Shown here piece by piece: positions 1 to 64,000 of a stretch of DNA of 64,000 nucleotides. Where the stretch lies: assembly GCF_001975225.1 (NCBI RefSeq), contig NZ_CP019445.1:3162001-3226000 (forward strand), in the 5' to 3' direction. Position 1 is the stretch's first letter, and each line of letters begins with the position of its first letter. Made by a program: the position numbers and the translations under genes. The notes below the pieces were generated by a model, which searched no databases, had not been told where the DNA came from, and was given only the letters and a program-made list of their open reading frames with translations. Source of the DNA: Kosakonia cowanii JCM 10956 = DSM 18146. GTDB lineage: Bacteria; Pseudomonadota; Gammaproteobacteria; Enterobacterales; Enterobacteriaceae.

Positions 1-1
1 C

Positions 2-52
2 GCCGCAGAGTGTCGCCGCTGTGCCGAGGTCTGTATGCAGATGACCGCTTAA
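2..52 (+). CDS. C-terminal end of a probable four-helix-bundle copper-binding protein (DUF326 type), partial
   Basis: Only the last 16 codons before a TAA stop are inside the window. They read AAECRRCAEVCMQMTA. The CxxC...C spacing followed by a Met-rich end resembles the last helix of the small cysteine-rich four-helix-bundle copper-binding (YhjQ/DUF326) proteins, which bind Cu(I) through Cys and Met. The gene is convergent with the lipoprotein gene that follows. The call rests on a very short stretch and is an inference. Confidence 0.5.
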   Translation, partial: AAECRRCAEVCMQMTA

Positions 53-105
53 GACGCCTTGCAGGCAAATAGAACGGGAGAGTGGCGTCAGCAACGCGCC
101 ACGCC

Positions 106-843
106 CTACGTCCCGTGGCTTTTAAGCCTCTCGTTCACCTTGAATAGATTGTGGTAGAACTCGCCCTCTTTTTTAATCTCCGCCAGACGTTCACTGACCA
201 TCTGCCTGAAAGAGTCCCCCAGGTGATTGCGCAGATCCGGGTTAGCCCCCTTATCCAGCAGAAGAGCGATTTTGTCGAACTCGGCCCCAAAAAAGGCCTC
301 GGCCAGCAGTGTGTTGCCCAGCGAGTCACGGCTGTTTATATCCGCACCGCGTGCCAGCAGTAGCGCCAGCGTGGCGTTGTTTTTCGCCCTGATGGTCGAA
401 AAGATAAGCGGCTCAGCGTAACGCTTATCCCGAGCGTTTGCATCGAGGCCGCCGTCAAGCATCGCTTTCAGCCAGATATCCTTATCGCCCATCGCCACCA
501 TTTCGGCCGGGCTCCAGGATTTATCCGGCTGCGGCTGCAACGGGTCTGCACCCAGGCGCACCAAATCCGTGACGATCTGTAATCGCTCAGGCGGGTTGCC
601 ATTATAAAAAGACTCATTAAGGGCAAAAAAGAGGATCGTCAGGTCTTCATTTCCCGGTGTGCTGAGGTCCGTCTTTTTTGCCAGACGCAGGATGGTGTAG
701 CGATCGCCGGCCTGAATCGCCTTTGCCAGCACTAACTGAGCGCCCGAAAAGTGCTTTTCGGGCTCGATTTTTTTCAGGCTCTTACAGCCGGGCAGCAGCG
801 TACACAGCAGAGTAAGCAGGAGCGTGGAGATAAACTTTTTCAT
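106..843 (-). CDS. Ankyrin-repeat lipoprotein, 245 aa
   Basis: The N-terminus is a lipoprotein signal peptide: MKK, a hydrophobic run, then a Cys at residue 20 in LLPGC. About two to three ankyrin-like units follow between residues 105 and 215; ARGADINSRD and DKGANPDLRN are typical ankyrin turn segments. The tail is charged. The start has a good ribosome site (GAGGGA, 6 nt away). It lies 33 bp downstream of a small gene on the same strand, so the two are probably cotranscribed. Ankyrin lipoproteins of this kind often serve as periplasmic partners or immunity proteins of secreted effectors, but no effector is visible here, so the function is open. Confidence 0.7.
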   Translation of the reverse strand: MKKFISTLLLTLLCTLLPGCKSLKKIEPEKHFSGAQLVLAKAIQAGDRYTILRLAKKTDLSTPGNEDLTILFFALNESFYNGNPPERLQIVTDLVRLGADPLQPQPDKSWSPAEMVAMGDKDIWLKAMLDGGLDANARDKRYAEPLIFSTIRAKNNATLALLLARGADINSRDSLGNTLLAEAFFGAEFDKIALLLDKGANPDLRNHLGDSFRQMVSERLAEIKKEGEFYHNLFKVNERLKSHGT

Positions 844-876
844 GTCGTTTCCCTCTGCGAGCAGGGTTCAGGTCCT

Positions 877-1080
877 CTACGAGTGCTTTTTGGGCTGTAG
901 CAGCGCGATGGCCTGTGCATAAACCGCCTTTGCGGCACCTACCGACTCCTGTTCACACTTAATAAGGTGTGCCATAAGATTCCCTCTGCACAGGGTGCGC
1001 CCCGCGCTAAGCAAGGCTTGTGCGGCGTTGCCTATCGCGGCATGGACGGCGTCGTTGTCGTCTGAGTGGGAAAATGTCAC
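877..1080 (-). CDS. Small protein resembling the YmgB/AriR biofilm and acid-resistance family, 67 aa
   Basis: A 67-residue helical protein with a GTG start preceded by TGAGGAA. The segment from residue 15 to 60 (alternating hydrophobics, a short SG turn, then RGNLMAHLIKCEQ and a final AIALL helix) resembles the dimeric helical fold of YmgB/AriR/YcgZ-type connector proteins. No signal peptide or membrane segment is seen. It is followed on the same strand by the ankyrin lipoprotein gene. Family assignment is by eye and moderate. It could also be a lineage-specific orphan. Confidence 0.45.
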   Translation of the reverse strand: MTFSHSDDNDAVHAAIGNAAQALLSAGRTLCRGNLMAHLIKCEQESVGAAKAVYAQAIALLQPKKHS

Positions 1081-1183
1081 GCTCTGTTCCTCAGGATGCT
1101 AATCCAGTTGGTGGCTTATCTGCGCGCCGGAGATCTTCTGGCGCGTAGCCACTGGTCGCCTCGCCTGAGGCACAAAAAATGTG

Positions 1184-1678
1184 TCAGGGCAGAGCTTTTA
1201 AAAGTTTTTCACGCAGCGCGCTAACACGTGTAGCAAGCTCAGATAACTCTGCAAACGGCGTGTCCATTACCGAGATCATATCGGCAGGGACGCCGGCGGC
1301 GTCGATCTTTAACTGCTGCCCCTGTTCGGTCAGGGTGATCAGCACCCGCCGCTCGTCACCTTGCGTATCGCGGTTTCTGGCGACCAGACCGGAGGCCTCC
1401 AGCCTTTTCAGCAGCTGGCTCAGCGTGCCGGAGTCCAGCTGGACACGGGCACCCACTTCCGACACCGTCACGTTATCTTTTTCCCACAGCGCCAGCAGCA
1501 CCAGGTACTGCGGGTAGGTCAGCCCGAGCGGTTTCAGCCGTGACTGGTAAAGCCGGGTCATCGCCAGCGAGGCGGAGTAGAGCGCGAAGCAGAGAAACTG
1601 ATCCACGGTCACTGGCGCATTGCCCGGAGCCGGCAGGTCATTATTCTCATCGCTGTCGTTATTTGCGTCGATACACAT
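1184..1678 (-). CDS. ohrR: OhrR-type organic-hydroperoxide-sensing MarR family repressor, 164 aa
   Basis: A winged-helix MarR protein. The segment FLCFALYSASLAMTRLY is the OhrR signature: reactive Cys30, with Tyr44 and Tyr55 (LTYPQYLVL) at the spacing of the tyrosines that orient the sensing cysteine in OhrR. The recognition helix region is LDSGTLSQLLKRLEASGLV, followed by a DERR wing. There is only one other Cys (position 2), so this looks like a one-Cys OhrR that needs an external thiol. I chose the ATG at 1678; a TTG two codons upstream is possible, and no strong ribosome site precedes either. No ohr peroxidase gene is adjacent. A promoter with an embedded palindrome lies upstream at 1817-1853. 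Confidence 0.82.
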   Translation of the reverse strand: MCIDANNDSDENNDLPAPGNAPVTVDQFLCFALYSASLAMTRLYQSRLKPLGLTYPQYLVLLALWEKDNVTVSEVGARVQLDSGTLSQLLKRLEASGLVARNRDTQGDERRVLITLTEQGQQLKIDAAGVPADMISVMDTPFAELSELATRVSALREKLLKALP

Positions 1679-1816
1679 AAGCAATATGGGCCTGTTGGAA
1701 AGATGGAATTCTCTCTGAATAGCGGCAACCGATTCAGGGAGGCCGGCACGTTCACGTCGGATTAAAGAGGCGCAGGGGAAGAGGAAAAACGGCCTGCGCG
1801 TCGGTTGTCAGAGCGA

Positions 1817-1853
1817 AGTATTGAGTCTAATTATGTTGACGTCAACCTAATTA
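1817..1853 (-). promoter_or_regulatory. Promoter with embedded palindromic operator upstream of ohrR
   Basis: On the minus strand, TTGACG (1845-1840) and AATACT (1822-1817) are separated by 17 bp and make a good sigma-70 promoter. The -35 lies inside a 26-bp near-perfect palindrome (1828-1853): TAATTA arms around a perfect GTTGACGTCAAC core. That is the usual form of a MarR-family operator, so self-repression by OhrR is the likely role (inference). The leader to the start codon would be about 130 nt. Confidence 0.6.
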
Positions 1854-1924
1854 AGGCTGGTGTATGAATCACAGGCATAACCGCGCCGCCATTACGCGCT
1901 TTTCAGGCGGCGCGCTGTGACAGG

Positions 1925-3469
1925 TTACAGGTGGAAGGTGTCGACCATGCCGCGCAGCGCGTGCGCCTGAGCAGAGAGCGACTGCGACGCGCTGGATGAC
2001 TCCTCCACCAACGCGGCGTTGTTCTGCGTCACCCCGTCCATCTGGCTAACCGCCAGGCTGACCTGGCTGATACCCTGCATCTGCTCCGAAGAGGAGAGGG
2101 AGATATCATCCATGGCGTCCGCCAGATCGCCGACCATGCCGACTACCTTCAGGATGTTGTCACCAGTGTCCGCGGCTTCAGCGACGCCATCTTCCACCTG
2201 GGCCACCGCCTGTTCGATCAGCGTTTTGATATCCAGTGCCGCACTGGCACTGCGCTGCGCCAGAGTTCTCACTTCGCCTGCCACCACGGCAAACCCGCGT
2301 CCCTGGTCACCGGCGCGGGCCGCTTCGACCGCGGCGTTCAGTGCCAGAATGTTGGTCTGGAAGGCGATGCCTTCGATGACGCCAGTGATCTCGCGCACTT
2401 TTACCGCGCTCTGGGAGATGGCGTTCATGGTCTGCGACATGCGACCAAGATCTTCGCCGCCGGTGCGTGCAAGGGTGGCGGTAGTGCGGGCGGTATTAGC
2501 GGTCTGGCGCGCGCCGTCGGCATTGCTTTTTACCGTGGCGGTCAACTGCTCCATACTGGCAGCCGTCTCCTGTAGAGCCGCGGCCTGCTGCTCAGTCCGG
2601 GATGAGAGTTCAGTGTTGCCCTGCGAGATCTCATCGGCCGCCGAGGCCACCGAAACAGAAGCATCGCGGATATCAGAGACCAGACTGCGCAGATTGGACT
2701 GCATACCAGCCAGAGAAGCCAGCAGGCTGCTGCTATCGTTGCGACGCAGTGCTACCGGCGAGCTGAGATCGCCCCCGGCAATCGCCGCCGCAAGGGTCTG
2801 CGCCTGGAAGGGTTCGCCGCCGAGCTGGCGCATCAGCACGCGCACCGTAATCATACAGGTTGCCACCGCCAGCAAGATCGACATCACTGCCAGCCCCATC
2901 AGGATCAGCGCCGTGCGGGAGATGTTTTCACCGTTCTCCGCGAGCGTATCGCGGCTTAACTTCATCTGCACATCCGTCAGTGCATTAAGGGCGTCGAGCA
3001 GCGCTTTTTGCGCCGGGCGGGCGGTGTTCATCAGGTAGGTGGTGGTCTCCTCCTGACGATTTGAGAGCCCCAGTTTTCCCGCCTCCATCAGCGTCGACAG
3101 GGCAGCAGGCTCTGCCGCAACAATGCGCTTGAGCGCCGCTTTGCCTTCGTCGGAAACATTTGACGCCATGCTCTGCTCCAGCAGTTCACGGTTATGGATA
3201 AAGAGTTCGCGCTGATCGTTCAGCCGCTTCCACTCCGGCTGCATCTGAGCCGGGTCCGTTAGCAGGGCGAGGTTACGCACAGCGATAGCCATATCGCGCG
3301 CGCTGCCCCGCATATCCAGTACCAGGTCATAGCGCTTCATTTTGGAGTTAACGGTGTCGTTCATACTGTCGCGTGCTTGCCAAAGGCCCTGCAACGCGGT
3401 CGCTGCACAAATGATAAATAACAGAATAAGCAGGCCAAAACCCACGCTCAGACGGGTAGAAATTTTCAT
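1925..3469 (-). CDS. Methyl-accepting chemotaxis protein, 514 aa
   Basis: Residues 8-28 form TM1, about 30-186 a helical periplasmic ligand domain, 187-209 TM2, then a HAMP domain and a cytoplasmic coiled coil whose hairpin tip reads EGIAFQTNILALNAAVEAARAG. This makes it a transmembrane receptor coupling a periplasmic signal to CheA and CheW. The C-terminus ends in VDTFHL and lacks the NWETF-type pentapeptide that recruits CheR and CheB in Tsr and Tar, so adaptation probably depends on other receptors. Start choice: the frame is open to 3541, but the sigma-28 promoter at 3502-3528 lies inside that stretch, leaving ATGs at 3484, 3481 or 3469; 3469 gives the usual N-terminus. Confidence 0.88.
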   Translation of the reverse strand: MKISTRLSVGFGLLILLFIICAATALQGLWQARDSMNDTVNSKMKRYDLVLDMRGSARDMAIAVRNLALLTDPAQMQPEWKRLNDQRELFIHNRELLEQSMASNVSDEGKAALKRIVAAEPAALSTLMEAGKLGLSNRQEETTTYLMNTARPAQKALLDALNALTDVQMKLSRDTLAENGENISRTALILMGLAVMSILLAVATCMITVRVLMRQLGGEPFQAQTLAAAIAGGDLSSPVALRRNDSSSLLASLAGMQSNLRSLVSDIRDASVSVASAADEISQGNTELSSRTEQQAAALQETAASMEQLTATVKSNADGARQTANTARTTATLARTGGEDLGRMSQTMNAISQSAVKVREITGVIEGIAFQTNILALNAAVEAARAGDQGRGFAVVAGEVRTLAQRSASAALDIKTLIEQAVAQVEDGVAEAADTGDNILKVVGMVGDLADAMDDISLSSSEQMQGISQVSLAVSQMDGVTQNNAALVEESSSASQSLSAQAHALRGMVDTFHL

Positions 3470-3501
3470 TGGTTTTCTCATCATATTTATGGTGTTGAGC
3501 A

Positions 3502-3528
3502 CTATCGGCAAGGGGTGAGAAACCATTA
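3502..3528 (-). promoter_or_regulatory. Sigma-28 (FliA) promoter of the chemotaxis receptor gene
   Basis: Minus strand: TAAT, 15 bp, GCCGATAG. The flagellar sigma-28 consensus is TAAA-N15-GCCGATAA, so both elements match with one change each and the spacing is exact. Transcription would start near 3495, placing the receptor in the class III flagellar/chemotaxis regulon. Confidence 0.7.
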
Positions 3529-3637
3529 GAGTGGAAATCAATCAAATTGTGTTCAATTGTGTCGTGCGTTAGTTAGTTGTGGGTTTTGTAGATATTGAGG
3601 GCGGTTAAGTAAGCTAAGTTACTGCGTAAGCAGGCAT

Positions 3638-3670
3638 GAAAACAGCCAGTTATTTACATGTAACTGGCTG
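3638..3670 (-). terminator. Terminator after yeaH
   Basis: Inverted repeat CAGCCAGTTA / TAACTGGCTG (3643-3652 and 3661-3670) with an 8-nt loop, followed on the minus strand by TTTTC. It lies just past the yeaH stop and separates yeaGH from the chemotaxis receptor unit. Confidence 0.75.
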
Positions 3671-3679
3671 ATTTAGATG

Positions 3680-6960
<3,281 letters not shown>

Positions 6961-7394
6961 GGCATGCCGTCCTTTCGTTTTTTAGCACAGGTTAAGAACC
7001 GTTCGTATGAGTAATGGAGGCTCCCGGAAGCGTTAGCTGAACGACGCATTTAGTCACCGAGCAACCCTTGTGCCAGGTTGCATGCCAACAACTGAGCGCG
7101 GATCAGGTAAATCATCTTCTTAATTTAAGCGTAGAAGGCTTTGCAAATCTTGCATGCGCCCCAAAACCAATTTCAATGGCATATCAATAACTCATCCTAA
7201 AAATCCTGTTTTTGTCATAAGCCGCAGCCAGCGCTTTCATCGTTGTTTCATAACGCTGTAATGGGAGCGTCATAACCCGGCTTCAGAGTAGAAAGTTAAT
7301 TTTTTGTAATCTTCAGACAAAAAGAGTTGGGCGGGGTGCGCGGGGCGACTACACTTCATCCGCCAATTATTTGACGAACAGGAAAGAAAGGACT
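6961..7394. other. Intergenic region between divergent yeaG and mipA
   Basis: 434 bp without a supportable gene. It holds the yeaGH sigma-54 promoter and, toward the right end, the mipA promoter region. The part from about 7100 to 7260 is AT-rich and would be the place for activator sites. No small ORF with a ribosome site was seen. Confidence 0.7.
7061..7075 (-). promoter_or_regulatory. Sigma-54 promoter of yeaGH
   Basis: Minus strand reads TGGCACAAGGGTTGC, a perfect match to TGGCAC-N5-TTGC with GG and GC separated by 10 bp. It lies about 100 bp upstream of the yeaG start and points toward it. yeaGH is a known NtrC/sigma-54 target in E. coli. I did not find a convincing NtrC site by eye in the adjacent upstream sequence. 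Confidence 0.85.
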
Positions 7395-8141
7395 GTGACC
7401 AAATTCAAACTCCTGGCACTGGGCGTAGTGACGGCGATCTCTGCCTGCGCGGCCAATGCAGAAAGCAATTTTTCTCTCGGCGCGGGTGTGGGCGTGATGG
7501 AGTCTCCTTATAAGGAGTACGACACGCGCGTCACGCCGCTTCCGGTTGTAACCTATGAGAGCGATGACTTCTGGTTCCGCGGCATCGGCGGCGGCTACTA
7601 CTTATGGAATGACGAAGCCGACAAGCTGTCGGTGATGGCCTTCTATTCACCCTGGCAGTTCAAGCCGAAAGATAGCGACAACATCCAGCTGCGCCAGCTG
7701 GATCGCCGCAAATCAACGGCAATGGCAGGTTTAAGCTATATCCATAACACGCAGTATGGTTTCCTGCGCACCACCCTTGCCGGTGACGTGCTGGATAACA
7801 GCAACGGCGTGGTGTGGGATCTGGCCTGGCTTTACAACTACACCAACGGCGGTCTGACCGTGACGCCGGGTATCGGCGTCGAGTGGAGCAGCGATAATCA
7901 GAACGAATACTACTACGGCGTATCGCGTTCAGAATCGCGCCGCAGCGGGCTGTCGAGCTACGACCCGGACAGCAGCTGGGATCCGTATCTTGAGCTGACC
8001 GTCAGCTACCGTTTCGCGGACAACTGGAGCGTTTACGGCACCGGCCGCTACTCGCACCTCTCTGATGAGATCAAAGACAGCCCGATGGTGGATAAATCCT
8101 GGTCTGGTCTGCTCTCAACGGGTGTGACCTACCGCTTCTGA
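7395..8141 (+). CDS. mipA: MipA, MltA-interacting outer membrane protein (OmpV family), 248 aa
   Basis: An outer membrane beta-barrel with a Sec signal peptide (cleavage likely after residues ending ANA) and a terminal aromatic YRF, as for BamA substrates. In E. coli it scaffolds the lytic transglycosylase MltA and the transpeptidase PBP1B. I chose the GTG at 7395 because it is preceded by AAAGAAAGGACT and gives exactly the 248 residues of the E. coli protein; the upstream ATG at 7371 would spoil the signal peptide. A strong terminator follows. Confidence 0.93.
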   Translation: MTKFKLLALGVVTAISACAANAESNFSLGAGVGVMESPYKEYDTRVTPLPVVTYESDDFWFRGIGGGYYLWNDEADKLSVMAFYSPWQFKPKDSDNIQLRQLDRRKSTAMAGLSYIHNTQYGFLRTTLAGDVLDNSNGVVWDLAWLYNYTNGGLTVTPGIGVEWSSDNQNEYYYGVSRSESRRSGLSSYDPDSSWDPYLELTVSYRFADNWSVYGTGRYSHLSDEIKDSPMVDKSWSGLLSTGVTYRF

Positions 8142-8174
8142 TTGTGCACGTCTACAGTGCATGTTGTGCATTCC

Positions 8175-8203
8175 AACAGGGCCTATGGCCCTGTTTTGTT
8201 TTA
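8175..8203 (+). terminator. Terminator after mipA
   Basis: Stem AACAGGGCC / GGCCCTGTT with a TAT loop, followed by TTGTTTTA. Confidence 0.85.
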
Positions 8204-8232
8204 TGGTGGTGCGTTCAACCCAGGAGGAGAAG

Positions 8233-9087
8233 ATGGCAGAAAAAACGGTACGTCTCGGCGGCACGCTACTGCCCGCCATCGGGCAGGGCACGTGGTATAT
8301 GGGTGAAAACGCCCGTTCCCGACAGCAGGAGGTTTCTGCACTACGCGCGGGCATCGATCTTGGCCTGACGCTTATCGACACCGCAGAGATGTACGCCGAT
8401 GGCGCGGCAGAAGAGGTGGTCGGCGAAGCATTACAGGGTGGCCTGCGCGACAAGGTGTTTCTGGTCTCCAAAGTCTACCCGTGGAACGCGGGTGGTGAGA
8501 AGGCGATTGCCGCCTGCGAAGCGAGCCTGCGACGGCTGAAAACCGACGCGCTCGATCTCTATCTGCTGCACTGGCGCGGGAACTATTCGCTGGCGGAAAC
8601 GGTTGAGGTGATGGAGACGCTCATCCGGCAGGGGAAAATCCGCCGCTGGGGCGTCTCTAACCTGGATTACGGCGATATGCAGGAGCTGATGCAGGTGAGT
8701 GGCGGTGACGCCTGCGCCACCAACCAGGTGCTCTATCACCTGGCTTCACGCGGTATTGAGTACGATCTGCTGCCGTGGTGTCAGCAGCAGGTGATGCCGG
8801 TGATGGCCTACTGCCCGCTGGCCCAGGCCGGGCGGCTGCGCGACGGGCTGATGGAAAACCGCGTAGTGCAACAGATTGCCGAAGCGCATCACGCCAGCGC
8901 GGCGCAAATCTTACTGGCGTGGGTTATTCATCATCAGGGCGTGATGGCGATTCCGAAAGCATCGAGTATTAAGCATGTGGAAGAGAATGCCGCCGCGCTC
9001 GCGATCGTGCTCAGTGATGACGAAATGCGACAGCTCGACGCGGCGTTTCCGGCGCCGAAGGGGAAAACCCCGCTTGATGTAGTGTAA
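8233..9087 (+). CDS. yeaE: YeaE, aldo/keto reductase (methylglyoxal reductase), 284 aa
   Basis: A single aldo/keto reductase TIM barrel with the catalytic set D (LIDTAEMY), Y, K (LVSKVYPW) and H (LLHW), and a C-terminal IPKASS NADPH-binding segment. In E. coli it reduces methylglyoxal and other small aldehydes with NADPH. The ATG at 8233 has an excellent ribosome site (AGGAGGAG); the frame is open to 8161, but that part is the mipA terminator. It is convergent with yeaD. Confidence 0.93.
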   Translation: MAEKTVRLGGTLLPAIGQGTWYMGENARSRQQEVSALRAGIDLGLTLIDTAEMYADGAAEEVVGEALQGGLRDKVFLVSKVYPWNAGGEKAIAACEASLRRLKTDALDLYLLHWRGNYSLAETVEVMETLIRQGKIRRWGVSNLDYGDMQELMQVSGGDACATNQVLYHLASRGIEYDLLPWCQQQVMPVMAYCPLAQAGRLRDGLMENRVVQQIAEAHHASAAQILLAWVIHHQGVMAIPKASSIKHVEENAAALAIVLSDDEMRQLDAAFPAPKGKTPLDVV

Positions 9088-9098
9088 GGCAGGTAATT

Positions 9099-9119
9099 CC
9101 CTCTCCCGGCGGGAGAGGG
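9099..9119. terminator. Hairpin between convergent yeaE and yeaD
   Basis: Perfect 9-bp stem CCCTCTCCC / GGGAGAGGG with a GGC loop. It lacks a T-run on either strand, so termination is possible but not certain. Confidence 0.45.
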
Positions 9120-9131
9120 GAGGCAGGGCGA

Positions 9132-10016
9132 TCAGCGTTTAACGACGCGGATGGTCTGCGCGAGGCGGGAGGGTTTCTCTTCGCTCGCTTTCTGCGCCAC
9201 GGTCGCATTGACCGACTCGACGCAGACAAAGGTTTTATAGCCATCATCCGGCATGTCGGCCATGCTGACGGAGAGCGCCGGGCCCGGGTTCCAGGCAACG
9301 ACGTTAGCGTTGTGATGATGAGTCACTTCGATCGCGCGATTCAGCTTCGCGTCGTGGATAAGGCTGCAACCTTCGGCGTTGAGGTAGACGCGGTCGACGC
9401 GATCCGGGAAGGTCTGCACGCCGTCGGTCAGCACATCCTCTTTGGCGTCGTTCACTTTATCGATAAAGCGATCGCCGAGGCCGCTTACTTTGACATCTGC
9501 GATATCGCCAACGTTAAAGTAGGTGTGCAGCGCAGAGGTGGTTTCGAATTCACCGTGCGCTTCCAGCTCCATTTCGCAGGTTGCCGCCAGCTTGAAGCGG
9601 GCGAAGAGGGTGAAGTCGTGCGGCCAGTGCTGGCGCGACGCGTCGCTGCTCTGCAGTTCGAAGGTCAGCACCACGCTGCTCTCATCTTCGTTATGCGCCT
9701 GCAGCGCCCACGGCAGGTTACGGGCAAAACCGTGCGCCGGCAGACCCTGCTCTTTCGCCGGGCCAAACCACGGCCAGCAGATCGGCACGCCGCCACGGAT
9801 CGCCACACCCTCTTTAAATGGCGTATTGCCGCTCAGCCACAGTACCTCTTCTTCACCCTGTGGTTTCCAGCACAGCAGATGCGCGCCCTGGTAAGCAAAC
9901 GCGGCCTTCACCTGCGGATGATCGACAACCAGCAGGTCGAGGTCATCCAGCGTGCGGCGCGAGAGCGTCGGCGTGATTTGTTCGACTACCGGAAGTGCAA
10001 AAATTTTAGTAATCAT
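9132..10016 (-). CDS. yeaD: YeaD, D-hexose-6-phosphate mutarotase, 294 aa
   Basis: An aldose-1-epimerase superfamily protein matching E. coli YeaD along its length, with the conserved RGGVPICWPWFG and HGFAR motifs and the catalytic HTYFNVGD segment. The family interconverts alpha and beta anomers of glucose-6-phosphate and related sugars. It follows gapA on the same strand; a terminator lies between, so yeaD expression from gapA would need read-through. Confidence 0.92.
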   Translation of the reverse strand: MITKIFALPVVEQITPTLSRRTLDDLDLLVVDHPQVKAAFAYQGAHLLCWKPQGEEEVLWLSGNTPFKEGVAIRGGVPICWPWFGPAKEQGLPAHGFARNLPWALQAHNEDESSVVLTFELQSSDASRQHWPHDFTLFARFKLAATCEMELEAHGEFETTSALHTYFNVGDIADVKVSGLGDRFIDKVNDAKEDVLTDGVQTFPDRVDRVYLNAEGCSLIHDAKLNRAIEVTHHHNANVVAWNPGPALSVSMADMPDDGYKTFVCVESVNATVAQKASEEKPSRLAQTIRVVKR

Positions 10017-10041
10017 TAACGCAATCCTCTGTCTTCAAAAC

Positions 10042-10069
10042 AAAAAAAGAGCGACCGAAGTCGCCCTTT
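10042..10069 (-). terminator. Terminator after gapA
   Basis: Minus strand: GGGCGAC TTCG GTCGCTC followed by TTTTTTT. The UUCG tetraloop and long T-run make it a strong intrinsic terminator. Confidence 0.92.
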
Positions 10070-10090
10070 CAGAAAGCTTACCATCTCAAC

Positions 10091-11098
<1,008 letters not shown>

Positions 11099-11128
11099 CT
11101 ATTTGTTAGTGAATAAAAGGTTGGCTGT

Positions 11129-11157
11129 AAAATTACAAAAACCTTACGCAGCGTCAA
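11129..11157 (-). promoter_or_regulatory. Proximal gapA promoter (P1-like)
   Basis: Minus strand: TTGACG (11157-11152), 17 bp, AATTTT (11134-11129). It sits 40-70 bp before the gapA start, like the proximal promoter of E. coli gapA, and the leader downstream is conserved with E. coli. Confidence 0.6.
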
Positions 11158-11290
11158 GCGGAATCGTGTCAATCATTGCGACAAATCAATCATCCGCATG
11201 TCCGTGGTCAGACTGATTAATCTCACTTTCCCTTTGAGCATCTTCCCCATATGGGGTGCCGCCCAAGATTTTAAAGGTCACTAAAGATAA

Positions 11291-11312
11291 AATTGTGAGA
11301 CTCATCACAATT
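11291..11312. promoter_or_regulatory. CRP binding site between gapA and msrB
   Basis: A 22-bp near-perfect palindrome with the exact core TGTGA-N6-TCACA and AATT flanks on both sides. CRP regulation of gapA is known in E. coli; the site lies about 205 bp upstream of the gapA start and 117 bp upstream of msrB, so it could serve either gene. Confidence 0.8.
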
Positions 11313-11428
11313 CCCTGGCTGCTTTATCGCAACTGCTAAGTTTAGAACAAAAGTCGAGCCCTGAGTGTTAATGTTTTGTTAGAATCAGGCTGATAAGTTG
11401 TCGAATCATGACCGCGAGATGTAAACAA

Positions 11429-11842
11429 ATGGCGAACAATTCCTCCCAGGACGATCTGAAAAACGATCTGACCGAAATGCAGTTCTACGTAACGCAAAAT
11501 CATGGCACCGAGCCGCCCTTTAGCGGACGCCTGCTGCACAACAAGCGCGATGGCGTCTACCACTGCCTGGTGTGCGATGCCGCGCTCTTTAGCGCCGAGA
11601 CCAAGTATGATTCTGGCTGCGGCTGGCCGAGCTTCTACGAGCCGGTGAGCGAAGAGGCAATTCGTTATATCAATGATTACTCCCACGGCATGCAGCGCGT
11701 TGAAATCCGCTGCGGTAAGTGCGATGCACACCTGGGGCACGTTTTCCCGGACGGCCCACAGCCGACAGGTGAGCGTTATTGCGTCAACTCCGCGTCGTTG
11801 AGCTTTACCGATGAAGAGAATGGCGACCAGACCCGCGGTTGA
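11429..11842 (+). CDS. msrB: MsrB, peptide-methionine (R)-S-oxide reductase, 137 aa
   Basis: Repairs oxidised methionine (R-sulfoxide) in proteins with thioredoxin. The zinc site is formed by Cys46/Cys49 (CLVC) and Cys95/Cys98 (CGKC); the catalytic Cys118 lies in [10 protein letters not shown]. The ATG at 11429 gives the length of E. coli MsrB; an upstream start at 11408 lacks support. It is divergent from gapA and followed 38 bp later by yeaC. Confidence 0.95.
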
Positions 11843-11880
11843 AAAATCGATTCAGCTATTATTCCAGAGAGCAGAGTAAG

Positions 11881-12156
11881 ATGAATATTGATGAGATCGT
11901 GAGCAATATGACGCCGGAGATTTACCAGCGTCTGGCGACGGCAGTTGAGCTGGGAAAATGGCCCGACGGCGTGGCGCTGACGCCGGAGCAGAAAGAGAAC
12001 AGTCTGCAACTGGTGATGTTGTGGCAGGCGCGCAATAACGTGCAGGCGCAGCATATGACCATCGATACCAACGGGCAGATGGTGATGAAGAGCAAACAGC
12101 AGCTGAAAGAGGAGTTTGGCATCACCCCCAAACCGATCGCCACCTTCAAATCCTGA
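11881..12156 (+). CDS. yeaC: YeaC, DUF1315 family protein, 91 aa
   Basis: A small soluble, mostly helical protein conserved next to msrB in enterobacteria. It begins MNIDEIVSNMTPEIYQRL and ends TPKPIATFKS, with no catalytic motif. The start has the upstream sequence AGAGTAAG. It is probably cotranscribed with msrB. Its function is unknown. Confidence 0.85.
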   Translation: MNIDEIVSNMTPEIYQRLATAVELGKWPDGVALTPEQKENSLQLVMLWQARNNVQAQHMTIDTNGQMVMKSKQQLKEEFGITPKPIATFKS

Positions 12157-12162
12157 CGATGT

Positions 12163-12670
12163 GCCGGATGGCGGCGTAAACGCCTTATCCGGCCTACGGA
12201 GTGTCATGCTTTTGTAGGCCTGATAAGCGTAGCGCCATCAGGCAAGTTATGGGCTCCGAAGCGGATTGCCGGATGGCGGCATAAACGCCTTATCCGGCCT
12301 ACGGAGTGGCACGCTTTTGTACGCCTGATAAGCGCAGCGCCATCAGGCAGGTCTTCGGACCCGGAGCAGAGTGCCGGATGGCGGCGTAAACGCCTTATCC
12401 GGCCTACGGGGTGTCATGCTTTTGCAGGACTGATAAGCGCAGCGCCATCAGGCAGGTTTTCGAACCCGGTGCAGAGTGCCGGATGGCGGCGTAAACGCCT
12501 TATCCGGCCTACGGAGTGGTACGCTTTTGTAAGCCTGATAAGCGTCGCGCCATCAGGCAGGTTTTGGGCTCCGAAGCGGATTGCCGGATGGCGGCGTAAA
12601 CGCCTTATCCGGCCTACGGAGTGACATGATTTTGTAGGCCTGATAAGGCGCAGCCGCCATCAGGCAGTGC
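12163..12670. repeat. REP/BIME array, five units with a period of exactly 105 bp
   Basis: GCCGGATGGCGGC begins at 12163, 12268, 12373, 12478 and 12583. Each unit pairs one REP arm (GCCGGATGGCGGC...CGCCTTATCCGGCCTAC) with an inverted one (GCCTGATAAGCG..GCGCCATCAGGC), joined by about 20 bp of spacer. The array fills the space between convergent yeaC and pncA. Such BIMEs bind gyrase or IHF, stabilise mRNA ends, or are spread by RAYT transposases; no RAYT gene is in the window. Confidence 0.92.
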
Positions 12671-12687
12671 GCGGGAATCAGCAACAC

Positions 12688-13329
12688 TTACCCGCGCGTT
12701 TCCAGCCAGTCCGCCAGCGTATAGAGCGTTGCGCCGCCGCTTGCCATTGCCATAAACGCCTGCGTGCTGTCGTCGGCATGCAGGTTTACGCCACGACAAC
12801 CGTCGGTAATCACACTTACTTCATACCCAAGCTGTAGCGCATCCTGCACCGTAAACTTCACGCAATAATCGGTGGCTAAGCCCATCACCACCAGCTCGCG
12901 AACGCCATGCGCCTGCAACCAGTCGTGAAGCGCCGTCTGCTGACGGTGGCCGTTATCGAAAAAGGCGCTGTAGCTGTCGATAAGCGGATTTTCCCCTTTG
13001 TGGAACACCGCATCGATGCCCTGCTGATCGAGCAGCGGATGCAGCGCCGCGCCCTCGCTCCCTTGCACACAGTGATCGGGCCAGAAAGTCTGCGCCAATC
13101 CCTCCAGCTCGCCAGTAACAAACGGCTCAACGCCGTGCTGGCTGGCGAAACTGCCGTGATTCGCCGGATGCCAGTCCATGCTGGTCAGCACCGGTTCGCC
13201 GCGGCTTTTAAACCACGGGATCAGCGTGTTTGCCACATCCACAGTGCTGTCGCCGCCCGCAACGGCCAGCGCGCCACCGGCACAAAAATCGTTTTGCAGA
13301 TCGACCAGCAGCAGAGCGCGTGCTTTCAT
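12688..13329 (-). CDS. pncA: PncA, nicotinamidase/pyrazinamidase, 213 aa
   Basis: Hydrolyses nicotinamide to nicotinate for NAD salvage, and also activates pyrazinamide. The catalytic triad is Asp10 (VDLQNDF), Lys111 (FHKGENP) and Cys156 (ATDYCVKF); the metal site is formed by DWHPANH. It lies 10 bp after ansA on the same strand with the ribosome site AAGGAG, so the two form an operon as in E. coli. Confidence 0.95.
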   Translation of the reverse strand: MKARALLLVDLQNDFCAGGALAVAGGDSTVDVANTLIPWFKSRGEPVLTSMDWHPANHGSFASQHGVEPFVTGELEGLAQTFWPDHCVQGSEGAALHPLLDQQGIDAVFHKGENPLIDSYSAFFDNGHRQQTALHDWLQAHGVRELVVMGLATDYCVKFTVQDALQLGYEVSVITDGCRGVNLHADDSTQAFMAMASGGATLYTLADWLETRG

Positions 13330-13339
13330 CGTTAACTCC

Positions 13340-14356
13340 TTACTCGTCCGGCGTCAGTTCACCGCGCAGGTTTTGCGTCATCGCGGTGCGGATCGCATTC
13401 GCGTCCAGATCCTGACTTAACAGATAGTGCAGTTTAGTCAGCGTCGCCTCGACCGTCATGTCCGCGCCGCCAATCACGCCTGCATGGGCGAGGGCGTTAC
13501 CGGTAGCGTAACCACCCATATTGACCTTGCCGGACATGCACTGGGTCAGGTTCACAACCACGATGCCGCGCTCGCTCGCTTCCTGCAGCGCCTTAAGGAA
13601 CTCGCGGTTTTGCGGCGCGTTGCCTACGCCGTATGAACGCAGGATCAGCGCTTTTACCGGCTGCAGCAGGAAGTTACGCACCACATCGGCAGAAATACCC
13701 GGGTAGATGGTCACAACGCCAATCGGTTGCGGGGTGATCGGATGAACGATCAGTTCGCCCACGGTGCTCGGCGCAGGCGGCGTGCCGAGACGGCGAATGT
13801 GGATACCTGCTTCCAGCAGCGGCGAGAGGTTCGGTGAGGCAAAAGCATCAAAACCGTCAGCGTGGGCTTTAGTGGTGCGGTTGCCACGATAGAGACGGTT
13901 GTTGAAAAAGAGGGTCACTTCATTAATCGGGAAGTTCGCCGCCACATAGAGCGCGTTAAGCAGGTTGATCTGCCCGTCGGAGCGCAGTTCCGCCAGCGGG
14001 ATTTGTGACCCTGTCACAATTACCGGCTTGCCGAGGTTTTCAAGCATAAACGACAGGGCGGACGCGGTGTAGGCCATGGTGTCGGTGCCGTGCAGGATCA
14101 CGAAACCGTCATACTCGTCGTAGTGCGCTTTCACATCATCCGCAATATGCTGCCAGTCTTCCGGCGTCATATCGGAGGAGTCCATCAGCGGGGCATATTC
14201 ATGGATGGTGAAGTCGGGCATCTCCGGACGATGGAACTCTGGCATCAGCGCCAGCTGGCGCTGCAGATGACCGGAAACCGGCACATAGCCATGCTCTGAA
14301 CGCTGCATGCCGATGGTGCCGCCCGTGTAGGCTACGTAAATGGATTTTTTTTGCAT
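13340..14356 (-). CDS. ansA: AnsA, cytoplasmic L-asparaginase I, 338 aa
   Basis: Hydrolyses L-asparagine to aspartate and ammonia. The two active-site threonines are visible: Thr14 in YTGGTIG and Thr91 in LHGTDTMAYTAS. There is no signal peptide, so this is the cytoplasmic, low-affinity type I enzyme. The ATG at 14356 matches relatives, although no clear Shine-Dalgarno precedes it. Upstream lies sppA with a terminator between; downstream is pncA. Confidence 0.95.
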   Translation of the reverse strand: MQKKSIYVAYTGGTIGMQRSEHGYVPVSGHLQRQLALMPEFHRPEMPDFTIHEYAPLMDSSDMTPEDWQHIADDVKAHYDEYDGFVILHGTDTMAYTASALSFMLENLGKPVIVTGSQIPLAELRSDGQINLLNALYVAANFPINEVTLFFNNRLYRGNRTTKAHADGFDAFASPNLSPLLEAGIHIRRLGTPPAPSTVGELIVHPITPQPIGVVTIYPGISADVVRNFLLQPVKALILRSYGVGNAPQNREFLKALQEASERGIVVVNLTQCMSGKVNMGGYATGNALAHAGVIGGADMTVEATLTKLHYLLSQDLDANAIRTAMTQNLRGELTPDE

Positions 14357-14380
14357 GGTAAGTAGGTTCTGACTGAATCA

Positions 14381-14405
14381 AAAAATCCCCTCCAGCGGAG
14401 GGGAT
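14381..14405 (-). terminator. Terminator between sppA and ansA
   Basis: Perfect stem ATCCCCTCC / GGAGGGGAT with an AGC loop; the minus-strand transcript then has TTTTT. It should limit read-through from sppA into ansA. Confidence 0.85.
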
Positions 14406-14418
14406 GCGTAAGGAAAAA

Positions 14419-16272
14419 TTAGCGAACGGTGGCGCAGTTCAGGCACAGCGCATAACGGTTCTGCGGATCGTTAAATACCGCCAGTTTATCCGTTTCGGCT
14501 TTCACTTCCTGCGCTGCGCTTGCCAGCGGTGCCGGCAGGTAAGCCTGCAGCGCCTGTGGCAGCATTGCGCGCACCGAGCCGGTCATGCTGTCCACCACGC
14601 GGTCCAGTAAGCCTAGCTCCTCTTCGTAGTAATCAACATGCCACTGTTTCAGCTTCGCCAGCTCTGCGGCTTTAGCAATCGCGTCATCGAAGTCGCCCAG
14701 TGCATCGACCAGGCCGTTATTTTTCGCATCCTGACCGGTCCAGACGTGGCCCTGTGCGATTTTATCCACCTGCTCCGGCGTGCTGTTGCGCGACTTCGCC
14801 ACCAGCGTGATAAAGCGCTTATAGCCATTCTCGATGCTCAACTGCATCATTTGCTGAACTTCATCAGGCAGCGCTTTGGTCATGCTCACATCCGCCAGCG
14901 GCGAAGTGGCAACGCCATCCGTATGCACACCGATGCTGTCGAGGCTGTTCTCCAGCGTATTGATCACGCCAAAGATGCCGATGGAGCCGGTCAGGGTGCT
15001 CGGGTTGGCAACAATGTAGTTGGCTGGTGTCGAGATCCAGTACCCACCGGAGGCTGCCATGCCGCCCATCGAAACGACAACCGGTTTGCCTGCCGCACGG
15101 GCAGCGGCCAGTTCAGCGCGGATCACCTCGGAGGCGCTGACGCTGCCGCCGGGGCTGTTGACACGCAGGACAATCGCTTTGACCTTGTCATCCAGACGCG
15201 CGTCGCGGATCTGCGCCGCGGTAGTATCACCGCCCACATTCCCCGGGGTCTCTTCGCCATCCATGATGGCGCCGTTAGCGAAGATCACCGCCACAGTGCC
15301 GCCTACATCGGCCGGCGTTTTGGTTTGATAGTCATAGAAGCTGATGGCGCGGAAGTTTTTATCTTCCTTGCTCCAGCCAAACTGTTTCACCATCGCTTTT
15401 TCTGCGTCAGCGGCAGAGCCCAGCTCATCAACCAGCTTGTTATCGAGCGCATATTTCGCCGTATCGCCGTCCACTTTACGCAGGCCGTCGAGCATCGCTT
15501 GCGCGCCAGGGAAGACCTGCTGGGCGGTGATCTGGCGGTTAGCCGCCACGGTGTTGAGGTAGTTCTGCCACAGCTCGCCGATCCAGCGGCTGTCCGCTTC
15601 GCGCGCGGCAGGGGACATATCGTCGCGAATGAACGGCTCAACGGCGGATTTGTAAGTGCCGACGCGGAAGACGTGGGTCGTCACTTTCAGTTTGTCGAGC
15701 AGCGCTTTGTAATAAAGGCCGTTGGTAGCGAAACCATGCAGATCGACCACGCCCTGCGGCGAGAGCCAGATCTTATTGGCAAAGCTTGCAAGGTAGTACT
15801 GACCCTGGCTGTAATTATCGCCCACCGCATAGACCGGTTTCCCGCTGTCGCGGAATTCGCGCAGCGCTTTACCGATGTACTGCATCGAGGGCTGATCGGC
15901 ACCGGCGAAATTCTTCAGATCGAGCACAATGCCGGTAATGTTGCGATCCTGCTGTGCCTGACGGATAGTTTCGACGATATCGAAGAGTGAGTTCTCCTGC
16001 AGACGATCGGAGCTGGCACCGAACAGCTGGCGACCCAGTGCGCCGAGGCGACCGCTGGCGGAGGTTTTATCAACCACCACGCCGGAGATATCCAGCAGCA
16101 GCGCGCCGCGCCCGCTGCGTTCCGCTTTGCTGTCGCTGACCTGCATCCATACGCCGACTGCCACTAATATCAACACGATGAAGATAACGTTCATCACCAG
16201 GTTGCGGGTAAAGTTCAGCAATCGCCAGCACCACTTAAAAAATCCGGCAATAATGCGCCAAAGGGTTTGCAT
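14419..16272 (-). CDS. sppA: SppA, protease IV (signal peptide peptidase), 617 aa
   Basis: An inner-membrane serine protease that degrades cleaved signal peptides in the periplasm. One N-terminal membrane anchor (about residues 24-46) is followed by two tandem S49 domains. The Ser-Lys dyad is split between them: Lys in [12 protein letters not shown] of the first domain and Ser in [11 protein letters not shown] of the second. Length is one residue short of the E. coli protein. The ATG at 16272 follows CAGGGAGAATAC. Confidence 0.95.
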
Positions 16273-16434
16273 GTATTCTCCCTGCGAGTTAACGGCCACC
16301 GCTGCCCGAGCGGCAAAGTGTGGTTATCCTAATTATCCCGCTGCCTCTTGTCAGCAGGAATCGCCTCCGGCGCTGTAACAATTTCTACGCCCATGTTAAT
16401 TTTATGAACAAATTTCACAACAAGAGGTTAACTA

Positions 16435-16986
16435 ATGGACGCACTTGAACTTCTCGTCAACCGACGCAGTGCTTCTCGCCTGGCAGAACCGGCTCCGGCA
16501 GGTGAACAGCTGGATAACATTCTGCGCGCTGGCATGCGAGCGCCAGACCACGGCACACTGCAACCGTGGCACTTCTTTGTGATTGAGGGGGAAGGGCGCG
16601 AGCGCTTCAGCCAGACGATGGAGCAGGCGGCGCGTGCCGCGTGCCAGGATGAAAAAGGCATTGAGAAAGCGCGTACCTCGCCGTTTCGTGCACCGATGAT
16701 TATCACCGTGGTGGCAAAGTGTCAGGCGCACCACAAAGTGCCGCAGTGGGAGCAGCTGCTCTCCGCGGGGTGTGCGGTGATGGCGATGCAGATGGCGGCG
16801 CTGGCGCAGGGCTTTAACGGCATCTGGCGTACCGGCCCGCTGACCAACAGCCCCGAGGTTCGCCAGGCGTTTAACTGTGGTGAACTGGATCAGATTGTCG
16901 GCTTCCTCTACCTCGGTACCCCGCAGTTGAAAGCCTCTACCACGGTGACCGTGCCGGATCATACGCCGTTCGTTACCCACTTCTGA
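16435..16986 (+). CDS. ydjA: YdjA, FMN-dependent nitroreductase family oxidoreductase, 183 aa
   Basis: A minimal nitroreductase-fold protein, conserved at this position in enterobacteria. FMN contacts include RRSASRL near the N-terminus and the GIWRTGP loop; it lacks the extra helices of NfsA and NfsB. E. coli YdjA binds FMN tightly, and the physiological substrate is not established. The start follows AAGAGGTTAACTA. Divergent from sppA. Confidence 0.93.
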
Positions 16987-16995
16987 GTGCCGCTT

Positions 16996-17083
16996 GCGCC
17001 GGATGGCGATAAACGCTAATCCGGCCTGGGCCACCACGCAGGTTTGCAGGCCAGATTAAACGCTGCCGTCATCCGGCAGCAGG
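16996..17083. repeat. Degenerate REP pair between ydjA and the acid phosphatase gene
   Basis: GCCGGATGGCGATAAACGCTAATCC at 17001 is a decayed REP arm, partnered by a hairpin GCTGCCG / CGGCAGC (17062-17068 and 17074-17080). On the minus strand the second hairpin is followed by GTTTAAT and may also terminate the phosphatase transcript. Confidence 0.7.
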
Positions 17084-17084
17084 G

Positions 17085-17831
17085 TTACTTATGACTCGCT
17101 GCAAACTCCTCTTTGGCTTTTTGCAACTGCTGCTGGAACGCCGGATTGGTGTGCAGGGTGGCGACAACCGCCGAGCCGACAACGCGCGCGGCGTCAACGT
17201 CGCTCTGCCAGTGGTAACCACAAATCACCCGGCTTTGGCCCAGGTCGAAGCCGCGCTTGAGGATCTCATTCTGTCGCTGCGGATTGACTTCCGCCAGCAC
17301 CAGCGCCGTGGCCCAGCCAATCGCCGTATGGCCTGACGGGTAGGATCCATTCTTCGACAGCTCATCCTGATCTTTGGTATTGCAGGTTGGCACGTTGTAG
17401 AAGGCGAAAGGACGAATGCGCATGTACTTCTGTTTAGCGCCGCGTGTGGCCAGATCGCCCGCATCTTCAATCATATTGGTCAGCAGCTTGTGCAGCTGCG
17501 GCGCATCTTTTTCGGTGATCGGTGAACCGAACGCGCCGGAGAAGGCGTTGGCCACGCCGCCGCTGCTCAGGTTGGCGTCTTCAGCGGCAAGCTTGCCGCG
17601 CTCGGTATTGCGCAGTAAACGCCCCTGCTCATACATCGCCTGATCGTTGAGAAAAGCGATGCTGCCCACTTCCGGCGGTGGCGGCAGCAGCGCCAGGCTA
17701 TCAATTGCCTGGTCGTTTTTCAGGTAGTAGAGATCCGGTTTGGTGGTGGCATCATTTCCCGTTGGTACAAGAGCAAAGGCGTTGGCAGAAAGTAAACCCG
17801 CAAGGCAAAGGGTGATAAGTCTTTTTTTCAT
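17085..17831 (-). CDS. Class A non-specific acid phosphatase (PhoN/PhoC type), periplasmic, 248 aa
   Basis: A Sec signal peptide ([20 protein letters not shown]) precedes a PAP2-fold phosphatase. The full signature K-x6-RP, PSGH, SR-x5-H-x3-D is present: [21 protein letters not shown] and [13 protein letters not shown]. It hydrolyses phosphomonoesters in the periplasm at acid pH. The ATG at 17831 has TAAGGAATC upstream; the in-frame extension to 17927 is not credible. E. coli K-12 lacks a gene here, so it is an insertion between ydjA and selD. Confidence 0.92.
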
Positions 17832-18094
17832 TAGAGATTCCTTAGATTTTTGACTGCAACAGCCATAGGTGGCTGTTGTCATATTTCTGTCATAATCTGC
17901 GCGAAATAACATTGCGGTGAATCGCAAAACCGCTCCTGCACCGTTTTGCTGCGGTGTGAACGCTTAAAATATAATCAGCAATTATCACTCTTTCGCTCGC
18001 TTAATGAGCAACGGGGCGCGAAATCGGATTGTCACACTTACTACCTTACGGTTTGGGCGCTACCATAGCGCCATTGCAATGACAGGAGATGTCC

Positions 18095-19138
18095 ATGAGC
18101 GAGCAAGCTATTCGTTTAACGCAATACAGCCACGGAGCCGGTTGCGGATGTAAAATTTCCCCCAAAGTGCTGGATACCATCTTGCACAGCGAGCAGGCGA
18201 AGTTCCTCGATCCCAACCTTCTGGTCGGCAACGAGACGCGTGACGACGCCGCGGTTTACGACCTTGGTAATGGCACCTGCGTTATCAGCACTACTGACTT
18301 TTTTATGCCGATTGTCAATAACCCCTTCGACTTTGGCCGCATCGCCGCAACAAACGCCATCAGCGACGTCTTCGCGATGGGCGGCAAACCGATCATGGCT
18401 ATCGCTATCCTCGGCTGGCCGCTTGATAAGCTGCCCCCGGAGGTTGCTCGTGAAGTGATCGAAGGCGGGCGTTTTGCCTGTCAGCAGGCGGGCATTGCGC
18501 TGGCCGGTGGCCACTCGATCGATGCCCCGGAGCCGATTTTTGGCCTTGCCGTCACCGGCGTAGTGCCGACCGAGCGCGTGAAGAAGAACAGCACCGCGCA
18601 GGCGGGCTGCAAACTCTTCCTCACCAAACCGCTGGGTATTGGCGTGTTGACCACCGCTGAGAAGAAATCCCTGCTTAAGCCGGAGCATGTTGGGCTGGCG
18701 ACGGAGGTGATGTGCCGGATGAACCTCGCCGGTGCGGCGTTTGCCGATATTGAGGGTGTGAAAGCGATGACCGACGTCACCGGCTTTGGTCTGCTGGGAC
18801 ACTTGAGCGAGATGTGCCAGGGCGCGGGCGTGCAGGCGCAACTTACCTACGCCGACGTGCCGAAGCTGCCAGGCGTGGAGGAGTATATTGCCCAGGGCGC
18901 GGTGCCGGGCGGCACGCAGCGTAACTTTGCCAGCTACGGCCACCTGATGGGCGAGATGCCGGATGCCGTGCGCAATCTGTTGTGCGATCCGCAAACCTCC
19001 GGCGGTCTGCTGCTGGCGGTGACGCCGGATGCCGAAGCGCAGGTGAAAGCCACGGCGGCGGAGTATGGCATCGAACTGAGCGCCATTGGCGAACTGGTCA
19101 CCGCCCGCGGCGGTCGCCCGATGATTGAGATCCGATAA
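18095..19138 (+). CDS. selD: SelD, selenophosphate synthetase, 347 aa
   Basis: Makes selenophosphate from selenide and ATP for selenocysteine and selenouridine synthesis. The active-site Cys17 and Lys20 are in [10 protein letters not shown]; the position that is selenocysteine in some organisms is Cys here. I take the second of two ATGs (18095) because it lies 7 nt after GGAG and gives the E. coli length. topB begins 4 nt after its stop, so the two are coupled. Confidence 0.95.
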
Positions 19139-19142
19139 GTCG

Positions 19143-21080
19143 ATGCGGTTATTTATTGCCGAAAAGCCCAGTCTGGCGCGCGCCATTGCCGATGTGTTGC
19201 CGAAGCCGCATCGCAAAGGCGACGGCTACATTGAGTGCGGTAATGGCCAGGTGGTGACCTGGTGTATCGGTCACCTGCTGGAGCAGGCGCAGCCGGATGT
19301 CTATGACAGCCGCTATGCGCGCTGGAACCTGGCGGATTTGCCCATTGTGCCGGAGAAGTGGCAGCTGCAGCCGCGCCCCTCGGTGCTTAAGCAGATCAAC
19401 GTTATTAAGCGTCTGCTTGCCGACGCCGACGAAGTGGTGCATGCCGGTGACCCGGATCGCGAAGGGCAACTGCTGGTGGATGAGGTGATTGACTACCTGC
19501 AACTGCCCGCGGAAAAGCGCCAGCATGTGCAGCGCTGCCTGATTAACGATCTCAACCCGCAGGCGGTGGAGAGAGCGATTGGGCGGCTGCGTGCCAACAG
19601 CGAGTTTATTCCGCTCTGCGTCTCGGCGCTGGCCCGCGCCCGCGCAGACTGGCTTTACGGCATTAATATGACCCGCGCCTATACGCTTTTAGGCCGCAAC
19701 GCCGGCTATCAGGGGGTGCTCTCCGTTGGGCGCGTCCAGACCCCGGTGCTGGGGCTGGTGGTGCGGCGCGATGAAGAGATTGAGAACTTCGTCTCGAAAG
19801 ATTTTTTTGAAGTGAAAGCGCATATTGTGACCCCCGCCGGGGAGCGGTTTACCGCCCTCTGGCAGCCGAGCGATGCCTGTGAGCCTTACCAGGATGAAGA
19901 GGGACGTCTGCTGCATCGCGCGCTGGCGGAGCACGTAGTTAACCGCATCAGCGGTCAACCGGCGATGGTCACTGCCTATAACGATAAACGGGAATCAGAA
20001 CTGGCACCGCTGCCGTTCTCCCTCTCATCACTGCAGATTGAGGCGGCGAAGCGTTTTGGCCTGAGCGCGCAGAACGTGCTCGATACCTGCCAGAAGCTGT
20101 ATGAAACCCACAAATTAATTACCTATCCGCGCTCCGACAGCCGCTATTTGCCGGAGGAGCACTTTGCCGGTCGCCATGCGGTGCTGAACGCGATTGGCGT
20201 GCATGCCGCCGATCTGCTGCCGCAGCCGGTGGTTAACCCCGATACGCGCAACCGCTGCTGGGATGACAAAAAGGTGGATGCTCACCATGCGATCATTCCG
20301 ACCGCGCGCAGCTCGAAGGTGAGCCTCAGCGATAACGAGGCCAAAGTCTACAACCTGATTGCGCGGCAATATCTGATGCAGTTCTGCCCGGATGCGGTGT
20401 TCCGCAAGTGCCAGATCGATCTCGATATCGCCAACGGCAAGTTTATCGCCAAAGCGCGTTTCCTGGCGGAAGCGGGGTGGCGGACGCTGCTTGGCGCGAA
20501 AGAGCGCGATGAAGATGATGACGGCACGCCGCTGCCGGTGGTAGCAAAGGGCGATGAGCTGTTGTGTGAAAAGGGCGAAGTGGTGGCGCGCCAGACGCAG
20601 CCGCCGCGCCACTTCACCGATGCGACGCTGCTCTCTGCGATGACCGGTATTGCGCGCTTTGTGCAGGATAAGGATCTGAAAAAGATCCTGCGCGCCACCG
20701 ATGGATTAGGCACCGAAGCGACGCGTGCGGGTATTATCGAACTGCTGTTTAAGCGCGGCTTTCTGGTGAAAAAAGGGCGCTATATTCACTCTTCCGACGC
20801 AGGAAGGGCATTGATCCACTCGCTGCCGGAGATGGCGGCGCGACCCGATATGACTGCGCACTGGGAGTCGGTGCTGACGCAGATCAGCGAAAAGGAGTGT
20901 CGCTACCAGGACTTTATGCAGCCGCTGGTCGGCACGTTGCATGAGCTGATCCACCAGGCGCGCAGCACCCCGGTACGGCAGTTCCGCGGCCTGGTGGCAC
21001 CCGGCGGCGATAAGAAAAAATCCTTCGCCAAAGGACGCAGTAAGAAACGCCCGCCCGCGGCGGAAGCGCCTGCCTCGTAA
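19143..21080 (+). CDS. topB: TopB, DNA topoisomerase III, 645 aa
   Basis: A type IA topoisomerase that decatenates DNA and resolves replication and recombination intermediates. It starts with the Toprim domain ([16 protein letters not shown], with [12 protein letters not shown] for metal binding); the active-site Tyr is in [11 protein letters not shown], about residue 328. The C-terminus is a short Lys/Arg-rich tail. Only 4 nt separate it from selD. Confidence 0.95.
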
Positions 21081-21091
21081 TCCCGTCAGCA

Positions 21092-21528
21092 ATGCCCGAT
21101 GGCGCTGCGCTTATCGGGCCTACAAAAGCATGCTAACCCGTACGCCGCCATCCGGCACTCCGCACCGGGCCCGAAAACCTGCCTGATGGCGCTGCGCTTA
21201 TCAGGCCTACAAAAGCGTGCTAACCCGTACGCTGCCATACGGTACTCTGCACCGGGTCTGCAAATTGCCTGATGGCGCTGCGCTTATCAGGCCTACAAAA
21301 GCGTGCTAACCCGTACGCCGCCATCCGGCACTCCGCACCGGGCCCGAAAACCTGCCTGATGGCGCTGCGCTTATCAGGCCTACAAAAGCGTGCTAACCCG
21401 TACGTTGCCATACGGCACTCTGCACCGGGTCTGCAAATTGCCCGATGGCGCTGCGCTTATCGGGCCTACAACGGCATGCTAACCTGTAGGCCGGATAAGG
21501 CGTTTATGCCGCCATCCGGCAATGCGCT
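21092..21528. repeat. REP/BIME array of about 86.5-bp units in a 173-bp dimer pattern
   Basis: GATGGCGCTGCGCTTATC occurs at 21098, 21185, 21271, 21358 and 21444. Spacings alternate 87, 86, 87, 86, and the linkers alternate too: a GGCCCGAAAACCTG form and a GTCTGCAAATTG form. The real repeat is therefore a 173-bp dimer. The array closes with a canonical REP arm (GTAGGCCGGATAAGGCG...GCCGCCATCCGGC) at about 21487-21520. It fills the space between convergent topB and gdhA and differs from the array at 12163. Confidence 0.9.
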
Positions 21529-21532
21529 GCGG

Positions 21533-22876
21533 TTAAATCACTCCCTGGGCGATCATCGCGTCGGCGACTTTAACAAAGCCCGCGATATTCGCGCCGCGTA
21601 CGTAATGCGTTTGCTTCTCTTCACCGCCGTACTCCACGCAGGCCTGGTGAATATCCAGCATGATGTGCTGCAAACGGGCATCCACCTCTTCGGCTTTCCA
21701 ACTGATGCGGCCTGCATTCTGCGCCATCTCCAGACCGGAAGTTGCCACGCCGCCAGCATTCGCCGCTTTGCCTGGGGCAAACAGCACGCCTGCGTCGAGG
21801 AAAAGATCCGTCGCTTCGATGGTGGTCGGCATATTGGCCCCTTCGGCCACGGCTTTGACACCGTTGGCGATAAGCGTCTGCGCGGCTTCAACGTCCAGCT
21901 CATTCTGCGTGGCGCAGGGCAGCGCGATGTCGACCGGCACTGACCACGGCTGTTTCCCTTCCAGATAAGTCAGGCCAAACTCCCGCGCGTAATCGGCTAC
22001 CCGGCCGTCGCGGCTCGCCTTGATCTCGCACAGGCGCGCCAGTTTTTCCGCCGTGAAGCCCGCTTCGTCAACCACCGTTCCCGCAGAGTCAGAGGCGGTA
22101 ATCACGCGCGCGCCGAGCGACATCGCTTTCTCAATCGCATACTGGGCAACGTTACCGGAGCCGGAAACCGCCACGCGCATCCCTTCGAAGCCAAGGCCAT
22201 GGCGCTCCAGCATCGCCTGGGTGAAATAGACCAGGCCGTAACCGGTCGCTTCCGGGCGGATCAGGCTGCCGCCAAACGAGAGGCCTTTTCCGGTAAAGAC
22301 GCAGGCGGTGTTGTTGGAGAGCTTTTTCATCATCCCGGCCATAAAGCCCACTTCACGCCCGCCTACGCCGATATCGCCGGCAGGCACATCGGTGTCTGCG
22401 CCAAGGTGGCGATACAGCTCGGTGATCAGCGCCTGGCAGAAGCGCATCACTTCGCCGTCACTTTTGCCTTTAGGATTGAAATCACTGCCGCCTTTACCGC
22501 CGCCCATCGGGAGGGTGGTGAGGGCATTTTTGAAGGTCTGTTCGAAGCCGAGGAACTTGAGGATCGATAAGTTTACCGAGGGGTGAAAACGCATGCCGCC
22601 TTTATAGGGGCCGATAGCGGAGCTGAACTGCACGCGCCATGCGCGGTTAACCTGCACCTGGTTGCGATCGTCTACCCAGGCGACACGGAACTGAATCACG
22701 CGCTCCGGCTCAACCAGACGTTCAAGCAGCGAAAGCTGACGGTAGCGCGGGTTGGCCTCGAGAAAGGGCCAGAGGGTACTCATCACTTCACGAACGGCCT
22801 GGGAGAACTCCGGCTGGTGCGGATCGCGTTGATGAACAGCGTTGAGGAATGTTGCAAGAGAGGGGGTCTGATCCAT
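21533..22876 (-). CDS. gdhA: GdhA, NADP-specific glutamate dehydrogenase, 447 aa
   Basis: Makes glutamate from 2-oxoglutarate and ammonia with NADPH when ammonia is plentiful. The substrate lysines lie in PYKGGMRFHPSVN, SILKFLGFEQ and PMGGGKGGSDF, and the NADP-binding fold begins at AVSGSGNVAQYA. Length and sequence match E. coli GdhA. No strong ribosome site is visible (AAGAGACG). It faces the topB-side repeat array. Confidence 0.96.
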   Translation of the reverse strand: MDQTPSLATFLNAVHQRDPHQPEFSQAVREVMSTLWPFLEANPRYRQLSLLERLVEPERVIQFRVAWVDDRNQVQVNRAWRVQFSSAIGPYKGGMRFHPSVNLSILKFLGFEQTFKNALTTLPMGGGKGGSDFNPKGKSDGEVMRFCQALITELYRHLGADTDVPAGDIGVGGREVGFMAGMMKKLSNNTACVFTGKGLSFGGSLIRPEATGYGLVYFTQAMLERHGLGFEGMRVAVSGSGNVAQYAIEKAMSLGARVITASDSAGTVVDEAGFTAEKLARLCEIKASRDGRVADYAREFGLTYLEGKQPWSVPVDIALPCATQNELDVEAAQTLIANGVKAVAEGANMPTTIEATDLFLDAGVLFAPGKAANAGGVATSGLEMAQNAGRISWKAEEVDARLQHIMLDIHQACVEYGGEEKQTHYVRGANIAGFVKVADAMIAQGVI

Positions 22877-23112
22877 AGATATAAGCGTCTCTTATTATGT
22901 TGATGAGTGTTGTTGTGTTTGCAATGCGCAAAAAACGGGCGCTTTTCGACTATAACATCGGCGACAGGCCACGCCGCAAGGGAAAATCTCGCTCATCAGA
23001 TAAATTAAGAACCTGTTTACGGTCATAATGAAAAACGATGAAGCGGGAAACTAAAGTCCCGGAAAATAGATCCGTTATAGTAATAAGTGCAGTCAATCAA
23101 AAAGGAGAGGCT

Positions 23113-23400
23113 ATGAGCCGATTTACAGGCGTTGCCGCCGCGTTGTTGCTGATCGCATCGGGCAGCGCGCTGGCGGATCGCTACCCGTCGCCGGGTGTGG
23201 AAGTGAATGTGCCGGCTGAAGTATTCAGCAGCGGCGGGCAGACGCAAACGACACAGCCCTGCATGCAGTGCTGTGTCTACGGCAATCAAAATTACAGCGA
23301 AGGGTCGGTGATCAAAATGGAAGGGGTGCTGCTGCAGTGCCAGCGCGATGAGCGCACGATTTCCACTAATCCGCTGGTGTGGCGTCGTGTAAAACCCTGA
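23113..23400 (+). CDS. ynjH: YnjH, DUF1496 periplasmic protein, 95 aa
   Basis: A short protein with a Sec signal peptide (cleavage near SALA-D) and a conserved cysteine-rich core PCMQCCVYGNQNYSEGSVIK, ending NPLVWRRVKP as in E. coli YnjH. The start at 23113 follows AAAGGAGAGGCT. Function is unknown; the CxxCC motif suggests metal or redox chemistry. Its last 35 bp overlap the end of nudG on the opposite strand. Confidence 0.88.
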   Translation: MSRFTGVAAALLLIASGSALADRYPSPGVEVNVPAEVFSSGGQTQTTQPCMQCCVYGNQNYSEGSVIKMEGVLLQCQRDERTISTNPLVWRRVKP

Positions 23401-23785
23401 ACGCCTCCAGTAGGGGGATATCCGCCGGAGCCAGCGCATAGGTGAGCGCGTCGGCGGGTGTCACCCACGCAAGCTCACTGTGATAATGGCGCGTTGGCTC
23501 GCCTGCAAAGGTGTGCACGTGCCAGGCGTGAAGCGTAATCAGCCGCCCGGAGACTTCGCGCTGGTGGCTGGCAACAAAGCGCGCCGGAACCGCCTCGATA
23601 CCCAACTCTTCACGCAGCTCGCGCACCAGCGCCTGCGGCTGCGTTTCACCCGCTTCCACTTTGCCGCCTGCGAACTCCCATAAACCGGGTTGATCCGCGT
23701 GCGGCGGGCGTTGCGCGAGCAGAATATGGCCGTCGCGCTCAATGATGGCGGCGACCACGTCGATGCTTTTTAGCGTCTGCGTCAT
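23366..23785 (-). CDS. nudG: NudG, Nudix pyrimidine (d)NTP pyrophosphatase, 139 aa
   Basis: Nudix box GGKVEAGETQPQALVRELREELGIE at residues 40-64 with the full G-x5-E-x7-REUxEExGU pattern. The E. coli enzyme hydrolyses 5-hydroxy-CTP, 5-methyl-dCTP and 8-oxo-dGTP, cleaning the nucleotide pool. Its ATG overlaps the xthA stop (TGATG), so translation is coupled to that of the repair exonuclease. The 3' end overlaps ynjH antiparallel. Confidence 0.92.
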   Translation of the reverse strand: MTQTLKSIDVVAAIIERDGHILLAQRPPHADQPGLWEFAGGKVEAGETQPQALVRELREELGIEAVPARFVASHQREVSGRLITLHAWHVHTFAGEPTRHYHSELAWVTPADALTYALAPADIPLLEAFRVLHDATPAD

Positions 23786-24591
23786 CAGAGTTTGAACGTC
23801 GCCCAGACCGGTGCATGGTCAGAGGGTTTTTCCATGCCGCGGATATCGTAATCGATGCCGGTCTCAATGCAGCGCTCCGCCAGCGGCTGGCTCGCCATCA
23901 GCAGATCGATACGCAGCCCGCGGTTATCATCAAAGCCTCTTGAGCGGTAATCAAACCATGAGAAACGATCCGTGGTGTCCGGGTTGGCTTCGCGGTAGGT
24001 ATCCACCAGCCCCCAGTTTTTCAGGCGTTCCATCCACTCACGCTCTTCCGGCAGGAAGGAGCATTTGCCGGTACGCAGCCAGCGTTTACGGCTCTCTTCC
24101 CCGATGCCGATATCCAGATCCGTCGGGCTGATATTCATATCCCCCATAATCAGCACCGGGTTCTCGCGCTTCAGTTCGTTATCGAGGAAGTGTTGCAGAT
24201 CCCGGTAGAACTTCTCTTTTGCCGGGAACTTGGTCGGATGGTCGCGGCTTTCCCCCTGCGGGAAGTAGCCATTGATAACGGTGATGTTGCCGAGCGGGGA
24301 GGGGATCTCCGCCATGATGATGCGGCGCTGTGCCTCTTCGTCGTCGTCCGGGAAGCCTCGACGCACCATTACAGGCGTCTCTTTGGTCAGCAGCGCCACG
24401 CCGTAGTGACCCTTTTGCCCGTGATAGAAGACGTTGTAACCGAGACGTGCCACCTCTTCGAGGGGGAACATATCGTCATGGACTTTCGTCTCCTGCAACC
24501 CGATCACATCGGGCTGGTGTTGTTCGACGATTGCCTGAAGCTGGTGGGGTCTGGCGCGCAGGCCGTTGATATTGAACGAGACAAATTTCAT
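23785..24591 (-). CDS. xthA: XthA, exonuclease III, 268 aa
   Basis: The main AP endonuclease and 3'-5' exonuclease of base excision repair. Active-site residues of the EEP family are visible: Asn7 (SFNINGL), Glu34 (LQETKV), the GDMNISP loop, and [10 protein letters not shown] with the catalytic His. The ATG at 24591 gives the E. coli length of 268. It is the first gene of an xthA-nudG unit, divergent from astC. Confidence 0.96.
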
Positions 24592-24721
24592 AGTCGCAGC
24601 CACTTAAGGGAGTAAAAGATGCAGGAATGTTATCAGAGTTTACTTTCAATCACTGCCACTTATTCCGAAGCCCATCGCGCCTGCGCAAAAATCAGGCCAG
24701 TTGCCTCTTTTCAGGGCGCGC

Positions 24722-24738
24722 TGCGCCAAAATGGGGCG
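24722..24738. promoter_or_regulatory. NtrC binding site upstream of astC
   Basis: TGCGCCAAAATGGGGCG matches 14 of 17 positions of the NtrC consensus TGCACCAAAATGGTGCA. It lies about 215 bp upstream of the sigma-54 promoter, an enhancer-like distance. A weaker second copy (TGCGCAAAAATCAGGCC, 11 of 17) starts at 24682. Confidence 0.75.
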
Positions 24739-24937
24739 TTCCGGCAGAATTAATTTCGAGGAGAGTCACAGTTCCAGAATTAAATTTTATAAATGCATAA
24801 ACTATCGCTAAATCCCGCCATGGTTGGCCGCAATATCTAAAATTATTCACTTTTTATGCATGATAAGTGAATAGCGCTCGGTTGTAAGTTATTGAAATAA
24901 CGTTCTTGTACACCGTTTATGCATTTTTCCCTCTGGC

Positions 24938-24953
24938 TGGCACGAAGCGTGCA
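24938..24953 (+). promoter_or_regulatory. Sigma-54 promoter of astCADBE
   Basis: TGGCACGAAGCGTGCA: an intact -24 element TGGCAC and a -12 GC at the exact GG-N10-GC spacing (one mismatch to TTGC). Start of transcription would be near 24964, giving a leader of about 60 nt. The ast operon is a classic NtrC/sigma-54 target. Confidence 0.85.
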
Positions 24954-25024
24954 ATCTACATTAAGGGCGAAAACGTCATTTTTATTAACATTTATTCAAC
25001 CATTTCTTTACCGGTGAGGTCGCT

Positions 25025-26241
25025 ATGTCTCTGTCTGTTACGCGTGAAAATTTCGATCAATGGATGCTGCCGGTCTATGCGCCTGCGCCGTTTATCCCGG
25101 TTCGCGGCGAGGGCTCACGTCTGTGGGATCAGCAGGGCACGGAGTATATCGACTTCGCTGGTGGCATTGCGGTTAACGCGCTGGGCCACGCTAACCCGGT
25201 GCTGTGCAAAGCATTAAGCGAGCAGGCGGCGAAGTTCTGGCATACCGGAAATGGCTACACCAACGAGCCGGCGCTGCGGCTGGCAAAACGGCTGATTGAT
25301 GCCACCTTCGCCGACCGGATCTTCTTTTGTAACTCCGGAGCGGAAGCCAACGAAGCGGCGCTGAAACTGGCGCGTAAATATGCCCACGACACCTTTGGCG
25401 CGCAGAAGAGCGGCATTGTCGCCTTCAAAAATGCCTTCCACGGTCGCACGCTCTTTACCGTCAGCGCCGGTGGTCAGCCCGCCTATTCGCAGGATTTTGC
25501 GCCGCTGCCGCCGCAGATCCAGCATGCCACCTTTAACGATCTCGCCTCTGCCAGCGCCCTGATTAACGACGACACCTGCGCGGTGATTGTTGAGCCGATG
25601 CAGGGTGAGGGCGGCGTAGTGCCTGCCGATCCAGCCTTTTTACAGGGGCTGCGCGAGATCTGCTCCCGCCACAATGCACTGCTGATTTTTGATGAAGTGC
25701 AGACCGGCGTCGGCCGCACCGGCGAACTCTATGCCTATATGCACTATGGCGTGACGCCGGATGTGTTAACCACCGCAAAAGCGCTCGGCGGCGGCTTCCC
25801 GATTGGCGCGATGCTCACTACCGAAACCTTCGGCAAGGTGATGAATGTCGGCACCCACGGCACCACCTATGGCGGTAACCCGCTGGCGGGCGCGGTGGCA
25901 GGCGCGCTGCTTGATACCGTCAACACCCCACAAATGCTCAACGGCGTGAAACAGCGCCACGAGTGGTTCACCGAACAGCTTAACGCCATCAACGCCCGCC
26001 ACCTGCTGTTCAGCGATATTCGCGGCCTTGGGCTGTTAATCGGCTGCCAGCTAGTGCCCGCCTTCAGCGGTAAAGCGAAGCAGATCTCCCAGCTGGCGGC
26101 AGCGGAAGGGGTAATGGTGCTGATTGCCGGTGGCAACGTGCTGCGTTTCGCCCCGGCGCTGAACATCAGCGAAGAGGAGGTGCGCATCGGCCTTGAGCGC
26201 TTTGCCCGCGCCTGTGAAAAATTCCTCTCGGAGAGCACAAC

Positions 26242-26245
<4 letters not shown>
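25025..26245 (+). CDS. astC: AstC, succinylornithine transaminase, 406 aa
   Basis: A class III PLP aminotransferase for the third step of arginine succinyltransferase catabolism, moving the amino group of succinylornithine to 2-oxoglutarate. PLP Lys252 is in TTAKALGGG, Asp223 in IFDEVQTG, and the phosphate site SGAEANEAA lies near 104-112. It is a close paralogue of ArgD; position as first gene of astCADBE decides the identity. astA starts inside its last codons. Confidence 0.95.
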
Positions 26246-30088
<3,843 letters not shown>

Positions 30089-30099
30089 GCGGAGGCGGT

Positions 30100-31065
30100 A
30101 TGGAGAACTTTCTGGCAGCAACCATTGCGGGCGATATTCCACGCAAGATGTCCGGTGAAGCGGGCGGAATTCACTGGTTGTGGCATGAGCAGGGGATCCT
30201 CGAGCTGGTGCCGCCGCAGCCGGTAGGGCGTTCGCTGGTGATCTCCTGCGCCATTCACGGTAATGAGACGGCACCGGTGGAGCTTATCGATCAACTCCTG
30301 CACAACCTCTTTTCTGGTGAGCAGCCGCTGACCTGGCGACTGCTGATTATTCTTGGCAATCCGCAGGCGCTGGCGCAGGGTAAGCGCTATATCAAAAGCG
30401 ATCTCAACCGCATGTTTGGCGGGCGCTGGCAGCAGCTTCCGCCGAGTGATGAAACCATCCGCGCGGCGCAGCTTGAGCGGGCGGTGACGCACTTTTTCTC
30501 TGAAGGGGACGAGACGCGCTGGCATCTCGATCTGCATACTGCCATTCGCGGCTCGCACCATGTGCGTTTTGGTGTCCTGCCGCAGCGCGCCACGCCGTGG
30601 GATGAAGCTTTCCTGACGTGGCTCGGCGCGGCCGGGCTTGAAGCGCTGGTGTTCCATCAGGCACCTGGCGGAACCTTTACCCACTTCAGCTGTGAAAGCT
30701 TCGACGCGCTCGCCTGCACGCTGGAGCTGGGGAAAGCGCTGCCGTTTGGTGCCAACGATCTGAGCCAGTTTCAGCGCACCGCCTGGGCTTTGGCGGCGCT
30801 GCTTGCCGGCGAGCCCGCGCCTGATACCGAGCTTGCTCCGCTGCGTTACCGGGTGGTGCAGCAACTGACCCGGCGCAGCGAGGCGTTTACCCTCTATATG
30901 GACAATGAGACGCTGAACTTTACCCCGTTCAGCGAGGGGACGCTGCTGGCGGAGGATCGCGGCGAGCGCTATGTGGTGACGCACCCGCAGGAGTATGTGC
31001 TGTTTCCCAACCCCAATGTCGAGGTTGGATTACGCGCCGGATTAATGCTCGAAAAAATAGCGTAG
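30100..31065 (+). CDS. astE: AstE, succinylglutamate desuccinylase, 321 aa
   Basis: A zinc hydrolase that releases glutamate and succinate in the last AST step. The M14-like zinc ligands are visible: H and E in [12 protein letters not shown] and H in [11 protein letters not shown] chose the ATG at 30100 (GGAGGCGGT upstream), which gives the family length; the longer frame runs inside astB. A strong terminator ends the operon. Confidence 0.95.
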
Positions 31066-31069
31066 CGCT

Positions 31070-31098
31070 AAGCCCTGCCACCGCAGGGCTTATTTTTG
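31070..31098 (+). terminator. Terminator of astCADBE
   Basis: Stem AAGCCCTGC / GCAGGGCTT with a 4-nt loop, then ATTTTTG. Confidence 0.9.
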
Positions 31099-31376
31099 CT
31101 CTCTGAATTTATTACGGAATTATCTTGTTGAGCGCTGAAAAAAATAGCATACTCAGGTTTTGCTTATCTCCATAAAAAACTTATATTTCAGTGGCTTGTT
31201 TATTTTTATTTCCACTCTTCACCGTTTATCCTTATTTCCTTCATATTTGATTAAAATCTCACTTTTACACTTTCACTGTTTTACCATCGCTCTGATTAAT
31301 TGACGCTTGAAGCGCTAAAGTGATTAACGTCAACACGGCAACCGCCGTATATAAAACTGAAGTAAGGAAGAATATT
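31099..31376. other. AT-rich promoter region of spy
   Basis: No gene is seen. The region is very AT-rich between 31130 and 31270. CTAAAGTGATTAACG at 31314-31328 weakly resembles the direct-repeat CpxR site expected before spy, but the match is not strong enough to call. Confidence 0.4.
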
Positions 31377-31859
31377 ATGCGTAAATTGACTGCCCTGTTT
31401 GTTGCCTCTACCCTGGCGTTTGGTGCTGCAAGCCTTGCGCACGCTGATGATGCTCCGGCTGCACCGGCCGATGCCAAACCGATGATGCATCATCACAAAG
31501 GAAAAGGGCCGCATGAGATGATGTTCCAGGGCCTGAACCTGACCGATGCGCAGAAAATGCAAATCCGCGACATTATGAAGAGCCAGCGCGAAGAGATGAA
31601 ACGTCCGCCAGTGGAAGAACTGCGCGCGATGCACGAGATTGTTGCCAGCGACAGCTTCGACAAAGCTAAAGCTGAAGCGCAAATCAATAAGATGGATGAG
31701 CAGCGCAAAGCCGATATGCTCAAACATATGGAAACGCAGAACAAGATTTACAACATTCTGACGCCGGATCAGAAAAAACAGTTCAATGCCAATTTTGAGA
31801 AGCGTCTGACAGAACGTCCTGCCGCAGGCGATAAAATGCCTCCTGCACCGGCTGAATAA
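31377..31859 (+). CDS. spy: Spy, ATP-independent periplasmic chaperone, 160 aa
   Basis: Signal peptide (to about residue 23, SLAHA-DD), then a helical cradle with two LTxxQ motifs (LTDAQKMQIRD and LTPDQKKQFNA) that define the CpxP/Spy family. The mature N-terminus carries a His-rich MMHHHKGKGPHEMM stretch. Spy protects unfolded periplasmic proteins and is induced by the Cpx and Bae envelope stress systems in E. coli. The ATG at 31377 follows TAAGGAAG. Confidence 0.94.
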   Translation: MRKLTALFVASTLAFGAASLAHADDAPAAPADAKPMMHHHKGKGPHEMMFQGLNLTDAQKMQIRDIMKSQREEMKRPPVEELRAMHEIVASDSFDKAKAEAQINKMDEQRKADMLKHMETQNKIYNILTPDQKKQFNANFEKRLTERPAAGDKMPPAPAE

Positions 31860-31879
31860 TTTAGTCGACCCCTCTTAAG

Positions 31880-31936
31880 ACCGCCGGTTTTGCCCATCGC
31901 CAGTAGCACATGATGGGCAGAACCGGCGGTTTTTTC
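31880..31936 (+). terminator. Long-stem terminator after spy
   Basis: 19-bp stem (31880-31898 with 31912-31930, one G-T pair) and a 13-nt loop, then TTTTTTC. An unusually long stem for an intrinsic terminator. Confidence 0.88.
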
Positions 31937-32167
31937 TCGCCTGCCTCTTGCCAGCCGCTACCGGCGCGGTATCCTCGTTGTTCCTGTGTGCCCGAAGTTG
32001 CTACTTATCTGAAGTTTATACTTTTTTACATCTCTGGTTACGTCGTAGCCTAAGGCATCGCTGCCTGGCTGCCGATAACCTGTTTATAGCAATGTGAACA
32101 AGAACAAGAATGCACGCTGTTTCAGAAGCAGCGGCGCAGCGTATCGCTGTGCTATTCAGGAGTGATG
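31937..32167. other. Intergenic region before ves
   Basis: 230 bp between the spy terminator and ves. I see no ORF with a ribosome site; the ves promoter must lie here, but no box stands out. Just before ves is CAGGAG, its ribosome site. Confidence 0.5.
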
Positions 32168-32722
32168 ATGGAATTCTTTGATATTCGCAAAATGCCGGTC
32201 AATCTCTGGCGAAATGGCGCAGGCGAAACGCGCGAGATTTGCTGCTTTCCGCCTGCTACCCGCGAATTTAACTGGCGCGCCAGCATTGCCTCGCTGGCCG
32301 GAAACGGCGAGTTTACGCCATTTCCAGGCGTCGATCGCGTGATCACACTGATTGAGGGTGGAGAAGTGACGCTTAACGGCGGCAGCGTGAGCCATACGTT
32401 GAAACGCCACCAGCCCTTCACCTTCGCCGGGGATCAGCCGGTCAAAGCCGAGCTTTGCGAAGGCCGCATGTCGATGGATTTTAATATTATGACCCGCCGC
32501 GATCGCTGCCAGGCGAACGTGCGCATTGCCGATCGCACCTTTACCACATTCGGTTCGCGCGGCGGGGTGGTATTTGTGCTGAGCGGCGCATGGCAGCTGG
32601 GCGATAAACTGCTCACCGCCGATCAGGGCGCCTGCTGGCAGGAGGGGAGGCAGACCCTGCGGCTGCTCCGCGCCGAAGGGCAGTTACTCTTTAGCGAAAT
32701 CACGTGGCTGGCCGGGCACTAA
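32168..32722 (+). CDS. ves: Ves, HutD/Ves-family cupin protein, 184 aa
   Basis: Matches E. coli Ves, with [16 protein letters not shown] near the N-terminus, [12 protein letters not shown] in the middle and [23 protein letters not shown] at the C-terminal cupin half. In E. coli it is described as cold- and stress-inducible; the reaction is unknown. GTG at 32162 and ATG at 32165 and 32168 are all in frame; spacing from AGGAG favours 32168. Its stop overlaps the stop of the convergent cho gene. Confidence 0.9.
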
Positions 32723-33582
32723 GCCAGCTCGACGATCTCGTGTTCACCCGACAGCAGCGGTTTACACAGAATTTTATAGCCATCGTGATCGAAGCCGGCG
32801 GGCGTGCGCAGCAAGGCTGCCGCTTCGCCTGGCGTATTGACCGAACCCAGCCAGAGCCAGTTATGGATGATGTGATACTGCGTCATCTCGCCAAAGCTCT
32901 CTTTTAATCCGATCGGGCCCTGCCACGGCCAGCACACCAGCTGCATGCGCGCCATCGCGGCGAGAAAACGGCTGTTATGCTCTTCAACGCTCTCTTTTCC
33001 GCAGCAGGCACCGGCGCAGCGCTTTAACGCCGAGCGAAAACAGGGGCGGCCACGGCTGAGCGGTTCAAGACCGAGCAGGCCGTAACAGAGCTTCTCTTCA
33101 TCAGCAATGGATTGTAGCGCCTGCAGCGCCGTGCGCCGGTTAGCAAACAGACCAAAAAGATGAGGGGAAGAGGAGAAATCCACTTCACGGGCGTAAACCA
33201 CCTGCGGTTTACCTTCCTCCACGCGCAGCGAACAGAGCTGGCGATTACGGCGCAGGCGTTTATTAAACAGCGGCTGCTGCTCTTTAATAAGCCGGGCTTC
33301 CAGCAGCAGCGCGCCAATCTCACCGGCGGTGCAGATCCAGCTGACGCGACGAGACTGGCGCAGCATGGAGGCTTCATCCGGGGTGCGGAAATGGGACATC
33401 ACGCGGCTGCGAATATTGACGCTTTTGCCGATATAGAGCGGCATTGCCTCGCTGTCACCGTGAAAAATATAGACGCCAGGGTGCTTAGGCATCGCCTCAA
33501 GCCACTGACGCAGATGTTCGGGGTATTCATAGATTGCCGCCGCCTCAAATGAAAGACGCGGGGCCGATTGACGCCTTGCCAC
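32719..33582 (-). CDS. cho: Cho, endonuclease UvrC homologue for nucleotide excision repair, 287 aa
   Basis: A GIY-YIG nuclease related to the N-terminal half of UvrC; it makes the 3' incision on lesions UvrC handles poorly. The motif appears as [26 protein letters not shown] (residues 36-61), with the catalytic Arg shortly after and Glu in [14 protein letters not shown] LexA box precedes it. It converges with ves, the stop codons overlapping by 4 nt. Confidence 0.93.
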
Positions 33583-33595
33583 ACGGAACTCCTGA

Positions 33596-33615
33596 TACTG
33601 GTTACTTGTACAGTG
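33596..33615 (-). promoter_or_regulatory. LexA (SOS) box of cho
   Basis: TACTGGTTACTTGTACAGTG has the CTGT-N8-ACAG layout with a single core mismatch (CTGG). It lies 14-33 bp upstream of the cho start. cho is an SOS gene in E. coli. Confidence 0.8.
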
Positions 33616-33702
33616 TAGCAGGGTGGTTCAGGTTAAAAAAGAAACATTTGGAAAGATCAGGTAAGTGCGGGTGGGAGAGTGAAGCGTTGCCGCTTCGCTT
33701 AG

Positions 33703-33729
33703 CAGGCCTACAGCAGATCTGTAGGCCTG
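33703..33729. repeat. REP-like hairpin between nadE and cho
   Basis: Perfect 11-bp stem CAGGCCTACAG / CTGTAGGCCTG with a 5-nt loop. The sequence resembles the distal arms of the REP units elsewhere in the window. It lies 16 bp past the nadE stop and may protect or end that transcript, but there is no T-run. Confidence 0.6.
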
Positions 33730-33744
33730 AGCGGGCGTCACGGT

Positions 33745-34575
33745 TTACTGTTTTTTCCAGAAATCGTCAAAAATGGTGATTGGTGGACGGCGTTTATGCT
33801 CGGTCTTCACATACCAGCCCTCAATAATGCGGGCGGTTGCTTCATCCAGCGTTTTGCCTTCCAGATAATCGTCAATGTTCTCGTAGGTGACGCCGAGTGC
33901 AGCTTCATCCGGCAGAGAAGGGCGGTCATCTTCCAGATCGGCAGTCGGTGCTTTTTTATAGAGATGCTCCGGGCAGCCAAGGTGCGCCAGCAACTGCTTG
34001 CCCTGACGCTTATTGAGGCGGAACAGCGGGTTAATATCGGTACCGCCATCGCCATACTTGGTGTAGAAACCGGTGACCGCTTCGGCGGCGTGGTCAGTTC
34101 CGACAACAATCCCTTTGCACATCCCGGCGATGCTGTACTGCGCTTTCATACGCTCGCGCGCTTTCTCATTCCCGCGCACAAAGTCGCTCAACTCAATACC
34201 GGTATCGCGCAGCGCCTGTTCGCTTGCCAGCACCGACGCTTTGATATTGACGGTCAGGACGCGGTCAGGTTTGATAAACGCAATCGCGTCCTGGCAATCC
34301 TGCTCGTCAGCCTGCGCGCCGTAGGGCAGACGCACGGCGATAAACTGTAACTCGCTGTCGCCGCTCTCTTCACGCAGTTCCGAGATGGCTAACTGGGAGA
34401 TTTTCCCCGCCAGCGTCGAGTCCTGGCCACCGCTGATGCCGAGCACCAGTGATTTGATAAAGGGATAGGTTTTCAGATATGTTTTCAGAAAATCCACGCT
34501 GCGGCGAACTTCTTCTTCGGCATTGATGGTTGGCTTGACGCCCAGTGCCTGAATAATCTCTTGTTGCAGAGCCAT
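33745..34575 (-). CDS. nadE: NadE, ammonia-dependent NAD synthetase, 276 aa
   Basis: Amidates deamido-NAD to NAD with ATP and ammonia. The PP-loop SGGQDS sits near residue 46, and [26 protein letters not shown] is the conserved dimer and substrate segment. There is no glutaminase domain, so ammonia is the direct donor. I chose the ATG at 34575, after GGAGGGG; the longer frame to 34626 has no ribosome site. Divergent from osmE. Confidence 0.95.
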
Positions 34576-34827
34576 TAACCCCTCCGTTGTTGAATCCTGC
34601 TGTGCAGGTTGCAAATTGTTATTCATTAAACCTAACCCCTTCGTGGGAAAACGACAAGGTTCACAGTTTTGCGTGCCGTAATTTGCGCCGTTTCAGGGCG
34701 GTTACGCACTTTTATTAGATTTTTCCGAAAGATATATCATTTTCTGTCTCAAGTTGAAAAAAGCAATATTATATTCCAGGCTTAGTTAACACGCTGATAC
34801 AGAAGCGGATACTAAAGAGGATGGAAT

Positions 34828-35196
34828 ATGAATAAGAATATCGCAGGAATTCTGGGCGCCGCAGCAGTACTGACTATGCTGGCAGGTTGTACCGCTTACG
34901 ATCGCGCGAAAGATCAGGTTAGTCAGCCGGTCGTTAAAGATGTGAAAAAAGGGATGAGCCGCCAGCAGGTAATGCAGATTGCAGGCCGTCCGTCATCAGA
35001 AGTGAGCATGGTTCACGCTCGTGGTACCTGCCAGACCTATATCCTGGGTCAGCGTAACGGCAAAACTGAAACCTACTTCGTTGCACTGGACGAAACCGGT
35101 CACGTGCTGAACTCGGGTTATCAGACCTGTTCCGAATATGACACCGACCCGCAGGCGCCGCAGCAGCAGTCTCAGCAGAAAAAACCTCTGCAGTAA
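34828..35196 (+). CDS. osmE: OsmE, osmotically inducible lipoprotein, 122 aa
   Basis: Lipobox LAGC with Cys21, followed by a BamE/SmpA-like domain ([20 protein letters not shown], then [19 protein letters not shown]). In E. coli it is induced by high osmolarity and in stationary phase through RpoS. Compared with the 112-residue E. coli protein it has a longer Gln/Pro/Lys-rich tail. The start follows AGAGGATGGAAT. Divergent from nadE and convergent with katE. Confidence 0.93.
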
Positions 35197-35220
35197 TTTT
35201 TTGAATTTGCCTGAGCACAC

Positions 35221-35248
35221 AAAAAACCGGCCATCTGGCCGGTTTTTT
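35221..35248. terminator. Bidirectional terminator between osmE and katE
   Basis: Perfect 13-bp stem AAAAAACCGGCCA / TGGCCGGTTTTTT with a TC loop. It has T-runs in both directions and so serves both convergent genes. Confidence 0.93.
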
Positions 35249-35254
35249 TATGCC

Positions 35255-37513
35255 TTATGCCGGCACGTTATCGATCTTGCTGATACGTGACCAGACGCGG
35301 TGCGCGGAAAGCTGCTCGATAAAATCCTCCACCAGCGCGGTTGAGGCAATATCGCCTTCGATGATGCCCTCTTCGCCCTGCGGGTTGACGTGGATCACCC
35401 CTTTAAACTGGCGGGCGTCACCGGCAAGACCGATAGTCTTGAGGTGCTTATAGGCTTCCAGCAGGTAGTATTTGGCATCGCCATTTTGCAGCAGCGTGCT
35501 GACATCACCGCCGGGCACAAAGACGCCATCCACCGTTAGCGAAGGTGAACCGGCAAAAGTTGCCGCCACCGGCAGGCGGGAGCCATCATCAGCCACCACT
35601 TCACCCATGCGCGAGTAGAGCAGTTTGGCGTGCACGCCTTTGTTCTTCAGCCCCTGCAACAGAGTAAGCACATCCTGCGCACGCACATTGTCATGCAGCA
35701 GCACCGCGACCACACGGCCCTTCACATCGCCATCCGGAATGGCATACAGGCTGAGGGAGGGATCTTTCTCCACGCCATTTACCGCAGGCGGCGGCGTAAT
35801 ATTGCACTGCTCTTCCGTCAGGGTAATACCCAGGTTCTCCGCGACGGACTGCGCCAGGTTGACATCAATATGTGCCAGCAGGTCGACCACGCGCTCACGA
35901 ATGTACGGACGCGCCACTTTGCTTAACTCAAAGCTGAAGGCATCAACAATGTGGCGTTGTTCAAACGGCGTCTGGCTTAGCCAGAAGAGGCGCGGATGGG
36001 CGTAGTACTCGCCAAATGAGGGGCTGCGCTCGCGCACTTTATGCCCTTCAACACGCTCCTGATAGCTCTCAAATCCGCCGCGTTTCGGCCCCGGCGGCGT
36101 TTCGCGCGGCCAGTTATCGTTGATCGAGTTCGGCTCATAGTTGGCCGGATTGGTGTCGATATCCATCCGGTGCATGCCGTCACGCTGGAAATTGTGGTAC
36201 GGGCAGGTCGGGCGGTTAATCGGAATTTCGTGGAAGTTCGGCCCGCCGAGACGGCTGATCTGCGTATCGGTATAGGAGAAGAGGCGCCCCTGCAACAGCG
36301 GATCGTTGGTGAAATCCAACCCCGGCACAATATGGCCCGGATGGAAGGCCACCTGTTCGTTTTCGGCAAAGAAGTTATCCGGGTTACGATTGAGCACCAT
36401 TTTGCCGACCCGCTGCACCGGCACCAGCGCTTCCGGGATCAGTTTGGTCGGGTCGAGCAGGTCGAAATCGAACTTGAACTCATCCTCTTCCGGGATCAGC
36501 TGTAGCCCCAGTTCATATTCCGGGTAGTCGCCCGCTTCAATCGCTTCCCACAGCTCACGGCGGTGGAAGTCCGGATCGCGCCCGGTCAGCTTCTGCGACT
36601 CGTCCCACACCAGCGACGCTTTACCCGCCAGCGGTTTCCAGTGGAAGCGTACAAAGGTCGCTTTCCCTTCGGCGTTAATCAGGCGGAAGGTGTGGATACC
36701 AAACCCTTCCATGGTGCGATAGCTGCGCGGAATGCCGCGATCCGACATCGCCCACATCACGTTATGCAGGGTTTCCGGTTGCAGGGAAACATAATCCCAG
36801 AAGGTGTCGTGCGCGCTCTGGCCCTGCGGAATAGCCCAGTGTGGCTCCGGTTTCACCGCATGGACAAAGTCGGGGAATTTGTGCGCATCCTGCAAGAAGA
36901 AGATCGGCGTGTTGTTACCGACCAGATCGAAGATACCCTCTTCGGTATAGAACTTGGTGGCGAAACCACGAATATCACGCACGGTATCCGCTGAACCGGC
37001 ACCGCCCTGTACGGTCGAGAAGCGCACAAATACAGGGGTGATCTTCTCCGGGTCGGAGAGGAAATCGGCCTTGGTGACATCTTGCAGGCTGCGGTAGGGC
37101 TGGAAGTAACCGTGCGCCGCCGAGCCGCGCGCATGCACGATACGTTCAGGGATGCGCTCATGGTCAAAATGGGTGATCTTCTCGCGCAGGATAAAATCTT
37201 CCAGCAGCGTCGGGCCGCGCGAGCCTGCGCGCAACGAGTTTTGATCGTCGCTGATGCGCACGCCCTGGTTGGTGGTCAGCGCGGCATTCTCGCCGCCCTT
37301 GCGGAACGGCTCCAGCGCATTCAATTTCTCATTGGCGGTATCGGGTGATTTCAGGCTGCCTGGTGCGGTGGGCTCTTCACCGGGTGCGGTCGGTTTTGGT
37401 GAAGGGCGGTGGGAATTATCGGATGGTGCGAGGGAATCCAGTCCCGGGCGGGCTTCGTTTTCATCATCAACCGGGGCGCGGGAAGGTTGCGTCTCTTTCT
37501 CATGCTGCGACAT
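35255..37513 (-). CDS. katE: KatE, monofunctional catalase HPII, 752 aa
   Basis: A large-subunit catalase. A polar, Pro-rich N-terminal arm (about 75 residues) precedes the catalase core with the essential His in [12 protein letters not shown], the Asn in GNNTPIFF, and the haem Tyr in [13 protein letters not shown]. The C-terminal flavodoxin-like domain (from about residue 600) is typical of HPII. It removes hydrogen peroxide in stationary phase under RpoS. The start follows AGGAGACGAGTTCA; length is one residue less than in E. coli. Confidence 0.96.
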
Positions 37514-37724
37514 TGAACTCGTCTCCTGTTTTCCATGACTAAAAAGGCAGGTTATTGCCATTAACCCTTCTAACTATAGAACAATGTCCCGGTCGCGCCC
37601 GTTTACCGGCCCGGCCTTGAAAACACGCAGAGAAGCTCACGCCAGGCGCGACGCGCGGGGTCACAATCGGCTATCATTGGCTTTCGTGTGTGTGTGAAAT
37701 TTGTCTTTAGTGAATGCATCGCTT

Positions 37725-37964
37725 ATGAAAACGCTTCGTCAACAGAATCGAGTCATTATCAGCTATGTCCCGCGCGTCGAACCGGCGCCCCCCGACCATG
37801 CGTCAAAGGTCGAAGGTTATCGTGATGTCTGGAGGCTGCGCGCTAAATATGTCGCGTTTGTGTTGATGGGCGAGAATTTCCGCCGCTCGCCGACCTTCAC
37901 TACGCCGGATGCGGCACAGCGCTGGGCGACGCAGATGCGTCAGGAAGGCGAAATAGAGGAATAA
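37725..37964 (+). CDS. cedA: CedA, cell division modulator, 79 aa
   Basis: A small basic protein matching E. coli CedA: RQQNRVIISYVPRVEPAPP near the N-terminus, then DVWRLRAKYVAFVLMG and the helix TTPDAAQRWATQMRQEGE. In E. coli it rescues division after DnaA-cos over-initiation and binds RNA polymerase. ATG 37725 is chosen by homology; in-frame TTG (37701) and GTG (37710) lie upstream and no Shine-Dalgarno is clear. Divergent from katE. Confidence 0.88.
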   Translation: MKTLRQQNRVIISYVPRVEPAPPDHASKVEGYRDVWRLRAKYVAFVLMGENFRRSPTFTTPDAAQRWATQMRQEGEIEE

Positions 37965-37997
37965 AAAAACGCCTGCAGTGTGCAGGCGTTTTTGTTT
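37965..37997. terminator. Bidirectional terminator between cedA and tcyP
   Basis: Stem ACGCCTGCA / TGCAGGCGT with a GTG loop, flanked by A-run and T-run (extending the stem), so it works in both directions. Confidence 0.92.
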
Positions 37998-38010
37998 TTA
38001 CACGCGAAGC

Positions 38011-39402
38011 TTAGCGATGCGCCAGTTCGGCGTGCTCTTCGCTGTCCAGAATGGTTTTATCTGTCTGCTTCAGCCACTGGCTGGTCAGCGTCCCGGCGGT
38101 CATGGAGCCGCTAACGTTCAGCGCGGTACGGCCCATATCGATCAGCGGTTCAACGGAGATCAGCAGCGCAACCAGCGTAACCGGCAGGCCAAGCGCCGGC
38201 AGCACAATCAGCGCGGCGAAGGTAGCGCCGCCGCCCACGCCCGCCACACCGGCGGAACTGATGGTGACAATACCGACCAGCGTGGCGATCCACTTCGGAT
38301 CCAGCGGGTTGATGCCGACTGTGGGTGCAACCATCACCGCCAGCATTGCCGGGTAGAGACCCGCACAGCCATTCTGGCCGATGGTCGCGCCAAAGGAGGC
38401 GGAGAAGCTGGCGATTGACTCCGGTACGCCAAGGCGACGGGTCTGCGCTTCCACATTCAGCGGAATAGAGGCGGCGCTGGAGCGGCTGGTAAAGGCAAAG
38501 GTCAGCACCGGCCACACTTTACGGAAGAACTTCAGCGGGCTGACGCCATTCACGCCCAGCAGCACGCCATGTACCACGAACATAATGCCGAGGCCGAGGT
38601 AAGAGGCGATAACAAAGCTGCCCAGCTTGATGATGTCGTGGATGTTGGAGCCAGCAACCACTTTGGTCATCAGCGCCAGCACGCCGTACGGCGTCAGCTG
38701 CATCACCAGACGCACCAGCTTCATCACCCAGCTCTGCAGCGTGTCGATGGCGGTCAGCACGCGCTGGCCCTTCGGCGCATCATCTTTCAGCAGCTTCAGC
38801 GCGGCAACGCCGAGGAAAGCGGCAAAGATAACGATGCTGATGATTGAGGTCGGGCTTGCGCCAGTCAGATCGGCAAACGGGTTTTTCGGTACAAACGACA
38901 GCAGCAATTGCGGCACGGTCAGATCGGCCAGTTTGCCCACGTAGTTGCTCTGAATGGCGTTCAGACGCGCGGTTTCTGCGCTGCCCTGCACCAGCCCTTC
39001 AGCGGTAAGACCAAACAGATTGGTCACCAGCACACCGACCAGCGCGGCGATAAGCGTGGTAAACAGCAGCGTGCCGATGGTGAGGAAACTGATTTTGCCC
39101 AGTTGCGAGGCGTTGTGCAGACGTGCAACGGCGCTGAGGATCGAGGCGAAAACCAGCGGCATCACAATCATTTGCAGCAGTTGTACATAGCCGTTACCGA
39201 CCACGTTAAACCACTGAATAGACTCTTTCAGCACCGGATTATCGGCACCGTAAATGGCCTGCAGCGCGAGGCCGAATGCCACGCCAAGCCCGAGACCAAC
39301 CAGTACTTTCTTTGCCAGGCTCCACTGTTTGTGGCGCGCCTGCGCCAGCAAAAGCAGCAGTGCAGCGAACACGACAACGTTCGCGATTAATGGAAAATTC
39401 AT
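38011..39402 (-). CDS. tcyP: TcyP, L-cystine symporter, 463 aa
   Basis: A dicarboxylate/amino acid:cation symporter (DAACS) with about eight membrane segments and two re-entrant loops. Characteristic are the serine-rich hairpin [14 protein letters not shown] and the substrate loop [19 protein letters not shown]. It matches E. coli YdjN/TcyP, a sulfur-starvation (CysB) cystine importer. The start follows AGGAGAACGGGG. A GATGAC-N6-GTCATC inverted repeat lies 27-44 bp upstream. Confidence 0.94.
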
Positions 39403-39530
39403 CCCCGTTCTCCTGATTTCATTATCGTGATGACATCGAGGTCATCCTGTGGCGCAAGGTTAGCAGAAGTGTCCGGAGCGGCTTATATCCAAATGGAATG
39501 CTTTATAGCGAAGTGTTCGAAATCGACTAT

Positions 39531-40121
39531 TTATCGTGCAGACTGGCGATCAATAAAGCGATTGAACTCATTTTGCAGGATATTTATCGCTTCGGATGAC
39601 CAGCGGATTGCACCATTTTCGGGCAGGGTTTGCGGCATCCACACGGCATAAGTGAGCAGCGCCATGCAGAGCACACGCTCCATCTGGTTACCTTTTTGTG
39701 ACGCGAGAATCGGTAGTCGAAAGCGCCAGCGGCAGGGCCACAGCAACGGCACGCCGGCGGGCGTGAGCATATCTGCAACGATATGGCTAAGATAGCCGAC
39801 AACCATACCCTGCAGCGCGTCCGTCGGCAGGATCCAGCTGTCAGGCACTTTTAAGGCAAAGAGGGTAAGCGCAAGAAAAACCGCCAGCAGGCTATGGGTA
39901 AACCCACGGTGACCAAAGGCGCGCGCAACGGGTTTTGAGATCCACTTTAGCCGCTGGCCGAGGAAGGATTTCGGGTGATCGATGTCCGGCAGCAGGCAGG
40001 TGAGGATGGCTGAAGGCACAATATGCCACCAGTCGCCCTGTGCAAGCACGGGCGTCAATTCGGCATTCTTGGTAAACACCGCGCAGGCTATGGAGAAAAG
40101 CAGGTGTCCTTCCGCCGTCAT
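39531..40121 (-). CDS. ydjM: YdjM, SOS-induced inner-membrane protein, 196 aa
   Basis: A LexA-regulated membrane protein of the YdjM/YbcI metal-dependent hydrolase family. It has several hydrophobic segments and conserved metal-type motifs LLPDIDHPKS, FGHRGFTHSLL and GYLSHIVADMLTPAGVPLLWP. Length equals E. coli YdjM when the ATG at 40121 is used; a TTG two codons upstream is less likely. Two LexA boxes precede it. The biochemical role is unknown. Confidence 0.93.
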   Translation of the reverse strand: MTAEGHLLFSIACAVFTKNAELTPVLAQGDWWHIVPSAILTCLLPDIDHPKSFLGQRLKWISKPVARAFGHRGFTHSLLAVFLALTLFALKVPDSWILPTDALQGMVVGYLSHIVADMLTPAGVPLLWPCRWRFRLPILASQKGNQMERVLCMALLTYAVWMPQTLPENGAIRWSSEAINILQNEFNRFIDRQSAR

Positions 40122-40135
40122 GATCAAACTCGCTA

Positions 40136-40173
40136 AACTGTCGATGCATACAGTATAGGATGTTTGTACAGTA
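40136..40173 (-). promoter_or_regulatory. Two overlapping LexA boxes of ydjM
   Basis: AACTGTCGATGCATACAGTA (40136-40155) has a perfect CTGT-N8-ACAG core. Next to it, on the minus strand, TACTGTACAAACATCCTATA (40173-40154) is a second box with one good half. E. coli ydjM also has one strong and one weak LexA site. Confidence 0.88.
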
Positions 40174-40218
40174 GGCGGAAGAGGTGACGGTGTAACTCTT
40201 TGTCACAATCCTGCTAAT

Positions 40219-40980
40219 TTAGCGCGCCAGCCAGCCGCCATCGACCGCCAGCGTGTAACCATTTATGTAGTCAGCCGCCGAAGAGGCGAGAAAAACCGCC
40301 GCGCCCTGTAAATCCTCCGGCGTGCCCCAGCGAGCAGCGGGAATACGATCGAGGATCTCCTGATTACGTTCAGCATCTTCGCGCAACTGCTGGGTATTGT
40401 TGGTCGCCATATAGCCGGGCGCAATCGCGTTAACGTTGATATTGTGCTTCGCCCACTCATTCGCCAGCAGGCGGGTAAGCCCCATCACGCCGCTTTTTGA
40501 GGCAGTGTAAGAGGGAACGCGAATGCCGCCCTGGTAAGAGAGCATCGAGGCGATATTGATAATTTTGCCGCCGCTGCCCTGGGCGATAAATTGCCGGGCG
40601 ACAGCCTGGGAGAGGAAGAAGAGCGATTTCAGGTTGAGATCCATCACCTCATCCCAATCCTTTTCGCTGAAATCGATGGCGTCACAGCGGCGGATCGTTC
40701 CGGCGTTATTGATGAGAATATCAAGATGCCCCATCTTCGCCAGCGCTTGATCGACAATCGAGGTCAGCTGCTGTTGGTCGCGCAGGTCGGCCTGAATCGC
40801 GTGAAATCGGCGGCCGAGCGCCTCGACGCGTTTTGCCGTTTCATGAGGGATTTTCCGGTTAACACCGACAATATCGCAGCCTGCTTCCGCCAGCCCTATT
40901 GCCATTCCCTGGCCCAGACCGGTATCGCATCCGGTTACAAGAGCCACCTTATCCGTTAGCTTAAAAGCATCCAGTATCAT
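40219..40980 (-). CDS. kduD: KduD-like 2-dehydro-3-deoxy-D-gluconate 5-dehydrogenase, 253 aa
   Basis: A short-chain dehydrogenase with the NAD motif TGCDTGLGQG, the NNAG motif, and catalytic Ser (IASMLSYQGG) and Y-x3-K (PSYTASKSG). It is highly similar to KduD throughout (ending YINGYTLAVDGGWLAR), which interconverts 2,5-diketo-3-deoxygluconate and KDG in pectin and hexuronate breakdown. The usual partner kduI is absent. A KdgR-like operator lies in its promoter. E. coli has no gene here, so it is an accessory insertion between ydjM and hxpB. Confidence 0.88.
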   Translation of the reverse strand: MILDAFKLTDKVALVTGCDTGLGQGMAIGLAEAGCDIVGVNRKIPHETAKRVEALGRRFHAIQADLRDQQQLTSIVDQALAKMGHLDILINNAGTIRRCDAIDFSEKDWDEVMDLNLKSLFFLSQAVARQFIAQGSGGKIINIASMLSYQGGIRVPSYTASKSGVMGLTRLLANEWAKHNINVNAIAPGYMATNNTQQLREDAERNQEILDRIPAARWGTPEDLQGAAVFLASSAADYINGYTLAVDGGWLAR

Positions 40981-41051
40981 ATCTACTCCGGCGTGATGTC
41001 ATGTCGTGACGGGCGTCAATGCCTGCGGATCAGAATAGAAGGCGGGAGCGT

Positions 41052-41081
41052 AAAATACAAACAAATGAAATCATGTTTCAA
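41052..41081 (-). promoter_or_regulatory. Promoter of kduD with KdgR-like operator
   Basis: TGAAATCATGTTTCA (41066-41080) is an inverted repeat matching the KdgR core TGAAA-N5-TTTCA. On the minus strand it overlaps a -35 TTGAAA (41081-41076), with TATTTT (41057-41052) 18 bp further on. Repression by KdgR, released by KDG, is the natural reading. Confidence 0.72.
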
Positions 41082-41094
41082 TATTTTTGTGATA

Positions 41095-41119
41095 CAGGAG
41101 CAGCTTTGCGCTGCTCCTG
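41095..41119. terminator. Hairpin after hxpB
   Basis: Perfect 10-bp stem CAGGAGCAGC / GCTGCTCCTG with a 5-nt loop. On the minus strand it is followed by TATCACAAAAA, so the T-run is missing; termination is plausible but weak. Confidence 0.5.
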
Positions 41120-41126
41120 CACATTG

Positions 41127-41795
41127 TTAACCGAGCAGATGCGCGGCGGTGAGCTGCTGCAAGCTGTCGAGTTTGACATTCGCCAGCACATAGCGCGGAT
41201 CGGCACGATGCTCCTCATCGGGCACCACAATCGAACGCATGCGCGCCGCCTTGCTGGCAATCATCCCATTCACGGAGTCCTCCAGCGCCACGCAGGCTAA
41301 AGGATCGACACCGAGCTTCGCCGCACAATCGAGATAAACCTGCGGGTGCGGCTTGCTGTAAGGCAGGCTCTCGGCAGAGGCCAGCGCATCGAAGCTGTCA
41401 CGCAGGTCGAACATCGCCAGCACTTTTTCGAGCATATGCAGCGGCGAGGCGGAAGCCAGCCCGACACGCAGGCCGTTCGCTTTGCATAGTGCCAGCGCTT
41501 CACGCACGCCCGGCAGCAGCGGGCGCTCTGCTTCTACCAGCGCGATTGCGCGCTCAATGATTCGTGCCGTCACCTCCTGGCGGGATGGGCCGCTCCACGG
41601 CTGTTGCGCATACCATAAATCAACCACCATATCGATGCGCAGGCCCAGCGTATCAGGCAGCTCGCCGCGGCGCGTGATGTCGACGCCGAGGCTTGAGATC
41701 ACCTCAAGTTCAGCGCGATCCCACAGCGGTTCCGAGTCAATTAATAAACCATCCATATCAAAAATTGCTGCAACTGTTTGGCGCGGGGCAGACAT
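41127..41795 (-). CDS. hxpB: HxpB (YniC), hexitol and sugar phosphatase, 222 aa
   Basis: A HAD-superfamily phosphatase of the beta-phosphoglucomutase type. The nucleophile motif FDMDGLLIDSEP lies near residue 14; further motifs are LASASPLHMLEK (Ser) and K in PYSKPHPQVYLDCA, then ALEDSVNG. The E. coli enzyme dephosphorylates 2-deoxyglucose-6-P and hexitol phosphates. The start follows GGAGAGGTGTT. Confidence 0.93.
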   Translation of the reverse strand: MSAPRQTVAAIFDMDGLLIDSEPLWDRAELEVISSLGVDITRRGELPDTLGLRIDMVVDLWYAQQPWSGPSRQEVTARIIERAIALVEAERPLLPGVREALALCKANGLRVGLASASPLHMLEKVLAMFDLRDSFDALASAESLPYSKPHPQVYLDCAAKLGVDPLACVALEDSVNGMIASKAARMRSIVVPDEEHRADPRYVLANVKLDSLQQLTAAHLLG

Positions 41796-41941
41796 AACAC
41801 CTCTCCGGTTAGCGAAATTAAACAGGGTGAAGGTAGTGAGTATGGCAATGCGTTCACCCTGGCGTCTTTAAAAATCAGGCGAAAATAGTTATCAGCAGGT
41901 AGACTAAGGCACAAACAGTGCGTCAACAACAAGGGGAATCC

Positions 41942-42478
41942 ATGACGTATCAACAAGCTGGACGCATCGCCGTACTGAAACGCGTTCTGGGTTGGGTGAT
42001 TTTTATTCCGGCCGTTATTTCGACCGTTATTTCGATCCTGAAGTTTATGTATGAGCATAGCGATAAACAGCCCGGTATTAATGCCGTGATGCTTGATTTC
42101 GCCCACGTGATGATTGAGATGATGCGGTTCAATACGCCATTCCTCAATCTCTTCTGGTACAACTCGCCGACGCCCCATTTTCAGCAGGGAACGAACGTTC
42201 TCTTCTGGATTATCTTCGCGCTGATCTTTATTGGCCTGGCTTTACAGGCTTCCGGTGCGCGCATGAGCCGCCAGGCACGCTTTGTGCGTGAAGGGGTAGA
42301 AAACCAGCTGATCCTCGAAAAAGCCAAAGGCGACGAGGGGCTGACCCGCGAGCAGATCGAAGCGCGCATTAACGTGCCAAACCACACCATTTTCCTGCAG
42401 ATTTTCCCGCTCTACGTACTGCCGGCCATTATCATCGTGGCGGGGTACTTCTTCTTTAAGCTGCTCGGCTTTCTGTAA
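41942..42478 (+). CDS. yniB: YniB, inner membrane protein, 178 aa
   Basis: Three to four predicted membrane segments: near residues 13-35, a second near 75-100, and a C-terminal one at about 150-175 (FPLYVLPAIIIVAGYFFFKLLGF). A charged cytoplasmic loop lies between. It is the same length as E. coli YniB and highly similar. Function is unknown. The start at 41942 follows AGGGGAATCC. Divergent from hxpB. Confidence 0.92.
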   Translation: MTYQQAGRIAVLKRVLGWVIFIPAVISTVISILKFMYEHSDKQPGINAVMLDFAHVMIEMMRFNTPFLNLFWYNSPTPHFQQGTNVLFWIIFALIFIGLALQASGARMSRQARFVREGVENQLILEKAKGDEGLTREQIEARINVPNHTIFLQIFPLYVLPAIIIVAGYFFFKLLGFL

Positions 42479-42487
42479 AGTTACAGC

Positions 42488-42514
42488 GCCCGATAGCATT
42501 CGCGATCGGGCTTC
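42488..42514 (+). terminator. Probable terminator after yniB
   Basis: GCCCGAT / ATCGGGC stem with a loop of about 10 nt, followed by TTCTT. The short stem and weak T-run make this only moderately likely. Confidence 0.5.
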
Positions 42515-42528
42515 TTAGCCTTTCACTT

Positions 42529-43389
42529 TTACGCGGCCAATACCCGATCCAGCGCCTTCTGTGCATTCATCAAATGTTCACCGCCGAAGAGAATGGCGCG
42601 GTTGAAGAGGGTATAAAGCTGGTAAATCGGTTGGCGGTCGAGAAAGTCGGGCGGGAGCGGGGAGATAGACTGGTAACCGTCGTAGATCTGCGGTGGCTGA
42701 TTCGGATGGAGCGGCAGCATCGCCAGATCGCACTCTCTGTCGCCCCAGTAGCACGCGGGATCGTAAATATAGGGGCCATCCGGGCCAAGAGCGCAGTTGG
42801 CGGACCAGAGATCGCCATGCAGTAAAGAGGCCTGCGGCTGGTGGCCAGCTAACCGCTGCTGAACATGTTCAACAATTGCATCGATATTGCCGAACTGCAG
42901 CCCTTTCTCCGCCGCCAACTCAAGCTGCCAGCCGATACGCTGCTCGGCGAAAAAGGTCGACCAGCGGCGCTGCCAGGCGTTCGGCTGTGGCGTCGTGGAG
43001 AGATCGTTATCAAAGTCGAGACCAAACTGCGGCTGATCGCTCCACTGATGGAGCCGGGCAAGCTGCTGCCCCAGCAAAAATGCGCTATGCACATCCAGCG
43101 GGCGGGCGTGGAGATACTCCATGACCAGGAAGCTGTAGTCGCGGTCGCTGCCGACCGCCCACACCTCAGGAACCCGTACCGTATTGCTGCGCGCCAGCAG
43201 CGCCAGCTGATCGGCTTCGGCAGTGAAGATGGGAAGCAGGGCGCGTTCATCACATTTAACGAAACAGTCGCGTCCTGCGTAACGTATGCGCCATGCAGCG
43301 TGAATTTCGCCGCCCGGTAGCTCATCGCGTTGTTCAATTTCGCCTTCACCCAGTTGCTCGCTTAACAGACCACTTATCGCTTGCCACAT
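42529..43389 (-). CDS. yniA: YniA, fructosamine/ketosamine-3-kinase family protein, 286 aa
   Basis: A fructosamine kinase fold related to aminoglycoside phosphotransferases. The catalytic loop is LLHGDLWSANCALG with the metal-binding DPACYWGDRECDLAM after it. Homologues phosphorylate ketosamines on glycated proteins so that the adduct falls off (deglycation). It is the third gene in the pfkB-ydiZ-yniA direction. The start follows ATGGGAGAAATATC. Confidence 0.92.
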   Translation of the reverse strand: MWQAISGLLSEQLGEGEIEQRDELPGGEIHAAWRIRYAGRDCFVKCDERALLPIFTAEADQLALLARSNTVRVPEVWAVGSDRDYSFLVMEYLHARPLDVHSAFLLGQQLARLHQWSDQPQFGLDFDNDLSTTPQPNAWQRRWSTFFAEQRIGWQLELAAEKGLQFGNIDAIVEHVQQRLAGHQPQASLLHGDLWSANCALGPDGPYIYDPACYWGDRECDLAMLPLHPNQPPQIYDGYQSISPLPPDFLDRQPIYQLYTLFNRAILFGGEHLMNAQKALDRVLAA

Positions 43390-43494
43390 GATATTTCTCC
43401 CATGTAATCAGCCAGATCATTAGGTTAGCGCACTAAAGCTGTGAAAAAATTCGACTTAACGCACACCAGGCGCACGCACGGCGCAGGATGGCAC

Positions 43495-43785
43495 TTATTG
43501 CTCTTGTTGCCGCCACGTTTCCCAGGTGGAAACTGTGACATCGGATTTTCGCCCGACGGCGCTTTCCGCCAGGCCGCTGGCGAGATCATGAACCTCTTGC
43601 TCATTTAAGGCGCTAATCAGGCCGAAGGTGTTGGTGCCCAGATCGTGCACCTTGCCATCGTCGTCCGCCATGGTGATAAGAAAGCCCGCAAGTGTAAAGT
43701 GGTTATTCAGCTCATTAATATCCGTTAGCGTCTCATCGTGAAATTTCACCGTGACGACGTAGCGGGTGATGCCATCGCTACTCAT
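43495..43785 (-). CDS. ydiZ: YdiZ, GhoS-family (DUF2622) small protein, 96 aa
   Basis: A short alpha/beta protein with TRYVVTVKFHDETLTDINELNNHF at the N-terminus and a LGTNTFGLISALNEQEVHDLASGLAESAVG core. It matches the YdiZ lineage of the family that includes GhoS, the antitoxin endoribonuclease of GhoT. No toxin gene is adjacent here, so a toxin-antitoxin role is not indicated. A strong ribosome site GAGGTGAAAT precedes it; pfkB is 92 bp upstream. Confidence 0.82.
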   Translation of the reverse strand: MSSDGITRYVVTVKFHDETLTDINELNNHFTLAGFLITMADDDGKVHDLGTNTFGLISALNEQEVHDLASGLAESAVGRKSDVTVSTWETWRQQEQ

Positions 43786-43877
43786 ATTTCACCTCATTGT
43801 TAATGCAAATTTTTTTAGCATAGTCGGCGACGACTATTTGTCGACCATAGCCAGCGACTCTCGCTGCGTTAACGCGC

Positions 43878-44810
43878 TTAAGCACCGCGTAAGTAGTCGT
43901 AGATCTTTTGCGTATCTTCACTGGCACACAGGCGCGTACCCTGATTGATGGTTGCCGCGCTGCCAGCTGCGACGCCAAAGCGCACCATATCGTCGAGCGG
44001 GGCATCTTCGGCAAGCTTAAGGGTCATGGCACCGACCATGCTGTCACCCGCACCAACGGTGCTCTGGCTTTTCATCGGCGGCGGCACAACCTGTACATGG
44101 CCCTGCTGATCCACCCCTAGTGCCCCTTGCGGCCCAAGCGAAACCACTACGCGGCGCGCTTTGCCGCTGTTAATGATCTCCTGTGCGGCACGCAACACGT
44201 CATGGGGCTGATTAAGCGGTCGGCCAACCAGCGCGCTAAGCTCTTTCTGGTTGGGTTTGACCAGTTCGATATTGCCAATCTCCAGCGCAGCGGCCAGTGC
44301 GTCGCCTGAGCTATCAATAATGCAGCGGATCCCCTGTTTTTGCGCAACGGTAATCAACTGCGTCAGCTTTTCGAGTTGTACACCAGGCGGAAGACTGCCG
44401 CTGATGACCAGAATTGCGCCGCTCTCTATCGTCAGCACTTTCTCTTCTATCTGGCGGAACTCATCTTCGCTGAGGGCGGCGCCGGGCATCACAAAGCGAT
44501 ACTGCTCGCCGCTCGCCTCAACGTGCACATGCAGGTTCTGTCGCGTCCAGTCGGCGGTCTGCACGCAGAGGGTCGGGACATGCTCATCGGCGAGCAGGGC
44601 AGTCAGGTGTTCACCGGTTGCGCCGCCCGCCGGGAAAATCGCGGTGGCTTTGCCGCCGAGGTGGGCAATGGCGCGGGCAACATTAATGCCGCCGCCACCC
44701 GGTTCAAAAACCGGCGAGGTGCAACGGAGTTTTCCTTCCGGATAAATTTGCGGCGTTATTGTCGCGCTATCGAGGGATGGCGCGAGCGTCAGCGTATAAA
44801 TCGATACCAT
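43878..44810 (-). CDS. pfkB: PfkB, 6-phosphofructokinase II, 310 aa
   Basis: A ribokinase-family phosphofructokinase. It has the sugar-binding GGGGINVARAIAHLGG at residues 37-52 and the catalytic and anion-hole motif VGAGDSMVGAM with Asp256. It phosphorylates fructose-6-phosphate with ATP as the minor glycolytic isoenzyme. The start follows GGAGGTCAAT. Divergent from ydiY. Confidence 0.95.
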   Translation of the reverse strand: MVSIYTLTLAPSLDSATITPQIYPEGKLRCTSPVFEPGGGGINVARAIAHLGGKATAIFPAGGATGEHLTALLADEHVPTLCVQTADWTRQNLHVHVEASGEQYRFVMPGAALSEDEFRQIEEKVLTIESGAILVISGSLPPGVQLEKLTQLITVAQKQGIRCIIDSSGDALAAALEIGNIELVKPNQKELSALVGRPLNQPHDVLRAAQEIINSGKARRVVVSLGPQGALGVDQQGHVQVVPPPMKSQSTVGAGDSMVGAMTLKLAEDAPLDDMVRFGVAAGSAATINQGTRLCASEDTQKIYDYLRGA

Positions 44811-45096
44811 ATTGACCTCCTGTTACGTAGGGTGCAGTAAGCCTGGCACAATTTACAGCGAAGGGAAAGTAAATAACAGTATGATTTTAAATACGATATT
44901 ATTTTTACGGTGATATTTCGGAATCTATAACAATTATTCTGAGATCTCTCTTATTCAAAAAATCAAATAAGATTTCATTGATATGTTTAAGCGGTCTTTT
45001 TATAATTTGTTACCTTTCTGCGGACCGTTGGTCATTGATCCATAAGAAAGTTTCCGGGACCGTGTTGGTCTCATTTACTGTACGGATTTAAAAAAA
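44811..45096. other. AT-rich region between divergent pfkB and ydiY
   Basis: 286 bp, very AT-rich between 44870 and 45010, holding both promoters. No further ORF or clear operator was seen. Confidence 0.4.
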
Positions 45097-45852
45097 ATGA
45101 AGCTTTTTAAGACAGTACCCGCGCTGGTTATGGCTGCGGGCGTGCTTGCGTCGATGAATGCTGTCGCAGATGATACCGTTTTTACTGTCATGGATGACCC
45201 CGCCTCCGCGAAAAAACCATTTGAAGGTAATGTTAACGGTGGCTATCTCGGTCAGTCAGGCAACACAAAGAGTTCCTCTTTGACGGCTGACTCTACCCTG
45301 ACATGGTATGGCGATTCTACGGCCTGGTCCCTGTGGGGCAACGCCAGTAATACCTCGTCTAACGACGAACGTTCTTCCGAGAAGTATGCTGTTGGTGGTC
45401 GTAGCCGTTATAACATGACTGACTACGACTACCTGTTCGGCCAGGCGAGCTGGTTGACCGATCGCTACAACGGCTACCACGCCCGTGACATCGCTACTGC
45501 CGGTTATGGTCGTCAGTTCCTGAATGGCCCGGTTCACAGCTTCCGTCTTGAATTCGGTCCGGGTGTACGTTATGACAAGTACACTAACGGCGATACCAAA
45601 ACGACGGCGCTGGGCTATGCGTCTGGCACGTACGCGTGGCAGTTCTCTGACAATGCGAAATTTACCCAGGGCGTTTCGGTGTTTGGTGCGGACGATACCA
45701 CCGTCAACTCCGAAACCGCGCTGAATGTGGCGATTAACTCCCACTTCGCGTTGAAAGTTGCCTATAACGTGACCTGGAACTCCGAGCCGCCATCATCGGC
45801 ACCGGATCATACCGATCGCAGAACGTCGATTACCTTAGGGTATTCAATTTAA
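45097..45852 (+). CDS. ydiY: YdiY, DUF481 outer-membrane beta-barrel-like protein, 251 aa
   Basis: Signal peptide (cleavage near AVA-DD), then amphipathic beta strands typical of the DUF481 family (GGYLGQSGNTKSSSLTADSTLTW at the start of the domain) and a C-terminal SITLGYSI. The E. coli homologue is acid-inducible and of unknown function. A strong terminator follows. Confidence 0.9.
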   Translation: MKLFKTVPALVMAAGVLASMNAVADDTVFTVMDDPASAKKPFEGNVNGGYLGQSGNTKSSSLTADSTLTWYGDSTAWSLWGNASNTSSNDERSSEKYAVGGRSRYNMTDYDYLFGQASWLTDRYNGYHARDIATAGYGRQFLNGPVHSFRLEFGPGVRYDKYTNGDTKTTALGYASGTYAWQFSDNAKFTQGVSVFGADDTTVNSETALNVAINSHFALKVAYNVTWNSEPPSSAPDHTDRRTSITLGYSI

Positions 45853-45856
45853 CTGG

Positions 45857-45886
45857 ACGGGCCGGATTACCCGGCCCGTTTTTATT
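45857..45886 (+). terminator. Terminator after ydiY
   Basis: Stem ACGGGCCGG / CCGGCCCGT with a 5-nt loop, then TTTTATTT. Confidence 0.92.
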
Positions 45887-46097
45887 TACACTCAGTGCGC
45901 AATTGGCCGGTTAATTTTATATAAGTCCGCTGCTGCACTTTCTCTCCACATTTCCGCTTTGAGAAACATATTCAGTTTATTTGACACGAACGGCTAAATA
46001 AATTGACTGGGAAAAAGTGTGATCCAGATCTACAATTCTTGCTGTGGGCACGCTGCTGCCCGGCCAGTTAAATCTATTTCAGCAAGAGAATTTAATC

Positions 46098-46301
46098 ATG
46101 AAAACAATCACAACAACCGCCGCCGCGCTGGTTATTTCTGCGCTCTCTTTCAGCGCATTCGCGGCACAGCCTGCACAATCTACTAATCACATCACCAGCA
46201 TCGAAGCGGGTTCAAACATGATTCCCGGCACGCATGCCGTAAAAGGTACTAATGACGCTGCTTTTAATGCGCATACGCTGGTAGCCGGTGGATGGGAATA
46301 A
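46098..46301 (+). CDS. Small secreted protein of unknown function, 67 aa
   Basis: A clear Sec signal peptide (MKTITTTAAALVISALSFSAFA) leaves a mature peptide of about 45 residues that is polar, Cys-free and Gly/Ala/Asn-rich, ending in HTLVAGGWE. I recognise no family. TCTACAAT at 46029-46036 could be an RpoS-type -10 element. It is isolated between ydiY and the terminator at 46330, and convergent with the flagellin gene. The signal peptide and own terminator argue that it is a real gene. Confidence 0.7.
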   Translation: MKTITTTAAALVISALSFSAFAAQPAQSTNHITSIEAGSNMIPGTHAVKGTNDAAFNAHTLVAGGWE

Positions 46302-46329
46302 AGATTATTCTTAGCCGTTTCATCTGCTT

Positions 46330-46368
46330 AATTTAAAAACCGGATTATGTGGTACCGGTTTTTAAATT
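46330..46368. terminator. Terminator after the small secreted protein gene
   Basis: Perfect 14-bp stem AATTTAAAAACCGG / CCGGTTTTTAAATT with an 11-nt loop. It can work in both directions, so it may also stop flagellin transcripts. Confidence 0.85.
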
Positions 46369-46464
46369 TGGCAATACAGGCTTAATAATGAGTTGATTCT
46401 GAAAAGTTATTTGCAAAAAGTGCGCTAATAATGCTTATCTCTGGTTGCGTTAAATCTCAGAGTA

Positions 46465-47910
46465 TTAGCTACGCAGGAGTGAGAGAATATTCTCCGCCGC
46501 CTGGTTCGCCACTTTTAGCACGGCGTCCTGACCCTGCTGTAACAGCTGCGCTTTAGCCATCTTGCTCGCTTCCAGCGCGTAATCTGCATCTTCTATCCGG
46601 CTCTTTGCCGCCTGCGTGGCGACACTCTGCTGCGCCAGCACCGATTTGTTTGATTCAAAACGATTAATAAAAGCGCCATATTGTGCGCGGTAACCGCTCA
46701 CTTTCTCCAGCGCCTGGTCGAGTTTGCCCATCGCCTTACCAGCAGTGGTTTCTGACAGCAGATCCGTGCCGGTTAAGCCAAGGGATTTAACATCCGCAGG
46801 CGTGGTCGGAATGGTCGTTGACTTGATCTCATCCCCGACAGTGGCGCTGGTCACCACTTCCCAGGGCCTGCTCTGCTTAGGCGGCTCTTTCGGCGTAATC
46901 GTCGGTTTTGGCAGCTCGCCCCAGGTCAGGTTGCTGGTAAAGGAGCCGCTCCCCACGACCATAACAACAAGATCTTCAGTGACATTATCAATCGTTAATC
47001 GCTCAAGGCGGTTCGCACCATTGCTGCCGTCATTGTAGGCCGCACCGGACTCATACCGATCGCCATCACCACTGTATTTGATGGTCATGCCATTGTAGGG
47101 GAGTGTCGAGCTGCCATTTAATGCCCAGGAAGAGCCTCCTTCAATCAGCAGCGAGTCATCGTAAGCGGCACCACTCTTGAAGCCGTTCGATGCAGTCAAT
47201 ACGCGGCTGGTTGCTTTTGCGGAATCGGTGATGCCGCGGCTTTTCCAGGTGTAATCCGGGTCGCTGCCGTTAATCGGCGTGCCCGCCAGATGTTTACCGT
47301 CACGCGTAAAGAGCTGGATATCGTCATCTAACCCCAGCGAGTCGATGGTCAACGTAATATTTTCCGCCCCCGCCGGGATATAGGCCAGCGAGACGATCCC
47401 AGAACTGAAGGAGTAGTCCGTCCCGCTCACCGGAAATTTAGTACTCAGCGGCGGAACATCGCCGATAAGCGCTGGCGGAAGTTCCGGTGCGTCCGTTGCC
47501 AGCGGATAGGAGCCGAAAATCTCGGTGCCTTCGGAAATCGACTGAATGGTATCCAGAATGCTTTGATACTCATTCTGTATGCTGCGTCTGTCGCTTTCGG
47601 AAAGCGTGCTATTGCCAGCCTGGATAGCCAGGCTTTTAGCGCGAATCAGCCGTTCGCTAATGGTATTCAGGCCACCATCGGCGGTCTGTGCCATGCTGAT
47701 GGCATCATCAAGCCCGCGGGAAACCACGGTGTCTGCGTTGCTGTTTGAGCGCATACGATTGGCGATGGCCTGTCCTGCCGCATCGTCTTTTGCGCCATTG
47801 ATTCGAAAGCCTGACGATAAACGCTCAATTGACTCCTGTAGAGTCGATGAGGTCGTTTTTCGAACCGTCAGGTTCAATCCCGTCATCTCGTTGTAATTGA
47901 TCGCTTGCAT
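46465..47910 (-). CDS. Orphan flagellin with a large beta-rich central insert, 481 aa
   Basis: Residues 1-135 form the flagellin D0/D1 N-terminus (IERLSSGFRINGAKDDAAGQAIANRM), and residues 385-481 the D1/D0 C-terminus (SRIEDADYALEASKMAKAQLLQQGQDAVL...). Between them, residues 152-332 form a Gly/Asp-rich beta domain (ENITLTIDSLGLDDDIQLF, YNGMTIKYSGDGDRYESG, DLVVMVVGSGSFTSNLTWG) resembling a prepeptidase C-terminal (PPC)-type sandwich, followed by a Pro/Lys linker. No HExxH protease motif is present. The start at 47910 makes MQAINYN line up with other flagellins; a TTG seven codons upstream is also open. No other flagellar gene is nearby. Confidence 0.88.
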   Translation of the reverse strand: MQAINYNEMTGLNLTVRKTTSSTLQESIERLSSGFRINGAKDDAAGQAIANRMRSNSNADTVVSRGLDDAISMAQTADGGLNTISERLIRAKSLAIQAGNSTLSESDRRSIQNEYQSILDTIQSISEGTEIFGSYPLATDAPELPPALIGDVPPLSTKFPVSGTDYSFSSGIVSLAYIPAGAENITLTIDSLGLDDDIQLFTRDGKHLAGTPINGSDPDYTWKSRGITDSAKATSRVLTASNGFKSGAAYDDSLLIEGGSSWALNGSSTLPYNGMTIKYSGDGDRYESGAAYNDGSNGANRLERLTIDNVTEDLVVMVVGSGSFTSNLTWGELPKPTITPKEPPKQSRPWEVVTSATVGDEIKSTTIPTTPADVKSLGLTGTDLLSETTAGKAMGKLDQALEKVSGYRAQYGAFINRFESNKSVLAQQSVATQAAKSRIEDADYALEASKMAKAQLLQQGQDAVLKVANQAAENILSLLRS

Positions 47911-47947
47911 TACCGTCGCTATATCATTCAAACCACGAATGCTCTAT

Positions 47948-47975
47948 TTATCGGCAACAGTAGTGAGTTTCTTTA
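47948..47975 (-). promoter_or_regulatory. Sigma-28 (FliA) promoter of the flagellin gene
   Basis: Minus strand: TAAA, 16 bp, GCCGATAA. The -10 is a perfect match to the flagellar sigma consensus; the spacing is one longer than ideal. Transcription would start near 47941, about 30 nt before the start codon. Confidence 0.82.
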
Positions 47976-48137
47976 AGGTAAATCGATAAGGAAATTTAAC
48001 TTTGTGCAACTGTATAAAAAACAAGTGCTTTTACATTTCCGCTATAGATTTGCTGTGTTGTGGCACACTTACAGGCAACGGGTGTAAGGATAGATTGCGT
48101 TTTACTCAAGGCTTTCTAATGAAAAAAGTGGGGCGAT

Positions 48138-48350
48138 ATGGGCAAGTTGAATGATGCGGCGTTATACGATGAGATGTGCCGGGTGGTGGGCAAGGTGGTG
48201 CTTGAGATGCGTGACCTGGGACAGGAGCCTAAGCATATTGTTATTGCGGGTGTGGTAAGAACCATGCTGGCTAATCAGAGAATCAAACGTACCGAACTGA
48301 CAGAGGCGGCGATGGAAGAGGTGATTCGCGCTCTGGGTTTCGATGCCTGA
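48138..48350 (+). CDS. fumD: FumD (YdhZ) family small protein, 70 aa
   Basis: The core YDEMCRVVGKVVLEMRDLG, followed by QEPKHIVIAGVVRT, is essentially that of E. coli FumD/YdhZ, a small protein annotated as fumarase D. It is too small to be a classical fumarase and the activity is debated. In E. coli the gene lies near pykF; here it sits between the orphan flagellin and thrS. The start follows GTGGGGCGAT. Confidence 0.8.
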   Translation: MGKLNDAALYDEMCRVVGKVVLEMRDLGQEPKHIVIAGVVRTMLANQRIKRTELTEAAMEEVIRALGFDA

Positions 48351-48364
48351 GGCGGGTTCCAACA

Positions 48365-48386
48365 GGGCACGCATTGCTGCGTGCCC
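48365..48386. other. Stable hairpin after fumD
   Basis: Perfect 9-bp GC-rich stem GGGCACGCA / TGCGTGCCC with a TTGC loop. No T-run on either strand, so it is not a standard intrinsic terminator; it may protect an mRNA end. Confidence 0.5.
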
Positions 48387-48402
48387 GGGAGAAGCGAAAG
48401 CC

Positions 48403-48525
48403 CTAGCGTCGTTTTCTCGGTGAAACCGGAAGGGTTTGTGAATATTTCACTTTACTGTGTTTGTAGAAGGCAAAAATAACAATAGCAATCAGCAGGATGA
48501 TGGCTAAGATATAAACTATTACCAT
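48403..48525 (-). CDS. Possible single-pass small membrane protein, 40 aa
   Basis: An ATG-to-TAG frame coding one hydrophobic helix (MVIVYILAIILLIAIVIFAF) followed by a basic tail (YKHSKVKYSQTLPVSPRKRR). The layout fits the many short single-pass membrane proteins of enterobacteria, with the positive tail inside the cell. No clear Shine-Dalgarno is present (ACTGATAAAAC before the ATG), which lowers confidence. I recognise no family. Confidence 0.45.
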   Translation of the reverse strand: MVIVYILAIILLIAIVIFAFYKHSKVKYSQTLPVSPRKRR

Positions 48526-48853
48526 GTTTTATCAGTGGGTTAGGGGTTAATGGGAAGCCAAATAGACTGCTTCCACCCCTGTTGTGTCAAGATGTAAACG
48601 AAAAATCAGATAATACCTTCTTTGCGCCAGCGTCGTTGAATGGCGACCCACTCCCCATTAGAGCCGGAAAAGGGCGCAAAAACGATCCGCGTCACACTAG
48701 CCCTTTCAACAGAGAGTGCAAATGTGTACTATTGTCGGGTACTTAACAGCAGCGGGTAAGGGTAAAGTGCGGTCATCACCGTTCGATACATATTCCGCAG
48801 AGTGAAGCGAGAAAACTTATCTAAGCGGCTGTTATATCTTTGAAATCTCATTT
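48526..48853. other. Promoter and leader region of thrS
   Basis: About 330 bp between the small membrane ORF and the thrS operator. It must contain the thrS promoter and upstream operator domains, but no box is strong enough to call. A 27-codon frame (48722-48805) has no supporting feature. Confidence 0.4.
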
Positions 48854-48887
48854 TGCATGTGCTCTTTCGTGTGGCGCACCACTGCAA
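48853..48887 (+). promoter_or_regulatory. thrS translational operator hairpin (tRNA-Thr mimic)
   Basis: A stem of TTGCA/TGCAA and GTGC/GCAC closes a loop TTTCGTGTG with the threonine anticodon-like CGT at 48868-48870. It ends just before the ribosome site TAAGGA of thrS. In E. coli, threonyl-tRNA synthetase binds this structure and represses its own translation; loop and position are conserved here. Confidence 0.85.
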
Positions 48888-48901
48888 ATTAAGGAAATGA
48901 A

Positions 48902-50830
48902 ATGCCTGTAATTACGCTTCCTGATGGCAGTCAACGCCATTATGACCACGCCGTAAGTCCCCTGGATGTCGCGCTTGATATTGGCCCTGGCCTGGCGAAA
49001 GCCTGCATTGCCGGACGCGTCAACGGTGAACTGGTCGATGCTTCAGATATCATCGACAGTGATGCAAACCTTGCTATTATCACCGCAAAAGATGAGGAAG
49101 GACTGGAGATTATCCGTCACTCCTGTGCGCATCTGTTGGGCCATGCGATCAAGCAGCTGTGGCCGCACACCAAAATGGCGATTGGTCCGGTTATCGACAA
49201 CGGCTTCTATTATGACGTTGATCTCGACCACACCCTGACTCAGGAAGATATCGACGCGCTCGAAAAACGTATGCACGAGCTCGCCGAATCCAACTATGAC
49301 GTTATCAAGAAGAAAGTGAGCTGGCAGGAAGCGCGTGAAACGTTTGTCGCACGCGGTGAAAACTACAAAGTCTCCATTCTTGATGAAAATATTGCCCATG
49401 ATGATAAGCCTGGCTTGTATCATCATGAAGAATACGTCGATATGTGCCGTGGTCCGCACGTACCGAATATGCGTTTCTGCCACCATTTCAAACTGATGAA
49501 AACGGCGGGTGCTTACTGGCGCGGCGACAGCAACAACAAGATGCTGCAGCGCATTTACGGCACCGCATGGGCAGATAAAAAAGCGCTTAACGCCTATCTG
49601 CTGCGTCTGGAAGAAGCCGCAAAACGCGACCACCGTAAAATCGGCAAGCAGCTTGACCTGTACCATATGCAGGAAGAAGCGCCGGGTATGGTATTCTGGC
49701 ACAACGATGGCTGGACCATTTTCCGTGAACTGGAAACGTTTGTACGCTCTAAGCTCAAAGCGTATCAGTATCAGGAAGTGAAAGGCCCGTTTATGATGGA
49801 CCGTGTGCTGTGGGAAAAAACCGGCCACTGGGACAACTACAAAGATGCTATGTTTACGACCTCTTCGGAGAATCGTGAGTACTGCATCAAACCGATGAAC
49901 TGCCCGGGACATGTGCAGATTTTCAACCAGGGGTTGAAATCCTACCGCGACCTGCCGCTGCGTATGGCGGAGTTCGGTAGCTGCCATCGTAATGAACCAT
50001 CGGGTGCGTTGCACGGTCTGATGCGTGTGCGCGGCTTTACGCAAGATGATGCGCACATCTTCTGTACGGAAGAGCAGGTTCGCGATGAAGTGAACGCCTG
50101 CATCCGTATGGTCTACGATATGTACAGCACGTTTGGCTTCGAAAAGATCGTTGTCAAACTCTCCACCCGTCCCGAGAAACGTATCGGTAGTGACGAGATG
50201 TGGGATCGTGCTGAGGCGGATCTGGCAGTTGCGCTGGAAGAGAACAATATCCCATTTGAATATCAGCTGGGTGAAGGCGCATTCTACGGTCCGAAAATTG
50301 AATTTACCCTTTATGACTGCCTCGATCGTGCATGGCAGTGCGGAACGGTACAGCTGGACTTCTCCCTGCCGGCTCGTCTGAACGCCTCTTATGTGGGCGA
50401 AAGCAACGAGCGTCAGGTTCCAGTTATGATTCACCGCGCAATTCTTGGGTCACTGGAGCGCTTTATCGGCATCCTGACTGAAGAGTTCGCAGGCTTCTTC
50501 CCAACCTGGCTTGCGCCGGTGCAGGTAGTGGTCATGAACATCACTGATTCACAGTCTGAATACGTCAACGAATTGACAGAGAAACTGCAAAATGCAGGCA
50601 TTCGTGTAAAAGCAGACTTGAGAAACGAGAAGATAGGCTTTAAAATCCGCGAGCACACTTTACGTCGTGTCCCTTATATGCTTGTTTGTGGTGACAAAGA
50701 GGTTGAAGCCAGCAAAGTTGCTGTGCGTACCCGTCGCGGTAAAGACCTGGGTAGCCTTGACGTAAATGAAGTTATCGAGAAGCTGCAACAAGAGATTCGC
50801 AGCCGCAGTCTTAAACAACTGGAGGAATAA
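48902..50830 (+). CDS. thrS: ThrS, threonyl-tRNA synthetase, 642 aa
   Basis: Class II synthetase with an N-terminal TGS domain ([18 protein letters not shown]), an editing domain with [10 protein letters not shown] (His-x3-His), a catalytic core with zinc-binding [10 protein letters not shown] and motif 2 [31 protein letters not shown], and a C-terminal anticodon domain. It charges tRNA-Thr and edits mischarged Ser-tRNA. Length equals E. coli ThrS. It starts the thrS-infC-rpmI-rplT cluster; infC begins 3 nt after its stop. Confidence 0.98.
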
Positions 50831-51666
<836 letters not shown>

Positions 51667-51690
51667 GTCGTTAACCTTTTAACTTTTTAA

Positions 51691-52068
<378 letters not shown>

Positions 52069-52079
52069 GCCAGTTTAAG

Positions 52080-52102
52080 AGAGGGAGCCTGGCTCCCTCT
52101 TT
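52080..52102 (+). terminator. Terminator after rplT
   Basis: Stem AGAGGGAG / CTCCCTCT with a 5-nt loop, then TTTGC. Separates the ribosomal protein unit from the pheMST unit. Confidence 0.8.
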
Positions 52103-52192
52103 TGCTTTAACAGTATCAATACATTGACTTTTTGCCGTGATGCGTTTTCAATAGCCCATCGTCGCCACGTAGCCAATTAAGGTAATGCAAGC

Positions 52193-53336
<1,144 letters not shown>

Positions 53337-53350
53337 GGGCAGGCGAAACA

Positions 53351-55738
53351 ATGAAATTCAGTGAACTGTGGTTACGCGAATGGGTGAACCCAGCGGTTGA
53401 TAGCGAAGCGCTCTCCGGGCAGATCACCATGGCCGGCCTGGAAGTGGACGGCGTTGAACCGGTAGCCGGTGCGTTTCATGGTGTAGTGGTTGGCGAAGTG
53501 ATGGAGTGCGCTCAGCACCCGAACGCCGACAAACTGCGCGTAACAAAAGTGAATGTGGGCGGCGATCGCCTGCTGGATATCGTCTGCGGCGCGCCAAACT
53601 GCCGTCTCGGTCTCAAAGTGGCCGTAGCGACCGTCGGCGCGGTATTGCCGGGCGATTTCAAAATTAAAGCGGCGAAACTGCGCGGCGAACCCTCTGAAGG
53701 GATGCTCTGCTCCTTCTCCGAACTCGGTATTTCCGACGATCACAACGGCATTATTGAACTGCCGGCAGATGCGCCGATCGGCACTGATATTCGTGAATAC
53801 CTGAAGCTTGACGACAACACTATCGAAATCAGCGTCACGCCAAACCGCGCCGACTGCCTGGGCATTATCGGTGTTGCTCGCGACGTTGCGGTGTTGAATA
53901 AATCCCCGCTGAACGAGCCAGAAATCGCGCCGGTTGCTGCCACCATTAACGATACGTTGCCGATCGCTGTGGAAGCGAAAGAGGCCTGTCCGCGCTACCT
54001 GGGCCGACTGGTCAAAGGTATCAACGTCAGCGCGCCGACGCCGCTGTGGATGAAAGAGAAGCTGCGTCGCTGCGGCATTCGTTCAATCGATGCGGTAGTC
54101 GATGTCACTAACTATGTTCTGCTTGAGCTCGGCCAGCCGATGCACGCTTTTGACAGCGATCGCCTGGAAGGCGGCATCGTGGTGCGTATGGCGAAAGAGA
54201 GCGAAACGCTGGTGCTGCTCGACGGCAACGAAGCGAAGCTGAGCACCGACACGCTGGTCATAGCTGACCAGAAAAACGCGCTGGCAATGGGCGGTATCTT
54301 CGGCGGCGAGCATTCAGGTGTAAACAGCGAAACGAAAAACGTTCTGCTGGAGTGTGCTTTCTTCAACCCGCTCTCCATTACCGGTCGCGCGCGTCGTCAC
54401 GGTCTGCACACTGATGCTTCTCACCGCTACGAGCGCGGCGTCGATCCGCAACTGCAGTATAAAGCGATGGAGCGCGCCACGCGCCTGCTGCTGGATATTT
54501 GCGGCGGTGAAGCGGGCCCGGTCATTGACGTGACTAATGAAGCGTCTTTGCCGAAACGCGCCACCATCCGTCTGCGTCGCAGCAAGCTGGATCGCCTGAT
54601 TGGTCATCACATTGCCGATGAGCAGGTGAGCGATATTCTGACCCGCCTTGGCTGCGAAGTCACCGCAGGCCAGGATGAGTGGCTGGCGGTCGCGCCGAGC
54701 TGGCGTTTCGATATGGAGATCGAAGAGGACCTGGTGGAAGAGGTTGCCCGTGTTTACGGTTACAACAATATTCCTGACGAGCCGGTACAGGCCGGGCTGA
54801 TCATGGGCGAACATCGCGAAGCCAACTTGTCCCTTAAGCGAGTGAAAACTATGCTTAATGACAAAGGCTACCAGGAAGTGATCACCTACAGCTTCGTTGA
54901 TCCGAAATTGCAGCAGTTGATCCACCCTGGCGAAGAAGCGCTGGTGCTGCCAAGCCCGATCTCCAGCGAAATGTCAGTAATGCGCCTCTCGCTGTGGACC
55001 GGTCTGTTGGGCACCATTGTCTACAACCAGAACCGTCAGCAGAGCCGTGTGCGTATTTTCGAAACCGGTCTGCGTTTTGTGCCGGATACCCAGGCGAACC
55101 TCGGCATCCGTCAGGATGTGATGCTGGCGGGTGCTATCTGCGGTAACCGTTATGAAGAGCACTGGGACCTGGCGAAAAACAGCGTTGATTTCTTCGATCT
55201 GAAAGGCGATCTGGAGTCTGTGCTGGAGCTGACCGGCAAAACAGGCGCTATTGAGTTCCGCGCTGAGACCAATCCGGCGCTGCATCCGGGTCAATCTGCC
55301 GCGATTTATCTGAAAGATAAGCGCATTGGCTTTATCGGCGTGGTGCATCCGGAGCTGGAGCGTAAGCTTGATCTGAATGGCCGCACGCTGGTGTTTGAAC
55401 TGGAGTGGAATGCCCTCGCAGACCGCGCCGTGCCTCAGGCTCAGGAGATTTCTCGCTTCCCGGCGAACCGCCGCGACATCGCTGTTGTGGTCAATGAAAA
55501 TGTACCCGCAGCAGATGTTTTGGCTGAATGTAAGAAAGTTGGCGCAAATCAGGTAGTTGGCGTAAACTTGTTTGACGTGTACCGCGGTAAGGGCGTCGTG
55601 GAAGGGTCGAAAAGCCTTGCCATCAGTCTGATCCTTCAGGATACCGGCCGTACACTCGAAGAAGAGGAGATTGCCGCTACCGTTGCCAGATGTGTAGAGG
55701 CATTAAAAGAGCGATTCCAGGCATCATTGAGGGATTGA
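53351..55738 (+). CDS. pheT: PheT, phenylalanyl-tRNA synthetase beta subunit, 795 aa
   Basis: Structural and editing subunit. In order: a tRNA-binding OB-fold domain at about 40-150, the B3/B4 editing domain (near 210-400), the B5 domain, and a C-terminal anticodon-binding FDX-ACB domain from about 700. Length equals E. coli PheT. It lies 14 nt after pheS; ihfA follows 4 nt after its stop. Confidence 0.97.
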
Positions 55739-55742
55739 ACCT

Positions 55743-56042
55743 ATGGCGCTTACAAAAGCTGAAATGTCAGAATATCTGTTTGATAAGCTTGGGCTTAGCA
55801 AACGGGATGCAAAAGAGCTGGTAGAGCTGTTTTTCGAAGAGATCCGTCGTGCTCTGGAAAATGGTGAGCAGGTCAAACTCTCCGGCTTCGGCAACTTTGA
55901 TTTGCGTGACAAGAATCAACGTCCGGGTCGTAATCCAAAAACCGGCGAAGATATTCCCATTACAGCACGGCGCGTGGTGACCTTCAGACCCGGCCAGAAG
56001 TTAAAGAGCCGCGTCGAAAACGCTTCGCCCAAAGCTGAATGA
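55743..56042 (+). CDS. ihfA: IhfA, integration host factor alpha subunit, 99 aa
   Basis: DNA-bending protein of the HU/IHF family, working as a heterodimer with IhfB. The DNA-intercalating beta arm carries [14 protein letters not shown], with Pro at the tip. It has exactly the 99 residues and very nearly the sequence of E. coli IhfA. Only 4 nt separate it from pheT, so it is part of the pheMST-ihfA operon. A strong terminator follows. Confidence 0.97.
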
Positions 56043-56055
56043 TTTTGCATTAACC

Positions 56056-56086
56056 AAAAAGGCCGCCTCGCGGCCTTTTTTCTTTT
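56056..56086 (+). terminator. Terminator after ihfA
   Basis: Perfect 11-bp stem AAAAAGGCCGC / GCGGCCTTTTT with a CTC loop and a T-rich tail (TTTTTTCTTTT). Confidence 0.93.
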
Positions 56087-56143
56087 CAGCATCCGCTATC
56101 CCTCTTAGAATCAGTCACCTGGCTGATGAGTAAACGTGAAACC

Positions 56144-57124
56144 ATGCTGGCATACGCCCATCTTCAACAGCAACGCAACCGCCGCTGGCTCGGCGCGCTG
56201 GCGCTGCTTTTACTGCTTGCGCTCACCATAAGTCTTTGCGCAGGCGAGCAGTGGATAGCCCCCAATCGCTGGTTCACCCCTGAGGGCGAGCTTTTTGTCT
56301 GGCAGATACGCTTACCGCGTACCCTCGCCGTGTTGCTGGTCGGTGCCGCGCTGGCGCTGTGTGGTGCCACCATGCAGGCGCTGTTTGAAAACCCTTTGGC
56401 AGAGCCTGGGCTGCTTGGCGTCTCAAGCGGCGCGGGCGTAGGCCTGGTTGCGGCAGTGTTTATCGGTGGCGGGATGTTGCCCGACTGGGCACTCGGTCTC
56501 TGTGCCATTGCAGGCGCATTGATGGTTACGCTTATCCTGCTGCGCTTTGCGCGCCGCCATCTTTCCACCAGCCGCTTACTGCTGGCCGGTGTTGCGCTCG
56601 GCATTATCTGCACCGCCTTAATGACCTGGGCGGTCTACTTCTCCACCTCGCTCGATTTACGCCAGTTGATGTACTGGATGATGGGCGGCTTCAGCGGCGT
56701 CGACTGGCAGCAGGGCTGGCTGATGGCAGCACTTCTGCCGGTGATGGTGTGGATCTGCCTGCAATCCACGGCACTGAACGTGTTAGCGCTGGGTGAAATC
56801 TCTGCCCGACAGCTCGGGTTGCCGCTCTGGTTATGGCGTAATCTGCTGGTGGCGGCTACCGGCTGGATGGTTGGCGTCAGCGTGGCGATTGCCGGGGCTA
56901 TCGGCTTTATCGGGCTCGTGATCCCGCATATTTTGCGCTTATGTGGCTTAAGCGATCACCGCGTTCTGCTTCCGGGTTGCGCGCTGGCGGGCGCGGTTGC
57001 GTTGCTGTTTGCCGATATTGTCTCGCGCCTCGCGCTCAGCGCCGCAGAGCTGCCGATAGGTGTTGTTACATCGACACTAGGTGCGCCGGTGTTTATCTGG
57101 CTATTATTGAGGGTCGGGCGCTAA
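56144..57124 (+). CDS. btuC: BtuC, vitamin B12 ABC transporter permease, 326 aa
   Basis: A FecCD-type permease with ten predicted membrane helices. Conserved segments include [31 protein letters not shown] and [14 protein letters not shown] (the coupling helix facing BtuD). It imports cobalamin with BtuD and the periplasmic BtuF. I take ATG 56144, which gives the E. coli length; ATG 56126 is also in frame. No strong ribosome site is seen. Confidence 0.95.
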
Positions 57125-57158
57125 GCCCGGCAACCATCACATTCATTAAGGGGATGTT

Positions 57159-57710
57159 ATGCAACAGAATATTCTGGATACCGAAGTCACCACCATTGAT
57201 GGCGAAAAGCGCTCGCTCAGCGCCTGGCGCGGCAAGGTGCTTTTAGTGGTTAACGTCGCGTCAAAATGTGGCCTGACGCCGCAGTACGAGCAGCTGGAAA
57301 ACCTGCAGAAGGCGTGGGAGGGGGAAGGCTTTAGCGTGCTGGGCTTCCCGTGCAACCAGTTCCTCGGGCAGGAGCCGGGCTCGGAAGAGGAGATCAAAAC
57401 CTTCTGTAGCACCACCTATGGCGTCACCTTTCCGCTGTTCAGCAAGATCGACGTCAATGGCAACGCGCGCCATCCTCTTTATGAAAAATTGATTGCTGCC
57501 GCACCAACGGCGCTCGCACCGGCAGACAGCGAATTTTATGAGCGCATGGTAAGCAAAGGGCGCGCACCGCAGGCACCGGGCGATATCTTATGGAACTTCG
57601 AAAAGTTCCTGATTGGCCGCGACGGCCAGGTCATTCAGCGTTTTTCACCCGATATGACGCCGGACGATCCGCTGCTGGTCAACGCCATTAAGCAGGCCGT
57701 CTCGAAGTAA
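57159..57710 (+). CDS. btuE: BtuE, glutathione/thioredoxin peroxidase, 183 aa
   Basis: A glutathione-peroxidase family protein with catalytic Cys37 ([11 protein letters not shown]), Gln ([12 protein letters not shown]) and a C-terminal [14 protein letters not shown] motif with Trp and Asn. Despite the btu name it is not needed for B12 import; in E. coli it reduces peroxides with thioredoxin. It lies between btuC and btuD, its stop overlapping the btuD start. Confidence 0.95.
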
Positions 57711-58459
57711 TGCCGATGCTGATGCAGCTTCAAGAGGTTGCTGAGCCGGGCCGGCTGGCGCTGGTGAGCGTGTCGCTGCCTCCCGGGCAGATCGTGCATC
57801 TTGTCGGGCCGAATGGGGCAGGGAAGAGCACATTGCTCGCACGTATCGCCGGGCTTTCCGGCGGGCCGGGTAAAATCACCTTTGGCGGCCAACCGCTTGA
57901 GCAGTGGTCGGCGACGAGGCTGGCCAGGCATCGCGCCTACCTGGCGCAACAGCAGAGTGCGCCGTTTGCCATGCCTGTGTGGCACTACCTGTCGCTGCAT
58001 CAGCCTGATAATAGCCAGCACGTTCTGCTGACCCACATTGCCGGTCAGCTTGGCCTGCAGGATAAGCTGGCGCGGGCAACCAACCAGCTCTCCGGCGGCG
58101 AATGGCAGCGGGTGCGGCTGGCGGCGGTGATTTTGCAGATCCACCCGCAGGGCAACGATCGCGGGCAGCTGTTGCTGCTGGATGAGCCGATGAACAGCCT
58201 TGATGTGGCGCAACAGGCGGCACTGGATGGGGTGATTGGCGAGCTGGTCAGCGCTGGCATTACGGTGGTGATGAGCAGCCACGATCTGAATCATACGCTG
58301 CGTCAGGCCCACCAGGTCTGGCTATTGCGTGAGGGAGAGTTGCTGGTGAGCGGCGCCAAAGCGGAGGTGATGACACCTGCGCATCTGGCTGACGCCTACG
58401 GCATGGCTTTCCAGCAGGTTGAGGTGGAAGGCCACCGAATGCTGATCCCGACCGTGTGA
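57710..58459 (+). CDS. btuD: BtuD, vitamin B12 ABC transporter ATPase, 249 aa
   Basis: An ABC ATPase with Walker [10 protein letters not shown] near residues 33-41, signature [12 protein letters not shown], Walker [13 protein letters not shown] and the switch His in [11 protein letters not shown]. It drives BtuC-mediated cobalamin uptake. The ATG overlaps the btuE stop (TAATG), so the two are translationally coupled. Confidence 0.95.
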
Positions 58460-58537
58460 CGCAATGGTGACTTGCCACAACTCGCGCTCCCACTGTAGAT
58501 TAATCCGATAAAAAGAGATAACGAGGCGTATTGCAGA

Positions 58538-59002
58538 ATGCGTATCTGGTTTTTACTGGCGGCAGCGCTTTTCCTTGCAGGATGTAGTTCTCATCGCGCC
58601 CCCCCGCCGAACCCACGGCTGTCGGACTCGATTACGGTGATCGCCAATCTGAACGATCAGCTGAGCGAATGGCGCGGCACGCCCTATCGCTATGGCGGCA
58701 TGGCGCGTTCAGGCGTTGATTGCTCGGGCTTTGTGATGATGACGTTCCGCGACAAATTCGCGCTGCAGTTGCCACGTGAAACGCGCCAACAGGCGAAGCT
58801 CGGTACCGAAATCGACAAAGAGGATCTGCTGCCAGGCGATCTGGTGTTTTTCAAAACCGGCTCTGGCGAGAGCGGGCTGCATGTCGGCATCTACGACACC
58901 GATAACGCCTTTATTCATGCTTCAACCAGCCGGGGCGTGATGCGCTCTTCGCTGGATAATGTCTACTGGCGCAAAAATTTCTGGCAGGCGCGGCGTATCT
59001 GA
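58538..59002 (+). CDS. nlpC: NlpC, NlpC/P60 family lipoprotein, 154 aa
   Basis: Lipobox LAGC with Cys16, then an NlpC/P60 papain-like domain. The catalytic triad is visible as Cys62 (VDCSGFV), His114 (GLHVGIY) and His126 (AFIHAS). The family cleaves peptidoglycan peptides, although E. coli NlpC itself has no proven substrate. It follows btuD by 78 bp, and a terminator follows. Confidence 0.93.
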   Translation: MRIWFLLAAALFLAGCSSHRAPPPNPRLSDSITVIANLNDQLSEWRGTPYRYGGMARSGVDCSGFVMMTFRDKFALQLPRETRQQAKLGTEIDKEDLLPGDLVFFKTGSGESGLHVGIYDTDNAFIHASTSRGVMRSSLDNVYWRKNFWQARRI

Positions 59003-59025
59003 CGTGACATCGACAGACGGTGCAA

Positions 59026-59065
59026 AAAAAAGGGAGCGCGCGTAATGCAGGCCTCCCTTTTTTGT
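59026..59065 (+). terminator. Terminator after nlpC
   Basis: AAAAAAGGGAG pairs with CTCCCTTTTTT (11 bp, stem ends at 59036 and 59053); the loop is long. T-run present. Confidence 0.75.
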
Positions 59066-59317
59066 TTGTGGCAGCGGAACATTTTCATATAAACCAGGAC
59101 GTTTCCACTAATTCGCTTTTTTTAAATTAATTATGATTGTTCGCGACTCACCGCCAGGGGCAGGAGAATGCGTGAGCAAACGAATAACAACGGAGGGGAG
59201 GGTAAAAAAATAGAACGGGAAAAAAATGAAGCCAATCTCATTAAAATCAGTAAATATGGAATATCGTCAGACAGGTTTGTTAACGCCGGATTTAACCCAT
59301 AATGCGGGGCTGGCAAA
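59066..59317. other. AT-rich region upstream of ydiV
   Basis: About 250 bp, poor in GC. It should hold the ydiV promoter; no clear box is seen. An open frame on the minus strand (59131-59316) lacks any supporting signal. No ribosome site stands out before ydiV. Confidence 0.4.
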
Positions 59318-60031
59318 ATGATAGTTTCTCTCGATTACAGCTATCGCTCTGAGCTTTTATTACTGCCGGCAAGAGACGGTAACGGAGTGCTTCAGGGCGT
59401 CGAAATTATCGTTAACTTTGTTGGAAAGGACAGCACCGTCCGCGCCCCGACAGAGCTGGTCTTGCCACGCCTGACGACCGCTGAAAAAGTGACGCTGTTT
59501 ACTGAGCAACTTGACCTCATTGAAGCCTGCCAGCTTTTTTTAATTCAGCATCACCTTACCGCCTGGATTAATATTTCGCCGGAAATAAGTGAGCTATTAC
59601 TGACAGATGACACGCTGGCGGCACAGGTGAGAAAATTCCCGTGCCTCGAATTGGCTATCAATGAGAATTATCCAGATCTTAATAGCGGAAAAGAGAACAA
59701 AATTCTGTCTCTACTGGCGAAACAATATCCGCTGGTGCTGTGGAATTTCGGCGTGGGTACTGCGTCGACCAAAGCGGTATTTGATGGGCTGTTTAAACGG
59801 GTCATGCTGGATAAAAACTTTATTCACCAACGTTTATCTACGCTTGCCTTCGAACCCTTTATGCGCGCCATCATTTCGCAGGTTGAACCTTATTGCGATG
59901 CGGTGATGATTGCCGGCATTGATGATGAGCCATCGTATAAGCGCGCAAGGGCGTTTCAGTTCAGCGCCATGCAAGGCGCACTCTGGCCTGCGGTTAGCCC
60001 TGCGCAGCTGACGTCACTGGTCCATCCATAG
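59318..60031 (+). CDS. ydiV: YdiV, degenerate EAL-domain anti-FlhDC factor, 237 aa
   Basis: An EAL-fold protein that lacks the EAL signature and the metal residues of active c-di-GMP phosphodiesterases. Matching E. coli and Salmonella YdiV are the segments ELAINENYPDLNSGKENK and KAVFDGLFKRVMLDKNFIHQ, plus the C-terminal ALWPAV. YdiV binds FlhD and blocks FlhDC, lowering flagellar gene expression under poor nutrition. The protein is moderately diverged from E. coli. It lies between nlpC and selO. Confidence 0.85.
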   Translation: MIVSLDYSYRSELLLLPARDGNGVLQGVEIIVNFVGKDSTVRAPTELVLPRLTTAEKVTLFTEQLDLIEACQLFLIQHHLTAWINISPEISELLLTDDTLAAQVRKFPCLELAINENYPDLNSGKENKILSLLAKQYPLVLWNFGVGTASTKAVFDGLFKRVMLDKNFIHQRLSTLAFEPFMRAIISQVEPYCDAVMIAGIDDEPSYKRARAFQFSAMQGALWPAVSPAQLTSLVHP

Positions 60032-60093
60032 CCCTTGTGTTGCCCGGTGTTTAAACACCGCATTAGGCACTACACTAAAAGGCTGGAGGATCT

Positions 60094-61536
60094 ATGACCC
60101 TGACTTTTACCACTCGCTGGCGTGATGAACTGCCAGATTACTACACTGCGTTAACACCCACTCCGCTAAGCAATGCGCGCCTTATCTGGCGCAACGCCCC
60201 GCTGGCAGAAACCCTCGGCGTGCCCGAGGCGCTTTTTCACCCTGAATCCGGCGCTGGCATCTGGGGCGGCGAAACGTTGCTGCCCGGCATGTCGCCGCTG
60301 GCGCAGGTCTATAGCGGGCATCAGTTCGGTGTCTGGGCCGGGCAACTGGGCGACGGGCGCGGCATTCTGCTCGGTGAACAGCAAATGGCGGATGGTTCCA
60401 CCCGCGACTGGCACCTGAAAGGGGCCGGGCTTACACCTTACTCGCGCATGGGCGATGGCCGCGCGGTGCTGCGTTCTACCATTCGCGAAAGTCTTGCCTC
60501 AGAAGCGATGCACTATCTCGGCATTCCCACCACCCGTGCGTTAAGCATTGTCACCAGCGACACACCGGTGATGCGCGAGACCCGCGAGCAGGGGGCGATG
60601 CTGATGCGTATCGCGGAAAGCCATGTCCGTTTCGGCCATTTCGAACACTTCTACTATCGTCGTCAGCCTGAAAAAGTGCGCGAGCTGGCCGATTTTGTCA
60701 TTCGTCATCACTGGCCGCACCTGCAGGAGGAGCCTGACCGCTACGTCGCCTGGTTCCGCGATGTGGTACGGCGTACCGCCGTGATGATTGCCCGCTGGCA
60801 GGCGGTCGGTTTTGCCCACGGCGTGATGAACACTGACAATATGTCGATCCTCGGTTTGACGATGGACTACGGTCCTTATGGTTTTCTCGACGACTACAAC
60901 CCGGCCTTTATCTGTAACCACTCTGACTACCAGGGGCGCTACAGTTTTGAAAATCAGCCGGTGGTGGCGCAGTGGAATCTGCAACGCCTGGCACAGACCC
61001 TGTCGCCGTTTATTGCTGTCGATGCCTTAAATGCGGCGCTGGATGAGTATCAGACAGAGCTGCTGACCGAGTATGGCAGCCTGATGCGCAGCAAGCTCGG
61101 CCTGTTTGTGTCGCAAGAGGGGGATAATGAGATCCTCAACGCGCTGTTTGCGCTGATGGCGCGGGAAGGAAGCGACTATACGCGCACCTTCCGCATGCTA
61201 AGCCACACTGAGCAGCAGAGTGCGGACTCGCCGCTGCGCGATGAGTTTATCGATCGCGGCGCGTTTGATAACTGGTTCGCCACCTATCGCCAGCGTCTAC
61301 AGCAGGAAGGGATTGACGATGCGCAACGGCAGCAGCAGATGCAGAGCGTTAACCCGGCGGTGGTGTTGCGCAACTGGCTGGCGCAGCGCGCCATCGATGC
61401 GGCGGAGCAGGGCGACATGGCAGAGCTTGAAAGGCTGCATGAGATCCTGCGCCAGCCCTTTAGCGATCGCAGCGATGATTATGCCCGCCGTCCGCCGGAC
61501 TGGGGCAAACGGCTGGAGGTAAGCTGCTCGAGCTAG
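60094..61536 (+). CDS. selO: SelO (YdiU), protein adenylyltransferase pseudokinase, 480 aa
   Basis: Transfers AMP to protein side chains, in E. coli linked to glutathionylation and oxidative stress. Diagnostic segments are [23 protein letters not shown] (nucleotide loop), [16 protein letters not shown] and [30 protein letters not shown] (metal site). The C-terminus ends in a Cys (VSCSS), matching the conserved near-terminal Cys that is selenocysteine in some eukaryotes. The start follows CTGGAGGATCT. Confidence 0.95.
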
Positions 61537-61537
61537 T

Positions 61538-61717
61538 TCATTTGGTGAGGATCAGCTTGCCGGCATGGGTTTCGCGCAGCAAATAGCGCTGCCCGTTATG
61601 CTCAATCACAATACGGCGCTGTTCGCCGAGCAGCGCCTGGCTGGTGATATGCCGATCGTCGGCATGAATCTGATCCGGTTTTTCGTGCGGGCTGGTGGGC
61701 GTGGCGGAGCTATCCAT
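61538..61717 (-). CDS. hemP: HemP (YdiE) family hemin-uptake-related small protein, 59 aa
   Basis: A HemP domain: [36 protein letters not shown] at the C-terminus. HemP is needed for haem uptake or its regulation in several Gram-negatives. The frame extends to a TTG at 61777, but that part is encoded within the Fur box and promoter, so I use the ATG at 61717; no clear ribosome site is seen. It converges with selO, stops 1 bp apart. Confidence 0.83.
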
Positions 61718-61744
61718 AGACAAAGTCGCGCTTAACGGTAAATC

Positions 61745-61763
61745 AACAATGAGAATCATTATC
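61745..61763 (-). promoter_or_regulatory. Fur box of hemP
   Basis: AACAATGAGAATCATTATC matches 16 of 19 positions of the Fur consensus GATAATGATAATCATTATC. It lies 28-46 bp upstream of the chosen hemP start, where it would cover the promoter and give iron repression. Confidence 0.88.
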
Positions 61764-61859
61764 GATAAACCGCGCAATGAGGCAAGTGCGTTTCAGGGAG
61801 ATCGCGCCGATCCCCCTAAAATCTGTAGGTAACATCTGCCAGCATCGCAGAGTCGCGGG

Positions 61860-62906
61860 TTAGCCGCGCGTGGCGACGGCGGCGGCCAGTTTCTCCAGCA
61901 GCAGCACGCTGTCATCCCAGCCAAGGCACGGGTCGGTGATCGACTGACCATAGATGAGCGGCTGCCCGGCAACAATTTTTTGCGTTCCCTCTTTGAGGAA
62001 ACTTTCTGCCATCACACCGGCAATGGCCGTTGAACCGTTGCGAATTTGCGCACAGATCTCATCACACACCTCAAGCTGGCGGCGATGCTGTTTCTGACAG
62101 TTGCCGTGGCTGAAATCGACCACCAGTTGCTCCGGCAGATCAAACTCGCGCAGCGTGTCGCAGGCGTTGGCGATATCCTGCGGGTAAAAGTTTGGCTGCT
62201 TGCCGCCGCGCATAATGATATGGCCCCACGGGTTCCCGCTGGTCTGGTAAACGGTCATCTGACCATCTTTGTCCGGTGACAGGAACATATGGCTGGCGCG
62301 GGAGGCGCGGATTGCATCCACGGCGATGCGGGTATTGCCATCGGTGCCGTTTTTAAAGCCCACCGGGCAGGAGAGCGCTGAGGCCATTTCTCGGTGGATC
62401 TGGCTTTCGGTGGTGCGCGCGCCGATGGCACCCCAGCTAATCAGATCGGCGATAAACTGGCCGGTCACCATATCAAGGAACTCGGTGGCGGTCGGCACAC
62501 CCAGTTCGTTGACCTGCAAAAGCAGCCTGCGCGCCAGTTCGATACCGTGATTCACGCGATAGCTGCCATTCAAATCGGGATCGGAGATCAACCCCTTCCA
62601 GCCGACCACCGTGCGCGGTTTTTCAAAATAGGTGCGCATCACAATCTCTAACTGCGCCTCGTGCTGCGTGCGCAGAGCTTGCAGGCGGCGGGCATACTCC
62701 ATCGCCGCATCCAGATCGTGAATAGAGCAGGGGCCGATAACCACCAGCAGGCGGCGATCTTCACCATTAAGGATTTTTTCGATACGCCGCCGCGAGGCCG
62801 TCACATGGGCGGCGACCTCCGGGCTGACAGGGTAGCGCTGTGCCAGCGCCGCAGGCGTCACCAGGCTATCAATACGCGCGGTGCGAAGTTCATCTGTTTT
62901 GTTCAT
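61860..62906 (-). CDS. aroH: AroH, tryptophan-sensitive DAHP synthase, 348 aa
   Basis: First step of the shikimate pathway: condenses PEP and erythrose-4-P. Class I-alpha motifs are VVIGPCSIHD near the N-terminus, MRTYFEKPRTVVGWKG, SWGAIGARTTESQ, GFKNGTDG and DFSHGNCQKQ. The TrpR operator upstream (63046) and the 348-residue length identify the Trp-sensitive isoenzyme rather than AroF or AroG. Start 62906 is by homology; the frame runs on to 62966. Confidence 0.94.
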   Translation of the reverse strand: MNKTDELRTARIDSLVTPAALAQRYPVSPEVAAHVTASRRRIEKILNGEDRRLLVVIGPCSIHDLDAAMEYARRLQALRTQHEAQLEIVMRTYFEKPRTVVGWKGLISDPDLNGSYRVNHGIELARRLLLQVNELGVPTATEFLDMVTGQFIADLISWGAIGARTTESQIHREMASALSCPVGFKNGTDGNTRIAVDAIRASRASHMFLSPDKDGQMTVYQTSGNPWGHIIMRGGKQPNFYPQDIANACDTLREFDLPEQLVVDFSHGNCQKQHRRQLEVCDEICAQIRNGSTAIAGVMAESFLKEGTQKIVAGQPLIYGQSITDPCLGWDDSVLLLEKLAAAVATRG

Positions 62907-63045
62907 TAACGATCTCGAAATTAGGGGCTTCAGCGGCAAAAGTGCCGGAAGTGATGCGCTCACCATAAACCAATCGCGGCTGAAAACAAGCCTGCTACGG
63001 GGCGCAACACATCAGTGGCAAGCATGATAGCGCAGAATGCATTCA

Positions 63046-63065
63046 TGTACTAGCTTATTAGTACA
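63046..63065 (-). promoter_or_regulatory. TrpR operator of aroH, overlapping the end of ppsR
   Basis: TGTACTAGCTTATTAGTACA: inverted arms TGTACTAG / TTAGTACA (7 of 8 paired) matching the trp operator core GTACTAG. On the minus strand a -10 TATCAT lies 23 bp further downstream (63030-63025), so the operator covers the -35 region. It includes the ppsR stop codon (63058-63060). Confidence 0.88.
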
Positions 63066-63891
63066 TGCGACGGCTTAATCCCATCATATCGAGCATCTTG
63101 GTGGCGATCTCCTCAACGGAGTAGTTGGTGCTGTTAAGGCAGGGGATTTGATGACGGCGGTAAAGCGCTTCCACTTCGGCCACCTCCATACGGCACTGGC
63201 GTAACGACGCGTAGCGGCTGTTTTCGCGGCGCTCTTCGCGGATGGCGGCTAGGCGCTCAGGATTAATGGTCAGACCAAAAAGTTTATGCTGTAACGGCTT
63301 GAGCGCGGCAGGCAGGCCGAGGTTATCCATATCATCCGCAATAAAGGGGTAGTTCGCGGCGCGAATACCAAACTGCATCGCCAGATAGAGGCTGGTGGGT
63401 GTTTTACCGCAGCGGGAGACGCCGAGCAAAATCACCTGCGCCTGGTCGAGGTTGCGCAACGAAATACCATCATCGTGCGCCAGCGTGTAATCAATGGCGG
63501 CGATACGCGCGTCATACTTGGTCAAATTTCCCGGCGTCAGGCCATGGGTACGATGGGCAATCGGCGTCGGATCAAGTTTTAATTCCTGCTGCAGCGGCGC
63601 CACCAGCGCCTGCACGATATCCTGACAGAACCCTTCGCATTGCAAAATAATGGCGCGGATTTCCGGCAACACAATCGAGTAGAAGACCAGCGGGCGATTG
63701 CCGGTCTGCTGATAGAGCGCATCTATCTGCTCCTTGACCGCACGGGCACGGCTCTCGGTTTCCACGAAGGGCAGGGTGATGCTGCTGACGGCAACCGGAA
63801 ATTGCGACATCACCGCATGGCCTAATACTTCAGCGGTGATAGCGGTTCCATCGGAAATATAAAACACGTGACGATCGACTGCGTTGTCCAT
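63058..63891 (-). CDS. ppsR: PpsR (YdiA), PEP synthetase regulatory protein (kinase/pyrophosphorylase), 277 aa
   Basis: A DUF299 bifunctional enzyme that inactivates PEP synthase by ADP-dependent phosphorylation and reactivates it by Pi-dependent dephosphorylation. The P-loop [11 protein letters not shown] lies near residues 152-162; N-terminus [21 protein letters not shown] and C-terminus [12 protein letters not shown] match E. coli. The start at 63891 follows AGGATGGGATTA; its target gene ppsA is expected divergently just beyond the window edge. Confidence 0.95.
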
Positions 63892-64000
63892 TAATCCCAT
63901 CCTGAGTGTGATGCGCAATTATCTGAAAGCTTAAATTAAAAAGCCTGCCACTGCGTATAACCTTTATCTCATTTTAAAATGAAATGGCGTTTTTATTTTT
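63892..64000. promoter_or_regulatory. Divergent promoter region ppsR / (ppsA)
   Basis: AT-rich. TCATTTTAAAATGA (63969-63982) is a perfect 14-bp palindrome, and TCTGAAAGCTTAA near 63922 weakly resembles a Cra site, which would fit the expected ppsA. The window ends before any ppsA start codon. Confidence 0.45.

Follow-up and report, generated by a model that had tools for sequence, protein, structure and literature searches.

A conserved, non-standard exposed domain in an accessory flagellin of Kosakonia cowanii

Kosakonia cowanii encodes an accessory flagellin whose exposed middle part is a conserved domain of a non-standard kind, a finding that we regard as real and well supported. The insertion of domains into the middle of flagellins was already known, and what is new here is a flagellin family whose exposed domain is under a constraint like that on the filament core. 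The gene was analyzed in a 64-kb stretch of the genome (64,000 nucleotides; termed the window below), and its features are listed in Table 1. We propose, with confidence and doubt evenly balanced, that the gene is transcribed by FliA and that its product displays a ligand-binding module in the filament as a minority subunit.

The open reading frame (ORF) starts with TTG and encodes 488 aa. An internal ATG at residue 8 (codon 47910-47908) gives a product of 481 aa and is the start of many annotated relatives; we prefer it as the probable start over the TTG at 47931. The residue numbering of the preliminary description of this DNA counted from the internal ATG. Flagellin_N (PF00669) matched residues 11-144 (E 1.4e-26; 93.6 bits against a Pfam cut-off of 26.6) and Flagellin_C (PF00700) matched residues 401-486 (E 1e-16; 61.5 bits against a Pfam cut-off of 23), so that the flagellin ends are intact as had been described, and the product is almost certainly a flagellin. 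The first ~23 residues of the N-terminal core (8-30) are unusually variable. Residues about 95-104 (LIRAKSLAIQ) presumably align with the stretch of Salmonella flagellin contacting TLR5 and differ at its E93 position, and the recognition of the accessory flagellin by host receptors may differ from that of the Salmonella protein.

Table 1. Layout of the accessory flagellin gene and its promoter in the window.
Feature	Position	Strand	Basis
Sigma-28 (FliA)-type promoter, TAAA-N16-GCCGATAA	47948..47975	-	0 mismatches
Accessory flagellin gene	46465..47931	-	ORF; Pfam; start of annotated relatives
D0/D1 N-terminal core, residues 8-147	47491..47910	-	PF00669; structure match to flagellins; conservation
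Linker, residues 148-165	47437..47490	-	median dN/dS 0.206
Exposed domain, predicted jelly roll (PPC-like), residues 166-338	46918..47436	-	AlphaFold2; fold matches; 51-row alignment; dN/dS 0.080
Pro/Lys-rich linker, residues 339-362	46846..46917	-	sequence; median dN/dS 0.265
Return to core, residues 363-400	46732..46845	-	model
D1/D0 C-terminal core, residues 401-488	46468..46731	-	PF00700 401-486

AlphaFold2 modeled residues 146-345 with a pLDDT of 92.9 and a pTM of 0.90, and the insert is predicted to fold as a compact, PPC-like jelly roll. PPC/collagen-binding domains and the ADAMTS13 spacer (PF04151, 3jqw, 5sv5, 3ghn) are among the closest known counterparts of the insert, and the best fold matches of the model were accessory domains and a part of Csp proteins, whose roles we take to be accessory and, for the Csp part, non-catalytic. 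The PPC profile itself (PF04151) scored 11.0 bits with the whole protein (E 0.84) and 11.9 bits with the insert, below the curated cut-off of 25.9. The model and the fold matches thus support the non-standard, PPC-like beta domain proposed at the outset, with the Pfam match to PPC being weak. The insert lies between the D1 halves, a position equivalent to that of D2/D3 in ordinary FliC. In the search of all PDB sequences by phmmer, the insert gave two hits at E up to 10, neither of which was a flagellin, and a profile of 14 insert sequences (profile A3) gave 21 hits at E up to 10, again with no flagellin (best match, an OspA chain with E 6.2e-4 over 76 profile positions). No flagellin was present in the 50 fold-match rows listed by either aligner for the insert model, and the BFVD fold search returned nothing below E 0.001. 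Four alignments of the whole protein by phmmer entered the insert, namely those to 9ofn (to residue 238), 9n8a and 9n8b (both to 223), and 9ygu (to 221), and the extension in 9ofn, the one of the four chains inspected, was of low identity and gapped. By sequence, we reject the insert being an ordinary FliC D2/D3, as no PDB flagellin matched either the single sequence or the profile; the preliminary description would have fallen with such an alignment, and these searches found none at E up to 10.

Mean identity within the family was 0.66 for residues 31-147, 0.64 for the insert (residues 166-338), and 0.61 for residues 401-488 (20 genomes, 190 pairs), while the best-scoring other flagellins of the same 20 genomes gave 0.73 for the N-terminal part, 0.15 for the middle, and 0.72 for the C-terminal part, in a comparison that mixes paralogues of different flagellar systems and thereby lowers the middle value. 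Of the 35 genomes carrying the insert, 28 entered this comparison (G028, G122, and five without a locus sequence were omitted); G306 and G350 (no single long ORF), G349 (antisense ORF), and G096 and G225 (genuine copies lost to a motif filter) were also left aside, and 20 genomes had both kinds of flagellin. Residues 8-30 had an identity of 0.38 against 0.70 for the corresponding end of the other flagellins, which we read as a probable sign that packing in the inner tube is relaxed or altered. The ratios of dN/dS were calculated from 13 genomes at the ydiY locus (78 pairs) and are rough, as synonymous sites are near saturation. On this rough scale, the median was 0.080 for the insert (49 of 78 pairs usable), 0.083 and 0.075 for the core parts (38 of 78 pairs each), 0.206 and 0.265 for the linkers (67 and 53 of 78 pairs, respectively), 0.229 for residues 363-400 (55 of 78 pairs), and 0.208 for residues 9-38 (32 of 78 pairs). 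Altogether, the sequences indicate that the exposed domain is under strong purifying selection, about as strict as that on the filament core. Invariant in 51 aligned sequences are D202-D204, H214, D226, W229, N249, D289-R292, E310, E319, and D320 (the alignment was chosen by hand, and 50 of its rows came from 120 listed relatives); H214, D203/D204, N249, E310, and E319 are also invariant in 14 sequences including more divergent ones. In the tree inferred from the core alone, with the insert omitted, 34 family members and 30 other flagellins were split by a single branch with a support of 100/100. As this tree separates the family by one branch, repeated grafting of the insert onto local FliC is disfavored, and the chassis and the insert may share a single origin.

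The insert was found in 35 of the 392 Enterobacteriaceae genomes sampled (family in the GTDB sense), belonging to 17 of the 154 genera, in the kind of survey that the preliminary description had suggested. Five of the six genomes of Kosakonia, including that of K. cowanii, carry the insert, and G072 was negative. The frames of the carriers are 483-542 aa in length, broken copies (G028, G122, G306, and G350) aside. In each of the 35 carriers, Flagellin_N matched three times or more, with the accessory gene itself and FlgL-like genes counted; since other flagellins are present in the same genomes, the protein is likely an accessory subunit, as had been supposed for K. cowanii. The insert region matched 189 proteins (268-854 aa), and all of the 120 listed bear a flagellin domain; the insert alone matched 17 short proteins, 14 with a flagellin domain and three (119-249 aa) without. 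Broken copies were observed at L012/L027, L036, L041, L046, and L063, together with a 49-residue remnant in G756, so the gene appears dispensable in places. A copy labeled as Salmonella enterica (P0016) is 75% identical to the K. cowanii protein, and its genome is perhaps mislabeled.

Fourteen of the 30 loci with short flanks (L017-L046) adjoin ydiY and sixteen lie elsewhere, and one of the fifteen loci with wide flanks (L048-L062) is at ydiY/thrS. For 12 wide-flank loci, the neighbors shown (at most five on each side, judged by eye and mostly without a family scan) did not look flagellar; L054 has one chemoreceptor-like ORF near the relative, and neighbors were not displayed for L055 and L057. 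A LuxR-type regulator gene follows the relative in L056, L058, L059, and L061, with a GerE match in two of the four, those scanned. Relatives were also carried by 60 of 72,556 plasmid records, comprising 55 of Pantoea (including pPag1 of P. vagans C9-1), three of Duffyella, and two of Pseudoalteromonas (31-33% identity). We take pPag1 (168 kb) not to be the LPP-1 plasmid of P. vagans C9-1. No other flagellar structural gene was annotated within 6-12 kb on pPag1 and the two Pseudoalteromonas megaplasmids, for which the gene table is incomplete; on the megaplasmid of Pseudoalteromonas shioyasakiensis (L093 10314-12945), the distant relative adjoins a chemotaxis receptor gene. Phages gave no match, and no DNA match of the gene was found by blastn in 20,395 records of E. 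coli. In the sample of 369 gammaproteobacterial genomes, only the remnant in G756 was detected beyond the K. cowanii genome, and profile A3 matched the latter alone in a sample of 360. The domain is rare outside Enterobacteriaceae in the samples searched.

The window extends 46.5 kb to the left and 16.1 kb to the right of the gene. No flagellar structural or assembly gene was found among 19 of the 112 ORFs of at least 120 aa and one short ORF scanned for families in the window. The earlier claim that no flagellar gene lies within 40 kb on either side can be judged on the right over no more than the 16.1 kb of that flank, which contains a regulator resembling YdiV/RflP. This EAL-like protein (59318-60031, plus strand; 30.5 bits against the Pfam cut-off of 31.3) is about 11 kb from the flagellin and, by gene order, is presumably YdiV/RflP, an anti-FlhDC regulator of flagellar genes. 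A 66-aa ORF (46101-46301, plus strand) is convergent with the flagellin gene and has a signal-peptide-like start by eye; of the 14 loci at ydiY, 13 gave a match to it, its own included, with 44-89% at the others.

Flagellin_N matched nine times in the K. cowanii genome, the accessory flagellin included, and the closest of the other matches is FlgL-like and about 187 kb away. A 417-aa flagellin adjoins genes resembling fliD and che/mot by eye, four tandem flagellins of 301 aa (matches at 4108833-4112548; L014 4342-8558, G000:C1:4108341-4112557) adjoin a fliD-like gene, and a second solitary flagellin of 302 aa near 3798573 (L015 8085-8993), which is too short for an insert of jelly-roll size, has neighbors resembling sugar-utilization genes. 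The 417-aa, one of the 301-aa, and the 302-aa flagellins possess both Pfam ends; the FlgL-like gene at 3020679 showed no Flagellin_C at E up to 0.01, and a further Flagellin_N match is at 1034453. The accessory gene being the only flagellin of the genome, which would have undone its description as accessory, is ruled out by these other full flagellins. FHIPEP (FlhA type) had three matches in the genome (903, 893, and 660 bits), and the one at 660 bits could be part of a type III secretion system.

The pattern TAAA-N16-GCCGATAA sits 37 nt upstream of the ATG of the accessory flagellin gene. It matched once in the window against 0.02 expected from 100 shuffles, and there were 13 exact matches genome-wide (spacer of 15 or 16) and none of the reversed pattern. 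We scored 35 upstream regions from four loci, thirty flagellin loci, and the remnant L047; besides the remnant, these include the copy in the window itself and two regions that exactly duplicate others. A score of at least 11 of 12 was obtained in 31 of the 35 (12 in 11 of them), the regions scoring lower being L040, L043, L046, and L047. With the own copy, the exact duplicates, and the remnant left out, 28 of the 31 regions of relatives scored at least 11, as did 25 of the 28 that remained once regions with a likeness of 90% or more were dropped, and 11 of 14 at non-ydiY loci, the relatives in both subsets still not being independent. Mononucleotide shuffles of all 35 regions reached at least 11 in only seven of 10,500 cases; compared with 28 of 31 relatives, the promoter is conserved beyond chance. 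The sigma-28 promoter claimed earlier is therefore a perfect match that exceeds chance in the window, in the genome, and upstream of relatives, and FliA very probably controls the gene. On pPag1, the copy is likewise preceded by a perfect motif, which is absent upstream of the two Pseudoalteromonas copies. In the K. cowanii genome, which has three FliA/WhiG-type sigma factors above the cut-off, TAAA-N15-GTCGATAA (11 of 12) precedes each of the four tandem flagellins, the solitary 302-aa flagellin scores 10 of 12, and the 417-aa flagellin scores 8 at best within 200 nt. Based on these scores, the accessory flagellin would more likely be expressed together with the tandem-flagellin system.

Beyond the family, profile A2 (core and insert) was scanned against 398 genomes of the phylum. 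G832 yielded a full-length match, 42% identical to the K. cowanii protein and flanked by a flagellin gene on one side and two fliD genes on the other; the word orphan thus suits the gene of K. cowanii but not the family as a whole. Another full-length match (34%) was found in G845, which belongs to another class. In G900, the match was to the insert only, in a 2778-aa ORF (L096 6099-14435) with 18 Big_13 stretches, in which no flagellin domain was found; its residues 96-284, near the N-terminus, share 44% identity with the insert (E 7e-36). Judging from the Ig-like repeats, this protein is a putative surface adhesin. Profile A3 (insert only; containing G832, G845, G900, G151, and the K. cowanii sequence) matched eight of the 398 genomes, five of them present by construction and the eighth being the remnant in G756. 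The new matches were a 915-aa frame of G856 with a C-terminal Flagellin_C and its 5' end cut off (hhalign E 6.5e-29) and FlgK of G965 (L106 262-2754, 830 aa; FlgK_D1 E 1.3e-58). In the FlgK, residues 414-492 are similar to the initial portion of the domain; this partial match spans 79 columns, with an hhalign probability of 97.3 and E 2.6e-11. It is the weakest of the matches and may reflect a shared fold only.

The reading that we prefer for the K. cowanii protein runs as follows. FliA would transcribe the gene from its own promoter alongside the late flagellar genes, and the product would leave the cell through the flagellum and join the ordinary flagellins in the filament as a minority subunit. 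Carried on Pro-rich linkers, the middle part would then form a compact jelly roll on the outer side of the filament and act as a ligand-binding (adhesion) module. Export and assembly are likely, given the sigma-28-type promoter and the conserved ends, and the other flagellins and the relaxed first residues point to a minority position. Jelly-roll/PPC-like folds are used for substrate or matrix binding. Provided that the domain is displayed, a role in binding ligands is probable by analogy with this fold class and from the company that the domain keeps in the Ig-repeat protein.

The same conservation would fit self-contacts if the jelly roll were a structural outer domain that packs against its neighbors, as a dimer or a sheath, and tunes stiffness or waveform. 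Sheaths of outer domains are known, and in some filaments the outer domains form dimers or tetramers and influence motility (PMC8931119, in the available text). We consider this structural role unlikely, because the domain also occurs in the non-flagellin Ig-repeat protein, where filament contacts do not exist, and the carriers have other flagellins. Somewhat less likely still is a flagellin outside the bulk filament, either secreted, as Campylobacter jejuni FlaC, called a non-structural flagellin in the accessible part of PMC5466977, or confined to the hook junction or the tip. The variability of residues 8-30, where the equivalent end of other flagellins is conserved, and the partial relative of the domain in FlgK, a junction protein, favor this placement, but the strong constraint on D1 and the C-terminal core argues against it. 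An enzyme is improbable, although enzymatic flagellins exist (PMC5595980, in part) and H214, D203/D204, N249, E310, and E319, invariant in both the 51 and the 14 sequences, could form a catalytic or metal site: no convincing enzyme-family match was found for the protein or the insert, HExxH is absent from the whole protein by sequence search, as the preliminary description had noted for protease motifs, and the best fold matches are accessory or non-catalytic in role. Finally, a spare antigen for phase or antigenic variation, as proposed for fliC copies on Group II LPP-1 plasmids (PMC3505739, in part), should vary, and we reject it as hardly credible because the exposed domain is constrained instead (identity 0.64, dN/dS 0.080).

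In the available text of PMC5595980, 61 kinds of inserted domain are reported in 26,587 flagellins, metallopeptidases being the leading enzyme, and PPC is absent from the top-10 table. Flagellinolysin, described there, resembles the K. cowanii protein in having flagellin ends, a foreign domain in the hypervariable middle, and a scattered distribution across taxa, but it is a metallopeptidase with HExxH, whereas the K. cowanii insert is predicted to be a jelly roll without it; the comparison with enzyme-bearing flagellins made in the preliminary description thus stands for the design, not for the motif. Flagellin middles are described as an extreme of diversity (PMC7018530, in part), and in contrast to the hypervariable D2/D3 of ordinary FliC, the K. 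cowanii insert is conserved and has no sequence match among PDB flagellins (E up to 10). Minor flagellins of Helicobacter, Campylobacter, and Shewanella provide a second flagellin within one filament (PMC8306008); K. cowanii likewise has a second flagellin in one genome, but the minor flagellins are not described with a foreign domain in the accessible part of that source, and the K. cowanii gene is away from flagellar genes, its product being a candidate filament subunit. Solitary fliC genes on Pantoea LPP-1 plasmids, ascribed to phase variation, are alike in location, both being away from the fli locus, and the domain is not described in the available part of that paper (PMC3505739). The flagellar systems of these genera are treated in 'Flagella by numbers' (PMC7526173) and the K. 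radicincitans genome paper (PMC6125372), in the accessible portions of which the word 'orphan' does not appear, and no account of the gene or the domain was found in the open-licence literature.

The outer domains of flagellins are the textbook case of hypervariability, the purpose of which is mostly open, and a constrained exposed domain contrasts with it. As the exposed domain is conserved about as well as the core, our results suggest that certain filament subunits present a specific tool to the outside instead of a disguise that changes, and they warn that solitary flagellin genes are not always antigenic spares. With a constrained domain that is shared with a non-flagellar protein, the question of whether filaments carry dedicated binding tools becomes directly testable on ~180 residues of a single gene. 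More tentatively, and with less confidence than in the reading for K. cowanii itself, the jelly roll may be a mobile display module of flagella, occurring in accessory flagellins, a giant flagellin, FlgK, and a giant Ig-repeat protein, and serving as a dedicated, non-antigenic binding organ spread partly by plasmids. If this is true, motile bacteria, many of them from plants, would turn part of their propeller into a binding organ.
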